From assembly GCA_022447525.1 (NCBI GenBank), contig JAKVBA010000004.1, forward strand, positions 1 through 64,000: a stretch of 64,000 nucleotides of DNA. Reading direction: 5' to 3'. The translations under genes and the position numbers were made by a program. The stretch is from Gammaproteobacteria bacterium (GTDB lineage: Bacteria > Pseudomonadota > Gammaproteobacteria > Arenicellales > Arenicellaceae). Numbering within the stretch: position 1 is the first letter of the stretch; each line of letters opens with the position of its first letter. The notes under the pieces are model-generated. The model saw nothing but the letters and a program-made list of their open reading frames with translations, was not told the origin of the DNA and ran no database searches. Positions 1 to 64,000 of this stretch are shown here, one piece after another.

Positions 1-720
1 TCGCAACTCTGATGGTAGTGCTGCCTCAAGACCAGCCAACCTATCCATTCGATCTTCATCTGTAATCGTCTGGTCAGCGAACAACTCTAAGGTGCTCAAG
101 GTATATTCTTGGTAAATCTGTTCTAAACCAAAAAGTGCTTCATCCTCTTGATCATTAAATAAGCGCGATCGCTTATCTCTTAGAGACTCAAAGTTTTCTC
201 GTACCAACTGCAGACTATCAGCATCTAATTGCGCGCCATTGAGAGGCGTTTGTTGAAGTTCGAATTCGAACTTTTTGTATCGTAAATAATTGGCAAATAA
301 ATTGTGAGCTTGAATAGCGGCTGATTCCGGTAAAAAGTCGTCGATATAACGGCGCACTTCAGCGATAGCTGCCTCTGGTCCAAGCTCATCAGCGGCACTT
401 AAAAAGTAATCAAAAAAATCTCTTACGCCCTGGTCAAGTATAAGAAGACCATCTGCTCCAACTCTTAAAGAACCGTCTATCTCTGTGCCTTGCAAAGACT
501 GCGCAAATTCGATCTGATCATGCGCAGTGGGAGTCGAAACAGTGGCAATCATTCTCTCAACCGGTACCGTTGAAATTACCTCTGGCTTGGAATTGAGGTC
601 GGTAACTGCGACGCCTTTTTGCGCTTGTAAAGGAACATCTATTCCTTGATCAAAGTAGGGCACTAGTGCTGCCAGCGACAACACTAGCACCACCCAGATC
701 AGTAAACGATTTCTTTTCAT
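1..720 (-). CDS. lifO: Lipase secretion chaperone (LifO/Lim family), C-terminus cut off by window edge
   Basis: Open - strand frame from ATG at 720 to position 1 (not in ORF track because partial): MKRNRLLIWVVLVLSLAALVPYFD...SLQGTEIDGSLRVGADGLLILDQGVRDFFDYFLSAADELG; N-terminal membrane anchor plus the RxxFDYxLSAxxE motif of lipase foldases; directly downstream of a lipase gene. Confidence 0.88.
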   Translation of the reverse strand, partial: MKRNRLLIWVVLVLSLAALVPYFDQGIDVPLQAQKGVAVTDLNSKPEVISTVPVERMIATVSTPTAHDQIEFAQSLQGTEIDGSLRVGADGLLILDQGVRDFFDYFLSAADELGPEAAIAEVRRYIDDFLPESAAIQAHNLFANYLRYKKFEFELQQTPLNGAQLDADSLQLVRENFESLRDKRSRLFNDQEDEALFGLEQIYQEYTLSTLELFADQTITDEDRMDRLAGLEAALPSELR

Positions 721-729
721 TGATCTGAG

Positions 730-1650
730 TTACAAACCACTGTTTCTTAATCGATTTGCATGAGACCGGTAAAGACTAACAGGGTTAGTCCACCCACGAA
801 CTCCAAATAGATGATTTACCCCATCAAGATGGTTCATATGGTATCGACTATAGATAACTCTCCCTAATTTAGAAGAGCACTCACTAACCAAGCCATCGTT
901 ACGCTCACTACCAAACGCTAAACCCGTAGCTGTAAGTGCATAATCTGTTACATCAAAGACATTAGTGAGCTTTGCTGTGCCGCTCCATGAATACATTTTG
1001 ATATTGTGCCCTCCAATATTCACATTCTCATTGATCGAGCGACAGTTACCACTTAAGCCCTTATTAGCAAGAGCGTTATTTAATGCTGTCGAGCCGGCTG
1101 TACTCAGGGTAATCGCGCTGTTTATTGAGGCTTGAGGATTATCATTGCCAGACAAAAAGTTGATTACCTCACCCAGACCGTCGGCAACTTGAACAGCTAC
1201 TGATCTTCGTATGCTACCCTCTGGCAGTAAACCAAGAGCCACATCCGCCACCTTTGATCCTAAGTTTGCGCCATTAACAGAGGTTACAGATGCCACCTTA
1301 TGCGGAACTAAAGCCGCCGCTACACGAGATGTGGGTGAGCCTTGACTGTGTCCAACTAAGTTAAATTTATTTTCTGGTAAGGTCATCAAATATCCAGCCA
1401 ATTGGCTACCTCGTTCTTCCGACGAATTAAATGACGATACAGATGCCACATAAACCTTAGCTCCAGAACGGCGTAGGTTATAGGGTACTGTATGAAAGTA
1501 ATTAACCAGGCTACCCAAGCTATCAAAGCCACTAAGACCATGCACCAACACAATCGGGTATTTTGTCTTGGTATAACTCGCATTTGCTGTATTTATTAAA
1601 GTGTAAAGTGAGGCGATCATTACGCCCACCAGCAGACCTACTTTTTTCAT
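730..1650 (-). CDS. Secreted triacylglycerol lipase (Pseudomonas/Burkholderia family I type)
   Basis: Signal peptide then YTKTKYPIVLVHGLSGFD (oxyanion region), GHSQG nucleophile elbow, NDGLV and NHLD regions; adjacent foldase gene. Confidence 0.92.
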   Translation of the reverse strand: MKKVGLLVGVMIASLYTLINTANASYTKTKYPIVLVHGLSGFDSLGSLVNYFHTVPYNLRRSGAKVYVASVSSFNSSEERGSQLAGYLMTLPENKFNLVGHSQGSPTSRVAAALVPHKVASVTSVNGANLGSKVADVALGLLPEGSIRRSVAVQVADGLGEVINFLSGNDNPQASINSAITLSTAGSTALNNALANKGLSGNCRSINENVNIGGHNIKMYSWSGTAKLTNVFDVTDYALTATGLAFGSERNDGLVSECSSKLGRVIYSRYHMNHLDGVNHLFGVRGWTNPVSLYRSHANRLRNSGL

Positions 1651-1869
1651 CTTATCCTCCTGTTTATTATTGTTAATTTTTTACCAACCTACTGCGCAAG
1701 GTTTGAGGGTCATCTCTACGCGCACTCCTGTTCCTAATTTGGTTGGTATAGTACGTTTTATTCTTCGTACTGACGTTTGGCTCTGTGTTTTTATTTCCAA
1801 ACGATTTTTTACAGATAAAGGAATGATCTTCGCTTACTCGGCGACTCACACTTTATTTGCAAAAAGGGG

Positions 1870-1910
1870 AATCTTGGTGGTTTCAGACGAGTTAAAAAAC
1901 CACCAAGATT
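1870..1910 (-). terminator. Putative intrinsic terminator hairpin downstream of 1919..2947
   Basis: 14-bp perfect inverted repeat AATCTTGGTGGTTT (1870-1883) / AAACCACCAAGATT (1897-1910); on the - strand followed by CCCCTTTTT. Confidence 0.6.
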
Positions 1911-1918
1911 AGATTGAG

Positions 1919-2947
1919 TTAGTTGTTGAGCGTATCGTATACGTTGGCTGACATGCTTTTATTGCTGCCGTTACGTACCAAGCGAACCTTACGCCACCAA
2001 CTCCACCATTTGCGTTCGGTGTAGTCATTAAAGTCAACACGTAAACCCAAGGTTCTATCGTTAACGATCGTGGCATAATCTCCGCTGCGCTTATTACCAA
2101 TAACCTCGGAATGATCAGCCTTATCACCCATTAAAATTGGGTAGTGATCTGGTAAAAATGAAGAAGGAGCGTGTGTGCTTTTGAGCTGCCCGTTGGTTTT
2201 AATACTGCGACTGCACGATTTATAGTCACTCACATATCGAGAACCACAAGCGCTATGAAATGCAACAACACTATCATCATAGCCTTTTAAGAAAGGTTTA
2301 GTAATTCTCAAAAACTGATCGCCAGATCCAACGAATCTCAAACGTGGCACGCCATAGGCTCCCTGAGCTCGGTTTCTTGCTGTGGAAACGCGAATATCAT
2401 TCAACACGCCAAGATAAGAGAGAGTCGGGCGAAAGCCTAAGAATGAACCAATAACGTCTAACTGTAGAGTGTTCCGAGCTCCTTTGGCGACGTTGTATGC
2501 CAAATCGGCCAAACCAGTTCCGCCGCCGGCTCCAGCAAAATCCAATACTGTTAAGACTTTAAAATTATTGCGATTCACTCCCCATTGACCTAAGCGTGAG
2601 AGTGCATCTCTAACCACCAAATCACCAGTCGAGTGGGTAACAAATACGCAGCCATTTCGGCAAGTACCGGCGTTTTCTAATGCCTTGATCTGCGTACGCA
2701 TTGAATCTTTGATCTTCCCTGAGATTCGGTCTGCGGATGACCAGTAAAGTTTAACGTCTGCGCGAGCACCCCAATACTTATCCCAATAAGCATTGGCATT
2801 AGAACGCTGCTTACTGACGTTGGGCATTTGAACTAAATCAGGCGCATTAAAGCCCTGGACTAAAACCACATTTTTGCCGGCGAGCTTGGCGTGGCCAGTC
2901 ACACTAAACAACAGTGACACCAAAACTAAAAAGACTTTTGTCTTCAT
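1919..2947 (-). CDS. Secreted alpha/beta-hydrolase fold protein (lipase-like), THSTG nucleophile elbow
   Basis: Signal peptide; KNVVLVQGF; VTHSTGDLVVRDAL; paralogous to 6336..7391. Confidence 0.65.
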   Translation of the reverse strand: MKTKVFLVLVSLLFSVTGHAKLAGKNVVLVQGFNAPDLVQMPNVSKQRSNANAYWDKYWGARADVKLYWSSADRISGKIKDSMRTQIKALENAGTCRNGCVFVTHSTGDLVVRDALSRLGQWGVNRNNFKVLTVLDFAGAGGGTGLADLAYNVAKGARNTLQLDVIGSFLGFRPTLSYLGVLNDIRVSTARNRAQGAYGVPRLRFVGSGDQFLRITKPFLKGYDDSVVAFHSACGSRYVSDYKSCSRSIKTNGQLKSTHAPSSFLPDHYPILMGDKADHSEVIGNKRSGDYATIVNDRTLGLRVDFNDYTERKWWSWWRKVRLVRNGSNKSMSANVYDTLNN

Positions 2948-3135
2948 TTCATTATCCTCGTTTGGTTTATTAGAACGATCTTTAACTGACCCGGTCTTAT
3001 CGCCGACTTGTGTTTAAATTCGCTCGTGGTGCCCTTTATCGGGCTTTTTTGGTTTTTTAGCGAAGCTTATTTATCGCTTGAAACTCTAATTATTAGGGCG
3101 TGTTAATTACCCGCCACTTGGTTCCTACCTAAAGC

Positions 3136-4305
3136 CTATTGATCTTGTGCTTCAGATATTCTTTCCTGCACTTGTTCTTCGTCTACCGCACCCATTTGCC
3201 TCAAAAACTCCAAACGCTCCTGTGCCAGTTCATCTACAAACTCTTCATCCGAATACATAGAGAACGGGAAGCCCTGAACTGAGAATTGCTTTTGCATGGT
3301 CGAGCCTGGTACATCGAGAGCCTCACCAAGCTCTGCGCCCCGATGGAGTTTAATACTACGGAGTTTATAAGGGCCTTCGGACTGATGATATTTGAGTGCT
3401 GCTATATGAGCATTTAGTGCTAACAACCCATTGCCAGCTGTCAAGGGTCCCTCATTTTGTAATTCTATAAGCGGTTTACTAGTACCGGCTTCATCCAGTA
3501 CAGCCCGCACAAAATAGTATCCAGTTTGTGACACGGATACCTGTAGCGGTATTACTAGGTTAGGACCCTCTACGCGCGAAGGTAGTGTGCCGATGACTTG
3601 AGCAGAGGGTTGGTCGTATCGGAAAGAAACCGTGGTAAGCATATCCTGATCTCCAACCTTCACTTTGACCACAGCCACCATTTCTGGAGTCATTAATTCT
3701 GGTTGTACGATCTGCGTATCAAATTCTGCTAAGAACTCGGTCAATGTTGCATCAGTTGGTTGAAAAACTAAAGGATAGGGCAGGTCTCCTCGAGTACTAG
3801 ATAGGTTGCCGGTAACGCCGGTGAAGGTATCTATTGGGGCGCCAGAGACTCTAACTCTCACCGTGATTTTCTGACCCTGGTAGTACTGAAATGTGTCGGT
3901 CGCCGCCGAGATTCGAATCGCGTTTGCTAAGTCTCCATCATTTGCGAACGGTAGATCCACTTCATTGTGCTCGAACGGGGCTACCTCTCTGACGGAATCA
4001 GGGTTGGTAACTGGTCTGGACCCAACCGGGTACCTACTCGTCTCCTCGAACAGATCCGCTACTTGTTGGATTTGGGCTTTAAAGACTTCAGATTCATAAG
4101 GATTGAACTCTTCTCCGTTTTCTTCACTGCTCTTTTCATTGGTTGTCAGTTTCTTATCGGTTACAGATCTTGGTGTTTTCGGTTTGGGTTTATCATTTAC
4201 AGTTTGAACGATTTCCCTTTCTTCCGAGTCACCATTGGGGCGCAACCAAAGGGCCAATACAACCACTAACATTAACCCAAGAGTGATCCATACCGAGCGT
4301 CTCAT
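3136..4305 (-). CDS. Hypothetical N-terminally membrane-anchored protein
   Basis: 389 aa ORF; N-terminal TM helix MRRSVWITLGLMLVVVLALWL followed by a low-complexity linker and a probable beta-rich periplasmic region; family not recognised. Confidence 0.6.
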   Translation of the reverse strand: MRRSVWITLGLMLVVVLALWLRPNGDSEEREIVQTVNDKPKPKTPRSVTDKKLTTNEKSSEENGEEFNPYESEVFKAQIQQVADLFEETSRYPVGSRPVTNPDSVREVAPFEHNEVDLPFANDGDLANAIRISAATDTFQYYQGQKITVRVRVSGAPIDTFTGVTGNLSSTRGDLPYPLVFQPTDATLTEFLAEFDTQIVQPELMTPEMVAVVKVKVGDQDMLTTVSFRYDQPSAQVIGTLPSRVEGPNLVIPLQVSVSQTGYYFVRAVLDEAGTSKPLIELQNEGPLTAGNGLLALNAHIAALKYHQSEGPYKLRSIKLHRGAELGEALDVPGSTMQKQFSVQGFPFSMYSDEEFVDELAQERLEFLRQMGAVDEEQVQERISEAQDQ

Positions 4306-4914
4306 GGTAGGTAAACCTCTTTGCCTTCATCCTGACAAATGTATTTGATCACATATGTTAAGTGGAGATTCATATCTTCGTTGTTCTTTGCTCTACGCTT
4401 ATATACCCAGATCTTTGAGTTTGCTAATGGTGGATCATTAAGGGAGGGCACCTTAGCAAAACAACTCGACAGATGCCAAGTCAAATGTCCAGCATCTTGA
4501 AATTCATATGAATTTTCTGCATATATGACATGAATACTATTCTTAATTACTAAATGTCTAATAAGTTCTTGAGGCTGTTACAGATACTAATGTCAGCAAA
4601 CCTTCACCATTAAAAGCGGATGGATAGATCGCGTCTAGCGCTGTTTTCGGCCGTTATTTGATCCTTTGGTAACGCATGAACAGATTTAGAAAAACCTTAA
4701 TCGAGCGCAGAGTTCTCTGGTTCTTGTAACAAGACGATTTTTTGCCTAACTATAATGTGACTTAATAGCCTGACCTTTTTTGACCTCGACTACTTATCCG
4801 TCAGGCTCAACCTTGATCATCAGTGCACTGGCCTCTACTGGTCCTGACAGTGGCCTATCGCTGCTATCGCGTAACACAACTGTGCCTGATTTTATGAGAT
4901 AAAACCTACAACGT

Positions 4915-4943
4915 AAAAAAGGCCTACGCTTTTGGCGTAAGCC
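4915..4943 (-). terminator. Putative intrinsic terminator after lipase 4986..5900
   Basis: aaaaaaGGCCTACGC ttttg GCGTAAGCCT hairpin (one mismatch); gives a U-tract on the - strand. Confidence 0.65.
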
Positions 4944-4985
4944 TCTTTTACTGCTCATATTTTCATATGAGTATATAAACGTTAA

Positions 4986-5900
4986 CTACAGGCCGCGATT
5001 CTTCAATCGATTGGCGTGACTACGATACAAGCTAACGGGGTTAGTCCAACCTCGTAAGCCAAACAGTTGATTTTGAGCATCGAGATGATTCATGTTATAT
5101 CGGCTATAGATCACCTTACCCAATTTTGATGAACACTCACTCACTAAACCGTCATTACGCTCAAACCCAAAAGCTAAAGATAAAACACCAATCGCCGGGT
5201 CAGTCACATCTAATACATTGGTAAGCGGCGATGTACCGTGCCACGAAAACATTTTAATATTGTTGCCATTAATGTTCACGTTCTCATTGATTGAACTACA
5301 ATTACTACTAATCCCTTTATTAGAGAGGGCATTATTTAATGCCATCGTACCCGGCGTACTTAATGTCTCTGCGCTTTGTAGTGCTGCCTGAGGATTATCC
5401 TCTCCGGATAAAAAGTTAATCAACTCGCCCAATGAATCTGCAATGCTAACAGCTAGGCTTCTTGAAACACTACTTTCAGGCAGTAGTCCAAGGACAGCAT
5501 CAGCTACTTTTGAGCCACCGTTAACACCATTAACAGATGTCACTGAGGCAACCTTGTGCGGCACAAGCGACGCAGCAACTCTGGAAGTGGGCGATCCTTG
5601 GCTATGACCGATTAAATTAAATTTACTTTCTGGAAGTGTGGTTAGGTAGTTGGCCAGTTGTTGACCACGTGCTTCTGACGAATTAAAAGCTGATACCGAG
5701 GCTACATAAACTGTCGCGCCAGAACGTCGCAAATTGTAGGGAACTGTATGAAAATAGTCTATTAATCCACCTATGTTGTCGAAACCAGATATGCCGTGTA
5801 CCAGCACAATAGGGTATTTGGTTTTGGTGTAACTCGAATGAGCATTAAAGCTAAAAAGGCCTAAAGCAAAAAGACAACCAGTAATAATTATTTTTTTCAT
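4986..5900 (-). CDS. Secreted triacylglycerol lipase, paralog of 730..1650
   Basis: YTKTKYPIVLVHGISGFD, GHSQG, ERNDGLVSECSSKLG; nearly collinear with the first lipase over its whole length. Confidence 0.92.
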   Translation of the reverse strand: MKKIIITGCLFALGLFSFNAHSSYTKTKYPIVLVHGISGFDNIGGLIDYFHTVPYNLRRSGATVYVASVSAFNSSEARGQQLANYLTTLPESKFNLIGHSQGSPTSRVAASLVPHKVASVTSVNGVNGGSKVADAVLGLLPESSVSRSLAVSIADSLGELINFLSGEDNPQAALQSAETLSTPGTMALNNALSNKGISSNCSSINENVNINGNNIKMFSWHGTSPLTNVLDVTDPAIGVLSLAFGFERNDGLVSECSSKLGKVIYSRYNMNHLDAQNQLFGLRGWTNPVSLYRSHANRLKNRGL

Positions 5901-5927
5901 CTTACTCCTCTTGTGGTTAGTTATTAA

Positions 5928-6272
5928 TTATTCTTTGAGCTCTACGTAGTTTTCTTCTTGAAACCTTGGTGAGCAGACCGCCAGAAAGATTAAATCTGAC
6001 GTTCCCAAATTTTTTATTTTTTGAGCGACCCCTGGTGGTATCACCACCACATCTCCTGTTGTTATAAACCAAGTTTGGCCTGCCACCGTTACGTCGGCAG
6101 CACCCTCCAAAACAATGTACCTCTCTGTTGTGTGCTTCAACGCATGTAATTTCGTAGTTTGCTCTCTTTCAACTCTTACCTTGGCCACAGAACAATCCTT
6201 ATCGACTGACGAGTTATGCCACTCTTCAATAAAACACCCTTCCTTGAAGAAAAACTCTTTTTCTTTGGCCAC
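5928..6272 (-). CDS. Cupin domain protein (mannose-6-phosphate isomerase-like)
   Basis: HALKHTTERYIVLEGAADVTVAGQTWFITTGDVVVIPPGVAQKIKNLG matches the two cupin motifs. Confidence 0.8.
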   Translation of the reverse strand: MAKEKEFFFKEGCFIEEWHNSSVDKDCSVAKVRVEREQTTKLHALKHTTERYIVLEGAADVTVAGQTWFITTGDVVVIPPGVAQKIKNLGTSDLIFLAVCSPRFQEENYVELKE

Positions 6273-6293
6273 GATTATTCGACGTACTTATGA

Positions 6294-6322
6294 AAAAGGC
6301 CTGATTGTTGATCAGGCCTTTT
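6294..6322 (-). terminator. Putative bidirectional intrinsic terminator between hydrolase and cupin
   Basis: Perfect 12-bp stem AAAAGGCCTGAT / ATCAGGCCTTTT with TGTTG loop. Confidence 0.75.
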
Positions 6323-6335
6323 AAGTTTTCGAAGA

Positions 6336-7391
6336 TTAATTATTTAAAGTGTCGTAAATATTAGCCGACATGCTTTTATTGCTGCCGTTGCGTACCAAGC
6401 GCACTTTAGTCCACCAACTCCACCACTTTCTTTCCGTGTAGTCGTTAAAATCGACTCGAACACCACCAAAAGTGCGGTCGTTGACGATAGTTGCATAGTC
6501 GCCGCTTCGACTATTTCCGATCGCTTCACTATGATCCGTGTCATCTCCCATTAATATCGGATAGTGATATGGATAAAGTGATGATGGCGCTCGCGAACTT
6601 TTCAGTTGTCCGTTCGTGCGGATACTAGAACTACATGACTCATAGTCCCCAGAGTATCTTGAGCCGCAAGCGCTGTGAAATGGCACAACACTATCATCAT
6701 AACCTTTGATAAATCCCTTAGTCACTCGCAAATACTGATCTCCAGCTCCAACAAAACGCAACCTTGGCGTAGAGTTAGAAGCCAAACCTGTATTCCTTGC
6801 TACGGCTGGTCTAAGATCATTTAACACACCTATATTAGATGAGTTTGGCGAAAAGCCTAAAAATAAATTGATGGCTGCTTTTTGAGCTGAATTGATAATC
6901 CCGCTACCAACCGCTACGTTGTAGGCTACATCAGCTAACTCTGTACCACCGCCCGCACCGGCAATATCCAATACCGCAAGTACTTTGAAGTTATTGCTAT
7001 TAACACCCCATTGCCCGAGACGAGTCAACGCATCTCTGGTTACCAAGTCACCAGTTGAATGTGTGACGAATACACAACCTGATGCACAAGTTCGATTGGC
7101 TTCTAATGTTTTAATTTGAGAGCGAATTGAATCTTTAATATTTCCCGTTACTCTGTCTGCAGAAGACCAGTAAAGAACAGCCTCGGCTCGGCTCGCCCAG
7201 TAACTGCTCCAGTAAGCGTTTGCATTTTGCTTTTGTTTAGAGACTGAAGGGGGATTAGGCAAGTCCCCATTTTGAAAGCCGTGAACTAACACAACGTTCT
7301 TACCAGCCAATTTTGCATGACCTGAAAAACTTATGGCTAGCCCGAGCACGGCCGCTATTAACATGATTTTTGACTTCATGGTTGTCCTCAT
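6336..7391 (-). CDS. Secreted alpha/beta-hydrolase fold protein, paralog of 1919..2947
   Basis: KLAGKNVVLVHGFQNGD; VTHSTGDLVTRDALTRLGQWGVN; C-terminal VDFNDYTERKWWSWW block shared with the paralog. Start may be the internal Met at residue 5. Confidence 0.65.
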   Translation of the reverse strand: MRTTMKSKIMLIAAVLGLAISFSGHAKLAGKNVVLVHGFQNGDLPNPPSVSKQKQNANAYWSSYWASRAEAVLYWSSADRVTGNIKDSIRSQIKTLEANRTCASGCVFVTHSTGDLVTRDALTRLGQWGVNSNNFKVLAVLDIAGAGGGTELADVAYNVAVGSGIINSAQKAAINLFLGFSPNSSNIGVLNDLRPAVARNTGLASNSTPRLRFVGAGDQYLRVTKGFIKGYDDSVVPFHSACGSRYSGDYESCSSSIRTNGQLKSSRAPSSLYPYHYPILMGDDTDHSEAIGNSRSGDYATIVNDRTFGGVRVDFNDYTERKWWSWWTKVRLVRNGSNKSMSANIYDTLNN

Positions 7392-7837
7392 TTGGTTGTA
7401 CTTTATAGTGTGCTTTACGATCTACGCCGTTTTTGCACTTCTTGCTCCTCTTTGGATAGCGATCAAGCCATCCGAGCCAAACCTCTCTGTAACACTAATC
7501 CACTGTACTACGTAGAAGTTGTCGACCATTTGTTGTCTAAGCTTTTAAGCTTGATGGTTCTTTTTATAAGTAAAGCTTTGTGTTTATTTTTAGGTGTCGA
7601 TTTTCTACTGCTTCGTACTTATGTCTGTTTACAATCTTCTATCAATCACACTATCAAGAACTCTGACACGGACTAATACCCGCAGCGCTGACGCCCTTTA
7701 CAAATCCGGCTTAGTTTCTATCAAATATTTCATAGACTTACCACGACAACCGTCCAGTAAATAAAAATTAGTATAAATAAAAATAATATATTCGATAAAT
7801 TTACTTCTTATCAAACAATTGTCTTTTTATTTATTGG

Positions 7838-8551
7838 TCAATCAAACCTATCTGAATTAAGAAGTTTTCCATAGTCATCTAATAGTCTCATCTTTTTATT
7901 TTTATCCACACAACTGCCACTCCCGCTTATTGTCCCCACAGTATTCATTTCATCAAATGATTGTGGCACCATCTTTAACACCACACACTCAACGCCATTT
8001 TTTCTTACTTTATAAGCACCTCCGTCGAGTTCATTAGCTAACTTTTCGGTGTCTTTTAATAACTTTGCTTTTGGGGCTACAAATGACTCAGAAAAAGTTT
8101 CGAATCTGGTTTGATCAACATTTAAATTCGATTCCACCTCCGTCTCAGCAAAGCGCTTTATTACCTCATAGCCTATGATCCCACCGGCTAGAAACACATT
8201 GTTAGTTTCGGCTCCTTGCTGCGATTGAGCGGTCCTTGTGATTTCTGCTGATGGGGTTGGTAAATCTTGTTGATTGAAGAGTTCTCGGGTTGGCTGAACC
8301 TTGAGGGTAGTCTCTACTTTCTCACTGGATTCTTCTTTTAGTTCTGATACCGTGTTCTTCTCTTCTGAGACCTCTTGCAATATCACATTAAAAGCCGCAC
8401 TGTTAGAGTAGTGCTTCTCGTTTGTGAAGCTAGGTAATAGCAATATCAAAAAGTGAGTCAATACAGCAGTAAGGACAGCAAGTTGTAACCGCCATTTATA
8501 TAGTAATTTACTGCTATCAGCGCCTGAGATTTGTTTCCATAAAATCTGCAT
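7838..8551 (-). CDS. Hypothetical protein with N-terminal TM segment
   Basis: 237 aa ORF; single hydrophobic segment LQLAVLTAVLTHFLILLLPSF; downstream of mnmE on the same strand; no family recognised. Confidence 0.55.
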   Translation of the reverse strand: MQILWKQISGADSSKLLYKWRLQLAVLTAVLTHFLILLLPSFTNEKHYSNSAAFNVILQEVSEEKNTVSELKEESSEKVETTLKVQPTRELFNQQDLPTPSAEITRTAQSQQGAETNNVFLAGGIIGYEVIKRFAETEVESNLNVDQTRFETFSESFVAPKAKLLKDTEKLANELDGGAYKVRKNGVECVVLKMVPQSFDEMNTVGTISGSGSCVDKNKKMRLLDDYGKLLNSDRFD

Positions 8552-8635
8552 GCCGGTATCTTACTCACGACCTGACCAACAATACCTATGATGGGAAAAT
8601 AGTAATATTGTGGTGGATCTAAAGAAAGTTTTAAC

Positions 8636-9970
8636 CTATTTGCCGATACAAAATCCGCTGAATATTTCACCTAACAAATCATCCGCCGAGAACTCTCCGG
8701 TAATTTGGTTTAGTGATTCTTGAGCTTGCAGAAGCTCGTCGGCCAATAATTCTCCAGCATTGTACGTTTTTAACTGATACAGACCACGTTTTACCGCCTC
8801 ATCCGCTTCGCTTAATGCTGTTATATGCCGTCGTCTCGCTGTAAAAACAGTTTCGTTCTCTTGCACGTAACCAGCGATTCTCTTGATCTCAGTCTTTAGC
8901 TCATTCATTCCCTGACCTGTCTTTGCCGATACCTTAATTTTACTATTGATAGAGGTCGAGGGTTTATCCACCAAATCTATTTTATTTACGACTACAGTTG
9001 TTCTCTCTTCATTTAGTTCTGGAAAATCTTCAAAACTCGCGATCTTAACTTCACTAGCATCGACAAGCAAAATCACGTGATCAGCCTCTTCTATGGCTTT
9101 TCGAGCTCTTTGTATCCCTATCTTTTCTACCGCGTCATCGCTGTCACGTAAACCAGCTGTGTCTAGGATGTGCACTGGTAAGCCATCTATATCTATCGTT
9201 TCAGTCACCACATCTCTGGTGGTACCCGCAATATCGGTGACAATTGCTGATTCTTGACCAGCCAAGGTATTTAACAAACTGGACTTCCCAGCATTAGGCC
9301 TTCCAGCGATAACCAAACGTAAGCCGTTTCTCAAAATAGCGCCCTGACTGGCTTGCGCTATGGTAGCTGCTAAACTAGCTTGCAAGGCTTCGATGCTCAA
9401 TAGAATCTTGTCATCAGCCAGGAAATCTATTTCTTCATCAGGAAAGTCTATCGCCGCTTCCACATACATTCTTAAGTAGATGAGTTCTTGCAGTAAGGAG
9501 TTTACGTGTTTTGAAAACTCTCCTTGTAGTGAACGTATAGCACCTTTGGCGGCTTGTTCTGTACTGCTGTCAATTAAATCAGCTATGGCCTCGGCTTGGG
9601 CTAGATCGATCTTATCGTTTAAAAAAGCTCTCTCTGAAAACTCTCCAGCCCGTGCTTGACGAGCTCCTTGATTAATTACTTCCTTTATTAATAAATCTAA
9701 AATTACAGGGCCACCATGACCTTGTAGTTCTATGACATCTTCTCCTGTAAATGAATTCGGTCCGGGAAAGTAAAGAGCCAAACCACTGTCTATTACTTCG
9801 CCAGTAGCGTCTTTAAATTTGGCGTAGGTAGCATACCTAGGTAATAAATCTTTACCAATTATCCGTTGACCAATATCCTTAGCCTCTTCACCAGAGATAC
9901 GCAGTACGCCGACCCCGCCTTTGCCAGGCGGGGTAGCGATAGCGACGATGGTTTCTTGCATCTTAGCCAT
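8636..9970 (-). CDS. mnmE: tRNA uridine-5-carboxymethylaminomethyl(34) synthesis GTPase MnmE
   Basis: ETIVAIATPPGKGGVGVLRISG N-terminus, GRPNAGKSSLLN P-loop, TDIAGTTRD, NKIDL, C-terminal FCIGK. Confidence 0.98.
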   Translation of the reverse strand: MAKMQETIVAIATPPGKGGVGVLRISGEEAKDIGQRIIGKDLLPRYATYAKFKDATGEVIDSGLALYFPGPNSFTGEDVIELQGHGGPVILDLLIKEVINQGARQARAGEFSERAFLNDKIDLAQAEAIADLIDSSTEQAAKGAIRSLQGEFSKHVNSLLQELIYLRMYVEAAIDFPDEEIDFLADDKILLSIEALQASLAATIAQASQGAILRNGLRLVIAGRPNAGKSSLLNTLAGQESAIVTDIAGTTRDVVTETIDIDGLPVHILDTAGLRDSDDAVEKIGIQRARKAIEEADHVILLVDASEVKIASFEDFPELNEERTTVVVNKIDLVDKPSTSINSKIKVSAKTGQGMNELKTEIKRIAGYVQENETVFTARRRHITALSEADEAVKRGLYQLKTYNAGELLADELLQAQESLNQITGEFSADDLLGEIFSGFCIGK

Positions 9971-10000
9971 TCACCAACAGCTTCGCCTCTGTAAGGGAAA

Positions 10001-11674
10001 TTAGACGGCGTATTTGCGGTTTATATACCACTGCTGTGCCATCGATAGAATATTATTCACCACCCAGTACAAAACCAACCCTTGAGGGAATCCTGCAAAA
10101 ATGAAGATGAACACGATCGGCATGATCATGAACACTTTCTTTTGTATATCGTCCATTGGCATTGGGTTTAAACGAAACATGATAAATTGAGTAACACCCA
10201 TCAAGACTGGCAGTATAAAAAACGGATCGGGAGCAGAAAGATCCTGTAGCCACAAGGCAAATGGCGCCTGGCGCAGCTCTACGCTCTCCAGTAAAACCCA
10301 ATAAAGTGCCAAGAAAACTGGCATTTGTACTAAAATGGGTAAGCAACCACCGGCTGGATTGATCTTCTCTTCTTTATACAGAGCCATCATTTCCATTTGG
10401 AACTTTTGACGATCATCTTTATAACGTTCTTTAAGGGTCTGTAATCGCGGCTGTACTTTCTTCATCGCTGCTGATGATTTACCTGCTTTATCTGAAAGAG
10501 GGTAGAACACACCCTTGATTAAGATAGTTAAGAAAATAATAGACCAGCCCCAGTTCCCTACAAAACCATTAATCTTGTCTAATAGCCAGAACAATGGGTC
10601 AGCTATAAAGGTCAACCAACCATAATCAACGGTCCTGGCAAGACCGGTAAACCCTTGTTCTTTTTCGATTAATTTCAGACGACTCTGCGTCTTGGGACCT
10701 ATAAAAATCTGTGTAGAAGCTTGTGTTAAACCGTTCGCTGAAACTTCTGTTGGCTTTATTTCTATATACCCAAAACGATAAATAGGATTTGCCTCTTTGC
10801 CGGCAATAGAATACAGCCGTTTAGGAGTATCGGCCGGCAAAAATGCGCCAACAAAATAGTGTTGTAGCATTGCTACCCAAGACTTGGTCACTGGCTTAGC
10901 CAGTGCTTCATCTTGCATATCACCGAAATCATACTTGGTATATTTATCTTCTTCGGTGTAATAAACACCGCCTGTGTAACTAGGCAACTGACCAAAACCA
11001 CCACCACTGCTTACTGGCTCAGTGCGTCTAAACTGACCGTATAAAAACCCTCTCCAAGGTAAGGCAGACGCATTTTTAATTTGGTAGTCAATGTCCACCA
11101 CGTAGCTGTCTTTTCTAAACGTAATGTTTTTAACAAATTCTACGCCTGTGGAACTGGTAAATGTTAATGGTACGGTCAGAGAATCTTGACCGTTTAATTT
11201 GTATTCAGTTTGACTGTGGCCATATACGTCTCTGTGTGTTGGGCCATCTCCATTCGCTGTCTGCAAGCCATCCTCTACGACATATTGCTCTTCTACTTCG
11301 TTTTTTAACAAGATGAAACCTTGACCAGGTGTTTCTGTAGATGCAGGCTCTTGTTTTAGTTCTAATCGCTCTATAGTTCCGCCGAGAGTATTGATCGTAG
11401 CGTTAACCAAATCGGTTTCTACAGTGATCAATGTACCGCCAGAAGTGGCTTCGGCTACCATTGCAGTTGCCATGGAAGCTTCTTCACCAGTTACAGCTGG
11501 AGTATTGGGTAGACCTGTTGTTGAGCTTGGTGATGGTAGTGACGGCAAACTTTCGTTTTGCACCACTACAGTCGACTCCTCAACTGGCTGTTTACTGAAT
11601 TCAAGCCACTTGAGATACAGCACTACTGATATGGTCATTAGACCGATAAACAACAAATTACGTTGATTTTCCAT
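10001..11674 (-). CDS. yidC: Membrane protein insertase YidC
   Basis: MENQRNLLFIGLMTISVVLYLKW; GNWGWSIIFLTILIKGVFYPLS; LPILVQMPVFLALYWVLLESVELRQAPF; synteny. Confidence 0.98.
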   Translation of the reverse strand: MENQRNLLFIGLMTISVVLYLKWLEFSKQPVEESTVVVQNESLPSLPSPSSTTGLPNTPAVTGEEASMATAMVAEATSGGTLITVETDLVNATINTLGGTIERLELKQEPASTETPGQGFILLKNEVEEQYVVEDGLQTANGDGPTHRDVYGHSQTEYKLNGQDSLTVPLTFTSSTGVEFVKNITFRKDSYVVDIDYQIKNASALPWRGFLYGQFRRTEPVSSGGGFGQLPSYTGGVYYTEEDKYTKYDFGDMQDEALAKPVTKSWVAMLQHYFVGAFLPADTPKRLYSIAGKEANPIYRFGYIEIKPTEVSANGLTQASTQIFIGPKTQSRLKLIEKEQGFTGLARTVDYGWLTFIADPLFWLLDKINGFVGNWGWSIIFLTILIKGVFYPLSDKAGKSSAAMKKVQPRLQTLKERYKDDRQKFQMEMMALYKEEKINPAGGCLPILVQMPVFLALYWVLLESVELRQAPFALWLQDLSAPDPFFILPVLMGVTQFIMFRLNPMPMDDIQKKVFMIMPIVFIFIFAGFPQGLVLYWVVNNILSMAQQWYINRKYAV

Positions 11675-11774
11675 AATGATTCTTATTAGCCGAAAAGAGC
11701 TTCTAGGTATGGGGGCGTATTCTACATTTTTATAGCTTTAACTAAAGTACAAAAGCGTTAAACTCCTTGTTTCT

Positions 11775-12038
11775 TTATTTTTTATTGCAACATTGGTCTT
11801 CTTCAGTCACTTTTTTTACTGGTACTGGATCATATCCACTGCCTCCCCAAGGGTGACATCGCGATAGCCTTTTTACACCGAGTGCCATACCCTTTAGCCA
11901 ACCATGTTGTTCTATGGCCTCTTTGGTATATTCTGAACAAGTTGGGGTATAACGACAATTGGTCCCAAGTATAGGACTAATGACTACCTTATAAAATTTG
12001 AAGAAGGCTTCCAAGCATCTAAGGAAAAACGCACTCAC
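11775..12038 (-). CDS. yidD: Membrane protein insertion efficiency factor YidD
   Basis: [32 protein letters not shown]...[14 protein letters not shown]. Confidence 0.97.
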
Positions 12039-12457
12039 TGATTCTTTTCTCTATTTTTTTGCTTTTGATTCTGCTTAATATTCCACCGCTGCCACTTCAT
12101 TAACTTTGACCATAACTCTTGTAGTTCTGCGTTAATTTCTTCATTGCTTGCCACTTTAGCAGCTGGTTTGGCTGTGATTACTACTTGTGTCGCTTTCAAC
12201 TGTGATTGATTATGTCGATAAAACTCTCTAATCAATCTTTTGATGTGGTTACGCCGCACCGCTAATTTCGATACTTTCTTCGAAACGGTAACCCCTAGTT
12301 TGCTGGCCTTATGCTTTAGTTTTTCATCATACAAGGCATTAAATGTCAGCATCTTTGTGTTTCCCCATTGCTTATTGGCATATACAAACTTAAATTGAGC
12401 GGGGGTCAAAATTCGCTGATTTCGTTGGAATCTCTGTTTTCGAAACTGATATGCCAT
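12035..12457 (-). CDS. rnpA: Ribonuclease P protein component
   Basis: [28 protein letters not shown] RNase P signature; between yidD and rpmH. Confidence 0.97.
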
Positions 12458-12566
12458 TCTTATGCACGACTTAGATTAATATAAGGTAAGTCTTAGGTCT
12501 AAGACTATAACAATAGGGATAGGAGTGAAAATACTCAGATGAAAATACTAGGGTGAAAGGACGCAA

Positions 12567-12600
12567 TAAAAAAGCCGTTTGCAATTTATACAAACGGCTT
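12567..12600 (-). terminator. Intrinsic terminator/attenuator between rpmH and rnpA
   Basis: Stem AAGCCGTTTG / CAAACGGCTT, 9-nt loop; on the - strand followed by TTTTTTATTG. Confidence 0.75.
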
Positions 12601-12652
12601 CTCGGCTAGGCGCTGCCTTAAGAAAACGGCAGATAGCTTGGCTCTAATGTAA

Positions 12653-12787
12653 TCAGACAGTCAGAGAAGCACGCCCTTTAGCACGTCGAGCATTAATGAT
12701 AGCTCGGCCATTTTTTGTCGCCATACGAGCGCGAAATCCATGTGTACGCTTGCGCTTAATTTGACTTGGTTGAAAAGTACGTTTCAT
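12653..12787 (-). CDS. rpmH: 50S ribosomal protein L34 (not in the supplied ORF track)
   Basis: 44 codons on the - strand: [44 protein letters not shown]; start ATG complement at 12785-12787, stop TGA complement at 12653-12655. Confidence 0.98.
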
Positions 12788-13362
12788 TTTAAGGAACCTT
12801 TTTTAAACTCGTTCAAAAAGTCTTTTTTAGACTTACGAGCGTTACTAAACTAGTTTACCGTCAAGTTCACCGTGATCTCAAAAAAACAAAGTATGTTTTT
12901 TAAATCTAAGAGATCGCAAACAGTTAATTAGGCTGTTAAGCGGCTACTGTCAAACGGGCTGCAAAGGTACTGAGTTTGACAAGCTTAGTCAACTACCTAT
13001 TTGCAATTCTTGGGTTTTTTTCCATTGGACTGCCTTTGATTCTCTGTCTGCCATTTTGTAAAGCAATGATTTTTTCATTTCAATTATTCGCCGCTTAACG
13101 GTATATTATTCTGTCCCTGCTTCTCGGGTGACACGTCAGCTTGGTTTTCTAAAAAATCCGTCTTCCGAAATTTATGTTGCCTCTGGGAGCAATTAGGCCT
13201 CTGCAGTTTGCTTAAAGACTATGGTCTTTTATTTATCGCTCCTAGTTTATCGATTCTAAGAATAAAAGAGCTGGGAATAATCATTAAACGCGACATCTGA
13301 TAAGCGAATAAATAAAATTAAGCTTATCTTAGTTAACCTTAAATTTGCCTTAAATCACCTAA

Positions 13363-14709
13363 ATGGAAAACACGTTACTTTGGGATAAATGCCTACAAAA
13401 ATTAGAAAATGAAATAGAGGAGCGCGATTTTCAAACCTGGGTGAGGCCTCTAACCACCAATAACCAAGACAACCATCTTGTTCTATACGCCCCAAATCGC
13501 TTTGTTGTTGATTGGGTCCAAGACAACCTGTTCGATACAGTAGTAGGTTCTGCGCAACACTTTGCTGGAAACAACATCAAAGTATCGATTAAAATCTTTG
13601 AGGAAAAAGCTAAGCCTGCTGTGGTCAAAGATACAAATAGGCTATCTACAGTTGGGCAAGAACAAGAGGATTTTCCGACGGAGTTTGGTACCAACGTACT
13701 GAATAAAACGTTTAGCTTTGAAAATCATATTGAAGGCAAATCCAATCAGATAGCTAGAGCAGCCACCAAACAGGTCAGCGAGAATCCCGGGACAGCCTAT
13801 AATCCCCTCTTTATTTACGGTGGAGTAGGGCTTGGTAAGACCCATCTGATGCACGCCGCTGGAAACTTAATCCATGAAAAAAAGAAGAACGCCAATGTTG
13901 CTTATGTACATTCAGAGCGATTTGTTTCGGACATGGTTAAATCCATCGAAAAAAACTCGATGGATAAGTTTAAACAGTATTACCGCTCTCTTGATGCTTT
14001 ACTTATCGACGATATTCAATTTTTTGCTGGTAAGAATCAATCTCAAGAGGAATTTTTTCATACATTCAATACTCTTTTAGAGACAGGTGCTCAAATCATC
14101 TTGACCAGTGATAAGTTCCCCAAAGAGATTAACAATCTACAGGAGCGACTTATTTCGAGATTTGAAAGCGGGCTTACGGTACGAATTGATCCACCAGAAT
14201 TAGAAACTAGAGTAGCTATATTGAAAAACAAAGCTCGAAAGAATGATATCGAACTCAGTGATGATGTTGCCTTTCTGGTTGCCAAGAAAATAAGATCTAA
14301 TGTGCGAGAGTTAGAAGGTGCTTTACATAGATTAGTAGCCAGCTCTAGATTCACTCACAGAGAAATCGACATAGACCTAGCCAAAGACACATTGCAAGAT
14401 CTGACGCTTTTTCAAGAAAGAAAGATCTCCATCGAAAACATTCAAAAAACCGTAGCCGACTTCTATAGCATTCGAGTTTCCGATTTAAAGTCCAAGAGAC
14501 GAAACCGACAAATAGCACGACCCCGACAAATAGCTATGGCCCTGGCTAAAGAATTGACCAGCCTCAGCCTACCAGATATCGGCGATGCTTTTGGGGGGCG
14601 AGATCATACTACGGTTATTCACGCTTGTAAAAAAGTGGACGAACTAACCAAAACGGAGCCAAAGATAAGCGAGGACTATAAAAGCTTATCAAAAATACTG
14701 TCCGTTTGA
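13363..14709 (+). CDS. dnaA: Chromosomal replication initiator protein DnaA
   Basis: NPLFIYGGVGLGKTHLMHAAGN Walker A, DALLIDDIQFFAGK, C-terminal GGRDHTTVIHACKK. Confidence 0.99.
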   Translation: MENTLLWDKCLQKLENEIEERDFQTWVRPLTTNNQDNHLVLYAPNRFVVDWVQDNLFDTVVGSAQHFAGNNIKVSIKIFEEKAKPAVVKDTNRLSTVGQEQEDFPTEFGTNVLNKTFSFENHIEGKSNQIARAATKQVSENPGTAYNPLFIYGGVGLGKTHLMHAAGNLIHEKKKNANVAYVHSERFVSDMVKSIEKNSMDKFKQYYRSLDALLIDDIQFFAGKNQSQEEFFHTFNTLLETGAQIILTSDKFPKEINNLQERLISRFESGLTVRIDPPELETRVAILKNKARKNDIELSDDVAFLVAKKIRSNVRELEGALHRLVASSRFTHREIDIDLAKDTLQDLTLFQERKISIENIQKTVADFYSIRVSDLKSKRRNRQIARPRQIAMALAKELTSLSLPDIGDAFGGRDHTTVIHACKKVDELTKTEPKISEDYKSLSKILSV

Positions 14710-14927
14710 TTAAGCTATAGCTCAGCCTGTGGATAACTTCTGTATAAATACGGTATGATTATTTAATAATTTTTATCCACATTTCATCCACAGTTTTTTA
14801 GAGATTTTCTAATGGACTTATACACAGCTTAAAATCTTTTTAAGTTATTGAATTTAAATAACTTTTTTAAGTTCTCACACTTATCGACATGATTAATAAG
14901 AGCAGTAAGAAACTATAAGTAAATAAA
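14710..14927. other. Candidate oriC: DnaA-box cluster plus AT-rich DNA between dnaA and dnaN
   Basis: TGTGGATAA (14728-14736, reverse DnaA box), TTATCCACA (14773-14781, consensus), TCATCCACA (14784-14792), TTATACACA (14818-14826), followed by AT-rich ttaagttattgaatttaaataactttttt. Confidence 0.75.
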
Positions 14928-16034
14928 ATGAATATTAATATACAAAAAGAGATCCTGGAAAAACCGCTTTCACAGGTGATCGGAGTCGTAGAAAAAAGAC
15001 AAACGCTGCCTATTCTAGGAAACGTATATCTGGAACTTAAGCAAGGAACATTGACACTTGTAGGGTCAGATTTAGAAACTGAGATAACAACCAAAGTTGA
15101 CAATGTGAGTGGGCAAGACGGCAAGACTACCGTATCCGCTAGAAAACTATTTGATATTTGTCGATCTTTAAAGAATGAAGCCTTATTAACTCTAAGTACT
15201 GAATCTGATAACAAGATGGTCGTTTCGGCTGGTAAGAGCCGGTTTACATTACAAACTCTTTCAGCAGACGATTATCCTCGTCTGGAAGAGACTCAATGGA
15301 AACATGAGTTTTCGATTCAGCAAAAGCAACTTAATAGTTTGTTGACTAAGACATCGTTCTCAATGGCTCAACAGGACGTTCGTTATTTTCTTAACGGTCT
15401 ATTATTGGAATTTCATAATAATCGCATTGTCTCCGTCGCTACCGATGGTCACCGGCTTGCTAAAACTCAAGTATCGGTCGACCCTACCTCTGTGGAGTTT
15501 GTACAAAGCATCGTCCCGCGAAAAGCCGTTTTGGAAATAGGCAAATTTTTGGATGGTGCAAGCGAAGACCCAGTTGAAGTGAAACTAAATGCCAGTCATA
15601 TTTCAATAAGATCTGGTTATTTTATGTTTATCTCAAAATTGATTGATGGCCGTTTTCCCGATTATGAAAAGGTAATACCGGCAAATTTGGATAAGCACAT
15701 AATAATAAATAGAGAAAATCTCATAGAAATATTGAGCCGAGCCGCCATCTTAAGTAATGAGAAGTTCCGAGGTGTTTCTCTGGCCTTGGAGGCGGATTTA
15801 CTTAAAGTTAGGTCTCACAACCCAGATCAAGAACACGCAAAAGACGAAATGGAAGTTGATTACCCTCACCCCCCTATAGAGATCGGTTTTAACGTTACAT
15901 ATTTGCTTGAAGCGCTACGAGCCTGTGATTCCGACAATATAGATCTCGGCTTATTAGACCCAAATACGTCCTGTACCTTTCACGCCGAAGGATCGAGCGA
16001 TACCCTATATCTTATTATGCCCATGCGTCTCTAG
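14928..16034 (+). CDS. dnaN: DNA polymerase III subunit beta (sliding clamp)
   Basis: EKPLSQVIGVVEKRQTLPILGNVYLE; YFLNGLLLE; ATDGHRLA; C-terminal YLIMPMRL. Confidence 0.99.
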   Translation: MNINIQKEILEKPLSQVIGVVEKRQTLPILGNVYLELKQGTLTLVGSDLETEITTKVDNVSGQDGKTTVSARKLFDICRSLKNEALLTLSTESDNKMVVSAGKSRFTLQTLSADDYPRLEETQWKHEFSIQQKQLNSLLTKTSFSMAQQDVRYFLNGLLLEFHNNRIVSVATDGHRLAKTQVSVDPTSVEFVQSIVPRKAVLEIGKFLDGASEDPVEVKLNASHISIRSGYFMFISKLIDGRFPDYEKVIPANLDKHIIINRENLIEILSRAAILSNEKFRGVSLALEADLLKVRSHNPDQEHAKDEMEVDYPHPPIEIGFNVTYLLEALRACDSDNIDLGLLDPNTSCTFHAEGSSDTLYLIMPMRL

Positions 16035-16057
16035 TACTGATATTTAAATCCATAAAG

Positions 16058-16092
16058 GCCCTCGTTGTTTTGCGACATAGAGGGCTTTTTTT
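16058..16092 (+). terminator. Intrinsic terminator after dnaN
   Basis: GCCCTC (16058-16063) ... GAGGGC (16080-16085) followed by TTTTTTT. Confidence 0.75.
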
Positions 16093-17134
16093 ATGCTCTT
16101 CATACGCGATCGGATACGTGTGCTCGACCCAGTATAGTAGATGTACTAACTCGAAAGGCAAACGACCATAGCATTGAAAAGGGCTGTTATCTCTTTAAGG
16201 TAAAAATAGGTAGACAGCGTTGCCAGTGGGATATCTGGTAAGAGCGGCTAGGAATTAACTTATTGGTTCAAATCTCCTATTTATGCGTTTGTGACTCTAG
16301 GATCTTTGATGTTAGCGTCTTAACTATAAGTGTCGTTTTCTATTTTGAAGTTTCCTCAAAGCTAACAGCCCCAAAAAAACAATCACATTCGGATTATCTA
16401 GTTATCTAGCGGCTGCCCTTTCTCACTCGCTAATTTTATTTCTTATACACCTTACCTCTTTAGCCAACATCATCCCTCTAATCATCATAGAGTTGCTAGC
16501 TTAATTCTCGAGTCAGTAGGCAAGACGCAGGGCTAAAAAGCCTTCGTCAGATACTTAAAAGGGATGTGGTTAGATATATATCGGTGTGATCATCAAAAAG
16601 GGTAACTGGTAGGACATAAACAGGGAGCGCTAGTTAAGCTGCCGGATAATGCCCACTAATCGTTTCGCTTGCTTGCCGCAACCAATACAATCAGCATAAA
16701 GGTTAGTGGAAGCAGATGTGTTTATTACGGTTGAAATCGACTCAAAAGAGGCAGGGACACACTGGTACTCTTGAAAAAAGTAAGGCTATAAAACTAATAC
16801 GCGTAGTTATAGGGCAAGCCAAACATCTATAAACCTTTTGCATTTCAAGACATAAATCATAGATAAAGGATTTCTCGTAGTTTCAGCATTATTCAATATT
16901 CATTCGAAAAGACTCATCTTAGCGACCCCTGTTATCATTTGCTCGCATCATAATAATGCTTTTCCAAATTTGGCTTTGGCAGCGTGGCATACTGTATTTA
17001 AGCTTTGCTTTTATATATCCCCTTAATTATTGATCGGTCTGAGGGATATCTGTGTGAATACATATGAATTAGTAATATATGTATTGAGAGCTTGCAAATA
17101 GACACGCACTTAGCGGGTTTAAAAAGTAAGTAAA

Positions 17135-17150
17135 TGTTTCACGTGGAACA
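17135..17150. promoter_or_regulatory. parS-like ParB binding site 1
   Basis: TGTTTCACGTGGAACA; matches the bacterial parS consensus TGTTNCACGTGNAACA. Confidence 0.9.
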
Positions 17151-17155
17151 TTATG

Positions 17156-17203
17156 AAATTCCTTATAAAGATGTTCCACGTGAAACATCTTTATAAGGAA
17201 TTT
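17156..17203. repeat. 48-bp near-perfect palindrome centred on parS site 2
   Basis: AAATTCCTTATAAAGATGTTCCAC / GTGAAACATCTTTATAAGGAATTT: 23 of 24 positions complementary (only C17076+100=17176 vs A17183 mismatched). Confidence 0.9.
17172..17187. promoter_or_regulatory. parS-like ParB binding site 2 (inverted relative to site 1)
   Basis: TGTTCCACGTGAAACA; exact reverse complement of site 1. Confidence 0.9.
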
Positions 17204-17292
17204 AAATCGTGTGATCGTTATTTACCATTGACGATAATCTGAGCTCATAATTAGGTGGAAAGAGCGATTATTTGATACAATATGGCGGTTAA

Positions 17293-19698
<2,406 letters not shown>

Positions 19699-19839
19699 TT
19701 TTTCTTTTTAAAATCAAAGACTTAAGTTAAAAAAAATCAGGCTTTCTGTCGATATTTCGCCCGCTCTCGTAAATCTTTTTGCTCTGCACAGGTAATTAGT
19801 GTTGCTTTTTTTAGCTGGCGAGGAGTTTTTGGTGGAAAG

Positions 19840-20229
19840 TTAGTGAACTATTCTCGGAATAGATAGTAAAAATTTTGGAATGGCAATTTCCACCTTTTCA
19901 ACTGAACTTTCACTGTTGAAGCATGGCTTAAAAAAATACCTCCCTTCCATCGTCCCAATATCCGTTTCGAGCACAGCACCACTGCTATACGAGTATGAAT
20001 CGCCTGGTTTTATCTTAGGTTGTTCACCGATGACTCCATCACCGTAAATCTCTTCCACCTTCATATTGCCATCTTGTATTAGCCAATGACGAGAGAGTAG
20101 CTGATAAGGCTGATCAGAGTTGTTTTTAATCGTGATGGTGTAAGAGTAAACGTATCGATTATTTGACGCATCAGATTGTTGTGGAACGAATTCACTGATC
20201 GCGCTAACTTGAATATCTGGGTTAGTCAT
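19840..20229 (-). CDS. apaG: ApaG domain protein
   Basis: YVYSYTITIKNNSDQPYQLLSRHWLIQDGNMKVEEIYGDGVIGEQPKIKPGDSYSYSSGAVLET. Confidence 0.96.
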   Translation of the reverse strand: MTNPDIQVSAISEFVPQQSDASNNRYVYSYTITIKNNSDQPYQLLSRHWLIQDGNMKVEEIYGDGVIGEQPKIKPGDSYSYSSGAVLETDIGTMEGRYFFKPCFNSESSVEKVEIAIPKFLLSIPRIVH

Positions 20230-21058
20230 TGTTAATCTGGGCTGGTTGAGAGTAAAGCACTAAACAATCATCTTTATTTCGCGGTATTTTAGCCATGGTC
20301 ATTGTTCTTCCCCAAACGCATCCAGTGTCTAATGAAATAAGTTTATCTGTAACCATTAGACCCAGCGCCGACCAGTGTCCGAAAACTAACCGATAATCGT
20401 TTAGCGACTGGTTTACTATGTCGAACCAAGGTACCCGATTTTTTCTAACTTTGCCACTGTATCCGCTTTCTGTGAGATTTAGGTGACCCTGCGGACTACA
20501 AAACCTCATTCGTGTAAATGCATTTATAATAAATCGACGACGCTGAGTTTTGCTTAGTGAATCTTGCCATTTACTGGGTTTATTAGCATAAATTTTATGC
20601 AACAGTTTTATGCACTTTTCTTCGTCCCTAAAAATACGTTCCACTTCTCTAGCATAATTTTTTGCTTGCTTGGCTGTCCACCAAGGATAGATGCCAGCGT
20701 GACACATCAACAGTTTATAATCTTTATCATGGGCAAGAAGAGGAAGGTTTCTAAGCCAGAGAGCCGTTTCAGAGCAATCCTCCGACTCTAGAATTCTAAT
20801 TAGTGTGTCATTTGGTTTTGGACTCCGAATACCATAAATCATCGCTAGCAGATGTATGTCGTGATTACCGAGAACAGCAGTACAGCTATCACCAAGAGAT
20901 CTTAAAAACCTTAATGTTTTCAGTGATTTAGGTCCCCTATTGACCAAATCACCGACGCAGAACAATCTATCCTTGGTCTGATCAAAATTAACTGTATCTA
21001 ATAATTTAGCGAGTTCGTCGTAGCAACCTTGAATATCGCCAACAGCGTATAGAGCCAT
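20222..21058 (-). CDS. apaH: Symmetrical bis(5'-nucleosyl)-tetraphosphatase
   Basis: YAVGDIQGCYDEL; FCVGDLVNRGPKSLKTLRFLRSLG; VLGNHDIHLLA; adjacent to apaG. Confidence 0.97.
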   Translation of the reverse strand: MALYAVGDIQGCYDELAKLLDTVNFDQTKDRLFCVGDLVNRGPKSLKTLRFLRSLGDSCTAVLGNHDIHLLAMIYGIRSPKPNDTLIRILESEDCSETALWLRNLPLLAHDKDYKLLMCHAGIYPWWTAKQAKNYAREVERIFRDEEKCIKLLHKIYANKPSKWQDSLSKTQRRRFIINAFTRMRFCSPQGHLNLTESGYSGKVRKNRVPWFDIVNQSLNDYRLVFGHWSALGLMVTDKLISLDTGCVWGRTMTMAKIPRNKDDCLVLYSQPAQINND

Positions 21059-21064
21059 TAAAAG

Positions 21065-21787
21065 TTAAAAATCGTAATCAACTTCGATTTCTTTCCCATC
21101 ATTGATAGCAGCAGTGCGGCTATTCTCAAAGGCAGTTTTTATGAATAAATATGGGTCTAACTGCTTTTCTAGGGCTTCATCTACGGCCAGCAAACCAACT
21201 CTAGTATTGACGATGTCTAATGCGGTTAGGCCAATTCTGGTAGAAGTGGAGTTCGAGATATCTCTAATAGAATAGAAAGCGGGGCTAACAGAACGTCCTA
21301 GTCCGTCTCGAAAGTTCGTCGGGCCTAAAAAGGGTAACATGAGGTAAGGACCAGGCTTTACACCCCATACAGCTAGGGTCTGACCAAGATCTTCAGGGGT
21401 TTTTTCTACACCTTGACCCTGTGCCACATCTATCAATCCTAATAAGCCGACAGTGCTATTGACGGCAAACCTGTACGTGCTTCCAAGCGCTCTATTGACT
21501 TTACCTTGAAGTAGGCTATTAACAACGTTCCACGGCTCGCTCAAGTTTGACAAAAAATTGGAGACCCCTTTCTTAGCGGGTTCTGGAAGTGCTTTATCAT
21601 ACCCAGAAGCCACCGGACGTAAAATGTATTTGTCAGCAGTAGTATTAAAAGCGTAAACCGATCTATTAGCTCCTTCGAACGGATCTGAACTACTGTTCCA
21701 CTCATGTGAGACTGTTCTACCACTGCTACTACATCCTTGGGTGACGATGGTTACGACTAATATTGAGATGATACGAAGTGCTTTCAT
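21065..21787 (-). CDS. mlaA: VacJ/MlaA family lipoprotein (phospholipid transport)
   Basis: Lipobox VTQGCSS; DPFEGANRSVYAFN; KPGPYLMLPFLGPTNFRDGLG. Confidence 0.95.
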   Translation of the reverse strand: MKALRIISILVVTIVTQGCSSSGRTVSHEWNSSSDPFEGANRSVYAFNTTADKYILRPVASGYDKALPEPAKKGVSNFLSNLSEPWNVVNSLLQGKVNRALGSTYRFAVNSTVGLLGLIDVAQGQGVEKTPEDLGQTLAVWGVKPGPYLMLPFLGPTNFRDGLGRSVSPAFYSIRDISNSTSTRIGLTALDIVNTRVGLLAVDEALEKQLDPYLFIKTAFENSRTAAINDGKEIEVDYDF

Positions 21788-21880
21788 AGGCTGGATGAAT
21801 GGTATATTTCCTTAAATTCCACCCATTATAAAAGCCAAAGTGTAATGAGTGTGAGAATTTTGCAGAAATATTCTTCACAT

Positions 21881-21915
21881 AAAAACGCAGACCTCATTAT
21901 CGAGACTGCGTTTTT
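21881..21915 (-). terminator. Intrinsic terminator after secB (bidirectional form)
   Basis: AAAAACGCAG (21881-21890) / CTGCGTTTTT (21906-21915). Confidence 0.7.
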
Positions 21916-21935
21916 AAAGAGCTATAGCAACTAGG

Positions 21936-22424
21936 TTACTGCTCAGCACTGCCTTCTTGCTTCGCCTTTGACGCCTCTTCAGCTGCGGCTTGAATTTGCG
22001 CCTGCTTTTGTTGGAATAAAGTTTCAAAATTGATCGGTGAAATTAACAGTTGAGGGAAACCTGCTTTACCGACCAAATCAGAAATAGCTTCCCTAGCAAA
22101 CGGAAGTAAAATATTGGGACATGCAATTTCCAAAGCGAGAGGAAGTTCCTCTTTTACTAAGCCAGCTAGTTGGAAAACCCCCGCTTGCATAACTTCTACT
22201 AAGAAAGCTGTTTTATCGCCAATTTTTGAGGTGATCGTGATGCCAAGCACAACTTCGTAGAAGTCTTCCTGCTCCAATGCCTTAGTTTTTATAGTGGCTT
22301 CGATGGACACCTCAGGTTGAGCTGGATTTTCTAAAAAGATATCGGGCGCGTTGGGAGACTCGAGCGAGGAGTCTTTCAAATAAATCTTCCGGATATCAAA
22401 TACTTGTGACTTTTCTTCAGCCAT
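21936..22424 (-). CDS. secB: Protein-export chaperone SecB
   Basis: FDIRKIYLKDSSLESPNAPDIF; LEIACPNILLPFAREAISDLVGKAGFPQLLISPINFETLF. Confidence 0.97.
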   Translation of the reverse strand: MAEEKSQVFDIRKIYLKDSSLESPNAPDIFLENPAQPEVSIEATIKTKALEQEDFYEVVLGITITSKIGDKTAFLVEVMQAGVFQLAGLVKEELPLALEIACPNILLPFAREAISDLVGKAGFPQLLISPINFETLFQQKQAQIQAAAEEASKAKQEGSAEQ

Positions 22425-22515
22425 GATGAATTTCTCTATAATCTATAATAAGTTCAAATTAGACAGGTAATTGGATTGGTTTTGGATTTAAACGGTGTCA
22501 GTGACAGCAAATCCT

Positions 22516-22944
22516 CTACGTATTTGCACTACTACTGACAGGTAAGTTCTCTTTGGTCCAAGCCATCAGGCCGCCGCGTAGAATGTTTACGTTCTCAAAG
22601 CCCATAGCGATCAGTTTCTTAGCCGCAGATTGGCTTCGGCCACCGCTTTGGCATGTGAGAATTACCGTTTTGCTTTTGTGTTTTGACAGTTCTTTATTAC
22701 CTTCAGCGATATCCTCAAGAGGGATGTTTATCGCTTTGGGAATATGGGAATTGGCATAAACATCGGACTTGTTAACATCAATAACGATTGATTTCCCGCC
22801 GCGTTGTAAAGTGGGCATCTCTAACACCGATACCTGTTTGGCACCGGCCACGCCACCGCGAATGTAGCTTAAAATCAAAAGATTAAGTAAAAAGGCCCAA
22901 GCAATAAACCAGAAAATATTTTGATTGATGAAATCGACAAACAT
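22516..22944 (-). CDS. Membrane-anchored rhodanese-like protein (YibN-like)
   Basis: N-terminal TM; VIDVNKSDVYANSHIPKAINIPLEDI; LTCQSGGRSQSAAKKLIAMGFENVNILRGGLMAW. Confidence 0.92.
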   Translation of the reverse strand: MFVDFINQNIFWFIAWAFLLNLLILSYIRGGVAGAKQVSVLEMPTLQRGGKSIVIDVNKSDVYANSHIPKAINIPLEDIAEGNKELSKHKSKTVILTCQSGGRSQSAAKKLIAMGFENVNILRGGLMAWTKENLPVSSSANT

Positions 22945-23046
22945 AAGATGTGTCTGGGAAGTTACCCAAGCTATAATCCAAAGCGCGAATTATACATAAG
23001 ACATGTTGGATTTGAACGCCAAAAAAGCCATAAAAGCGAGCCTTTA

Positions 23047-24297
23047 ATGCAAACAGTCAAAGATACATCAAAGCTAAGACAATTTAGTTTGAGTTTATTT
23101 ATACCTTGGTTGCTACTCACCGCTGATTGTTTGGCTCAAAGTGAATCAAACTATAAAAGGTCGATAAGCGATATAGATAAGGAAATCAAGACTTTAAGTC
23201 GTAATATAAACGCTAATAAATCAAAGTTTGAAACCGAACAAAGCAAATTATTGAGCACCGAGCGAGAAGTCGCCAAGATAGAACAAAAGCTTGTAAAAGC
23301 TCGGGCTGAGATGGTTCAAACGAAGTCTTTGATCCAAGAGCTGGAACAAAAACAAGCAGAATTAGTTCTTCAGCAAAAGAATAGTAGAGAGTCTTTAACA
23401 CGGCTGATCGTCTCCAACTATAAAAACGGTGTGCCCAACAGACTTAAAATGCTGTTAAACCAAGAGGATCCGTATTCACTCGGACGCCTTAACAACTATC
23501 ACTCCTACTTTTCAGAAGCAATAACAGAGCGATTTAATCAATTAGCAAAGGAAGTTGAAAAAGGGAGACTACTCAGAATAACTCAGCAGATAAAAGTGGC
23601 TGAATTGCAGAGTATAGAACAAGAGCAGGAGTTCTTGAGAAAACAAAAGCAGAATAAGAATGAGCAGCGAAGAAAATTACTCGACCGTTTGATGGCTAAA
23701 GTAACTAATGCAGAGGAGAAAATTATAAAGCTACGAACAGATCGAGACCGATTGAACCAGTTGTTGAAAGAGCTTGAAAAACAAAAAGCAGAGTTAGCAA
23801 GAATAGAGAACGAGCGCGAGGAGGCCGAAAAGCGAGCTATCCAGAAAGCCAAGCGCGAAGGTAAAAAACCGCCCAAGAAAAAATATAGAAAGCCGGTACG
23901 AGGAGGCTTTGCCAAACAAAAAGGTAGACTAGCTTGCCCGGTTGAAGAACTACCAAAAACAAAATTCGGCCAACGAATTGTGAGCTCTGGTATGGTATCA
24001 GAGGGTGTGTTTTATGACACTAAAGTGTCCCTGGCTGTTAGATCCATTTTTAGAGGTCAAATACTCTTTGCAGACTTTCTAAAAGGCTTTGGATTATTAA
24101 TTATTGTTGATCATGGTGATGATCACATTAGTTTGTATGGTCACAATGAGGTACTCTACAAGAAAGTAGGGGATGCAGTAGAAACGAACGAAGTTATTTC
24201 TAAGTCAGGAAAAACTGGCGGTTTGAAATCAAACGGCTTGTACTTTGAAATACGTCGAAACACTACACCGGTTAACCCCCTCAGTTGGTGCCAATAA
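23047..24297 (+). CDS. envC: Murein hydrolase activator EnvC-like, M23 family
   Basis: Coiled-coil N-terminal half; C-terminal degenerate LytM: FLKGFGLLIIVDHGDDHISLYGHNEVLYKKVGDAVETNEVISKSGKTGG...LYFEIRRNTTPVNPLSWC. Start at MQTVKDTSK preferred over the track start 22921. Confidence 0.88.
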   Translation: MQTVKDTSKLRQFSLSLFIPWLLLTADCLAQSESNYKRSISDIDKEIKTLSRNINANKSKFETEQSKLLSTEREVAKIEQKLVKARAEMVQTKSLIQELEQKQAELVLQQKNSRESLTRLIVSNYKNGVPNRLKMLLNQEDPYSLGRLNNYHSYFSEAITERFNQLAKEVEKGRLLRITQQIKVAELQSIEQEQEFLRKQKQNKNEQRRKLLDRLMAKVTNAEEKIIKLRTDRDRLNQLLKELEKQKAELARIENEREEAEKRAIQKAKREGKKPPKKKYRKPVRGGFAKQKGRLACPVEELPKTKFGQRIVSSGMVSEGVFYDTKVSLAVRSIFRGQILFADFLKGFGLLIIVDHGDDHISLYGHNEVLYKKVGDAVETNEVISKSGKTGGLKSNGLYFEIRRNTTPVNPLSWCQ

Positions 24298-24310
24298 ATC
24301 TTGGAAAAGT

Positions 24311-25666
24311 ATGAATCTTATAAAAACACTCATTTTAACTAGCGCGCTTGTATTGCCTAATCTTGTTTGGTCTCAACAAAGTGAAGAGTCTCCCAATGGG
24401 GGTATAGAGTCGACAGACAGTGGCACTGCTTTACCATTGGATCAAATTAAGACGTTCGCAGATATTTTTACCCGTATTAAACAAAGCTATGTTGAACCGG
24501 TGAGTGATGAGTTGTTGTTGGAGTATGCAGTAGACGGTATGTTGGCCGGTTTAGACCCGCATTCAATTTACGTGAAGGGAGAGAAATATCAAGACTTAGA
24601 TGAAGATACTCGAGGCGAGTTTGCTGGCTTGGGTATCGAGGTCGTTATGGAGGGAGGGTTCGTTAAAGTAATTGCTCCAATCGATGATACCCCCGCTGCG
24701 ACAGCAGGTATCCAAGCAGGGGATTTAATCGTGCGTATCGATGGCGAAGTGATATCAGGTTTGTCCTTGAGCGAAGCGACCGCAATGATGCGAGGAGCAC
24801 CCGGAACCAGCATCGTATTAACGATTTTAAGAGAAAGTGAGCCAGACCCTTTTGATGTAGAGCTAACCCGAGCAATCGTAAAATTAAGTTCGGTCAAGAG
24901 AGAGCGTTTGAGTGATGATATTGGTTATTTGCGAGTCACTCAATTTCAACTCAATACTGGGGAGAGCTTTCGAAAAGAATTGAAAAGATTAAGATCCAAA
25001 GAAGGGTTTTCTGGATTGATATTAGACTTACGAAACAATCCCGGAGGCTTATTGACCAGTGCGGTTTCAATATCTGACGCCTTTTTGAAGAAAGGTACAA
25101 TTGTTAGTACAAAAGGGAGAGTAGAGGGTAGTGATAAAAAATACATCGCTACAGCGGTCGATTTAATCGAGGGAAAACCGATTGTGGTATTGGTCAATTC
25201 TGGATCAGCAAGTGCATCAGAAATCGTAGCGGGAGCTTTACAGGATCATAATAGAGCACTGATTATGGGAACCAAAACGTTTGGCAAGGGGTCGGTACAA
25301 ACAATTCTCAATATTAACGAAGACGATGCTATTAAGTTAACCACAGCGAGATATTACACTCCAAATGGTCGCTCGATACAGGCAGAAGGAATAATCCCTG
25401 ATGTGTACGTAGAGCAAAGACAATTTCGTAAGCAGACCACCAAACCGTATCAACAGGTAACTGAAAACGACTTGCCTGGACGTCTAGATGGTGGACCGCA
25501 ATCGAAGAATGCCCCTTCCAAAAACGAGGCTAAAGAGCGTCTCGCAAACGACTATCAGCTCAATGAAGCATTCAACCTCATTAAAGGTCTAGCATTATTC
25601 GAATCTCGAAAATCTTTGCAGGAAGAGGAAACTCCAGATACATCTGCTAACAACAAAGGTATCTAA
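24311..25666 (+). CDS. ctpA: S41 family C-terminal processing peptidase
   Basis: FADIFTRIKQSYVEPVSDELL; PDZ domain; LRNNPGGLLTSAVSISDAFL; NSGSASASEIVAGALQDHNRALIMGTKTFGKGSVQT. Start MNLIKTLILTS preferred over track start. Confidence 0.95.
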   Translation: MNLIKTLILTSALVLPNLVWSQQSEESPNGGIESTDSGTALPLDQIKTFADIFTRIKQSYVEPVSDELLLEYAVDGMLAGLDPHSIYVKGEKYQDLDEDTRGEFAGLGIEVVMEGGFVKVIAPIDDTPAATAGIQAGDLIVRIDGEVISGLSLSEATAMMRGAPGTSIVLTILRESEPDPFDVELTRAIVKLSSVKRERLSDDIGYLRVTQFQLNTGESFRKELKRLRSKEGFSGLILDLRNNPGGLLTSAVSISDAFLKKGTIVSTKGRVEGSDKKYIATAVDLIEGKPIVVLVNSGSASASEIVAGALQDHNRALIMGTKTFGKGSVQTILNINEDDAIKLTTARYYTPNGRSIQAEGIIPDVYVEQRQFRKQTTKPYQQVTENDLPGRLDGGPQSKNAPSKNEAKERLANDYQLNEAFNLIKGLALFESRKSLQEEETPDTSANNKGI

Positions 25667-25772
25667 AGTTCTTAGAAACTTACACTTAAAAGTGAAGATG
25701 AGAAAATAACAAACGGATTCTGTCTTAAAATAAAGATCTAGCCGTGGTTGATATGAGCAGGTATGCTATAAA

Positions 25773-25985
25773 TTAAGCGTGTAAGTCAGGGATAAGCTTA
25801 CTTTCAAGTTTTGCTATAGCATCTTTAAGCCTTAACTTTTGCTTTTTCAGGCGGGAAATCTCAAATTGATTGGCCTGTAGTTTGTCGGCCATATCGGTAA
25901 TAGCAAGGTCGAGCTCGCGGTGGTCTTGTTTCAGAACCGCTAGCTCTTGCACTAAAGCGTTTTTTTCTAGATTTGTAATCGTCAT
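25773..25985 (-). CDS. DUF465/YdcH family small coiled-coil protein
   Basis: 70 aa: LAVLKQDHRELDLAITDM...ISRLKKQKLRLKDAIAKLES. Confidence 0.75.
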   Translation of the reverse strand: MTITNLEKNALVQELAVLKQDHRELDLAITDMADKLQANQFEISRLKKQKLRLKDAIAKLESKLIPDLHA

Positions 25986-26169
25986 AGGGCTTGCCTTTCG
26001 TTACTATAACCCTTGCTGCTTAAATTCGTCAAAACATAGCGTAGTTTTGGTGGTGTGGTGGTATGCTCAGCCTGTAATACTCTAAGATGATTTACCAGTG
26101 TAAGAACGATAGTGGTCATTGTAAACATACATAGGCTATCGTTTTGCCACTGATCTATTACTAAAACTA

Positions 26170-26754
26170 ATGACCATTCGAAGTTTTATAGCCCTTAGTA
26201 TCCCAGAAGAAGCAACAAATCAATTAGGAGATTTGTCAGCAAAAATGTCCTATCAGGACAAGAGTGGAGCGATAAGGTGGGTCGATCAAGAAAACTATCA
26301 TTTAACCTTGGCGTTTCTGGGTGATCAAACCGAGCGAGATTTAGAGAACCTCGCAGAGAGCTTGGATCAATGTGTGTTGCAAACAGAATTTGCCAGCCGT
26401 ATATCGATGATCAGTCCGTTTCCAGAAAACAAGCCCAAACTTATGGCTGCCCTGGTGGAAAAAAATGAGCCGTTATCGTCGCTACATCGACAAGTACTTT
26501 CAGCCGTTAATTCTATCGGTATGGCTATGGATAAAAGAAAATTTAATCCGCACATAACTTTGGGTCGATATCGTCACAGTAGGAACGAGTTTTCCGGTGG
26601 AATTCCAGCGAATTTTAATTGTGAATTGTACTTTGATGAGGTTGTTCTGTTTGAGAGCACACTAACAAGCAGTGGGGCTGAGTATGAAGCTATTTATCGT
26701 TTTCCCTTAGACCTCATGGAATACGATGCTGGTTATTTAACTGACAGTTATTGA
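26170..26754 (+). CDS. thpR: RNA 2',3'-cyclic phosphodiesterase (LigT/ThpR)
   Basis: Two HxT motifs: NYHLTLAFLGDQ and FNPHITLGRYR; RSFIALSIPEE N-terminus. Confidence 0.93.
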   Translation: MTIRSFIALSIPEEATNQLGDLSAKMSYQDKSGAIRWVDQENYHLTLAFLGDQTERDLENLAESLDQCVLQTEFASRISMISPFPENKPKLMAALVEKNEPLSSLHRQVLSAVNSIGMAMDKRKFNPHITLGRYRHSRNEFSGGIPANFNCELYFDEVVLFESTLTSSGAEYEAIYRFPLDLMEYDAGYLTDSY

Positions 26755-26782
26755 ACTCTATGAGCGTCGCTAGCTTGCTATT

Positions 26783-27619
26783 ATGATTCAAGAGCCAAAA
26801 TACGATTTACACAGTCATTCGTACTATTCTGATGGAAGCTTAAGTCCAACCGAGTTGGTCTTAAAAGCGACCGAACGAGGGATTACCCATTTAGCTTTGA
26901 CCGACCATGACACACTTGATGGTTTAGGAGAAGCCAGCCGAGCTGCCGATAAATTAGGGTTAAATTTTATCAATGGGGTGGAGTTGTCCTGCACTTGGGA
27001 GAAGTTATTGATTCATGTGGTAGGTCTTAACGTTGATCCTTCTAACAAAATATTACAGCGTGCTATCAAAAGTAATAAGCAACGCAGAGAATCTCGAGCT
27101 GAATCAATGTATGAGGATCTTGAGCAAAATGATATCGATATAAGGGAAACCGTTATTAGGAATTTAAAAGGCCGAGGTGTGCCAACGCGCCCTCATTTTG
27201 CTGATGCCCTTGTAGAACATGGTTTTGCAAAAGATAAAAAGCAAGCTTTTAAGCGTTATTTGGTAAAGGGTAAACCTGGCTATATTCCAATGTTATGGCC
27301 AGACTTAAATGAAATAGCTAAAGCCATTACATCAGCAGGAGGCGTGGCAGTTTTGGCTCACCCGATGAGATATAAACTTACACGAACAAAGTTAAGCTTA
27401 TTGATCAAAGACATGGTAGCTGCTGGTGTCAAGGGAATTGAAATTTGTACAGCTTCAACGGATAAACAACAAATTAAAATGCTGAGTGACCTAGCGCAAA
27501 AATTTAGATTGGTCGCTTCAGTAGGCTCTGATTTTCATTCAGAAACACAACCTTGGGCAAAGTTAGGTCAAACTGAGCCCTTACCTAAAGAACTAACCCC
27601 CGTTTGGAATTTGTTTTAA
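26783..27619 (+). CDS. PHP domain phosphoesterase (Rnm/YciV-like)
   Basis: YDLHSHSYYSDGSLSPTELVLKATERGITHLALTDHDTLDGL; VGSDFHSETQPWAKLG. Confidence 0.93.
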   Translation: MIQEPKYDLHSHSYYSDGSLSPTELVLKATERGITHLALTDHDTLDGLGEASRAADKLGLNFINGVELSCTWEKLLIHVVGLNVDPSNKILQRAIKSNKQRRESRAESMYEDLEQNDIDIRETVIRNLKGRGVPTRPHFADALVEHGFAKDKKQAFKRYLVKGKPGYIPMLWPDLNEIAKAITSAGGVAVLAHPMRYKLTRTKLSLLIKDMVAAGVKGIEICTASTDKQQIKMLSDLAQKFRLVASVGSDFHSETQPWAKLGQTEPLPKELTPVWNLF

Positions 27620-27621
27620 AC

Positions 27622-30231
27622 ATGCTGGAAACAACTGTAGCTCCCTCGCAAGCTGATACAACTATCTATCTTAAGGATTATCAACGACCTAACTTTGCTA
27701 TACCAAAGGTCGAATTGGAATTTGAATTAATAGAAAAAATCGCCACCATCACTTCTCGGCTTACTGTCGTCCGTCAAAAAGAAGATGTGGAACCGTTGGT
27801 ATTAAATGGTGAAAAGTTAGATTTACGGTCGATTCAGTTAAACGGTGAAGAGCTGAGTGAGGACTGTTATGAAATAACAGACGATTTTTTGACGATTCAT
27901 TGTTCAGAATCAGAGTTTGAACTAGTGATTGTTACGCGAGCAGAGCCTCACCTAAACACTGAGCTGTCTGGCTTATATCAGTCTAGCGGTAACTTCTGCA
28001 CTCAGTGTGAAGCTGAAGGTTTTAGGAGAATCACATACTTCCTAGACAGACCAGATGTGCTAAGTCAGTACACCGTAACCATAACGGCCGATAAGGTTGC
28101 CTGCCCCGTTCTACTATCAAACGGTAATTTGATCGATTCTGGAAAACACTACGATGGGCGACATTGGGTAAAGTGGCATGATCCGCATCCCAAACCCAGT
28201 TATCTTTTTGCATTGGTAGCTGGGGACTTGGAATTCGTGACAGACACTTTTACCACAATGAATGGAGAGCAAATTGAACTAAATATTTATACTCAAAAGC
28301 ACAATATAGAGCTTTGCGATCATGCTATGGAGTCATTGAAAAACTCCATGCGCTGGGATGAAGAAAAATATGGCAGAGAATATGACTTATCGGTTTACAA
28401 CATTGTAGCCGTTGACGACTTTAATATGGGTGCCATGGAAAATAAAGGCTTAAATGTATTCAACTCGAAATATGTTTTGGCAGATCAGCAAACTGCAACA
28501 GACAGTGACTTTGAGGGTGTGGAAAGTGTGATTGGACATGAATACTTTCACAACTGGTCTGGAAACAGGGTAACGTGTCGAGATTGGTTTCAATTAAGCT
28601 TGAAGGAGGGCTTTACGGTTTTTAGGGATCAAGAGTTCAGTGCAGATATGGGCTCTAGAGCGGTAAAGAGAATCAGAGATGTACAAATATTAAGGGCCTA
28701 TCAATTTAAAGAGGATTCCGGGCCGATGGCACATCCGGTTCGTCCCGATTCTTATCAGGAGATTAATAACTTTTACACCGTCACTATTTATAATAAAGGC
28801 GCTGAGGTTATTAGGATGATGCATAGTTTGCTGGGTGCTAAGAGCTTTCGTAAAGGCACTGATCTTTATTTCGATACTTTTGATGGACAAGCGGTCACGA
28901 CTGAGGACTTTGTCCAAAGTATGGAAAAAGCGAGCGGTGTTGATCTTACTCAGTTTCGTCTTTGGTATACACAGTCAGGCACGCCAGAAGTAACAGCTGG
29001 TGTCGAGTACAGTGACGGAAAGTTATCTCTTACATTAAGGCAAAACTGTCCGGAAACCCCGGGACAAGCAAACAAGAAACCATTCTTGATACCGCTAAAG
29101 TTGGCGCTATTTTCCGAACAAGGAGAGAAAATACTCAGTGACACTTTGTCGTTATCAGAAGAAAATCAGCTATTCGAGTTTGATGGTCTAAGTTCTAAAC
29201 CAGCCATATCCATTCTTAGAGACTTTTCGGCACCCATTCGATTAAATCTAAAGCAAGACGAGAAGGCGTTGAAAACCTTGATTAGGTATGATGACAATGG
29301 CTATTCCCGCTGGGAAGCCATGCAAGAATTGAGTTTGAATTTGATTCTTCCAGCCATCGAGTCTGGAAAAATCGAAGAGCAGAAATATCAGACCTTGTTG
29401 TCAGCGATGAAAGAATTGATTATCTCGATGCCCGAAGATAAAGCTATTCTCGCGGAAATGCTGACCTTACCGACATCGGCGTACATAGCAGAGCTAGTGG
29501 ATGTAGTCCAACCACAAACTATAGCAAACGTCAGAAAAACTTTAGTAGCGCAATTAGCCAGAGATCTAGAGTCGCAGTTTCATATGATTTATGCCACGCA
29601 CAATCAAAGAGACGAGTTTTCACTGAGCGCTGAAGCGATGGCGGAGAGATCTCTAAAGAATAGAGCTTTGTCTTATTTGGTAGCAAGTGATCAGGCAGCC
29701 TATCATGCACTGGCAAGCCACCAATATCATCAGGCCAGTAATATGACTGATAGGTTGGCTGCATTCACCGCGTTAGCGCACTCAAGTTATCCGGAGAAAG
29801 ACCTGCTAGTGCAAGACTTCTATGAATCATGGCACGATCATGCATTGGTGTTGGATAAGTGGTTGGCGATTCAAGCTATGCAGCCATCAAACGAGGCTGT
29901 TAAACGAGTGGAGGATTTGGTTAGTCATTCATCATTTTCGATTAATAATCCGAATAAGGTAAGGGCACTCATTGGCTCGTTTTGTGCCAATTTAGAGGGT
30001 TTTCACGTAGCGTCAGGGAGTGGGTACAAATTTGTCGCAGATAAGGTGATAGAACTCAATGGTATTAATCCGCAAGTGGCTGCCAGAATCGTAGGTGTCT
30101 TTAACAAATGGAGAAGTTTTACTTCTCCCCACCGTGATCTTATGCAAGAGCAGTTAATACGGATTAGTAACACTACAGGCTTGACCAAGGATGTGTCGGA
30201 AATTGTCAACAAGGCCTTGGAAAACAATTAA
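27622..30231 (+). CDS. pepN: Aminopeptidase N (M1)
   Basis: GAMENKGLNVFNSKYVLA; VIGHEYFHNWSGNRVTCRDWFQLSLKEGFTVFRDQEFSADM. Start MLETTVAPS preferred. Confidence 0.98.
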   Translation: MLETTVAPSQADTTIYLKDYQRPNFAIPKVELEFELIEKIATITSRLTVVRQKEDVEPLVLNGEKLDLRSIQLNGEELSEDCYEITDDFLTIHCSESEFELVIVTRAEPHLNTELSGLYQSSGNFCTQCEAEGFRRITYFLDRPDVLSQYTVTITADKVACPVLLSNGNLIDSGKHYDGRHWVKWHDPHPKPSYLFALVAGDLEFVTDTFTTMNGEQIELNIYTQKHNIELCDHAMESLKNSMRWDEEKYGREYDLSVYNIVAVDDFNMGAMENKGLNVFNSKYVLADQQTATDSDFEGVESVIGHEYFHNWSGNRVTCRDWFQLSLKEGFTVFRDQEFSADMGSRAVKRIRDVQILRAYQFKEDSGPMAHPVRPDSYQEINNFYTVTIYNKGAEVIRMMHSLLGAKSFRKGTDLYFDTFDGQAVTTEDFVQSMEKASGVDLTQFRLWYTQSGTPEVTAGVEYSDGKLSLTLRQNCPETPGQANKKPFLIPLKLALFSEQGEKILSDTLSLSEENQLFEFDGLSSKPAISILRDFSAPIRLNLKQDEKALKTLIRYDDNGYSRWEAMQELSLNLILPAIESGKIEEQKYQTLLSAMKELIISMPEDKAILAEMLTLPTSAYIAELVDVVQPQTIANVRKTLVAQLARDLESQFHMIYATHNQRDEFSLSAEAMAERSLKNRALSYLVASDQAAYHALASHQYHQASNMTDRLAAFTALAHSSYPEKDLLVQDFYESWHDHALVLDKWLAIQAMQPSNEAVKRVEDLVSHSSFSINNPNKVRALIGSFCANLEGFHVASGSGYKFVADKVIELNGINPQVAARIVGVFNKWRSFTSPHRDLMQEQLIRISNTTGLTKDVSEIVNKALENN

Positions 30232-30428
30232 TAGGACTGTTACGTACCACTTATCTTCACTTTTTTTACGTTTAGCTAATGGGTCTCTTTGACGATTGAA
30301 TAAAGATCTTCGAATCCTTATTATATTTTAGCAATGGGTAGGTTTTTGGATAAATTAAAACACAAGTAAGCACGTTCTTTGGTCTAGACAGTCACAAGGA
30401 GGTGTGAAGTTGTTACCTGTTAAAAGGC

Positions 30429-33005
30429 TTGACCATGCCAAAGACTCAGACACGAACTGTTAAAGGTAAAGGATTTTTCTACAAAAACGTTTGGATCAGT
30501 CAATGTGCGGATGTACCAACCGCGACCATTAATAAAGGCTTTCATCCAATTGGCTTTTTAACAAAGCTAATAACGCTTGCTCTCTTTTTATTCCTCACTT
30601 TTGCTGCAAATAGCCTTTATGCACAGGTTTCTCTCGACCAGAGAAAAATGGCTGCCGTAATGGTGATTATTAAAACGTTGTTATTGGAAGAGGAAACAAA
30701 CATTTCTCTTGCTCTCAATGGTTATCAATCAACCCCTAGGTCAATATCCAATCTATTAAATATAGACTTAGATACCCAGTCTCAAGATGTCGAATTTTGC
30801 TTTGTTGTCTCAGCTAACATACCCCTACCCAATGAAGCTATAACACTTACAATCAATGGTGCACAGCAGCTTGGCGACAGCTCCCTAGTGACCGGAGAAA
30901 ATTGTTACTCAATACCACTAGCATCCCAACAGCAGGACAATACTGCTGTGTTTAATGTCCAATCTGGTGCCCTCTTAAATATATCTCATATGGGCATAGA
31001 TCCAAGTTCTCAGAGCTTTCTAGGGCTTACGAGTTTGACTCGAAGTTCTTGGGATGAAAGGGCAGTAAGGAAGGTATTGAAAGTATTTGCGTTCGGAGGA
31101 CACGCACGGTCAGAGCAAATAGCCTTATGGGCTAATATGAGGCCCAGGGATGCGATTGAGCAAATGCTAAACTTTGATCAGCACAATGCAAGGCTATCGC
31201 CGTTAACTGTTGGAGAGCGATATGCTGAACCAGCCACTTCGCATGGAACCATCACAGAATTCTACGATCATATCGGTTCACAGACTGCTGATACACCAAT
31301 TCCGTTGCCTGAACGAGAGTATCTTGGTACCGACGGTTATCGCTTCCCCTCTACATTCGGTCGAATGGTTGTAATGCGGGGCTTAAACCCGTTTAGACAG
31401 CGCATTGGTTTTTTTGAGACCAACTATCATATGGCCACTAATCGATCGGCAAACGTCGAACGACGCCAGATGCTCAGATATTACGACGATATAATGGCCG
31501 CACACGAGCAACGTGTTCCTTACCATGAGGTGATTGGAGTCGCTGCTAAATCCGCCGCAGTAGCAATGCAATATGGGCATCGCCGTAATATATGTAGAAA
31601 CTATTATATCAATAGCGAGGGCGAATGTAGGCTCGGTTGGCAGGCAGACCCAAATAGTTGCGAATTTGAGGGTAATGCTGATTTCGCAAGAGAAATTCAT
31701 CAACTCTTTTACGGCATCTTCGGCACCAACGATCCAACTCATGAGGATGTCACCATTGAAAACACTGCTCGTATGTTAACCGGAATGGATGTCGAATTTA
31801 TAGAGGATTTTGGATTTAGTACCGAGGTTGACTTCAATACATGTCAGCACCACCGGGATAGTTTTGGCCCTCTGAGGATTCTTGGTCAAGACATAAGCGG
31901 AATGGATGCGGCTGAAAAGATAGATCGTTTGATGCCTATTTCTATTCAGCATGAGGAAAGCTTGTTTAATTTACCAGTTTATATAATAAGCACCCTGGCC
32001 GATAATAACTTAACCGAAATTAAAAGAAGTCAGTTAAGAGCGGCGTGGGCAGCCTTAGGTGCGAATAAAGACTTCTTGACCTTCATACATGCTTATGCGA
32101 TCTCTGATTTGTTACACGACTTGGATCATGTAAAGTTTTTCAGTAGTTTTGAGCGAGCCTATTACCAAGCCAACAAATTTAATATAGACAATATCGAAGC
32201 CTATTTAAGTAACGATGGCAGAGCGGGGAGGGGTTTTGATGCTGTCATCGAGGGTGACAATGCGGGCGAAGTCTTTAGACCACTACATAATGTATTCGGG
32301 GGTCAAACGTCTCTAGAGGCCTCTGACTCAGCGTTGGTATTTGAACGGAACTATAATAGAAATGCTACCCGAGAGTCGTGGCAATTCAGAGCAGAGCTGC
32401 CATCTTATTGTCGCGATTGCGATCAAGGGTTACCTTGGTTTAAAGAGTGGTCGAAGGTCATACCGCAACAAAACGGTGGTTACTCTGCAGGTTATGTGGC
32501 CGAGTGGTTATGGATGCATGTCGTGGGTAATCTGGATAACTTTACGGAACTAGAGCGGAGTCAACTGGTGGCGATATTAGGAGCAGTTCGCCTTCCGCCG
32601 GTTGGAGGTGAGGAACCAAGTTGGAGATTGGATGATGAATATACCTATTTTGACCTAAACGGTTTACTTTGCATCAGGGAAGATCGAATAGATCAAGGTT
32701 TTGCGAATAATAGTTTAGCGGATTTAATGAGCTATGAAGGCTGGGACGAGTATTGTCGTCACAACAATGGGGCCTATTCGCAGATTGAAGTCGACGCATT
32801 TAATTTCACTTTTACTGGACAACAATTGCGTGATAGCGATGAGGATCCATTTCCATATTTTAGAAGTTTGATAGACGAGCTCGCTGCTGCCGAGGTAGGG
32901 CTAGATCAAACAGACGATATTCGACGTAGACGGGCAAATGAGCGTGTACAAGCGGCACTCGCTTTTATTTTTGCTACGCCATTCGTCTTTGCAGAAGGCC
33001 AGTGA
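30429..33005 (+). CDS. DUF1800 family protein
   Basis: NPFRQRIGFFETNYHMATNR..., NADFAREIHQLFYGIFG..., TARMLTGMDV resemble DUF1800 blocks; immediately upstream of a DUF1501 gene, the usual pairing. Confidence 0.8.
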   Translation: MTMPKTQTRTVKGKGFFYKNVWISQCADVPTATINKGFHPIGFLTKLITLALFLFLTFAANSLYAQVSLDQRKMAAVMVIIKTLLLEEETNISLALNGYQSTPRSISNLLNIDLDTQSQDVEFCFVVSANIPLPNEAITLTINGAQQLGDSSLVTGENCYSIPLASQQQDNTAVFNVQSGALLNISHMGIDPSSQSFLGLTSLTRSSWDERAVRKVLKVFAFGGHARSEQIALWANMRPRDAIEQMLNFDQHNARLSPLTVGERYAEPATSHGTITEFYDHIGSQTADTPIPLPEREYLGTDGYRFPSTFGRMVVMRGLNPFRQRIGFFETNYHMATNRSANVERRQMLRYYDDIMAAHEQRVPYHEVIGVAAKSAAVAMQYGHRRNICRNYYINSEGECRLGWQADPNSCEFEGNADFAREIHQLFYGIFGTNDPTHEDVTIENTARMLTGMDVEFIEDFGFSTEVDFNTCQHHRDSFGPLRILGQDISGMDAAEKIDRLMPISIQHEESLFNLPVYIISTLADNNLTEIKRSQLRAAWAALGANKDFLTFIHAYAISDLLHDLDHVKFFSSFERAYYQANKFNIDNIEAYLSNDGRAGRGFDAVIEGDNAGEVFRPLHNVFGGQTSLEASDSALVFERNYNRNATRESWQFRAELPSYCRDCDQGLPWFKEWSKVIPQQNGGYSAGYVAEWLWMHVVGNLDNFTELERSQLVAILGAVRLPPVGGEEPSWRLDDEYTYFDLNGLLCIREDRIDQGFANNSLADLMSYEGWDEYCRHNNGAYSQIEVDAFNFTFTGQQLRDSDEDPFPYFRSLIDELAAAEVGLDQTDDIRRRRANERVQAALAFIFATPFVFAEGQ

Positions 33006-33017
33006 TAGGAGAACTTC

Positions 33018-34661
33018 ATGAATAGACGTCAATTTTTACACACCGCGCTTTGTAGTTCTCTCGTTTACGGATTTGGTGGGATACCAGGAATAAGCAGAGA
33101 TTCTTTTGCGGCTTTTGAACCAGTTCAAGAAAAGTTACTGGTAAATCTATTCTTATCTGGCGGCCCAGATATCAGACACTTTATTGTTCCGGCGTACGAC
33201 AGTAACCCTGATAGCGTTGGAAATAAATACTGGAAACATCGATGGCGGGCTCATAATCTAAGCGAAGACCCTGCAACTTGGCAGCAGCGTTGGGAAACCG
33301 ACTTTTATCCTATTACGGTGGGTGGAGAGAACTGGAATAGCGGTTTAGCTAATATCGCACCGGATAATCGCAATAACGGCGTCACCTTTGGAATTTGGCG
33401 CCACGCTGGCTGGCTTATCGATATGTTTAGAGCCGGTAATGTCGCAATGGTCTGTAATGTTGCTGGTGGGCGCGATCGGGCACATGATTTGTCGAGTTTA
33501 AAGATGCACCAAGGTAACTTATTGTCCGGCATTAATGATGCGGATAGATCTGGTTGGGGAGGGCGCCTCGCTCGTTCAGCCAATGGTAACAGCATAGCGA
33601 TTACCAACTCTCCTCTTCCGTTCACCTTTGGGCCCGTTGGTACACCCGGCAACTACAACCCTGACGCGATAGATAACCAATTCTTAGTATCTGTGCAAAA
33701 CTCTCGAGAGATGGGGTTGAACGAAGCCAATCTGGATGATGATCAACTTTATAGACCTCAACACCGAATGGCACGCGCCTTAAAAAACTACTATCAAGGA
33801 TTACGGCAAGAAGAAATCGGAAACACCTATGAAAAATTTCGTGATCACGAACAAAAAGTGCGATTTTTTGGAGAGCTAATTAGAGATCGACTGTCAGATT
33901 TACCCGAGCCTGATTTGATCAGATTGCTCAGAACTACCCAAGATGAAAACAACCAAGATATTCTAATAAATGGGCAAATAGCAAACCCTGGCGGCGATGG
34001 TGAATCTCGCCGAATCTTGCACAGTGGATACAACTTTGGATCGCAGATTCGAAATCTATACGATGTACTAGCAGCTAACGATTTACTGAACGTAAGAACT
34101 GTATCAATGGAATACGGGGGGTGGGACAGTCACGGTGATCAAAGGCAAAATGAAGCAAATCCAGACATCAATGATCCAAATGTACAAAGAGGTATCGAGA
34201 ATGGATTTAAGGACATCTTTGGTGGTCAATTTGGAGAAAACCCCAATGATTCAAACGCCCTACACTCTGGTTTTTCATCGCTATGGGCAAGCTTGAACAC
34301 GGTAGATCGTCAAAAAATAGTGTTGACTATTTCTGGCGAATTTGGGCGTCAAATCCGTGACAATGGGGATGCAGGAACTGACCATGGGGTCGGCAATATC
34401 ATGTTCATTATAGGAGACGAGGTTAATGGCGGTATCTACGGAGAGCTTTTTCAAGACGCAGAAGTTGATAAATACGATAACCTAGCTTTACGCACTCCCG
34501 ATATAGAAGGCCTAACCGATTTAGACCCCTTATTTGCTCGAGTTTGCGATTGGGTACAACCATCCTCTGGAACTCAGGTATTCCCGCGGACAAACGGCAG
34601 TTACTCTGGCGTGACCCCGATCCAAGAGATATCAGGAATGTTCTCGAACCTTATGGTTTAG
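33018..34661 (+). CDS. DUF1501 family protein, probable Tat substrate
   Basis: MNRRQFLHTALCSS twin-arginine-like N-terminus; EYGGWDSHGDQ; TISGEFGRQIRDNGDAGTDHGVGNIMFIIGDEVNGGIYGE. Confidence 0.87.
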   Translation: MNRRQFLHTALCSSLVYGFGGIPGISRDSFAAFEPVQEKLLVNLFLSGGPDIRHFIVPAYDSNPDSVGNKYWKHRWRAHNLSEDPATWQQRWETDFYPITVGGENWNSGLANIAPDNRNNGVTFGIWRHAGWLIDMFRAGNVAMVCNVAGGRDRAHDLSSLKMHQGNLLSGINDADRSGWGGRLARSANGNSIAITNSPLPFTFGPVGTPGNYNPDAIDNQFLVSVQNSREMGLNEANLDDDQLYRPQHRMARALKNYYQGLRQEEIGNTYEKFRDHEQKVRFFGELIRDRLSDLPEPDLIRLLRTTQDENNQDILINGQIANPGGDGESRRILHSGYNFGSQIRNLYDVLAANDLLNVRTVSMEYGGWDSHGDQRQNEANPDINDPNVQRGIENGFKDIFGGQFGENPNDSNALHSGFSSLWASLNTVDRQKIVLTISGEFGRQIRDNGDAGTDHGVGNIMFIIGDEVNGGIYGELFQDAEVDKYDNLALRTPDIEGLTDLDPLFARVCDWVQPSSGTQVFPRTNGSYSGVTPIQEISGMFSNLMV

Positions 34662-34685
34662 TTTCTTAAGCTTGTTCTCAGTTAA

Positions 34686-36530
34686 ATGTTAAAGGTGGTA
34701 ATAAGATTTGTGGTTTGTCTGCTTTGCATCTTCATCGGTGTATTGGGTTCAGCGCAAGCACGAAATGAATATCTGGGTTGGTGGGCAGAGGTCTATACAA
34801 GTTCAAACGCTAATCAGAGTGCTTGTCAACTTTGTCACGAGCGCACTGGTGGCGGCAACGGCTGGAATAAGTATGGTTGGTCATTGCGTAGTGCGTTAAA
34901 CATGCAGAGTGCACCGGAGTCGATTTTAAAAGGCGCGCTTGATGACGTACAAAATGTAGACGACGGCAACGGTTCTAGCTATTTAATGCAAATAAACAAT
35001 GATGCACAACCTGGATGGTTTGTAGGGAATAACAATAGAATCCGCTCGGTGGGAATAGATGATAATGGGCAACCGATAGCTATAGAGAAGTTTATCGACG
35101 CTGGTGATGTACAACCCTGTGGTATTTTTATTGATCCACCGAATTCATCGGATGCCCAAGAAATTAAGAGGGTACAAACATGCTCAACTGTTAATCCAAT
35201 AGACTCAACTATCGACAAAGCTGGACCCAAAGTACGATTAGATGTTGTCGCTGGCGGGTTTACAGCGCCTTTATCGGCCGTATCGGCGCCCGGACAGAGC
35301 AATATTATATATGTTGTAGAACAAGGTGGCTTGATCTGGCGCGTCGATCTGCAAAACAATTCAAGAAGAGTTTTTTTAGACTTTTCAGGAGAGTTAGTCA
35401 CTAACTTTGGGCAGCTCTCTGGTGGCTACGATGAGCGCGGTTTGTTGGGTTTCGCTTTTCATCCTAACTTTGCCAATAACAACCTAATTTACACCTATAT
35501 ATCGACTAATTTTGATGCTAGTCAGATTGACTTCAGTACACTAGGCATAGGAGAAACTGCTGATCACATGAGTGAAGTTGCCGAATGGGTGGTGACCAAT
35601 CCGGCGGATGTGAGTAGTTCAGCGGGTAGTAAACGCAGGCTGTTGGCGGTGGCTCAACCGCAGTCTAATCATAACGGCGGTATGTTAGCTTTTGGACCCG
35701 AGGGATATCTGTACATCGCGTTAGGCGATGGAGGTGCAAGTAACGATGCCGGAGATGGGCATGGTGTGGAAGGTAACGCTAGAGACAATACCAATATACT
35801 TGGGTCAATATTGCGAATAGATATAGATCATGCCACGCCAGCTAATGGACGATACGCTGTGCCGGTAGACAACCCTTTTGTCGGTAGTCTAGGCGCAGAC
35901 GAGATATATGTTTATGGATTAAGGAACCCCTATCGCTTTAGTATAGAAGGCACCGGTGCGCAAGCCAGATTGTATATTGGGGATGTTGGTCAGGACGCGA
36001 TTGAAGAGCTAAATCGAATACCACTTGACCAAGGCGGAGCTAATTTTGGTTGGAATTATAAAGAGGGTAGCTTTTTCTTTTCTGTTATTGGCGGTTCAAG
36101 CTTCGTCAGTCCAACACCACCATCCGGTGTTGTTATTCCTGCATTAATAGATCCAGTTACTGAATATGATCATAATGAGGGGATCTCAATAATAGCTGGC
36201 TATAATTATGATGGTAATGATATTCCTGAGCTCTCGGGCAGCTATATTTTTGGCGATTGGGGTCGTAGTTTTGTAAATCCTGATGGCCGTTTGTTTTTTC
36301 TCGACCCAAGCGACCAAATAAGAGAATTGGATTTAGTTAATCCGCTGAATATTCATGTCACCGGTTTTGGTCGCGACTCGCAAGGAGAAGTTTACGTGGT
36401 GGGATCGACCGGTTTTAGCGTCAACTCTCAAGGTCAAGGATCTTTATTGAAGCTAGCACCGGTAACGGATGATGAAATATGCACGCCCATCAGAGCAAAA
36501 AATGGAAAGGTTGCTCTAATTTGTCTATGA
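34686..36530 (+). CDS. PQQ-dependent-type sugar (Asd/GDH-like) dehydrogenase with N-terminal CxxCH motif
   Basis: Signal peptide; SACQLCHERTGGGNGWNKYG; SNIIYVVEQGGLIWRVDLQ...ERGLLGFAFHPNF; NHNGGMLAFGPEGYLYIALGDGG; YVYGLRNPYRFSIE; YIGDVGQDAIEELNR. Confidence 0.88.
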   Translation: MLKVVIRFVVCLLCIFIGVLGSAQARNEYLGWWAEVYTSSNANQSACQLCHERTGGGNGWNKYGWSLRSALNMQSAPESILKGALDDVQNVDDGNGSSYLMQINNDAQPGWFVGNNNRIRSVGIDDNGQPIAIEKFIDAGDVQPCGIFIDPPNSSDAQEIKRVQTCSTVNPIDSTIDKAGPKVRLDVVAGGFTAPLSAVSAPGQSNIIYVVEQGGLIWRVDLQNNSRRVFLDFSGELVTNFGQLSGGYDERGLLGFAFHPNFANNNLIYTYISTNFDASQIDFSTLGIGETADHMSEVAEWVVTNPADVSSSAGSKRRLLAVAQPQSNHNGGMLAFGPEGYLYIALGDGGASNDAGDGHGVEGNARDNTNILGSILRIDIDHATPANGRYAVPVDNPFVGSLGADEIYVYGLRNPYRFSIEGTGAQARLYIGDVGQDAIEELNRIPLDQGGANFGWNYKEGSFFFSVIGGSSFVSPTPPSGVVIPALIDPVTEYDHNEGISIIAGYNYDGNDIPELSGSYIFGDWGRSFVNPDGRLFFLDPSDQIRELDLVNPLNIHVTGFGRDSQGEVYVVGSTGFSVNSQGQGSLLKLAPVTDDEICTPIRAKNGKVALICL

Positions 36531-36604
36531 ATTGATAAAGGTTTCTTAGTCGAAAGCTTCGAGATAAACTACCAATAAGTAAATTTTTCAATAGGCACAT
36601 TTTC

Positions 36605-37345
36605 ATGTCAAAGATTGCTTTGATAACCGGAGCTTCGGTGGGTATTGGGGCAGCAACCGCTAGGGCGCTTGATTGTTTAGGTTATTCCCTCGTTCTAATG
36701 GCGAGACGCAGGGATAAGCTTGAAAACTTAGCTCAAGACTTAAGCAGCACACCCATTATTATCGAATGTGATGTAACTGATCAGCAGCAGTTATTAAGCA
36801 AATTGAACGAAATACCCGTGGTTGATGTGTTAGTGAATAATGCCGGCTTAGCATTAGGTCTGGAATCAGCAGACAAGACCAATTGGGATCATTGGGATAC
36901 CATGATTCAAACCAACTGTACCGCCTTAGCGTTTCTTACTCGGCAGCTGTTGCCGGGAATGGTGGAACGGAACCAAGGCCATATCATCAATATGGGCTCG
37001 ATAGCAGGCACATATGCATACAAAGGCGGTAATTGTTATGGTGCCACCAAGGCGTTTGTAGAGCAGTTCTCAATGGGTTTGAGATCCGACTTATTGGGGA
37101 CTGCGATCAAAGTAACAAACCTCGAGCCCGGGTTGATTGGTGGAACTGAATTTTCAAACGTAAGATTTGAAGGGGACGATGCCAAGGCAGACGCAACTTA
37201 CCAAAACTGTCAACCTATGACGGCAGAGGATATAGCCAACACCGTGGCTTGGTTGGTAGAGCAACCCCCTCATCTGAACATTAATAGAATAGAAATGATG
37301 CCGGTATGTCAGGCACCAGCCGGGTTAGCGGTCGATAAAGGCTAG
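36605..37345 (+). CDS. SDR family NAD(P)-dependent oxidoreductase (YdfG-like)
   Basis: ALITGASVGIGAATARAL; VLVNNAGLALG; YGATKAFVEQFSMGLRSDL. Confidence 0.92.
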   Translation: MSKIALITGASVGIGAATARALDCLGYSLVLMARRRDKLENLAQDLSSTPIIIECDVTDQQQLLSKLNEIPVVDVLVNNAGLALGLESADKTNWDHWDTMIQTNCTALAFLTRQLLPGMVERNQGHIINMGSIAGTYAYKGGNCYGATKAFVEQFSMGLRSDLLGTAIKVTNLEPGLIGGTEFSNVRFEGDDAKADATYQNCQPMTAEDIANTVAWLVEQPPHLNINRIEMMPVCQAPAGLAVDKG

Positions 37346-37381
37346 ACAGCACTATATTTTATTGATTTACAGGCAAGCTGA

Positions 37382-37702
37382 TTAATCAAGCAATTCAATG
37401 CGCGAGATAACCGCTAAGTCAACAATTTTGCGGCTGCCCGATTCAGCACACAGGATGGTAACAAATCGTCCATCTCTAATTACGCTGGTCACGGTGCCAG
37501 AAGTGATTCGAACAACGTCTTTTATCTGTGAGAAAGTGTAGGCGTTACCTACTTTTATATCTGAAGAGTCAACTACCATAAATTTATTTCGCGTGTGTAT
37601 TCCATCTAATTTTCTTTGTTTGATTTTACTACTAGGTAAACTAGATACACGGGTAAAGCAAACACGAAGAAAATAATAGCGATCTTCAATAGTGTAGTCC
37701 AA
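37382..37702 (-). CDS. Hypothetical protein
   Basis: 106 aa ORF between same-strand genes; start uncertain. Confidence 0.4.
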   Translation of the reverse strand: MDYTIEDRYYFLRVCFTRVSSLPSSKIKQRKLDGIHTRNKFMVVDSSDIKVGNAYTFSQIKDVVRITSGTVTSVIRDGRFVTILCAESGSRKIVDLAVISRIELLD

Positions 37703-37727
37703 TCCATTTTGTTATTAGGGGAAATAT

Positions 37728-38027
37728 TTAAAGTGCGACTGTGTTTATGCTAAAGCCCTTTTCAGCCATGAATTTCTTAAATTTGAAGTATATTTCGAAA
37801 GCCGTGATTTCTCCGTCATCTTCAACTAGAAAAAATGGTGCACGTTCGATGGAGTGTTCTTTGGCTAGACGCATCCCTTCCGAGTCAGGATTACGCTCAT
37901 CAGCGATAGCGATATGATTAATATGTTCGATTAAGCCCTCGCTGGTCAAGCGATCAGACACTTCAGCGCACTTTTTACACATTTCGCCGTTAGCGAGTAT
38001 CTTTTTCACAAAAGTAATATGAATCAT
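37728..38027 (-). CDS. Hypothetical small protein, possibly thioredoxin/glutaredoxin fold
   Basis: MIHITFVKKILANGEMCKKCAEVSDRL...ERAPFFLVEDDGEITAFEIYFKF; CxxC near the N-terminus and a cis-Pro-like APFF. Confidence 0.6.
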   Translation of the reverse strand: MIHITFVKKILANGEMCKKCAEVSDRLTSEGLIEHINHIAIADERNPDSEGMRLAKEHSIERAPFFLVEDDGEITAFEIYFKFKKFMAEKGFSINTVAL

Positions 38028-38041
38028 ATTGAGATCAACTG

Positions 38042-38650
38042 TCAGTGGATGGCACGTCGGCGAGAAAAAATGTTTTTAGCGCCATCAGCTGAGGGCTGGT
38101 AAACCTCACTAAACTCACCAAACGCCCTCAATGCTGTTTGCAAGTCTTCTGTGTCGGGCAGCTCAAAGGCATTGCAGCCAACGCGGGTTAAAAAACCTAA
38201 TTGATCGAACTTCACATCGCCTATGGCTCTGATTTGGCCTTTGAAACCCAAACGAGTGCGTAGTTTGTAGGCGTGAGAGTACGCTTGTCCATCAACATGA
38301 TTCACAAACGGCAATACAATTATGTCGATATCGCTTAAGGTCTCAGCAATATCTTCAGGGTGCTCATCAACACCTATTTGAACCGCGATTAAGCCTTCAC
38401 GAGATTTGATGGCGTCGATTTCTTCTAACCAAAGATTCAATGGCACGCTTACTTGTGTGGCGGGTAGATCGGTGACTTTTAGCTCTTCTGTCTCTGCTAT
38501 GTGCACTATGAAGTTATCAACGATTTTTTGGTCAACAATAGCTTTGGCCGAGGCCATATTTTGTTGGATTCGGGAAGGAGTCGCTTTGGGTCGACTTTTC
38601 TTGCTGCGATCCGCTACATTTTTTGGGGAGAGATTCTTTTCAACAGACAT
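38042..38650 (-). CDS. DUF934 protein associated with sulfite reductase
   Basis: Overlaps the cysI-like stop codon; VSVPLNLWLEEIDAI...; LPFVNHVDGQAYSHAYKLRTRLGFKGQIRAIGDVKFDQLGFLTRVGCNAFEL. Confidence 0.92.
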   Translation of the reverse strand: MSVEKNLSPKNVADRSKKSRPKATPSRIQQNMASAKAIVDQKIVDNFIVHIAETEELKVTDLPATQVSVPLNLWLEEIDAIKSREGLIAVQIGVDEHPEDIAETLSDIDIIVLPFVNHVDGQAYSHAYKLRTRLGFKGQIRAIGDVKFDQLGFLTRVGCNAFELPDTEDLQTALRAFGEFSEVYQPSADGAKNIFSRRRAIH

Positions 38651-40308
38651 TAGTTGACCTCCGCGTAAACACGCTCTTTAAACGGTTCTACACCAACGCG
38701 TCGGAAAGTGTCCAGCAAACGCTCATCATCCTCTCGTTGCTCACGGTATACATGAAGAATATCTGAAACCGCATCACCAACTTTGTCTTTGGCGATAGCT
38801 GGTCCTAGGCGGGTACCCAGTTCGGCCTTGTTGCTGGCGTCGCCCCCAACGGTCAGTTGGTACCACTCGACGCCTTTTTTGTCTACGCCGAGCACGCCAA
38901 TATGACCGACATGATGATGACCACAGGCGTTCATGCAACCAGACATCTTTAGCTTTACTTCACCGATATCATATAGCTCATTAAAGTCAGTAAACTTTTC
39001 GTTGATCTGCTTGGCAATAGAAATAGAACTAGCGTTCGCTAATGAGCAGAAGTCCAGACCTGGACAGCAAATCATATCGTTTACCGAACCAATGTTTGCT
39101 GTGGCTAGGCGTTGAGCATCGAGTGCCCTCCAAACCTCGAGCAGGTCTTGCTCTCGTACGTCGGCCAGCACCAAGTTCTGCTCATGAGTAGAGCGAATTT
39201 CACCAAAAGAATACATGTCAGCAATATCTGCAACCGCGTCCATCTGCTCGCTAGTAATATCGCCGGGTGCTACTGCATGTTCCTTTAACGAGATATTAAC
39301 GATGCGGTACCCAGTTTGACGATGCTCTACGGTGTTATTGTTGTACCAATCTTTGAAACGGCTGTCTAAGCTTAGCCATTTCTCTATGCGTGAATCGCCT
39401 TCTTGTAATTCTTCGTAATCGGGGAGCGGAAAAAATTCTGCCATGGTGTCAAAATCGACATCGTCAAGCTTCAAATCACCGTCCTTTTGGAACTGCCATT
39501 CGGCTTCCACTTCGTCGCGAAAAGCATCGATGCCCATCGCGTTAACCAAAATCTTGATCCTTGCTTTGTATTTATTGTCTCGTCGCCCGTGTAGGTTATA
39601 TACACGAAGAATTGCATCGCAGTAGGACAGAATGTCGTCACGAGGTAAAAACTCCTTGATAATTTTGCCAATTACCGGTGTGCGACCTAATCCGCCGCCG
39701 ACGTAAACTCGAAAACCAATCTCCTTAGCTTCATTATGAACGACTTCTAGGCCAATATCGTGAAACTGAACCGCAGCGCGATCTTCTGTAGCGCCAGTCA
39801 CCGCGATCTTAAATTTTCGTGGTAACCAATAAAATTCAGGGTGCAAGGTAGACCATTGGCGGATAATCTCGCAATAAGGTCGAGGGTCGATAATCTCATC
39901 GCTCGCAACGCCAGCATACTGATCTGAGGAAATGTTACGGATACAGTTACCACTGGTTTGGATAGCGTGCATTTCTACGTCAGCCAATTCGTCTAGGATA
40001 TCCGGAACATCAGCTAGTTCAGGCCAGTTGTATTGAATGTTCTGTCGCGTGGTGAAATGGCCATAGCCTTTGTCGTACTTGCGAGCAATACGCGCCAACG
40101 TCCTCATTTGTGTTGAATTAATCAGTCCGTAAGGGATTGAGACACGCAACATGTGCGCATGGATTTGCATGTATAAGCCATTGCGCAGCCTCAAAGGTTG
40201 CAGATCCGCAGCAGTAAGTTCACCTTTCAAGTGACGATTTACTTGGTCGCGAAATTGCGCGACGCGCTCTTTAACAATGGTTTTATCAACCGAGTCATAC
40301 TTATACAT
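38650..40308 (-). CDS. cysI: Nitrite/sulfite reductase (hemoprotein subunit)
   Basis: YGHFTTRQNIQYNWPEL; TSGNCIRNISSDQYAG; siroheme/4Fe-4S motif CCPGLDFCSLA and KMSGCMNACGHHHVGHIG. Confidence 0.95.
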   Translation of the reverse strand: MYKYDSVDKTIVKERVAQFRDQVNRHLKGELTAADLQPLRLRNGLYMQIHAHMLRVSIPYGLINSTQMRTLARIARKYDKGYGHFTTRQNIQYNWPELADVPDILDELADVEMHAIQTSGNCIRNISSDQYAGVASDEIIDPRPYCEIIRQWSTLHPEFYWLPRKFKIAVTGATEDRAAVQFHDIGLEVVHNEAKEIGFRVYVGGGLGRTPVIGKIIKEFLPRDDILSYCDAILRVYNLHGRRDNKYKARIKILVNAMGIDAFRDEVEAEWQFQKDGDLKLDDVDFDTMAEFFPLPDYEELQEGDSRIEKWLSLDSRFKDWYNNNTVEHRQTGYRIVNISLKEHAVAPGDITSEQMDAVADIADMYSFGEIRSTHEQNLVLADVREQDLLEVWRALDAQRLATANIGSVNDMICCPGLDFCSLANASSISIAKQINEKFTDFNELYDIGEVKLKMSGCMNACGHHHVGHIGVLGVDKKGVEWYQLTVGGDASNKAELGTRLGPAIAKDKVGDAVSDILHVYREQREDDERLLDTFRRVGVEPFKERVYAEVN

Positions 40309-40544
40309 GTCTATTTTATCTATGCATAGTTTGTTATATGGGAAGCATCCCTATGTTTGTCGGGACTATACCGCTCGCTGCTTATAAAACGAAGTAATAA
40401 CGGCTTATATGGTTATAAGTCAATGTGTCTTGCTTAGTAATTGTAATAATGAATGTTTATTTAAAGGTATGGGATTGTCACGGAAGTTGAAATTGATCTG
40501 CTCTATAGTAAGCCGGATTACATCGTGACTTCATACACCTAAAA

Positions 40545-41627
40545 TTGGGCTTAATCAGAATGACCGCAGCAAATAATGCCCCCTTAACAAAACCATACCT
40601 ACCCTATCCCTTTGAAAAGGGTTGGGCACCCGAACCCGGCAAACCTTTTGAGGTCTCAGCAGGCGTGTTTTGGTTGCGTATGCCGCTGCCAGGGTCCCTA
40701 AATCATATTAACCTATGGTTGTTAAAAGACAATGAGGAATGGGTGATTGTCGATACGGGTATAGATGCAGAATCCTGTAAAGCAGTATGGGAGCAGGTGT
40801 TCGAGACATTCTGCTTGCCAAGTCAAGTTAACAGGATCTACATCACTCATTTTCATATGGATCATATCGGTTTAGCCTCTTGGCTAGCACTAAAATGCCA
40901 TGCTCGCATTTATATGACGCGCGGAGAGTTCGCTCGCTATCATGGAATCGTGATACGAGATGAGGAAAAAAATACTGAGACAGTAAGATCCTATTATCAC
41001 TCACTGGGCTTCGATCAAGATACTTGCAACGCCACAGTCAAGTTTTTCAAGGCGGACAACAAACCTAAAGAAGCTCGAGTGCAGCCTGAGCAGGTGAGCT
41101 ACATAAAGGAGGGAGACCGCTTTACTACTGGTGGCAATCAGTGGGAAGTGATTGGCGGCAATGGTCATTCGCCCGAACATGCATGCTTTTATAACGAAGA
41201 AGATCAAATAATGATTTCCGGTGATCAATCACTGCCTCGTATTTCTTCGAATGTCAGTATTTATCCTGGAAATAATGATAAAAATCCGCTTGGGGATTGG
41301 ATCTCATCATGCGAAAAGCTGCGAGATCGAATACCGCAACAGGTCACTATTTTGCCAGCCCATCAGGAACCATTTAGAAACAACCCGGCACGCATGCAAT
41401 ACATCATTGATGAACATCAGATTCAATTAGATGTTTTGCGCACCGCCTTGGTTGATGCACAAAATGTCACCAGCGCCAGAAGGCATCTCTTTGACAGAAA
41501 ACTTGATCCAGTGCAAAAAGTGTTAGCCACAGGAGAAACCATGGCACACTTGCGTTATTTGACAGAGTCTGGAGAAGTTAAAGAATGGTTAGATGATGAC
41601 GGCATTATCTGGTTTCAAACCACTTAG
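40545..41627 (+). CDS. MBL-fold metallo-hydrolase
   Basis: VIVDTGIDAESCKAV; ITHFHMDHIGLASWLA; GNGHSPEHACFY; ISGDQSLPRIS. Start possibly MTAANNAP at 40560. Confidence 0.9.
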   Translation: MGLIRMTAANNAPLTKPYLPYPFEKGWAPEPGKPFEVSAGVFWLRMPLPGSLNHINLWLLKDNEEWVIVDTGIDAESCKAVWEQVFETFCLPSQVNRIYITHFHMDHIGLASWLALKCHARIYMTRGEFARYHGIVIRDEEKNTETVRSYYHSLGFDQDTCNATVKFFKADNKPKEARVQPEQVSYIKEGDRFTTGGNQWEVIGGNGHSPEHACFYNEEDQIMISGDQSLPRISSNVSIYPGNNDKNPLGDWISSCEKLRDRIPQQVTILPAHQEPFRNNPARMQYIIDEHQIQLDVLRTALVDAQNVTSARRHLFDRKLDPVQKVLATGETMAHLRYLTESGEVKEWLDDDGIIWFQTT

Positions 41628-41847
41628 CCTGTCACTTAACGCCGAAAAAATAAACGACTAACTACTGCTTTGCTAAACCATCATTATCGAGATCCCGTTT
41701 GCGCTTACGCGTGCTTAGCCAGTGTTGTCACTGGATGATTAAGTCGTTGATTGTCTGCTGTGATATTCGTTTTTGCTCAAGGCTGCCACAAGTTTTGAAA
41801 GCCAATTTACACCCTTTGTTTTTTTTAGTGGCTTTAAAAATGGCCTG

Positions 41848-43086
41848 CTATTGTCTTTCTCTGAAAAAATCTTCTGGGTCTATTTGGTAATAGTCACTTC
41901 GGTGTCTTACATTAATATCCCTGTCTCTCCCTATCACCTTGTTTGAGACTCCGTTGAGTTTGGCGTTATAACGACCGCGTTGTTCAGCAGTACGCGAGAG
42001 TTCGAAGGCTTTTTTCATGTCTTTTAGAGCCAATTTGTAATTCCTCTCCATTAAGCGCACGCGACTCCTAAGTTCGAAAAATCTGGGGTCTTTATCATAA
42101 AGTCTTATCGCTCGATTCAAGTACTGTCTGGATTTAGCGTAATCCTCCTTAGTAAACTCCGATTGGGCATTATTAAAGTGATAATATGGATTCCGCAATC
42201 TAGCTTGACGCGCTCTTTTTGATAAACGAGATGCTAAATTCAACCTGCCTTGGCTTCGATACAGTAGTTCCAGACCTTTGGTAGCAGTTCTATTGTAGTG
42301 ATCTAATTCAAGAGCGGCAATAAAGTAGTGTTCCGCTGCTAGGGTATTACCGGATCTTTTGCTTATGGTTGCTAAGTTGGCCCAAAGATTTGGATTCTTT
42401 GGATCTAGTGATGCGGCCATTTTGGCGTGATCCAAAGACTTAGTAAGATCATTTTGATCTAGATAGTCTATCGCCAAATTGCTTTTTAGCATCGCGATGG
42501 CAGCGTACTCAGAGATAGGCTGTTGGGGTAGGGTTGGGTCGTATTCAGACGCTGCCAAATCAAATACTTTGTGCTGACCTTGGGAGCGATAAACCGCATT
42601 TACATGTTGATAAAATAATACTGTGTTATTTTCCGTCATACCCCAAGTGCTGGGGATTGTTACACTATTGTATTGAAAATCTAACCCCAACTCTTTCGCT
42701 ATTCTTATTATAAGGATGGTGTAACTAAGACAGTTCGCACGCCTTTTTTCAATGACCTCCTGAGGCGTTAAGTTGGCGGAGATATCATATTCTATACCCA
42801 GACCTATTGACTTATCTGCGACCCAGTAACCCAACAGGTCGGTCACGTAATTTTCATCCTCTTTACCGAAGAAATCTATAATCAATTCTCTCGTGTTTGA
42901 GTCTAGCTTGGTGATTTCACTCAACAGATTTGGTCGCTTTTTCAATTCTTGATGACTAAAATCCACCACCTCTTTCACCAATTGGGAGTGAAAAATATTT
43001 TTTGAATCTATCGCTTTGGGACCGGTGCTTGTGCACGAACTGAGAAAAAACAAAGCCATAGTTGTTAAAAGCAACGTTACTCTCAT
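41848..43086 (-). CDS. Lipoprotein with transglutaminase-like region and TPR repeats
   Basis: Lipobox FFLSSCTS; RRANCLSYTILIIRIAKELGLDF; repeated TPR-like helices (AAEHYFIAALELDHYN, SRQYLNRAIRLYDKDP). Confidence 0.78.
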   Translation of the reverse strand: MRVTLLLTTMALFFLSSCTSTGPKAIDSKNIFHSQLVKEVVDFSHQELKKRPNLLSEITKLDSNTRELIIDFFGKEDENYVTDLLGYWVADKSIGLGIEYDISANLTPQEVIEKRRANCLSYTILIIRIAKELGLDFQYNSVTIPSTWGMTENNTVLFYQHVNAVYRSQGQHKVFDLAASEYDPTLPQQPISEYAAIAMLKSNLAIDYLDQNDLTKSLDHAKMAASLDPKNPNLWANLATISKRSGNTLAAEHYFIAALELDHYNRTATKGLELLYRSQGRLNLASRLSKRARQARLRNPYYHFNNAQSEFTKEDYAKSRQYLNRAIRLYDKDPRFFELRSRVRLMERNYKLALKDMKKAFELSRTAEQRGRYNAKLNGVSNKVIGRDRDINVRHRSDYYQIDPEDFFRERQ

Positions 43087-43370
43087 TTTAGCTCCAATAT
43101 CACAGTTGGTACGCCTCCATTAAAGCAGATAGCGAGACAGTTATCTATTTGTGAGTAGACAAAGCGAGGCGATTTGACCACGGTGAGTCAAGATCTGCTG
43201 TTGTTTCAACCTAGAGGCGCGAGAACGGTCAATACCAACAAGCTGTGTTGTGAATAAGCGATTCAATGAACGAAGACTGTAAAATAATCAAAAAAACTTT
43301 TGATACAGCTAACTTATGTCCTTAAACGCTGGAAATTAACCATTGATGCCTTTATACTGCCGCGACATTT

Positions 43371-43439
43371 CGCTTGAGGAGCGTTGCAATGGGATCCCCT
43401 CCCGTCAGGCTCAAGCGTTTCAAACAGATAACGGCGCTC
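43371..43439 (+). promoter_or_regulatory. S-adenosylhomocysteine (SAH) riboswitch
   Basis: CGCTTGAGGAGCGTTGCAATGGGATCCCCTCCCGTCAGGCTCAAGCGTTTCAAACAGATAACGGCGCTC; the GAGGAGCG-UUGCAA and CAGGCUC core with distal AACGGCGCUC pseudoknot strand matches the SAH riboswitch; directly upstream of ahcY. Confidence 0.92.
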
Positions 43440-43476
43440 GTTTTTCATTAACTTTATTTTTAAGCGGAGATGAAAG

Positions 43477-44895
43477 ATGAGTGCAAATCCATCTATTCCT
43501 GAATTTACCGACTATCTAGTCAAAGACATCAACCTTGCTGATTTCGGTCGCAAAGAAATTGCGATTGCCGAGACGGAAATGCCTGGCCTGGTTTCAATAC
43601 GTGAAGAGTATCGGTCTGAGCAGCCACTAAAGGGCGCTAAGATCGCCGGGTCATTGCATATGACTATTCAAACAGCGGTGCTGATCGAAACTCTGGTTGC
43701 TCTTGGCGCAGAAGTTCGCTGGGCCTCTTGTAATATCTATTCCACGCAAGATCATGCAGCAGCAGCTATCGCTGCTCAAAACATTCCAGTTTTCGCGTTC
43801 AAAGGCGAAACATTGGATGAGTACTGGGAGTACACACACCAGATCATGAACTGGGAAGGCGATACTGGGCCGAATATGATTCTGGACGACGGTGGCGACG
43901 CAACAATGTTGTTGATATTAGGATCAAAGGCAGAAAAAGATATCTCTGTATTGGCAAATCCTGGCAGCGAAGAAGAAATCTGCTTATTCAATGCGATTAA
44001 AAAGACGCTTGCTAAAGACAACACTTGGTATTCTCGTCGATTAGCTGGCGTGCAAGGGGTTACTGAAGAAACTACAACGGGTGTAGCTCGTTTGTACAAA
44101 ATGGTTGAAGACGGTGAGTTGCCTTTCCCTGCGATCAACGTAAACGACTCGGTGACCAAATCTAAGTTCGATAATTTATACGGCTGTCGTGAATCATTAG
44201 TTGACTCAATTAAGCGCGCAACAGACGTGATGATCGCAGGCAAAACTGCGGTTGTGTGTGGCTATGGTGATGTGGGTAAAGGTTCGGCAGCTTCACTACG
44301 TGGCCTTGGTGCCATTGTTAAGGTAACTGAAATTGACCCGATTTGCGCCTTACAGGCAGCTATGGAAGGTTATGAGGTGGTTACTCTTGAAGACGCTGTT
44401 GCCGACGCAGATATCTTTGTTACAACTACCGGTAACTACGACATCATTCGTCGTGAGCACATGGAGGCGATGAAAGATCAAGCTATCGTTTGTAACATTG
44501 GCCACTTCGATAACGAAATCGATGTTGCCGGTTTAGAAGACTGCAAATGGGAAAATATCAAAGACCAAGTAGATCATGTGATCTTCCCTGATGGTAAGCG
44601 AATTATACTTTTAGCTAAAGGTCGTTTGGTAAATCTTGGCTGTGCTACCGGTCATCCGAGCTTTGTAATGTCAAACTCGTTTACCAACCAAACATTGGCG
44701 CAAATCGAGTTGTGGAGCAAAGGCGATAACTACGAAAATAACGTTTACATCTTGCCCAAGCACTTAGACGAAAAAGTAGCCCGTTTGCACCTTGAAAAAA
44801 TCGGTGCAAAGTTGACTACTCTGACACCAGAGCAAGCTGACTACATCAACGTAGAAGTAGACGGCCCATACAAACAAGAGCACTATCGTTATTAG
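43477..44895 (+). CDS. ahcY: Adenosylhomocysteinase
   Basis: [61 protein letters not shown]-terminal [11 protein letters not shown]. Confidence 0.99.
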
Positions 44896-44937
44896 GCTGT
44901 TTGGCTTTTTATTGCCAACAAGCAAATAGGTAACGTA

Positions 44938-44963
44938 GGCGCTGCTGATCTTCCAGCAGCGCC
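44938..44963. terminator. Strong hairpin in the ahcY-metF intergenic region
   Basis: Perfect 10-bp stem GGCGCTGCTG / CAGCAGCGCC with 6-nt loop; no immediate U-tract, so role uncertain. Confidence 0.45.
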
Positions 44964-45107
44964 GATTGCTTTTCTTCGGTGCGCATACAACGCGTGGTCA
45001 CCCATTTCACTCGAGCATACCTTGATGAGAGCCGCATAGGTTTTTGACTGCTCAAAAGGGTGACCGCATCATGTTTGTTCGCCCAGTAAATCCAGAAAAC
45101 CGTCATT

Positions 45108-45953
45108 ATGAGTAATAGTAACGCCGAACTCAGTTTTGAGTTCTTTCCGCCGAGAACAGATAAAGGCTTCGAGAATCTTAGTAAAGTACAGACAGCGCTA
45201 GCTAAGTTTAACCCGACGTTTTTTTCGGTAACATACGGCGCCGGTGGTAGCACCCAAGAAGGTACGTTCGACGCAGTAAAGTCGATCTTAGACACTGGCT
45301 CGGCGGCGGCGCCACACTTAACTTGTGTGGGTGCATCTCACGATTTGATAAAAACCACTGTCCAACAATATTTGGACGTTGGTGTTCGGCGCATCGTGGT
45401 TTTACGTGGTGACCTACCAAGCGGAATGGTTGAGCGCGGTGACTTTAAATATGCAGAGGATTTGGTTCGATTCATTCGACAAGAGTTTGGTGATGATCTG
45501 CATTTAGAAGTTGCTGCTTACCCAGATTTCCATCCCGAGTCGGCCAACCCGTTGACTGATATTCAATACTTAAAGCGCAAGTTCGATGCTGGTGCCAGTT
45601 CGGCGATAACTCAATATTTTTATAACGCAGATAGTTACTTTGCGTTTGTAGATGAAGCACAACATATGGGCGTTAATGCTCCAATCGTGCCCGGCATCAT
45701 GCCAATAACAAATTACGCCACACTAGTTAGATTTTCCGATGCCTGTGGCGCCGAATTGCCGCGCTGGATCAGATCCCGACTGGAGCAGTATCAAAATGAT
45801 GAAGCCTCACTGAAGGCGTTTGGTATCGATGTGGTGACTCATTTGTGTCATGACCTTCTTGATAATGATGTGCCTGGTTTGCATTTTTATGCGCTCAATA
45901 AACTAGATCCGACCACGCAAATATGTCGAAATCTAGGCATCATAGAGCAGTAA
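45108..45953 (+). CDS. metF: Methylenetetrahydrofolate reductase
   Basis: LSFEFFPPRTDKGFENL; FFSVTYGAGGSTQEGTFD; APIVPGIMPITNY. Confidence 0.98.
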   Translation: MSNSNAELSFEFFPPRTDKGFENLSKVQTALAKFNPTFFSVTYGAGGSTQEGTFDAVKSILDTGSAAAPHLTCVGASHDLIKTTVQQYLDVGVRRIVVLRGDLPSGMVERGDFKYAEDLVRFIRQEFGDDLHLEVAAYPDFHPESANPLTDIQYLKRKFDAGASSAITQYFYNADSYFAFVDEAQHMGVNAPIVPGIMPITNYATLVRFSDACGAELPRWIRSRLEQYQNDEASLKAFGIDVVTHLCHDLLDNDVPGLHFYALNKLDPTTQICRNLGIIEQ

Positions 45954-45989
45954 TCACATGCGTCAAACGAGATCTGCTAGGGAAATAAT

Positions 45990-46982
45990 ATGAGTGTTCG
46001 AGAAACCCTGTTAAGTCTGATGGCTGAGCGTATTCTAGTTTTAGACGGCGCCATGGGCACTATGATTCAACGTCACAAACTAGAAGAAGAAGATTATCGC
46101 GGCGAGCGATTTGCCGATTGGGAAACGCCACTTAAAGGGATGAATGATCTTTTGGTATTGACTCAACCAGAACTCATTGCCGGTATTCATAAACAGTACT
46201 TGGATGCAGGGGCTGATATTATAGAAACCAATAATTTTAACGCGACACCAAGCGACTTGAAGCGATACGGCTTACAGGACTTTGCGTACGAAATTAATGT
46301 GGCGGCAGCAAGGCTTGCAAAACAATGCGCGGAAGAGGCTTCCACTGAAGACAAACCAAGGTTTGTTGCTGGCGTATTGGGGCCAAACCAAAAAACCGCA
46401 TCAGTATCAGTCGATGTAAACGACCCAGGCGCTAGAGCGATCACCTTCGATGAATTGGTCGAAGACTATTCAGTCGCAACACGAGGATTAATCGAAGGTG
46501 GAGCGGATATTATTCTGATCGAAACAGTGTTTGACACACTCAACGCAAAGGCGGCTGTTTTTGGAGCGCAAACTGTCTTTGATGAGGACGCCATAGAGTT
46601 GCCGATTATGATTTCGGGCACCATAACCGATGCATCAGGGCGCACTCTAACGGGACAGGTTACAGAAGCGTTTTACAATAGTTTGCGACACGCCCAGCCA
46701 CTGACGATTGGCCTGAATTGCGCCCTTGGCCCAAACGATCTGCGTCAATACATTGCCGAAATGGCTAGAGTCTCAGGTGTTGGCGTGTCGGCCCATCCCA
46801 ATGCCGGACTTCCGAATGAGTTGGGTGAGTACGATATGGAGCCGGAAGAGATGGCGTCTCATCTTAAAGAGTGGGCAGAAAGCGGCTTTTTAAACATCGT
46901 GGGCGGTTGTTGTGGCTCGTCACCAGATCACATCAAAGCCATTGCAGATGGGGTGTCTGATAAAGCACCTCGTAGAATGTAA
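45990..46982 (+). CDS. metH: Methionine synthase, homocysteine-binding module (split MetH, N-terminal part)
   Basis: [36 protein letters not shown] and [17 protein letters not shown] zinc-cysteine motifs; own stop codon before the next ORF. Confidence 0.95.
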
Positions 46983-47009
46983 GCAACGATTGAGCATAGG
47001 GGTTAAATC

Positions 47010-49700
47010 ATGGGCAAACCAGTTTCAATGCGTCTTTCTGGATTAGAGCCGTTCAATATCGGCGGGGATACGCTGTTTGTAAACATAGGTGAAAGAACCA
47101 ACGTTACAGGCTCAGCAAAGTTCAAAAAGCTCATTAAAGAAGAGGATTACGAGGCCGCATTAGAGGTAGCGCGCCAACAAGTTGAAGCCGGTGCTCAGAT
47201 TATCGATGTCAACATGGACGAAGGTTTGATTGACGCCGAAAAAGTCATGGTTACCTTTTTAAATTTGATGGCCTCTGAGCCGGATATTTCCAGAGTACCG
47301 GTGATGATCGACTCCTCCAAGTGGGAAGTTATCGAGGCGGGTCTAAAATGTCTGCAAGGCAAAGGCATTGTAAACTCGATCTCACTTAAAGAGGGCGAGG
47401 AGAAATTTATAGAGCAGGCCAAACTGGTAAGACGCTACGGCGCCGCCGTTATCGTCATGGCCTTTGATGAAGTTGGGCAAGCAGACACCAAAGAGCGCAA
47501 AGTAGAGATTTGTACGCGCGCCTACAAGGTACTCACTGAAAAAGTTGGCTTTCCTCCGGAAGACATCATTTTTGATCCAAATATTTTTGCCATCGCCACC
47601 GGGATAGATGAGCACAATAATTACGCGGTTGATTTTATAGAGGCCACACGTGAAATAAAAGCCACGTTACCATATGCCCAAGTATCTGGCGGTGTATCCA
47701 ACGTATCGTTCTCGTTTCGTGGTAATAATCCGGTCCGCGAAGCTATTCACTCGGTTTTTTTATACCATGCAATCAAAGCCGGTATGGACATGGGTATTGT
47801 CAATGCCGGTCAACTGGCGATCTACGAAGACCTCCCGGAAGAGCTGCGCGACAAAGTAGAAGCCGTGGTATTGAATACTACAGATACCGCTACTGAAGAC
47901 CTACTTGCCATTGCGGATAAATATCGTGGTGATGGCAAGGCTGTGGATAACCAACAAGACCTTGAATGGCGTACATGGGACGTCAATAAAAGACTTGCGC
48001 ATGCGCTAGTCAAAGGTATTACCGAATTCATTGAAGAAGATACCGAACAAGCCCGTGTAAATGCCGACAAACCTCTTCACGTAATTGAGGGACCGCTGAT
48101 GGATGGTATGAATATCGTCGGTGATTTGTTTGGTTCTGGAAAAATGTTCTTACCACAGGTAGTGAAATCGGCGCGAGTAATGAAAAAGGCCGTCGCATAT
48201 TTGATGCCCTATATCGAAGAAGAAAAGGAAGAGGGCGATACCAACGGTCGAATTTTGATGGCCACGGTAAAAGGTGATGTGCATGATATCGGTAAAAATA
48301 TTGTAGGCGTGGTACTGCAGTGCAATAACTTCGAAGTGGTAGACCTCGGTGTTATGGTGCCGGCCGAGCAGATCTTAAAAGAAGCCATCGCCAATCAATG
48401 CGACATGATTGGCCTCTCTGGTTTGATCACACCATCACTTGATGAAATGGTCCACGTGGCGAAAGAGATGGAACGCCAAGGCGTTGATATGCCGTTGATG
48501 ATTGGAGGAGCGACCACATCAAAAGTGCATACTGCGTTAAAGATCGAACCTAATCTTTTAAAGGACCAAGTAGTCCATGTTGCCGACGCTTCTCGAGCAG
48601 TTGGTGTAGCGCAAAATCTATTGTCTGCAGAAAATAAATCCGGGTTTGTTGCGGATCTAAAAGAAGAATACGACCGTATTCGAGTTGAGCGGGCCAAGCA
48701 TGGCAAAGTACATAAAACGCTCGAAATTAAAGAAGCCAGGGCTAAAAAGGTTGATATCGATTGGGCCAACTACACTCCAGATAAACCAAGCTTTTTAGGG
48801 CTTAAAACGTTTGACGATTATGACTTAGAAGACCTAGTTGACCGTATTGACTGGACACCGTTTTTCAGCGCATGGGAGTTGGCTGGTCGATATCCCCGTA
48901 TTTTAGAAGACGAAGTAATCGGTGAAGAGGCCAAAAAACTATTCGCGGATGGTCAGGTTATGCTCAAAAAAATTATTGATGAGCAATGGTTACAGGCACG
49001 TGGTGTTATAGGTTTCTTTCCAGCAAATAGCTCGGGCGATGATATCGAAGTCTACGTAGATGAAACTCGAGACTCAGTTGCTCATACTTTGCATAACCTA
49101 CGGCAACAGGACAAAAAGAAAAATCAACAACAACCAAACTACTGTCTGTCTGACTACATCGCACCCAAAGAAACTAATCTGGCAGACTATATTGGCGGTT
49201 TTGCGGTCACCACTGGACATAAAATCGAAGAAAAGATAGCGGAGTTTGAAGCCGATAACGATGACTACAACTCAATCATGCTCAAAGTTCTCGCAGACCG
49301 ACTAGCCGAAGCGTTTGCTGAACGAATGCATGAGCGTGTGCGAAAAGAATTCTGGGGTTATGAAGTTCAAGAATCGCTAAGTAACGAAGAGCTTATCAAA
49401 GAAAAGTACCGCGGCATCCGTCCGGCGCCTGGTTACCCTGCATGCCCTGACCATACTGAAAAAGCCACACTTTGGCAGATGCTAAAGCCCGAGGAAAATG
49501 CAGGCATGACCATCACCGAAAGTTTTGCCATGCTGCCTACGGCTGCTGTCAGTGGATGGTACTTTGCGCATCCCGAATCCCGATACTTCTCGGTCACTCG
49601 TATTCAAGAAGATCAGGTTATAGACTACGCCGAGCGCAAAGGTATGGATACCATGAGCGCAGAGCGCTGGTTAGCGCCGATCTTGGGCTACGATGTATAG
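47010..49700 (+). CDS. metH: Methionine synthase, pterin-/B12-binding and reactivation modules (split MetH, C-terminal part)
   Basis: [50 protein letters not shown] (B12 DxHxxG); C-terminal [15 protein letters not shown] and [24 protein letters not shown]. Confidence 0.97.
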
Positions 49701-49993
49701 ACAAATAGTAAAATTGTAAACAACTTATAATATACCCCTTCGGGGTGATTCATTCAGACTCATTAGAAACTATACTTGTATTCGTTGATTGACTAGCACG
49801 TTGCGCAGAACGTGTGACTCTTTGAGCAAGCAGAAACGTACTGTTTAAGTTTCTCATGATAGGCTGTAAGCGTTCTCGGGTTGGGTCTGAAACGCAAGCG
49901 TATTGTAGCGAGGAATAACTCAATGTATGGGGTTATAAAGAGGGTCCAGTCGAGGGATTTGCTTGCTTGAAGCCAATCAGCACAGGGGTTGGG

Positions 49994-50032
49994 AGAGTGG
50001 TGCTCGGATTAAAATATCCGTGGCACCACTCT
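49994..50032. other. Long hairpin-forming intergenic sequence downstream of metH
   Basis: AGAGTGGTGC (49994-50003) / GCACCACTCT (50023-50032) with inner GGAT/ATCC pairing. Confidence 0.55.
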
Positions 50033-50145
50033 TTCCCTACTCTGTTAAAATACATCTCTTTATTTCTCAAATAGACCTATTTCCCTAAGCGATACTGTAG
50101 CGAAGTAGCGATCAGTCCGGCTCTAACAATAAGTTCTGTATCATT

Positions 50146-50991
50146 ATGACTAAACATCAAAGCCCACTATTGGACTTCATGGATTGCGAAGTTCTAGACC
50201 TAAATTTATATCGCGGCCAAAGCAAAGATTTAAAAACAGGTCAGGTCTACGGCGGACAAGTTTTAGGGCAAGCCATTAAAGCGGCCTATAACACTATTGC
50301 ACCAGATCGTACGATCCATTCGGCACACGCTTACTTTCTTCTGCGCGGTGACGTAAATGCGCCCATTATTTATGAAGTAGATCGCAGCTTGGATGGTGGC
50401 AGTTTTTCATCGAGAAGAGTGGTAGCGATACAACACGGTCGTCAAATCTTCCACTTGTCTGCTTCGTTTCAAAAACAAGAGAAGGGCCTAGACTTCTACC
50501 GACAATGGACCCCGCCCATAGACGCCTTACACAAAGCTTTAGAGCAAAAAATACCCGAAGAGCACAACTTTCAAAACGAATACTTTGACGTACACTTTTT
50601 ACCAAAACACAAACGCACACACGAAGACTGCGTTCAATACTGGATGAAAGCAAAACATCCGCTGCCCGATGACCTTACCTGTCATCATACAGTGCTAGCA
50701 TATATTTCAGATATGGGCCTTTTACTTTCGACGCTAAATCCGCATGGCCTTGATGAACCAAACATGCAAAAACGTCACGAAAAAGTGTTGCTTGCAACCA
50801 TCGACCATGCAATCTGGTTCCATAGACCGTTCAGAGCTGACGACTGGCTATTTTACCAATGCCGAGTGCAATCAACTGGTAACGGGCGAGGTCTAGCCAA
50901 TGGCAGAGTCTATGATCAAAATGGCACTCTAGTAGCCTCAACCTCTCAGGAAGGGGTATTAAGACTTAGAAAAAACAAGCCCAAAAAATAG
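50146..50991 (+). CDS. tesB: Acyl-CoA thioesterase II
   Basis: YRGQSKDLKTGQVYGGQVLGQAIKAAYNTI; HSAHAYFLLRGD; SLDGGSFSSRRVVAIQ; C-terminal STSQEGVLR. Confidence 0.96.
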   Translation: MTKHQSPLLDFMDCEVLDLNLYRGQSKDLKTGQVYGGQVLGQAIKAAYNTIAPDRTIHSAHAYFLLRGDVNAPIIYEVDRSLDGGSFSSRRVVAIQHGRQIFHLSASFQKQEKGLDFYRQWTPPIDALHKALEQKIPEEHNFQNEYFDVHFLPKHKRTHEDCVQYWMKAKHPLPDDLTCHHTVLAYISDMGLLLSTLNPHGLDEPNMQKRHEKVLLATIDHAIWFHRPFRADDWLFYQCRVQSTGNGRGLANGRVYDQNGTLVASTSQEGVLRLRKNKPKK

Positions 50992-51290
50992 ATCGACATC
51001 AACCACTCCAAGAACTTAAAACATACATCAAAACTGCAAAAAATACCTTCCTTGGCTCTATCACAAAATGTTTTACCCTTTTAATCTGAAGAACTGGGCT
51101 AATAATACGGTGTGGTCATTCATGGTTTTATCTCACGCATAAACCATAAAGCAAAGCCATACTATGGTTTTGGCTCTACTAGCTCCTTGGGATCGAGGTT
51201 TAATACTATCATAGGGCGTGATTTTTCTATGGTAAACGGTGTAAGTGAACGCTAGAGGCGCTGAAGTAATTATTAAGTTGAAAAAATAAC

Positions 51291-51819
51291 ATGAAAGTAA
51301 GTTATATCGTCATTGGTCTGTTAGCTTTTTTTGGCTATATTTTTTAGCTGACACAGAAGAAGAAAATTCTTCAGTGGTCTATTCAAAACCTCCTTTAATA
51401 GAGGACAGAAAAGGGCCATCAATAGAGCTTTACGAGATTGGCGAGCTTTTTGATTCAGAGAGAAACCTGTCAGATCTCGCAGAGGAGGGTCAATATACGA
51501 TAGTTGAGATATATAGTGTTCACTGCTCAACATGTACAAAACTTGATAGACGATTTAACAACTTCATTAAAAAAAGAAAAGATGTAGTAATAAAAAAGTG
51601 AAGACATTTAGTGGTTGTATTAAGTTTCCGACCAGTGATGGTTTAACCGGGAAAGAATGGCGTCGAAGGCAAGACAAAATTCGCGACATCTATCAGTTCT
51701 ATGGAACGCCTCATATAGAGATCTATGGACCGTATGGTAATGTCATCGCAGCTGATAATAACAGGGACAAGAGTGGGCTCAATTTTCTCTTTAGCCGGCT
51801 AGATGACAGTCTTCAGTAA
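51291..51819 (+). pseudogene. Thioredoxin-like secreted protein gene broken by two homopolymer-associated frameshifts
   Basis: ATG at 51291 encodes MKVSYIVIGLLAFFGYIF* (signal-peptide-like); one extra T in the T6 run (51340-51345) continues as LADTEEENSSVVYSKPP...VEIYSVHCSTCTKLDRR (CxxC); one extra A in the A6 run (51592-51597) continues as VKTFSGCIKF...FYGTPHIEIYGPYGNVI. Confidence 0.7.
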
Positions 51820-51907
51820 TTCGATCTGCGATTGAGAATATATAATATTTGCCTAAGCTGATGTTTATTTTGTTGATGGTAACAATCATTATCGAGATGC
51901 TATTCCG

Positions 51908-52003
51908 CATGGGTCAAACAAGAAACGTTATTATCATGGTTACACCTTGGCATTTAAGCTTAAAGCCGTTAAATTAGCCGATCACCCTAAGATTAAATCG
52001 TAG
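51908..52003 (+). pseudogene. Possible IS3-type transposase OrfA remnant
   Basis: Frame reads HGSNKKRYYHGYTLAFKLKAVKLADHPKIKS* then DIGEVTTAVS; resembles the (Y)xxxFKLEAVKLAxxP N-terminus of OrfA helix-turn-helix proteins; no intact ORF. Confidence 0.4.
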
Positions 52004-52114
52004 GATATCGGCGAAGTAACTACAGCTGTTTCAATTCAACAAGCTAGGCTCTTCGGAGCAGGTTCGCGCTTTTAAATAGGTAAAGCAATATCTAAAGTCC
52101 ATGAGGTAGGATCC

Positions 52115-52489
52115 TTGAAAATCGTAGAATATAAAACCTTTATTGATCATTTAAAGAATAAATCGATTTCCGACGTCACGATATATAAGTTTACTGGTGA
52201 AATCGAAGTTACTTATAAAATCGATGATCAAGCTTATGGTGCAAAGGGTCCATTTGGTCTAAATCGCGACCCACTATTGCAGCAGACCTTGGATTCTAAC
52301 AACATCAGCTACAGCATATTACGTGAAGAGCATCCGGGCTTTAAGGGCTCTTTCGAAAGTATAGCTGAATACAGTTCTTTACTATTTTTGATGTTTCCTT
52401 TACTGCTTGTGATCGCAATTATAGTTCAGGCTAGTACGATCAAGAGGTTAACTAAGTTATTGGAAAATCAAGAAAATGACAGAAATTAG
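52115..52489 (+). CDS. Hypothetical protein with C-terminal TM helix, loosely like the FtsH N-terminal region
   Basis: KTFIDHLKNKSISDVTIYKFTGEIEVTYKIDDQAYG...LLFLMFPLLLVIAIIVQAS; preceded by a gaggtagg-like RBS; no AAA domain follows. Confidence 0.5.
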   Translation: MKIVEYKTFIDHLKNKSISDVTIYKFTGEIEVTYKIDDQAYGAKGPFGLNRDPLLQQTLDSNNISYSILREEHPGFKGSFESIAEYSSLLFLMFPLLLVIAIIVQASTIKRLTKLLENQENDRN

Positions 52490-52889
52490 ACTTAAAACAG
52501 AAACCACTAGCGTGTTTGGCGCTAATACTCTTATGCCGTGTAACGGACCTAAGTCTACTTAAAGAATTTACGTCCTCGATTCCTTATCTTTTGATCAGAA
52601 ATTCGACTAAATTGATAGTAAGCTATGCATTCATTGCTTCTCGGTAATGACAAACGAATGAGGAAATCTTTCAACGTGAACGTGTTTTCTTGCTTATTTT
52701 GACTCAGCTTATCGTTACCCAGTCCAACGAATTTTAGATAACAGGGCGAGAAATGTGAGGATCTATTATCAAGAAAGATTGAGAGAGAGTAGAAAAGCCG
52801 ATAAGTTAATACATCCGTCCCTAGTAAAGGGGTGACCTTTTTATTAAAAAAGTATACGACCTTCGAGAAGCTAGAGTTTTACGCTTTAG

Positions 52890-53342
52890 ATGTTTATGAA
52901 CTCATCCGAAACTATAAATAAATTCTTAATTGTAGGAGCAATTTGTAGTGCCGTCGCAGCGCTTGCTCATTTAGGTTGCGTCATTTTTGGTGGCGATTGG
53001 TATCGCTTTTTTGGTGCAGGTGAGCACATGGCTGTTTTAGCTGAGCAGGGTCATTGGTATCCAACAGTGGTGACGACCTCGATTGTTGTGGTACTTTTTA
53101 TTTGGGCCTTATACGCGCTATCAGGTGCAAAAGTAATTGCCAAGCTGTCATTCTTAAAACTTGGTTTATGCACCATATCGAGTCTTTATATTTTGCGTGG
53201 CGTGGCATTCGTCGGCATCATGCCGATGTTTCCAGACAACAGTTTCAGTTTTTGGCTTGTTAGTTCTGGTATTTGCGTGTTTATTGGCTCTATGTATGCA
53301 ATCGGTACATACAAGGCTTGGGCGTATTTAACCAGTGTCTGA
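52890..53342 (+). CDS. Hypothetical integral membrane protein (four TM segments)
   Basis: 150 aa with hydrophobic segments FLIVGAICSAVAALAHLGCVIFGG, VVTTSIVVVLFIWALYAL, etc. Confidence 0.65.
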   Translation: MFMNSSETINKFLIVGAICSAVAALAHLGCVIFGGDWYRFFGAGEHMAVLAEQGHWYPTVVTTSIVVVLFIWALYALSGAKVIAKLSFLKLGLCTISSLYILRGVAFVGIMPMFPDNSFSFWLVSSGICVFIGSMYAIGTYKAWAYLTSV

Positions 53343-53709
53343 CGGCCATTAAAAATGGTTAAATCAAGGAGATATGTTTGAAAACATGCGCACACCTTTT
53401 CGACGCTAATTTAGGAATCTATGAGTGGAGAGTGGGCACCCTAAATAGTTACACAATCACGACATGCGATTGCTGCGATTCTGCTAAATGAATGTGGAAA
53501 CATGCTTTCAACGCGGCGCGGGAGCTCAGCAGCTAAGACGGCGTATTTTTAGGTGCTTAAGCCTATTAACGCGTTTCCCATAAAAGCGTCTCTATCTTCT
53601 AATTTGCACTCAAAACTTCAATTAGTTCGATCGCATAGTCCAAACAAGTTTAGTGCGTTTTGATAGATTAGGTGACCGCAAGAACCTATTGGTCATGTTG
53701 CAGCTATCT

Positions 53710-53778
53710 ATAGTAGTTGTTAGTGATAGGGGATAGTAGTTGTTAGTGATAGGGGATAGTAGTTGTTAGTGATAGAGG
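53710..53778. repeat. Tandem repeat, 3 x 23 bp
   Basis: Unit ATAGTAGTTGTTAGTGATAGGGG at 53710, 53733 and 53756; third copy ends GATAGAGG (one substitution). Confidence 0.95.
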
Positions 53779-53979
53779 ATTCTTTGACACCTTCAGCATC
53801 TAAGCTTTTTTGCTTTTGTTCATGTTATGTTTGGGAAAATATTAGCTGTCGTTGTTTTAGAGAAGATTCTATCAAGTCCTATTAATTTTCGATTTGCTCG
53901 AAGTAGCAAGGCCATAGCGCGAACATAGATCTTTTTATCCGTTTAATAAGTGAGTTAAAACCACAATGCTCAGAGAACA

Positions 53980-55086
53980 CTATTTCAAATGTATTTGTCT
54001 GATTTCATGTTCTCTGCCAGCGTCATCATCAATGACTTGCTCTTTAACAGTAGCAAAGTCTATTGTGCTCAAATCAATCATACGAACTTGACGATTGCTC
54101 ATTGTATGAAAATAGTAGCGTTTGTTTTTGAGGTCTGAGGCTGAGGTGATCTGGGTAGCACTTTCAATATCTTTCGCAATATTTTCGGGAGACGCAACCG
54201 CACCAAGAGGGATATTAAAGCTATCTAAGATACGAAATGCCTCAAAAATAGCATCGTCCGAATGTGCCAACGGACGCGCAGTCGCGGTTAACGCTGCGGC
54301 CCTGATAAAACGCGATGTGGGTGTATAGTCACCCGGTAATCCTTTCATTCCTGAGCCAGCTCCCAACGGAGTGAGATCGAGTTTGTCAATGGTCACAGAT
54401 TTACTGGGATTGGGAGCTAATTTTATATAATTCCTAAGATTAGTAAGATGCCAATCATAGGTTGGAGAATTAGTGATCACTCCCAGAAACGCGTCGTAGA
54501 TTTTTATTTTTCCCTCATCCACGATTTCAATAATAATACTCTCGCCACTCGGATCAGCGACCTTCCAATGAAATGGTAAGGGTGCACCACCAAAACTAGG
54601 ATCATCGACGTTTATAACTCTGATCTTATCTAAATTACTTTTTACTTCATTGACGGATTGAAAAGAAGATAGCATCCATTGCATAAAATCTCCTACACTC
54701 ATTGACGAGTCAGCCTGCTCAGGCGTGTATGTGCTATAACTCGCGTATTCCGGTAAATAATACATTCCCACATATAGCCCCTTTTCATTCATTCCATCCG
54801 GTCCGAAAGGCTGGCCATACGCGGTCATTGAAATAAATCCGAAACGTCCATTCCACTGTCTGCCATTCAATCCATCTGGTGTTTTTGCTCTAAACAACTT
54901 ATTCCTTGGAAAAATCATCATCTTGTTGTGTTGTGCATCGCTTAAAGCCCACTCGACCGTACGTGCAACAACCACTGATCCATCAGAACTTTGCAAAGAT
55001 ATGCCAGTACAGGCGATAGACTGGCTAATTAAGCTCACCTGCAGCATGATGGTTACAACGGCAACCTTTATCGTCATTTTATTCAT
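53980..55086 (-). CDS. Linear amide C-N hydrolase, choloylglycine hydrolase/penicillin V acylase family
   Basis: Signal peptide followed by processing-type Cys: [66 protein letters not shown]. Confidence 0.92.
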
Positions 55087-55771
55087 GTTGTTTCCTTGAT
55101 CAATTTTAAGTTTGGCCACTCACGCCCACTCCTACTCGCATAACGTGGGTGAAAAACCTGGACTTCGGCGGACAGTGTACACTGTTACTTAACTAACTGG
55201 GAGTCGAGAGCTGTGCTAGAGGTCTCCTCATCGCTAGCGAGTTAAATTCGAGTGATGAGGGTATGGCAGTACATCTTAAATCGAATATAGTTATAACGAG
55301 TAGCTCCGTCGGTTTTGTTTGGAAAATGATCAAGTGTGATGCTGTGATCGGAAACTCGGCTTGATATTAAGCTACAAGGTGACAAATAGGATTAGGTAAA
55401 AGCATGCTTGTATCGTTGACTTTGTTGTTAATCATTTAATAGTCATTTATTGGGCCTATGTGGTTTTAGGGAGCTAGGTAGGGTTCAAAATGGTTGTACG
55501 CAGGCTTGCACAATATAGACATGCGGGTTGCACTAAAATGAACTAAACTCAGGGTCGATGGCTGCCGTCACTCACTAAGACCAGTGAAATGACATTTAAA
55601 CTAGAACTGGATTTAGCTACGGTGGGAGATGCTAGCTACTAGCTCTACCAAGTGGTAATGAACGCTTTTTGTTGTTGGCGAGATTTCCCTGTGATCAAGA
55701 GTAACCGTGCTGAGCGATCGGTCAACAGTTGAACCGTCTGTCTTAAACCAAATATACGTCTAGGCAAGCCT

Positions 55772-56062
55772 ATGAAGCTGGACAATAAATTAGTTATGAA
55801 TGAATTGAGCGATGAGGTTAAGTCACGCATTATCGAAATGGCTTGGGAAGATCGAACTCCTTTCGAGGCGATTGAGCACAATTATGGCTTCAGTGAGGCT
55901 CAGGTAATCCGAATAATGCGAAGCTCGATGAAGTCTACGACTTTCAAGCTTTGGAGAAAAAGGGTATCTGGACGTAAAACCAAACACATCAAATTACGTA
56001 GCAAGGAAGTTACAAGAGCTTACTGTGCGACTCAATATAAACCACGTAATCCAAACAGATAG
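55772..56062 (+). CDS. TIGR03643/DUF2805 family small protein
   Basis: SDEVKSRIIEMAWEDRTPFEAIEHNYGFSEAQVIRIMRSSMKSTTFKLWRKRVSGRKTKH. Confidence 0.85.
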   Translation: MKLDNKLVMNELSDEVKSRIIEMAWEDRTPFEAIEHNYGFSEAQVIRIMRSSMKSTTFKLWRKRVSGRKTKHIKLRSKEVTRAYCATQYKPRNPNR

Positions 56063-56410
56063 CACATCTAAGCTTGTCAAGGGCTGAAGTCTGTTTCGAG
56101 GTTGATTTCAACATATCATTAACCGGCTTGCTCTTTAAACTGAAAGGAGGCGATGTTCGAGTTTGAGATTGAATCGAACGCTAACCCAGTTGATTACCTT
56201 GTTGCAAAATCCAGTCTTGTGACCATCAAAATTTAACTTAATACGGTAGCTGTTTGTAGTAAATGGTCTTGAAGAATCAGTTATAGATACCGTACTTATC
56301 ATCGCCTTCTTGTAAAAACTGATCACAGCTGTAGCTTTAACGCATTCATCAGTAAGTAGTAAAGTCAGAATAGAGGGTAGGTTTTCGACCCTCGCTGTTG
56401 GTCTGCTTTG

Positions 56411-56764
56411 CTATGGACTCTCAAAAAAAACGTAAGAAGTCGAATAGTCACTGAATTCGAAGTATACCTTTCGCTCGTTAGAGTCGACTTTGTTGTTTAG
56501 GTTGGCATCCAGTACACCATACCCAAATCTATATGGCCTTGCTTGGCTGCCCTGTGTTGAGTCTGCAGTAGTGAGTTTATCGATTTCAAGGAAGCGTTTT
56601 ACTAACTTGTCTCCCGCATAGATCTCCAAGACACCATTTGTGCCTGTCCAGTTTTGTACGGCTCGCCCGAGTTTGTTTTGTGTTTCTTGTGTGCATGAAA
56701 TCATGCCTAGACAGATTAAACAGATCGAAATAAAGGATATTAACTTGTTTACTTTTAAATTCAT
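56411..56764 (-). CDS. Putative lipoprotein, function unknown
   Basis: Lipobox ICLGMISCTQ; 117 aa. Confidence 0.65.
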   Translation of the reverse strand: MNLKVNKLISFISICLICLGMISCTQETQNKLGRAVQNWTGTNGVLEIYAGDKLVKRFLEIDKLTTADSTQGSQARPYRFGYGVLDANLNNKVDSNERKVYFEFSDYSTSYVFFESP

Positions 56765-56823
56765 GTTAGTCCTAGTATGGTTGGGTTATTACTAATAGCA
56801 CTTAGATTAGAGGCTAGTTAGAT

Positions 56824-57282
56824 ATGAGTGCGAAACAAGCGCGTTCAAGTGTATTAACTCTTGAACAATATTTGCCATACCGCTTATCAATTCTGTCAAA
56901 TCGCGTTAGCATGGTGATAGCTCAAGCTTATAAAGATAAGTTTGGCTTAACGATTACAGAGTGGCGGATCATGGCCGTGTTGGGTGAGTATCCGGGAGCT
57001 TCAGCTGATGAAGTTTCTAATAAAACACAAATCGAAAAATCTATGATCAGTCGAGCAGTGCAAAAATTGTTGGCTCGTCATTTAATCACACGGCATGTAG
57101 ATGAACATGATCGTAGACGCCAAAACTTAGAGCTTACAGGTACGGGCAAGGAGGTTTATGAGCAAATCGTGCCAATCTCATATGACTATGAAGATAGTTT
57201 GATAACCTGTCTTAGTGATCGTGAAATCAAACAACTCAATTCTATTATAGAAAAGTTACAAGATCAGGCAGAGAAGATTTAG
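56824..57282 (+). CDS. MarR family transcriptional regulator
   Basis: LTITEWRIMAVLGEYPGASADEVSNKTQIEKSMISRAVQKLLARHLITRHVDEHDRRRQNLELTGTGKEVYEQI. Confidence 0.95.
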   Translation: MSAKQARSSVLTLEQYLPYRLSILSNRVSMVIAQAYKDKFGLTITEWRIMAVLGEYPGASADEVSNKTQIEKSMISRAVQKLLARHLITRHVDEHDRRRQNLELTGTGKEVYEQIVPISYDYEDSLITCLSDREIKQLNSIIEKLQDQAEKI

Positions 57283-59006
57283 CTGTCAAAAATATCAGCA
57301 AACGCTTCTTTCAGTAGCTTTATGAAGTTGGTTTTACGTTTGTTTTCTGGAAAATTGTAGACTCGTCGAACCATGTTGTTGTATTCATCCAGTAGTTCAG
57401 TTGGGCAGCGATTAAAATGGTGGTCCAGTACAGAAACCGCCTCTTGGTAGACGTTTTGATAAGCCATCTTTAGTATTTGATTGACGGCTTCCTCGATAAG
57501 AGCAATAGAGACAGTGTCTATGTCACATTTACTCACCAAATAGCGAATGGCTTCAGAGCGTAATGGAAAAACTTTGTGCAGTTGTTTGGCTTCATCTATG
57601 TAACCGTTGTCGATGTAAATGCGTGCGAGTGTTTCCGCTCTTATTTGTGTCTTAGACTGTTTGTCAGCTGGGTCAATCCGTCCACCCAACATTTTGATGG
57701 CGCGGTCAACCCAAGGTAAATCATCGTCGACTACCTTCAATAGTTTTTCTAAATCTATTCTTGCTTCGCTCTCTTCAAACCGAGCCCAGAGCGCTTGCGT
57801 AGCCAGTTTGTTTTCACCCAGGGCCTTCCATAGTGCTATTTGTGCTGTTTCGATATCGTAGATCTCGTGAATAGTGAGCCTTTTAAGTTGTTCTGAAAAG
57901 CGCAGCCATTTCTCGGCACGATCAAGTTGTTGGTATTCAATACACAAGTAGACTAGCTCTAGGCACCGTTCAATATGTAGTGCGCCACGTTCCAGAATTT
58001 GAAGTTCTTTGTCTTGGTCATCGTTATCGTGCGTTTGTTCGACTAGCATATTTTCAAGCCGAGAGTAGTATGTGTACTCCTGCCCAAACCTTTCCTCAGG
58101 CAGTTCTAATAGCTGCCACGCCTTTTCAACTGTTTTACAAATCTCATTGAAACCGTCGTCACCAATATCCTTGAGCTGTGCGTATGGCACATTCAGAAAA
58201 TCATAAGTGAAATCAGGGTCTAAAATTAGATTGGTAAGAGCTTCTATTTTGCTTTTCAACGACCAGTGTCCAATGCCAATAATACTATTGAAGAGTTCGA
58301 CCAGACGTTTCTCAGTCTCTAGTCTATAGCCGTTGCTGTCGTCGATGTTTCTAAGTGTTTTTTCGAATCTCTGGGCGGCGTACGTAATCAGTTTAAAAGC
58401 CGACTCAGGTAATTGAGTTTTAATTGCATCGCCAAGCAGTGAAAGGTCAGAGTTGGCTTTGTCAAAGTAAGCTTCGACCTCTTTAAAACGCCACAGCCCC
58501 GAAGGTTTATAGGGTATCGCTTTGGTAATGTGTTTGCGAACTAGGGCTGGAGACAGCTGACCACTTGCGAGTTCGGCTCTTAATGCCCAGTGGTCGCTTT
58601 GTTCCTTGTCATGCTTAATCAGTCTGGCTAACTCGTCGGCAAGTTGCTTCTTTGTCAGTGTGTACAAGTAGGCGTTGATGCGCTCATCGCCTTGGATTTC
58701 TGCGATTTCTTGATTTGTCTGAGTTTGATAGTAATAAGCTAGGGCAGTCGCTGCACAGTGTTTGCAAAATTCAAAGCCATCAGAAACTGGACAGGTGCAG
58801 CTACCTTCAAATACTTTAGAGGTGTGATGAAGTGTGGTGGTGTAAGGGACCTTGCCTTGCACAACGGCCTTTATTTCATGCCCGTTTATTGAAAGTTCAC
58901 CAACCCGACCTTGATTGTAGAGCTTTAGGCCCCGAGTGAAGGCTTGATCACCGGCTAACTGCTTAATAGTGGCTTCGGATATAGTCTTCACAATCTTGGC
59001 TCTCAA
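57279..59006 (-). CDS. SWIM zinc finger domain protein
   Basis: FEGSCTCPVSDGFEFCKHCAATALAYY (CxCx(n)CxH SWIM motif) with a long alpha-helical C-terminal region. Confidence 0.85.
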   Translation of the reverse strand: MRAKIVKTISEATIKQLAGDQAFTRGLKLYNQGRVGELSINGHEIKAVVQGKVPYTTTLHHTSKVFEGSCTCPVSDGFEFCKHCAATALAYYYQTQTNQEIAEIQGDERINAYLYTLTKKQLADELARLIKHDKEQSDHWALRAELASGQLSPALVRKHITKAIPYKPSGLWRFKEVEAYFDKANSDLSLLGDAIKTQLPESAFKLITYAAQRFEKTLRNIDDSNGYRLETEKRLVELFNSIIGIGHWSLKSKIEALTNLILDPDFTYDFLNVPYAQLKDIGDDGFNEICKTVEKAWQLLELPEERFGQEYTYYSRLENMLVEQTHDNDDQDKELQILERGALHIERCLELVYLCIEYQQLDRAEKWLRFSEQLKRLTIHEIYDIETAQIALWKALGENKLATQALWARFEESEARIDLEKLLKVVDDDLPWVDRAIKMLGGRIDPADKQSKTQIRAETLARIYIDNGYIDEAKQLHKVFPLRSEAIRYLVSKCDIDTVSIALIEEAVNQILKMAYQNVYQEAVSVLDHHFNRCPTELLDEYNNMVRRVYNFPENKRKTNFIKLLKEAFADIFDS

Positions 59007-59818
59007 CCTCGATATTGATTGACGAGGTCCCGGGTTGCCATCGCCACTGTTCTCGCTGCATGGGCAAATTCTTGGCCATTATCGGCGTAGATAACAGCCC
59101 GAGAACTATTGATAATTAGCCCCGTGCCGTTGTTAGTTTGCCCGGCTGCAAGTATTGCCTTTACGTCACCTCCTTGAGCGCCCACACCGGGTACTAAAAA
59201 GGGTATATCACCTGTGATTTCTCGTAATCGCCGCATTTGCTCTGGCCAGGTTGCGCCGACAACGAGACAGCAATTACCATTATCGTTCCATTGCTCGCTG
59301 ATCATAGTGGCGACTTTTTCATAAACCGGGACACCGTTTACTTCTAAGTCTTGTATGTCGGATGCGCCAGGATTTGAGGTTCGGCAAAGTAGCACAACGC
59401 CTTTATCAGCGTATTCTAGAAAGGGCTTAGCTGAATCGTGACCCATGTAGGGATTGATTGTGACTGCATCTGCTTGAAAACGTTCAAATGCTTCCTTTGC
59501 ATACATAGCCGCTGTGCTACCGATATCACCTCTCTTAGAATCTAATATTATTGGTAGGTGAGGGTAAGTATCGCGTATGTAGTCACAAATCATTTGTAAC
59601 TGATCTTCTGCGGACAGGCCTGCGAAGTAAGCAATTTGGGGCTTGTATGCACAGACTAGGTCATGAGTTTTATCCACGATTTGTTTGCAAAATTCAAATA
59701 TGGGGTAGTCAGCATTTTTCAGGTGGTATGGAATTTTCTCCCAGCTGGGGTCGAGCCCAACACACAGGAGTGAATCATTCACCTCCCAGGCTTGATTAAG
59801 TTTTTTGATAAAAGTCAT
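59003..59818 (-). CDS. pyrF: Orotidine 5'-phosphate decarboxylase, long (type 2) form
   Basis: SLLCVGLDPSWEKIP; IILDSKRGDIGSTAAMYAKEAFERFQADAVTINPYMGHDS; FLVPGVGAQGGDV. Start MTFIKKLN preferred. Confidence 0.93.
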   Translation of the reverse strand: MTFIKKLNQAWEVNDSLLCVGLDPSWEKIPYHLKNADYPIFEFCKQIVDKTHDLVCAYKPQIAYFAGLSAEDQLQMICDYIRDTYPHLPIILDSKRGDIGSTAAMYAKEAFERFQADAVTINPYMGHDSAKPFLEYADKGVVLLCRTSNPGASDIQDLEVNGVPVYEKVATMISEQWNDNGNCCLVVGATWPEQMRRLREITGDIPFLVPGVGAQGGDVKAILAAGQTNNGTGLIINSSRAVIYADNGQEFAHAARTVAMATRDLVNQYRG

Positions 59819-59968
59819 GGTTTTGCTGAGACCGAATATAAAGAACAACCTCTTATTTTAACCGAAAGGGAATTGCTTTAGTGACAGATTAGTTGCCATT
59901 TTGCCTTGGTATTGTAGCGATTCGGGGTCAAAAGTTTGGTTCAAATTGGCTCATCATTGAAATTAATA

Positions 59969-59984
59969 ATGGTAAACGTTTGCC
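59969..59984. promoter_or_regulatory. LacI-family-type operator 1
   Basis: TGGTAAACGTTTGCCA, palindrome with central CG. Confidence 0.75.
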
Positions 59985-60048
59985 ATCTTGTGTAGACTGC
60001 TAATAGCTGTAAGGCAAAAGACTGTAGTATTTGAGTCTAAAACTACCT

Positions 60049-60064
60049 AGGTAAACGTTTTCCG
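60049..60064. promoter_or_regulatory. LacI-family-type operator 2 (weaker)
   Basis: AGGTAAACGTTTTCCG, upstream of the symporter gene. Confidence 0.65.
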
Positions 60065-60129
60065 TTTCCAATAAGAACCATGATTAAATGGTCGCAGCGT
60101 TTATTGAACCGCCTAAAACGAGCTTTGTT

Positions 60130-61968
60130 ATGAATTTATCAATATTAGACATCTCGATAATTTTGACGTACCTGATGAGTACTATTTTTATCGGTGTATA
60201 TCTAAAAAAGCGTGCCGAAAGATCAAAAAGAGACTACATGCTGGGTGGTAATTCATTACCGTGGTATATGCTGGGCCTATCCAATGCCTCAGGTATGTTC
60301 GATATATCCGGTACGATGTGGCTGGTTACACTTCTATTCGTGTATGGATTAAAAAGTGCTTGGATTCCGTGGCTTTGGCCCGTATTCAATCAAATCTTTT
60401 TAATGGTATTTTTATCGATTTGGTTACGTCGCTCAAACGTAAGTACGGGAGCGGAATGGATAAATACCCGCTTTGGCAACGAGCGGGGAGCAGAACTATC
60501 TCACACTGTGATTGTGGTATTTGCAATATTGCTGGGTTTAGGTTACCTCGCCTATGGCTTTATCGGTATTGGTAAGTTTGTCGAGATCTTCCTTCCTTGG
60601 GAGACGGTTAGTCCCTATTTGTTTTTTGATCTGCCGCCTCAGTATGTGCCGCATTTTTACGGGGTGATATTGAGTTGTTTCGCAATTTTCTACTCTCTAC
60701 TCGGCGGTATGATGAGTATTGTATGGGCTGATGTCATTCAGTTTTTTCTGATGGCAGTGTCGGCCATCATAGTGGGTGTTATTGCTATGACGGCATTAAA
60801 TCAGAGCGCTGGTCTACCTGTTCCAGACGCTTGGTTGACACCTTTCTTTGGGGCTGGGCCGGCAATTGATTGGTCAGAGGTTATGCCTAAGGTTAACGAG
60901 CGAATCGCGAGCGACAATTTTGGCTTGTTTCAGATTTTCTTTATGATGGTCATCTTCAAAGGAGTGTTAGTGAGTCTAGCTGGACCAGCTCCCACCTACG
61001 ATATGCAAAAGATTTTATCGGCTCGATCTCCTCGCGAAGCGGCATTGATGAGCGGTTCAGTGAGTGTGATATTGATGCCGCTTCGCTACTTTATGATAGC
61101 CGGGTTTGCAGTGCTTGCAGTGCTAAATTTTGACAAGCTGGATCTGATGGTCGCTGGTGAGATTGATTTTGAACAAATACTCCCTTCTGCGATCAACGAA
61201 TTTGTTCCGACAGGTGTGCTTGGCTTGCTATTAGCTGGTTTATTGGCTGCTTTTGTGTCGACTTTTGCGGGCACCTTGAACGCTACGCAAGCTTATCTAG
61301 TCAATGATGTGTATTTAAAGCACGTTAATCCAGAGGCTTCAAATACGTCAATTACCCGAATGAATTGGGTCGCAGGCATCGTCATGGTGCTGATCAGTAT
61401 GGTCATGGGTTTTTTCGCAGGTGACGTCAATAATGTGGTGCAGTGGATAGTATCTGGATTGTACGGAAGCTATGTGGCTGCCAATGTTTTGAAATGGTAT
61501 TGGTGGCGATTCAATGGCAATGGATTCTTCTGGGGTATGGTATTCGGCTTAGTGCCGGCTCTGACCTTCCGCTACATATTCGAAGGGGTCTTTGACTTGT
61601 ATACATTTCCATTAATGCTTGTTCTATCGATTATTGGCTGTGTTATTGGCACGCTAAGCTCGGCTCCAGTAGAAGAGGACACATTGAAGCGCTTTTATAA
61701 GCGGGTTCGCCCATGGGGCTTTTGGGGGCCGATCAAAGAAAAGGTAATTAGCGAGGACCCGTCGTTTGAGCCAAATACAGGTTTTCGCAGAGATATGTTT
61801 AATGTTTTAGTTGGTGTTATTTGGCAAACATCTTTGGTGATACTGCCGATTTACATCGTGTTACAGAAACCGATGGCGATCACGCTATGTGCCACTATCG
61901 CCATCATTACATCATTGATATTGAAGTTTAGCTGGTACGACAACTTACCAAGCGTGAGAGAAGTATGA
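60130..61968 (+). CDS. Sodium:solute symporter family (SSS) transporter, probable sugar uptake
   Basis: Multiple TM helices; MLGGNSLPWYMLGLSNASGMFDISGTMWLV; TFAGTLNATQAYLVNDVYLKHVNPEA; overlaps a GH1 gene by 4 nt. Start MNLSILDIS preferred over 60088. Confidence 0.92.
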   Translation: MNLSILDISIILTYLMSTIFIGVYLKKRAERSKRDYMLGGNSLPWYMLGLSNASGMFDISGTMWLVTLLFVYGLKSAWIPWLWPVFNQIFLMVFLSIWLRRSNVSTGAEWINTRFGNERGAELSHTVIVVFAILLGLGYLAYGFIGIGKFVEIFLPWETVSPYLFFDLPPQYVPHFYGVILSCFAIFYSLLGGMMSIVWADVIQFFLMAVSAIIVGVIAMTALNQSAGLPVPDAWLTPFFGAGPAIDWSEVMPKVNERIASDNFGLFQIFFMMVIFKGVLVSLAGPAPTYDMQKILSARSPREAALMSGSVSVILMPLRYFMIAGFAVLAVLNFDKLDLMVAGEIDFEQILPSAINEFVPTGVLGLLLAGLLAAFVSTFAGTLNATQAYLVNDVYLKHVNPEASNTSITRMNWVAGIVMVLISMVMGFFAGDVNNVVQWIVSGLYGSYVAANVLKWYWWRFNGNGFFWGMVFGLVPALTFRYIFEGVFDLYTFPLMLVLSIIGCVIGTLSSAPVEEDTLKRFYKRVRPWGFWGPIKEKVISEDPSFEPNTGFRRDMFNVLVGVIWQTSLVILPIYIVLQKPMAITLCATIAIITSLILKFSWYDNLPSVREV

Positions 61969-63383
61969 TTGAGTTAGGTAAGAAATTTCCAAAGGACTTT
62001 ATTTGGGGGACTGCAACGTCCGCGTACCAAATAGAAGGCGCGGCTGCTGTTGATGGTCGCGGTCCTTCTATTTGGGACACCTTTTGTCAACAGCATGGCA
62101 GAGTGTTTAACGGAGATACGGGTGATGTAGCCTGTGATCACTACCATCGCTATCAAGAGGACGTAGCCTTGATGGCTGATATGGGCGTGAAAGCGTATCG
62201 ATTTTCGATATCTTGGTCTCGTTTGCTTCCCAACGGGAAGACAGACTCGTTGAATCAAAGTGGTGTAGACTTTTACAATAACTTGATTGACGAGTGTTTG
62301 AAGCATGGAATAACGCCGTGGGTCACCTTGTATCACTGGGATCTTCCCGATGCGATCGAAGTTGAAACTGATGGCTGGTTAGACCGCAGAACAGCCGACC
62401 TGTTTGCTGACTACGCAAATTTGTGCTTTGAGCTGTTTGGTGATCGAGTTAAAAATTGGATTACGCTTAACGAGCCCTGGGTAGTTGCAGTACTTGGGTA
62501 TGGCCAAGGTGTCTTTGCTCCTGGTAGACAGTCTAACTCTGAACCATATCAAGCGGCTCACAATTTACTCTTGGCCCATGCTTTAGCAGTAAATGTCTAC
62601 CGTAATAAATTTCTAGAAACGCAAAAAGGACAAATAGGTATTACTAATAATTGTGACTGGCGTGAGCCGAAAACCCACTCACGAGAGGATAAAAAAGCAG
62701 CCCAGATTGCACTGGAATTCTTTCTAGGTTGGTTTGCAGATCCAATATATTTAGGCGACTATCCTCAGTGTATGCGCGAGCGTGTTGGTAATCGATTACC
62801 AAAATTTACCGATGAAGAGAAAGCGCTCTTAAAACACTCTTCGGACTTCTTTGGGTTGAATCATTACACCACCATGTACGCGGCAAAACAGCATGGAAGT
62901 AGCGAAAATTTAAGTGTGTTTGGCAATGGTGGTTTAAGTGAAGATCAAGGTGTGCAACTTTCAGTGGATCCAGAATGGGCGCTTACGGATATGCAATGGG
63001 CAGTGGTGCCATGGGGCTGTAGTAAACTTTTAAAATGGATAGCCGAACGCTATGGAAACCCACCTATCTACATAACTGAGAATGGATGTGCTTATGACGA
63101 TACCATCAAAGAGGGTAGAGTGGATGATGAAGAGCGTCAAAATTTTATGGCTTTGTATATCGAGGAATGTTCGAATGCAATGAGTTGTGGCGTCGATTTG
63201 AGAGGCTACTTTGCTTGGTCTTTGATGGATAACTTTGAATGGGCGATGGGATATTCCAAACGCTTTGGTTTACATTATGTCGATTTTTCTACAGGGCAGC
63301 GGGTGGCTAAAGAGAGCGCTAAATGGTACTCCAGGCTGATTGCAAGCTCTAATGTCAATACGAAATTAGGAATGACGGCTTAG
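61965..63383 (+). CDS. Beta-glucosidase, glycoside hydrolase family 1
   Basis: FIWGTATSAYQIEGAAAVDGRGPSIWDTF; TLNEPW acid/base; YITENGCAY nucleophile; MDNFEWAMGYSKRFGLHYVDF. Confidence 0.97.
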   Translation: MIELGKKFPKDFIWGTATSAYQIEGAAAVDGRGPSIWDTFCQQHGRVFNGDTGDVACDHYHRYQEDVALMADMGVKAYRFSISWSRLLPNGKTDSLNQSGVDFYNNLIDECLKHGITPWVTLYHWDLPDAIEVETDGWLDRRTADLFADYANLCFELFGDRVKNWITLNEPWVVAVLGYGQGVFAPGRQSNSEPYQAAHNLLLAHALAVNVYRNKFLETQKGQIGITNNCDWREPKTHSREDKKAAQIALEFFLGWFADPIYLGDYPQCMRERVGNRLPKFTDEEKALLKHSSDFFGLNHYTTMYAAKQHGSSENLSVFGNGGLSEDQGVQLSVDPEWALTDMQWAVVPWGCSKLLKWIAERYGNPPIYITENGCAYDDTIKEGRVDDEERQNFMALYIEECSNAMSCGVDLRGYFAWSLMDNFEWAMGYSKRFGLHYVDFSTGQRVAKESAKWYSRLIASSNVNTKLGMTA

Positions 63384-63473
63384 TGACTGACAGTGTTAGT
63401 TCCTGAGCCGCGCGAGACGGTTAAATTTAATGATGATTGAACTTAAAAACATCAAAAATAGCATTTTTATAGT

Positions 63474-63489
63474 TGGCAAACGTTTACCG
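63474..63489. promoter_or_regulatory. LacI-family-type operator 3
   Basis: TGGCAAACGTTTACCG between GH1 gene and TonB-dependent receptor. Confidence 0.75.
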
Positions 63490-63532
63490 TTTGTGTATTG
63501 TTAGTCAATTAGAACTACAGAAAGAATTTGCA

Positions 63533-63562
63533 CGTAAGCCTTTTGAGCTTGCGGCTTTTTTT
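63533..63562 (+). terminator. Putative terminator or attenuator between GH1 and TonB receptor
   Basis: gtAAGCC ttttgagcttgc GGCTTttttt hairpin with T-tract. Confidence 0.55.
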
Positions 63563-63572
63563 AAGAAGCAGT

Positions 63573-63588
63573 TGGTAAACGATTACCA
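63573..63588. promoter_or_regulatory. LacI-family-type operator 4
   Basis: TGGTAAACGATTACCA, palindrome about 60 bp upstream of the receptor start codon. Confidence 0.78.
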
Positions 63589-63646
63589 AAATAAGTGCAG
63601 GTCCAAATAATTAATAATGAAACACACTATCTTAGGAGATGATGTT

Positions 63647-64000
63647 ATGAGCAAAGAGAAATCCCGGCTCTCGAGCGACCAGAAATTCGGTTCGGAGCGG
63701 GCTATAACAAAAATGAAAGCCACGCCGATTGCTGCTGTGGTTAGCTTGATGGTTGGCGGTGTGGCTCTTCCGTCACAAACTGCAATAGCCCAAGATGCGA
63801 TTCAAGATTCGTCGATTGAAGAAATTGTTGTGACTGGAATTCGTAGCAGTCTACAGCGATCGCAAGATATAAAACGCAACTCCAGCGGTGTAGTAGATGC
63901 AATCTCAGCGGAAGACATGGGTGTTTTCCCTGACACCAACTTAGCGGAGTCACTCCAGCGTATCACCGGTGTGTCCATTGACCGAACTCGTGGTGAAGGT
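63647..64000 (+). CDS. TonB-dependent receptor, N-terminal part (runs off window)
   Basis: Open frame from ATG 63647: MSKEKSRLSS...ATPIAAVVSLMVGGVALPSQTAIAQDAIQDSSIEEIVVTGIRSSLQRSQDIKRNSSGVVDAISAEDMGVFPDTNLAESLQRITGVSIDRTRGEG; TonB box and plug domain. Confidence 0.95.
   Translation, partial: MSKEKSRLSSDQKFGSERAITKMKATPIAAVVSLMVGGVALPSQTAIAQDAIQDSSIEEIVVTGIRSSLQRSQDIKRNSSGVVDAISAEDMGVFPDTNLAESLQRITGVSIDRTRGEG

Follow-up and report, generated by a model that had tools for sequence, protein, structure and literature searches.

Three adjacent genes on a contig of the marine gammaproteobacterium Arenicella encode an exported set that is probably a counterpart of the uncharacterized cytochrome/DUF1501 sets of PVC bacteria. 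The stretch of DNA analysed (the window) was positions 1-64,000 of contig JAKVBA010000004.1 (assembly GCA_022447525.1), and the locus studied lies at 30429-36530 (Table 1). A DUF1800 protein and a DUF1501 protein are followed by a third protein whose conserved parts, judging from its homologues, are a haem module and a C-terminal tail, its beta-propeller being dispensable. The three genes were read, with somewhat less than even confidence, as one exported functional unit in which a DUF1800/DUF1501 core and a haem-motif protein would act on a surface or extracellular polymer. The original prediction of an exported, conserved and co-inherited trio with a haem-type motif stood; its interpretation as an undescribed system containing a PQQ dehydrogenase did not stand as first worded.

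The intergenic gaps are 12 nt and then 24 nt, and these gaps, the open reading frames and the export signals bear out the description of three closely packed, same-strand exported genes. Models of the first and third proteins were made with AlphaFold2 (pTM 0.75 and 0.69, respectively). The first protein has a hydrophobic signal segment at about residues 48-65. Its PF08811 score is under the curated Pfam cut-off (26.1 bits), and a PF08811 profile search of its own genome did not recover it because the subfamily is too divergent. Comparison by hhalign with 30 classical DUF1800 proteins gave 95.3-96.9% (E 2e-8 to 2e-10, 317-324 columns), against 0.1% for the reversed control. This profile-profile comparison confirms the predicted assignment of the large exported protein to DUF1800, within which it represents a divergent subfamily of long proteins that carry a beta-sandwich domain. 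The beta-sandwich weakly resembled CBM and prepeptidase C-terminal domains (best Foldseek matches all E > 0.007), and most of its matches were carbohydrate- or collagen-binding beta-sandwich domains. No solved relative of DUF1800 was found in the PDB by sequence profile; by fold, the model gave weak beta-sandwich matches alone. We know of no enzyme activity, structure or phenotype for DUF1800.

The second protein matched PF07394 (41.5 bits, cut-off 27) and starts with the Tat motif NRRQFL, which bears out the predicted Tat-bearing DUF1501 protein. R3, R4 and F6 of this motif are invariant in 18 aligned homologues, as are D51, H54, H156, D370, H372, E441, D455 and H456, in a manner like that of the alkaline phosphatase superfamily. 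D51, H156, D370, H372, D455 and H456 are candidate ligands for phosphatase- or sulfatase-like catalysis. Sequence and profile searches of the PDB gave nothing significant for this protein.

Table 1. Features of the locus (positions in the window)
Feature	Position	Strand	Evidence
DUF1800-like exported protein, 858 aa	30429..33005	+	ORF; PF08811 23.5 bits; hhalign; AlphaFold2
N-terminal beta-sandwich domain, ~residues 90-205	30696..31043	+	DSSP of model; Foldseek
DUF1800 helical core, residues 204-587, with FAREI...ARMLTG motifs	31038..32189	+	hhalign over 324 columns
AGGAG ribosome-binding site	33007..33011	+	6 nt 5' of DUF1501 ATG; read from sequence
DUF1501 protein, 547 aa, twin-arginine signal MNRRQFL	33018..34661	+	PF07394; invariant columns in 18 homologues
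Haem-module/GSDH-propeller/C-terminal-tail protein, 614 aa	34686..36530	+	PF07995; 15-homologue alignment; AlphaFold2
Haem module, ~residues 27-125, C-Q-x-C-H-x4-G-x3-W-N-x-Y-G ... PGW	34764..35060	+	alignment of 12 homologues
CQLCH haem-attachment motif	34824..34838	+	sequence; invariant in homologues
GSDH beta-propeller, HHIP-like, residues 188-592	35247..36461	+	phmmer; Foldseek
C-terminal tail CTPIRAKNGKVALICL-stop, predicted two-strand hairpin, two invariant Cys	36480..36530	+	15-homologue alignment; model

The third protein is, as first described, a propeller protein with an N-terminal CQLCH motif; it belongs to the GSDH family by PF07995 (83.2 bits, cut-off 25). CQLCH is the sole CxxCH among all window frames open for at least 100 codons, and C47-Q-x-C-H51 did not vary among the aligned homologues. 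The alignment used to define the haem module takes in two proteins without a propeller, and most homologues of the module have an acidic DxDxxG-like loop. Besides H51, no Met, His or Lys was conserved in the aligned module as a distal (sixth) ligand, so haem binding by the third protein is putative. A search of the PDB with the haem-module profile gave nothing significant. Elsewhere, the module is also found in PKD/multihaem proteins. It occurs together with genuine cytochrome c repeats (G218 and G137) and in proteins bearing 10-14 CxxCH motifs, of which one has a 24-CxxCH protein encoded nearby (L219, L221). Two relatives (L080 and L084) have kept the haem module and the tail and have no propeller.

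The tail covers 16 residues with the pattern C-x-P-[IV]-x9-[IV]-C-L-stop, invariant in 15 homologues, and its strands were predicted at residues 599-603 and 609-613. It ends at -I/V-C-L-stop and is followed by neither a hydrophobic helix nor a basic cluster. Every trio haem protein carries it. It was also found on unrelated exported proteins (proteases, subtilases, propellers), at 3-15 per Arenicella genome. Tail-bearing genomes number 17 in the genus, with G028 in addition. No NCBIfam model matches the tail, and a pattern search with a reversed control gave no matches above chance elsewhere in the class; some class-wide matches were discarded since the reversed control gave an equal number. 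GlyGly-CTERM (PMC3237569), MYXO-CTERM (PMC11980579), PEP-CTERM and T9SS domains are likewise short C-terminal signatures on unrelated secreted proteins of one lineage, and MYXO-CTERM also has an invariant Cys. The Arenicella tail differs from the CTERM tags by the lack of a hydrophobic helix and basic cluster and by a predicted hairpin that bears two Cys at a distance of 14 residues. It is probably an undescribed C-terminal sorting signal or address label. We give an even chance to a wider reading, in which Arenicella and its close relatives use it as a new type of sorting signal, in the form of a disulfide-closed beta-hairpin without a transmembrane helix. A dedicated machine would then deliver proteases, propellers and haem proteins to the cell surface, with the trio, as gammaproteobacterial counterpart of the PVC sets, being its most constant client. 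The tail may serve as a handle on surface-protein sorting in Arenicella.

The order DUF1800, DUF1501, haem/GSDH was observed in every Arenicella contig long enough, with DUF1800-to-DUF1501 gaps of -23 to +12 nt across the trio loci. A single pepN ... SDR-cysI neighbourhood is common to the majority of copies. The trio was also found at non-syntenic genome sites (L027, L031, L034, L038) and as tandem duplicates, L026 and L039 having two copies each, one of those in L039 with classical DUF1800/DUF1501. Pairwise identities of the three proteins co-varied over 14 loci (r 0.76-0.92, 0/5000 permutations), a correlation calculated without species-tree control that shared descent alone could give. Among 143 Gammaproteobacteria genomes, DUF1501 lies downstream of 25 of the 26 DUF1800 matches, in line with the earlier statement that such pairs are widespread. 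As was also stated there, the pair has no established function in the literature searched. No GSDH was found within 5 kb of the pair outside Arenicella in the same survey; the haem/GSDH link is therefore a trait of Arenicella and its near relatives. The recurrent linkage sought by the neighbourhood survey therefore holds in this lineage and not in the rest of the class. The haem-GSDH-tail protein was seen by itself at one locus (L129), and in one relative (L089) no haem gene accompanies the pair; both cases speak against a single functional unit. The trio has the families (PF08811-PF07394), the order and the Tat signal on DUF1501 of other pairs. It differs from them by its divergent long DUF1800 and its third, haem-motif gene, and no chitin synthase was seen among its neighbours.

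The 30-sequence alignment of classical DUF1800 was compared by HHalign with PSCyt2/PSD1 (DUF1549/DUF1553) of Verrucomicrobia and gave 94.7% (E 5.6e-8, 260 columns; controls <1%). This result depends on alignment depth, since a smaller alignment (10 sequences) gave 1.8% with PSCyt2. The window subfamily compared directly with PSCyt2 gave 0.1%, which is not significant. On these profiles, the homology to PSCyt2/PSD1 holds for DUF1800 taken as a whole. DUF1501 directly follows 14 of 15 Verrucomicrobia PSCyt2 genes. The PVC PSCyt1/PSCyt2/PSD1 sets (PF07635, PF07583, PF07587) resemble the trio in having DUF1501 directly downstream and a core to which DUF1800 in general is homologous, and many include a CxxCH module according to the literature. 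In the trio, by contrast, a separate protein that has a propeller and tail of its own carries the haem module. PVC PSCyt proteins fuse cytochrome domains to PSCyt2/PSD1 (PMC5615132, PMC2754498), and Rhodopirellula baltica has 41 copies of PSCyt2/PSD1 domains (PMC2754498). The claim of an undescribed system was not supported as first worded: the pair is widespread, is in the literature (PMC5122149) and is of the same superfamily as the PSCyt2/PSD1-DUF1501 sets. Environmental bacteria carry DUF1800, DUF1501, PSCyt2 and PSD1 in abundance, and no established function was found for any of them in the literature searched. With one DUF1800/PSCyt2/PSD1 superfamily and its constant partner DUF1501, several unknowns shrink to one question, testable in simpler Gammaproteobacteria. 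Here a haem module joined the set separately, as the third gene shows.

Our best guess for the trio is surface-polymer processing. The core pair would consist of DUF1800 (Sec-type signal, beta-sandwich, PSCyt2/PSD1-homologous core) and the Tat-exported alkaline-phosphatase-superfamily DUF1501, and the proteins may form a complex. DUF1800 would bind a surface or extracellular polymer, on which DUF1501 would act as a metal-dependent hydrolase or transferase. The third protein would supply a haem-c module, with haem presumably attached at CQLCH, for a redox step or sensing. Its lineage-specific disulfide-hairpin tail would bring it to its destination, of which the outer surface is the likeliest, and the HHIP-like propeller could be an optional adaptor or glycan-binding part. 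A polymer was proposed because DUF1800-DUF1501 pairs adjoin bacterial chitin synthases in operons (PMC5122149) and PSCyt proteins with CBMs adjoin sulfatases (PMC5615132).

The third protein could instead be a PQQ sugar dehydrogenase whose haem hands electrons on to an acceptor in the periplasm or outside the cell, while DUF1800 and DUF1501 prepare the sugar substrate. We consider this improbable. GSDH membership and the N-terminal CxxCH agree with it. So do the propeller superfamily, the catalytic His (H329, 14/15 homologues) and the Arg-Asn pair (R413, 15/15; N414, 14/15) shared with sGDH and E. coli YliI/Asd, the retained GDVGQ..E loop and a fold close to sGDH (Foldseek 5e-21) and Asd (8e-18). 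However, the best match by sequence (phmmer 1.5e-28; sGDH 3e-10) and by fold (6e-26) is the non-enzymatic HHIP, a eukaryotic protein which, unlike the trio protein, has neither haem module nor Arg-Asn pair. We take K377, R406 and R408 to hold the PQQ carboxylates in sGDH and the matching E. coli YliI region to have K and R; at the positions aligned to YliI, where the alignment is loose, no Lys/Arg is conserved in the trio protein. It also differs from sGDH and YliI by the added haem module and tail. PqqC was found in none of 13 genus genomes, where uptake of outside PQQ is possible, and is present in another family of the order (G021). The same genome has a canonical GSDH at another site (G000:C112). 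Since pqqC and the carboxylate clamp are missing and the closest fold is HHIP, PQQ chemistry is doubtful, and with the propeller lost in two relatives the predicted haem-bearing PQQ dehydrogenase was not supported as first worded. It is quite improbable that chance and descent have kept the third gene beside the pair as a neutral passenger. The neighbourhood common to most copies and the lack of the link outside the lineage would fit, but the order is retained at unrelated sites, in tandem duplicates, beside a classical DUF1800/DUF1501 pair (L039, L084) and after propeller loss.

A working haem module could also make the trio a vesicle- or surface-bound accessory of respiration or extracellular electron transfer, with DUF1800 and DUF1501 assembling a cytochrome complex, as PVC PSCyt1-bearing proteins may do. 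This is rather unlikely. The multi-CxxCH proteins with the same module and the cytochrome fusions of PVC bacteria argue for it. Against it, a haem partner is missing near most DUF1800-DUF1501 pairs, all 15 Verrucomicrobia PSCyt2 proteins examined lack CxxCH, and the lone CxxCH of the third protein comes with no conserved distal ligand. Finally, DUF1800/DUF1501 might be the maturation or anchoring machinery for tail proteins, the third protein being merely the nearest client. The tail on all trio haem proteins and the presence in the DUF1501 superfamily of transferases able to attach a surface group are consistent with this. It is nevertheless very improbable: one genome with 5-7 tail proteins has no DUF1800 match (G008), another with tails has no match to the window DUF1800 (G028), and the pair is widespread in tail-less genomes.

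The downstream SDR gene was dropped as a member of the system, as it is not beside the trio at non-syntenic loci. The annotated start of the DUF1800 ORF (TTG at 30429) is uncertain; an ATG is present at 30435, and the strong AGGAGG near 30398 lies too far 5' of both. A 1110-aa DUF1800-DUF1501 ORF (L101) was considered as a natural fusion; its DUF1800 C-terminus is missing and it has an internal Tat start, and it was treated as a frameshift.

The three open reading frames of the trio were found where the original prediction had placed them and were tightly spaced, with gaps of 12 and 24 nt. Export signals were found for the trio.

Features of the trio in the window (all on the forward strand)
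Feature	Position	Basis or location
DUF1800-like protein	30429-33005	Profile-profile comparison (PF08811 score below cut-off)
DUF1501 protein, Tat signal	33018-34661	Pfam score above cut-off
CQLCH-containing GSDH protein	34686-36530	Pfam score above cut-off
C-terminal tail	36480-36530	End of third protein

The DUF1800 protein scored below the Pfam cut-off (23.5 vs 26.1 bits) and was therefore assigned by profile-profile comparison, which gave 95-97% against 30 classical DUF1800 proteins. The trio is flanked by pepN upstream and by a short-chain dehydrogenase (SDR) gene downstream. The SDR gene was rejected as a member of the unit because it was not seen next to non-syntenic trio copies. A strong AGGAGG at 30398 is well spaced for a short ORF (TTG at 30410, 17 codons, end at 30463) overlapping the start of the DUF1800 gene; this ORF is possibly a leader peptide, or the DUF1800 start was possibly miscalled.

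The DUF1800 protein was present in 17/18 Arenicella genomes searched, including that of the window, and in one further family of the order. The gene order DUF1800, DUF1501, haem/GSDH was kept in every locus on a sufficiently long contig, with -23 to +12 nt between the first two genes. Most copies lie between pepN and SDR-cysI; others were found elsewhere (loci L027, L031, L034, L038 and L039). Genome G005 carries a tandem duplicate and a distant third copy. Genome G002 carries two consecutive trios (L039); in one of them, DUF1800 is of the classical short type and DUF1501 is classical as well. Pairwise identities of the three proteins co-varied over 14 loci (r 0.92, 0.76 and 0.82; 0/5000 permutations; species tree ignored). 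One trio (L035, genome G010) adjoins a gene for a 650-aa exported protein, beta-helix-like by eye (1969-3921).

Across the class, 143 evenly drawn genomes were surveyed and pair coordinates were compared by hand. DUF1800 occurred in 19 genomes (26 matches), and 25 of the matches were followed at short distance by a same-strand DUF1501 gene. GSDH was found in 81 genomes, never within 5 kb of a pair except in the window's own genome; the nearest other copy, in G140, was encoded on the opposite strand at a distance of about 8 kb. The pair is thus general and the third gene lineage-specific. Complete trios were recovered outside the genus from two MAGs (L082, L083). No third gene of this type accompanied the other recovered DUF1800-DUF1501 relatives (Myxococcota, Campylobacterota, Saccharospirillaceae and others). 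The trio is real and conserved; it represents a lineage-specific extension of a pair that is widespread and uncharacterised. A 1110-aa ORF uniting DUF1800 and DUF1501 (L101:6117-9449) was rejected as a gene fusion, a frameshift being most likely.

Alignment of 15 homologs delimited three conserved regions in the third protein: an N-terminal haem module (C-Q-x-C-H-x4-G-x3-W-N-x-Y-G...PGW), a propeller and the C-terminal tail. Proteins of 175 and 165 aa in L080 and L084, beside DUF1800 and DUF1501, retain module and tail without propeller; haem module plus tail is thus the constant partner of the pair. L084 (5638-13708) contains two convergent pairs of different subfamilies, one with the propeller-less protein. 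A lone haem-GSDH-tail protein was seen at L129:4349-6088, with no DUF1800 or DUF1501 nearby. Other Gammaproteobacteria have the module at the N-terminus of PKD-repeat proteins and of proteins containing 10 and 14 CxxCH (L219, L221), which supports its origin from redox proteins. No distal haem ligand was conserved among module homologs. L219 and L221 are possible extracellular electron-transfer loci; a neighbouring protein in L219 has 24 CxxCH.

The third protein had been predicted to be a PQQ-type sugar dehydrogenase. Its GSDH family membership held, and the propeller keeps the catalytic His and Arg-Asn. The propeller's nearest relative, by both sequence and fold, is hedgehog-interacting protein; sGDH and Asd come next. 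The basic residues that contact the PQQ carboxylates are not conserved, and PqqC was absent from 13/13 genus genomes searched, so a PQQ dehydrogenase, which is unlikely, would have to use scavenged PQQ. The dehydrogenase reading was probably wrong in emphasis.

Two points of interest are new: the tail and the homology of DUF1800 to PSCyt2/PSD1. The tail consensus over the last 16 residues is C-[FVLIT]-P-[IV]-x9-[IV]-C-L-stop. A DNA pattern scan gave 3-8 copies per genome in 13 genus genomes and none with the reversed control. A 22-residue profile gave 3-15 matches, some counts including weak ones, in 17/18 genus genomes and in G028; elsewhere in the order all matches had E > 0.03. In 271 further class genomes the tail did not exceed chance (6 pattern matches, about the reversed-control level). 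It ends many unrelated exported proteins in Arenicella and G028. The 56 distinct ORFs bearing it include TSP3-repeat proteases (matrixin and reprolysin), a subtilase and propellers of the DUF5122 type. AlphaFold2 predicted two strands (599-603 and 609-613, moderate confidence), whose placement would allow a C599-C613 disulfide. Unlike GlyGly-CTERM (PMC3237569) and MYXO-CTERM (PMC11980579), the tail has neither hydrophobic helix nor basic end, and no NCBIfam model for it was found. Most simply, it is probably a new, dedicated C-terminal sorting signal. One 99% complete genus genome (G014) had no tail match; it may hold a single tail protein, as its sole trio GSDH is truncated by the contig end.

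Our best guess is that the trio processes surface or extracellular polymers. DUF1800 would act as binder or scaffold through its beta-sandwich domain, which gave weak CBM-like matches. DUF1501, with its invariant D/H set, could be a metal-dependent hydrolase or transferase. The haem protein would be a redox or docking subunit positioned by the tail. The data show the gene order, the export signals, the homologies and the tail; a complex, the chemistry and the substrate are inferred. Chitin synthases accompany DUF1800-DUF1501 pairs in plant-associated bacteria (PMC5122149).

Profile comparison of classical DUF1800 (L154-L179) with Verrucomicrobia PSCyt2/PSD1 (DUF1549/DUF1553; L131-L145) gave 94.7% (E 5.6e-8, 260 columns) vs <1% for unrelated and reversed controls, indicating homology. 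A shallower earlier DUF1800 alignment gave 1.8% against PSCyt2. The window subfamily alone gave 0.1%, so the link passes via classical DUF1800. No statement of this homology was found in the available literature. PSCyt2/PSD1 proteins are often fused to cytochrome domains and CBMs, with sulfatases near (PMC5615132). None of 15 PSCyt2 proteins examined contained CxxCH, so neither branch has haem throughout. A DUF1501 gene directly follows PSCyt2 in 14/15 Verrucomicrobia loci.
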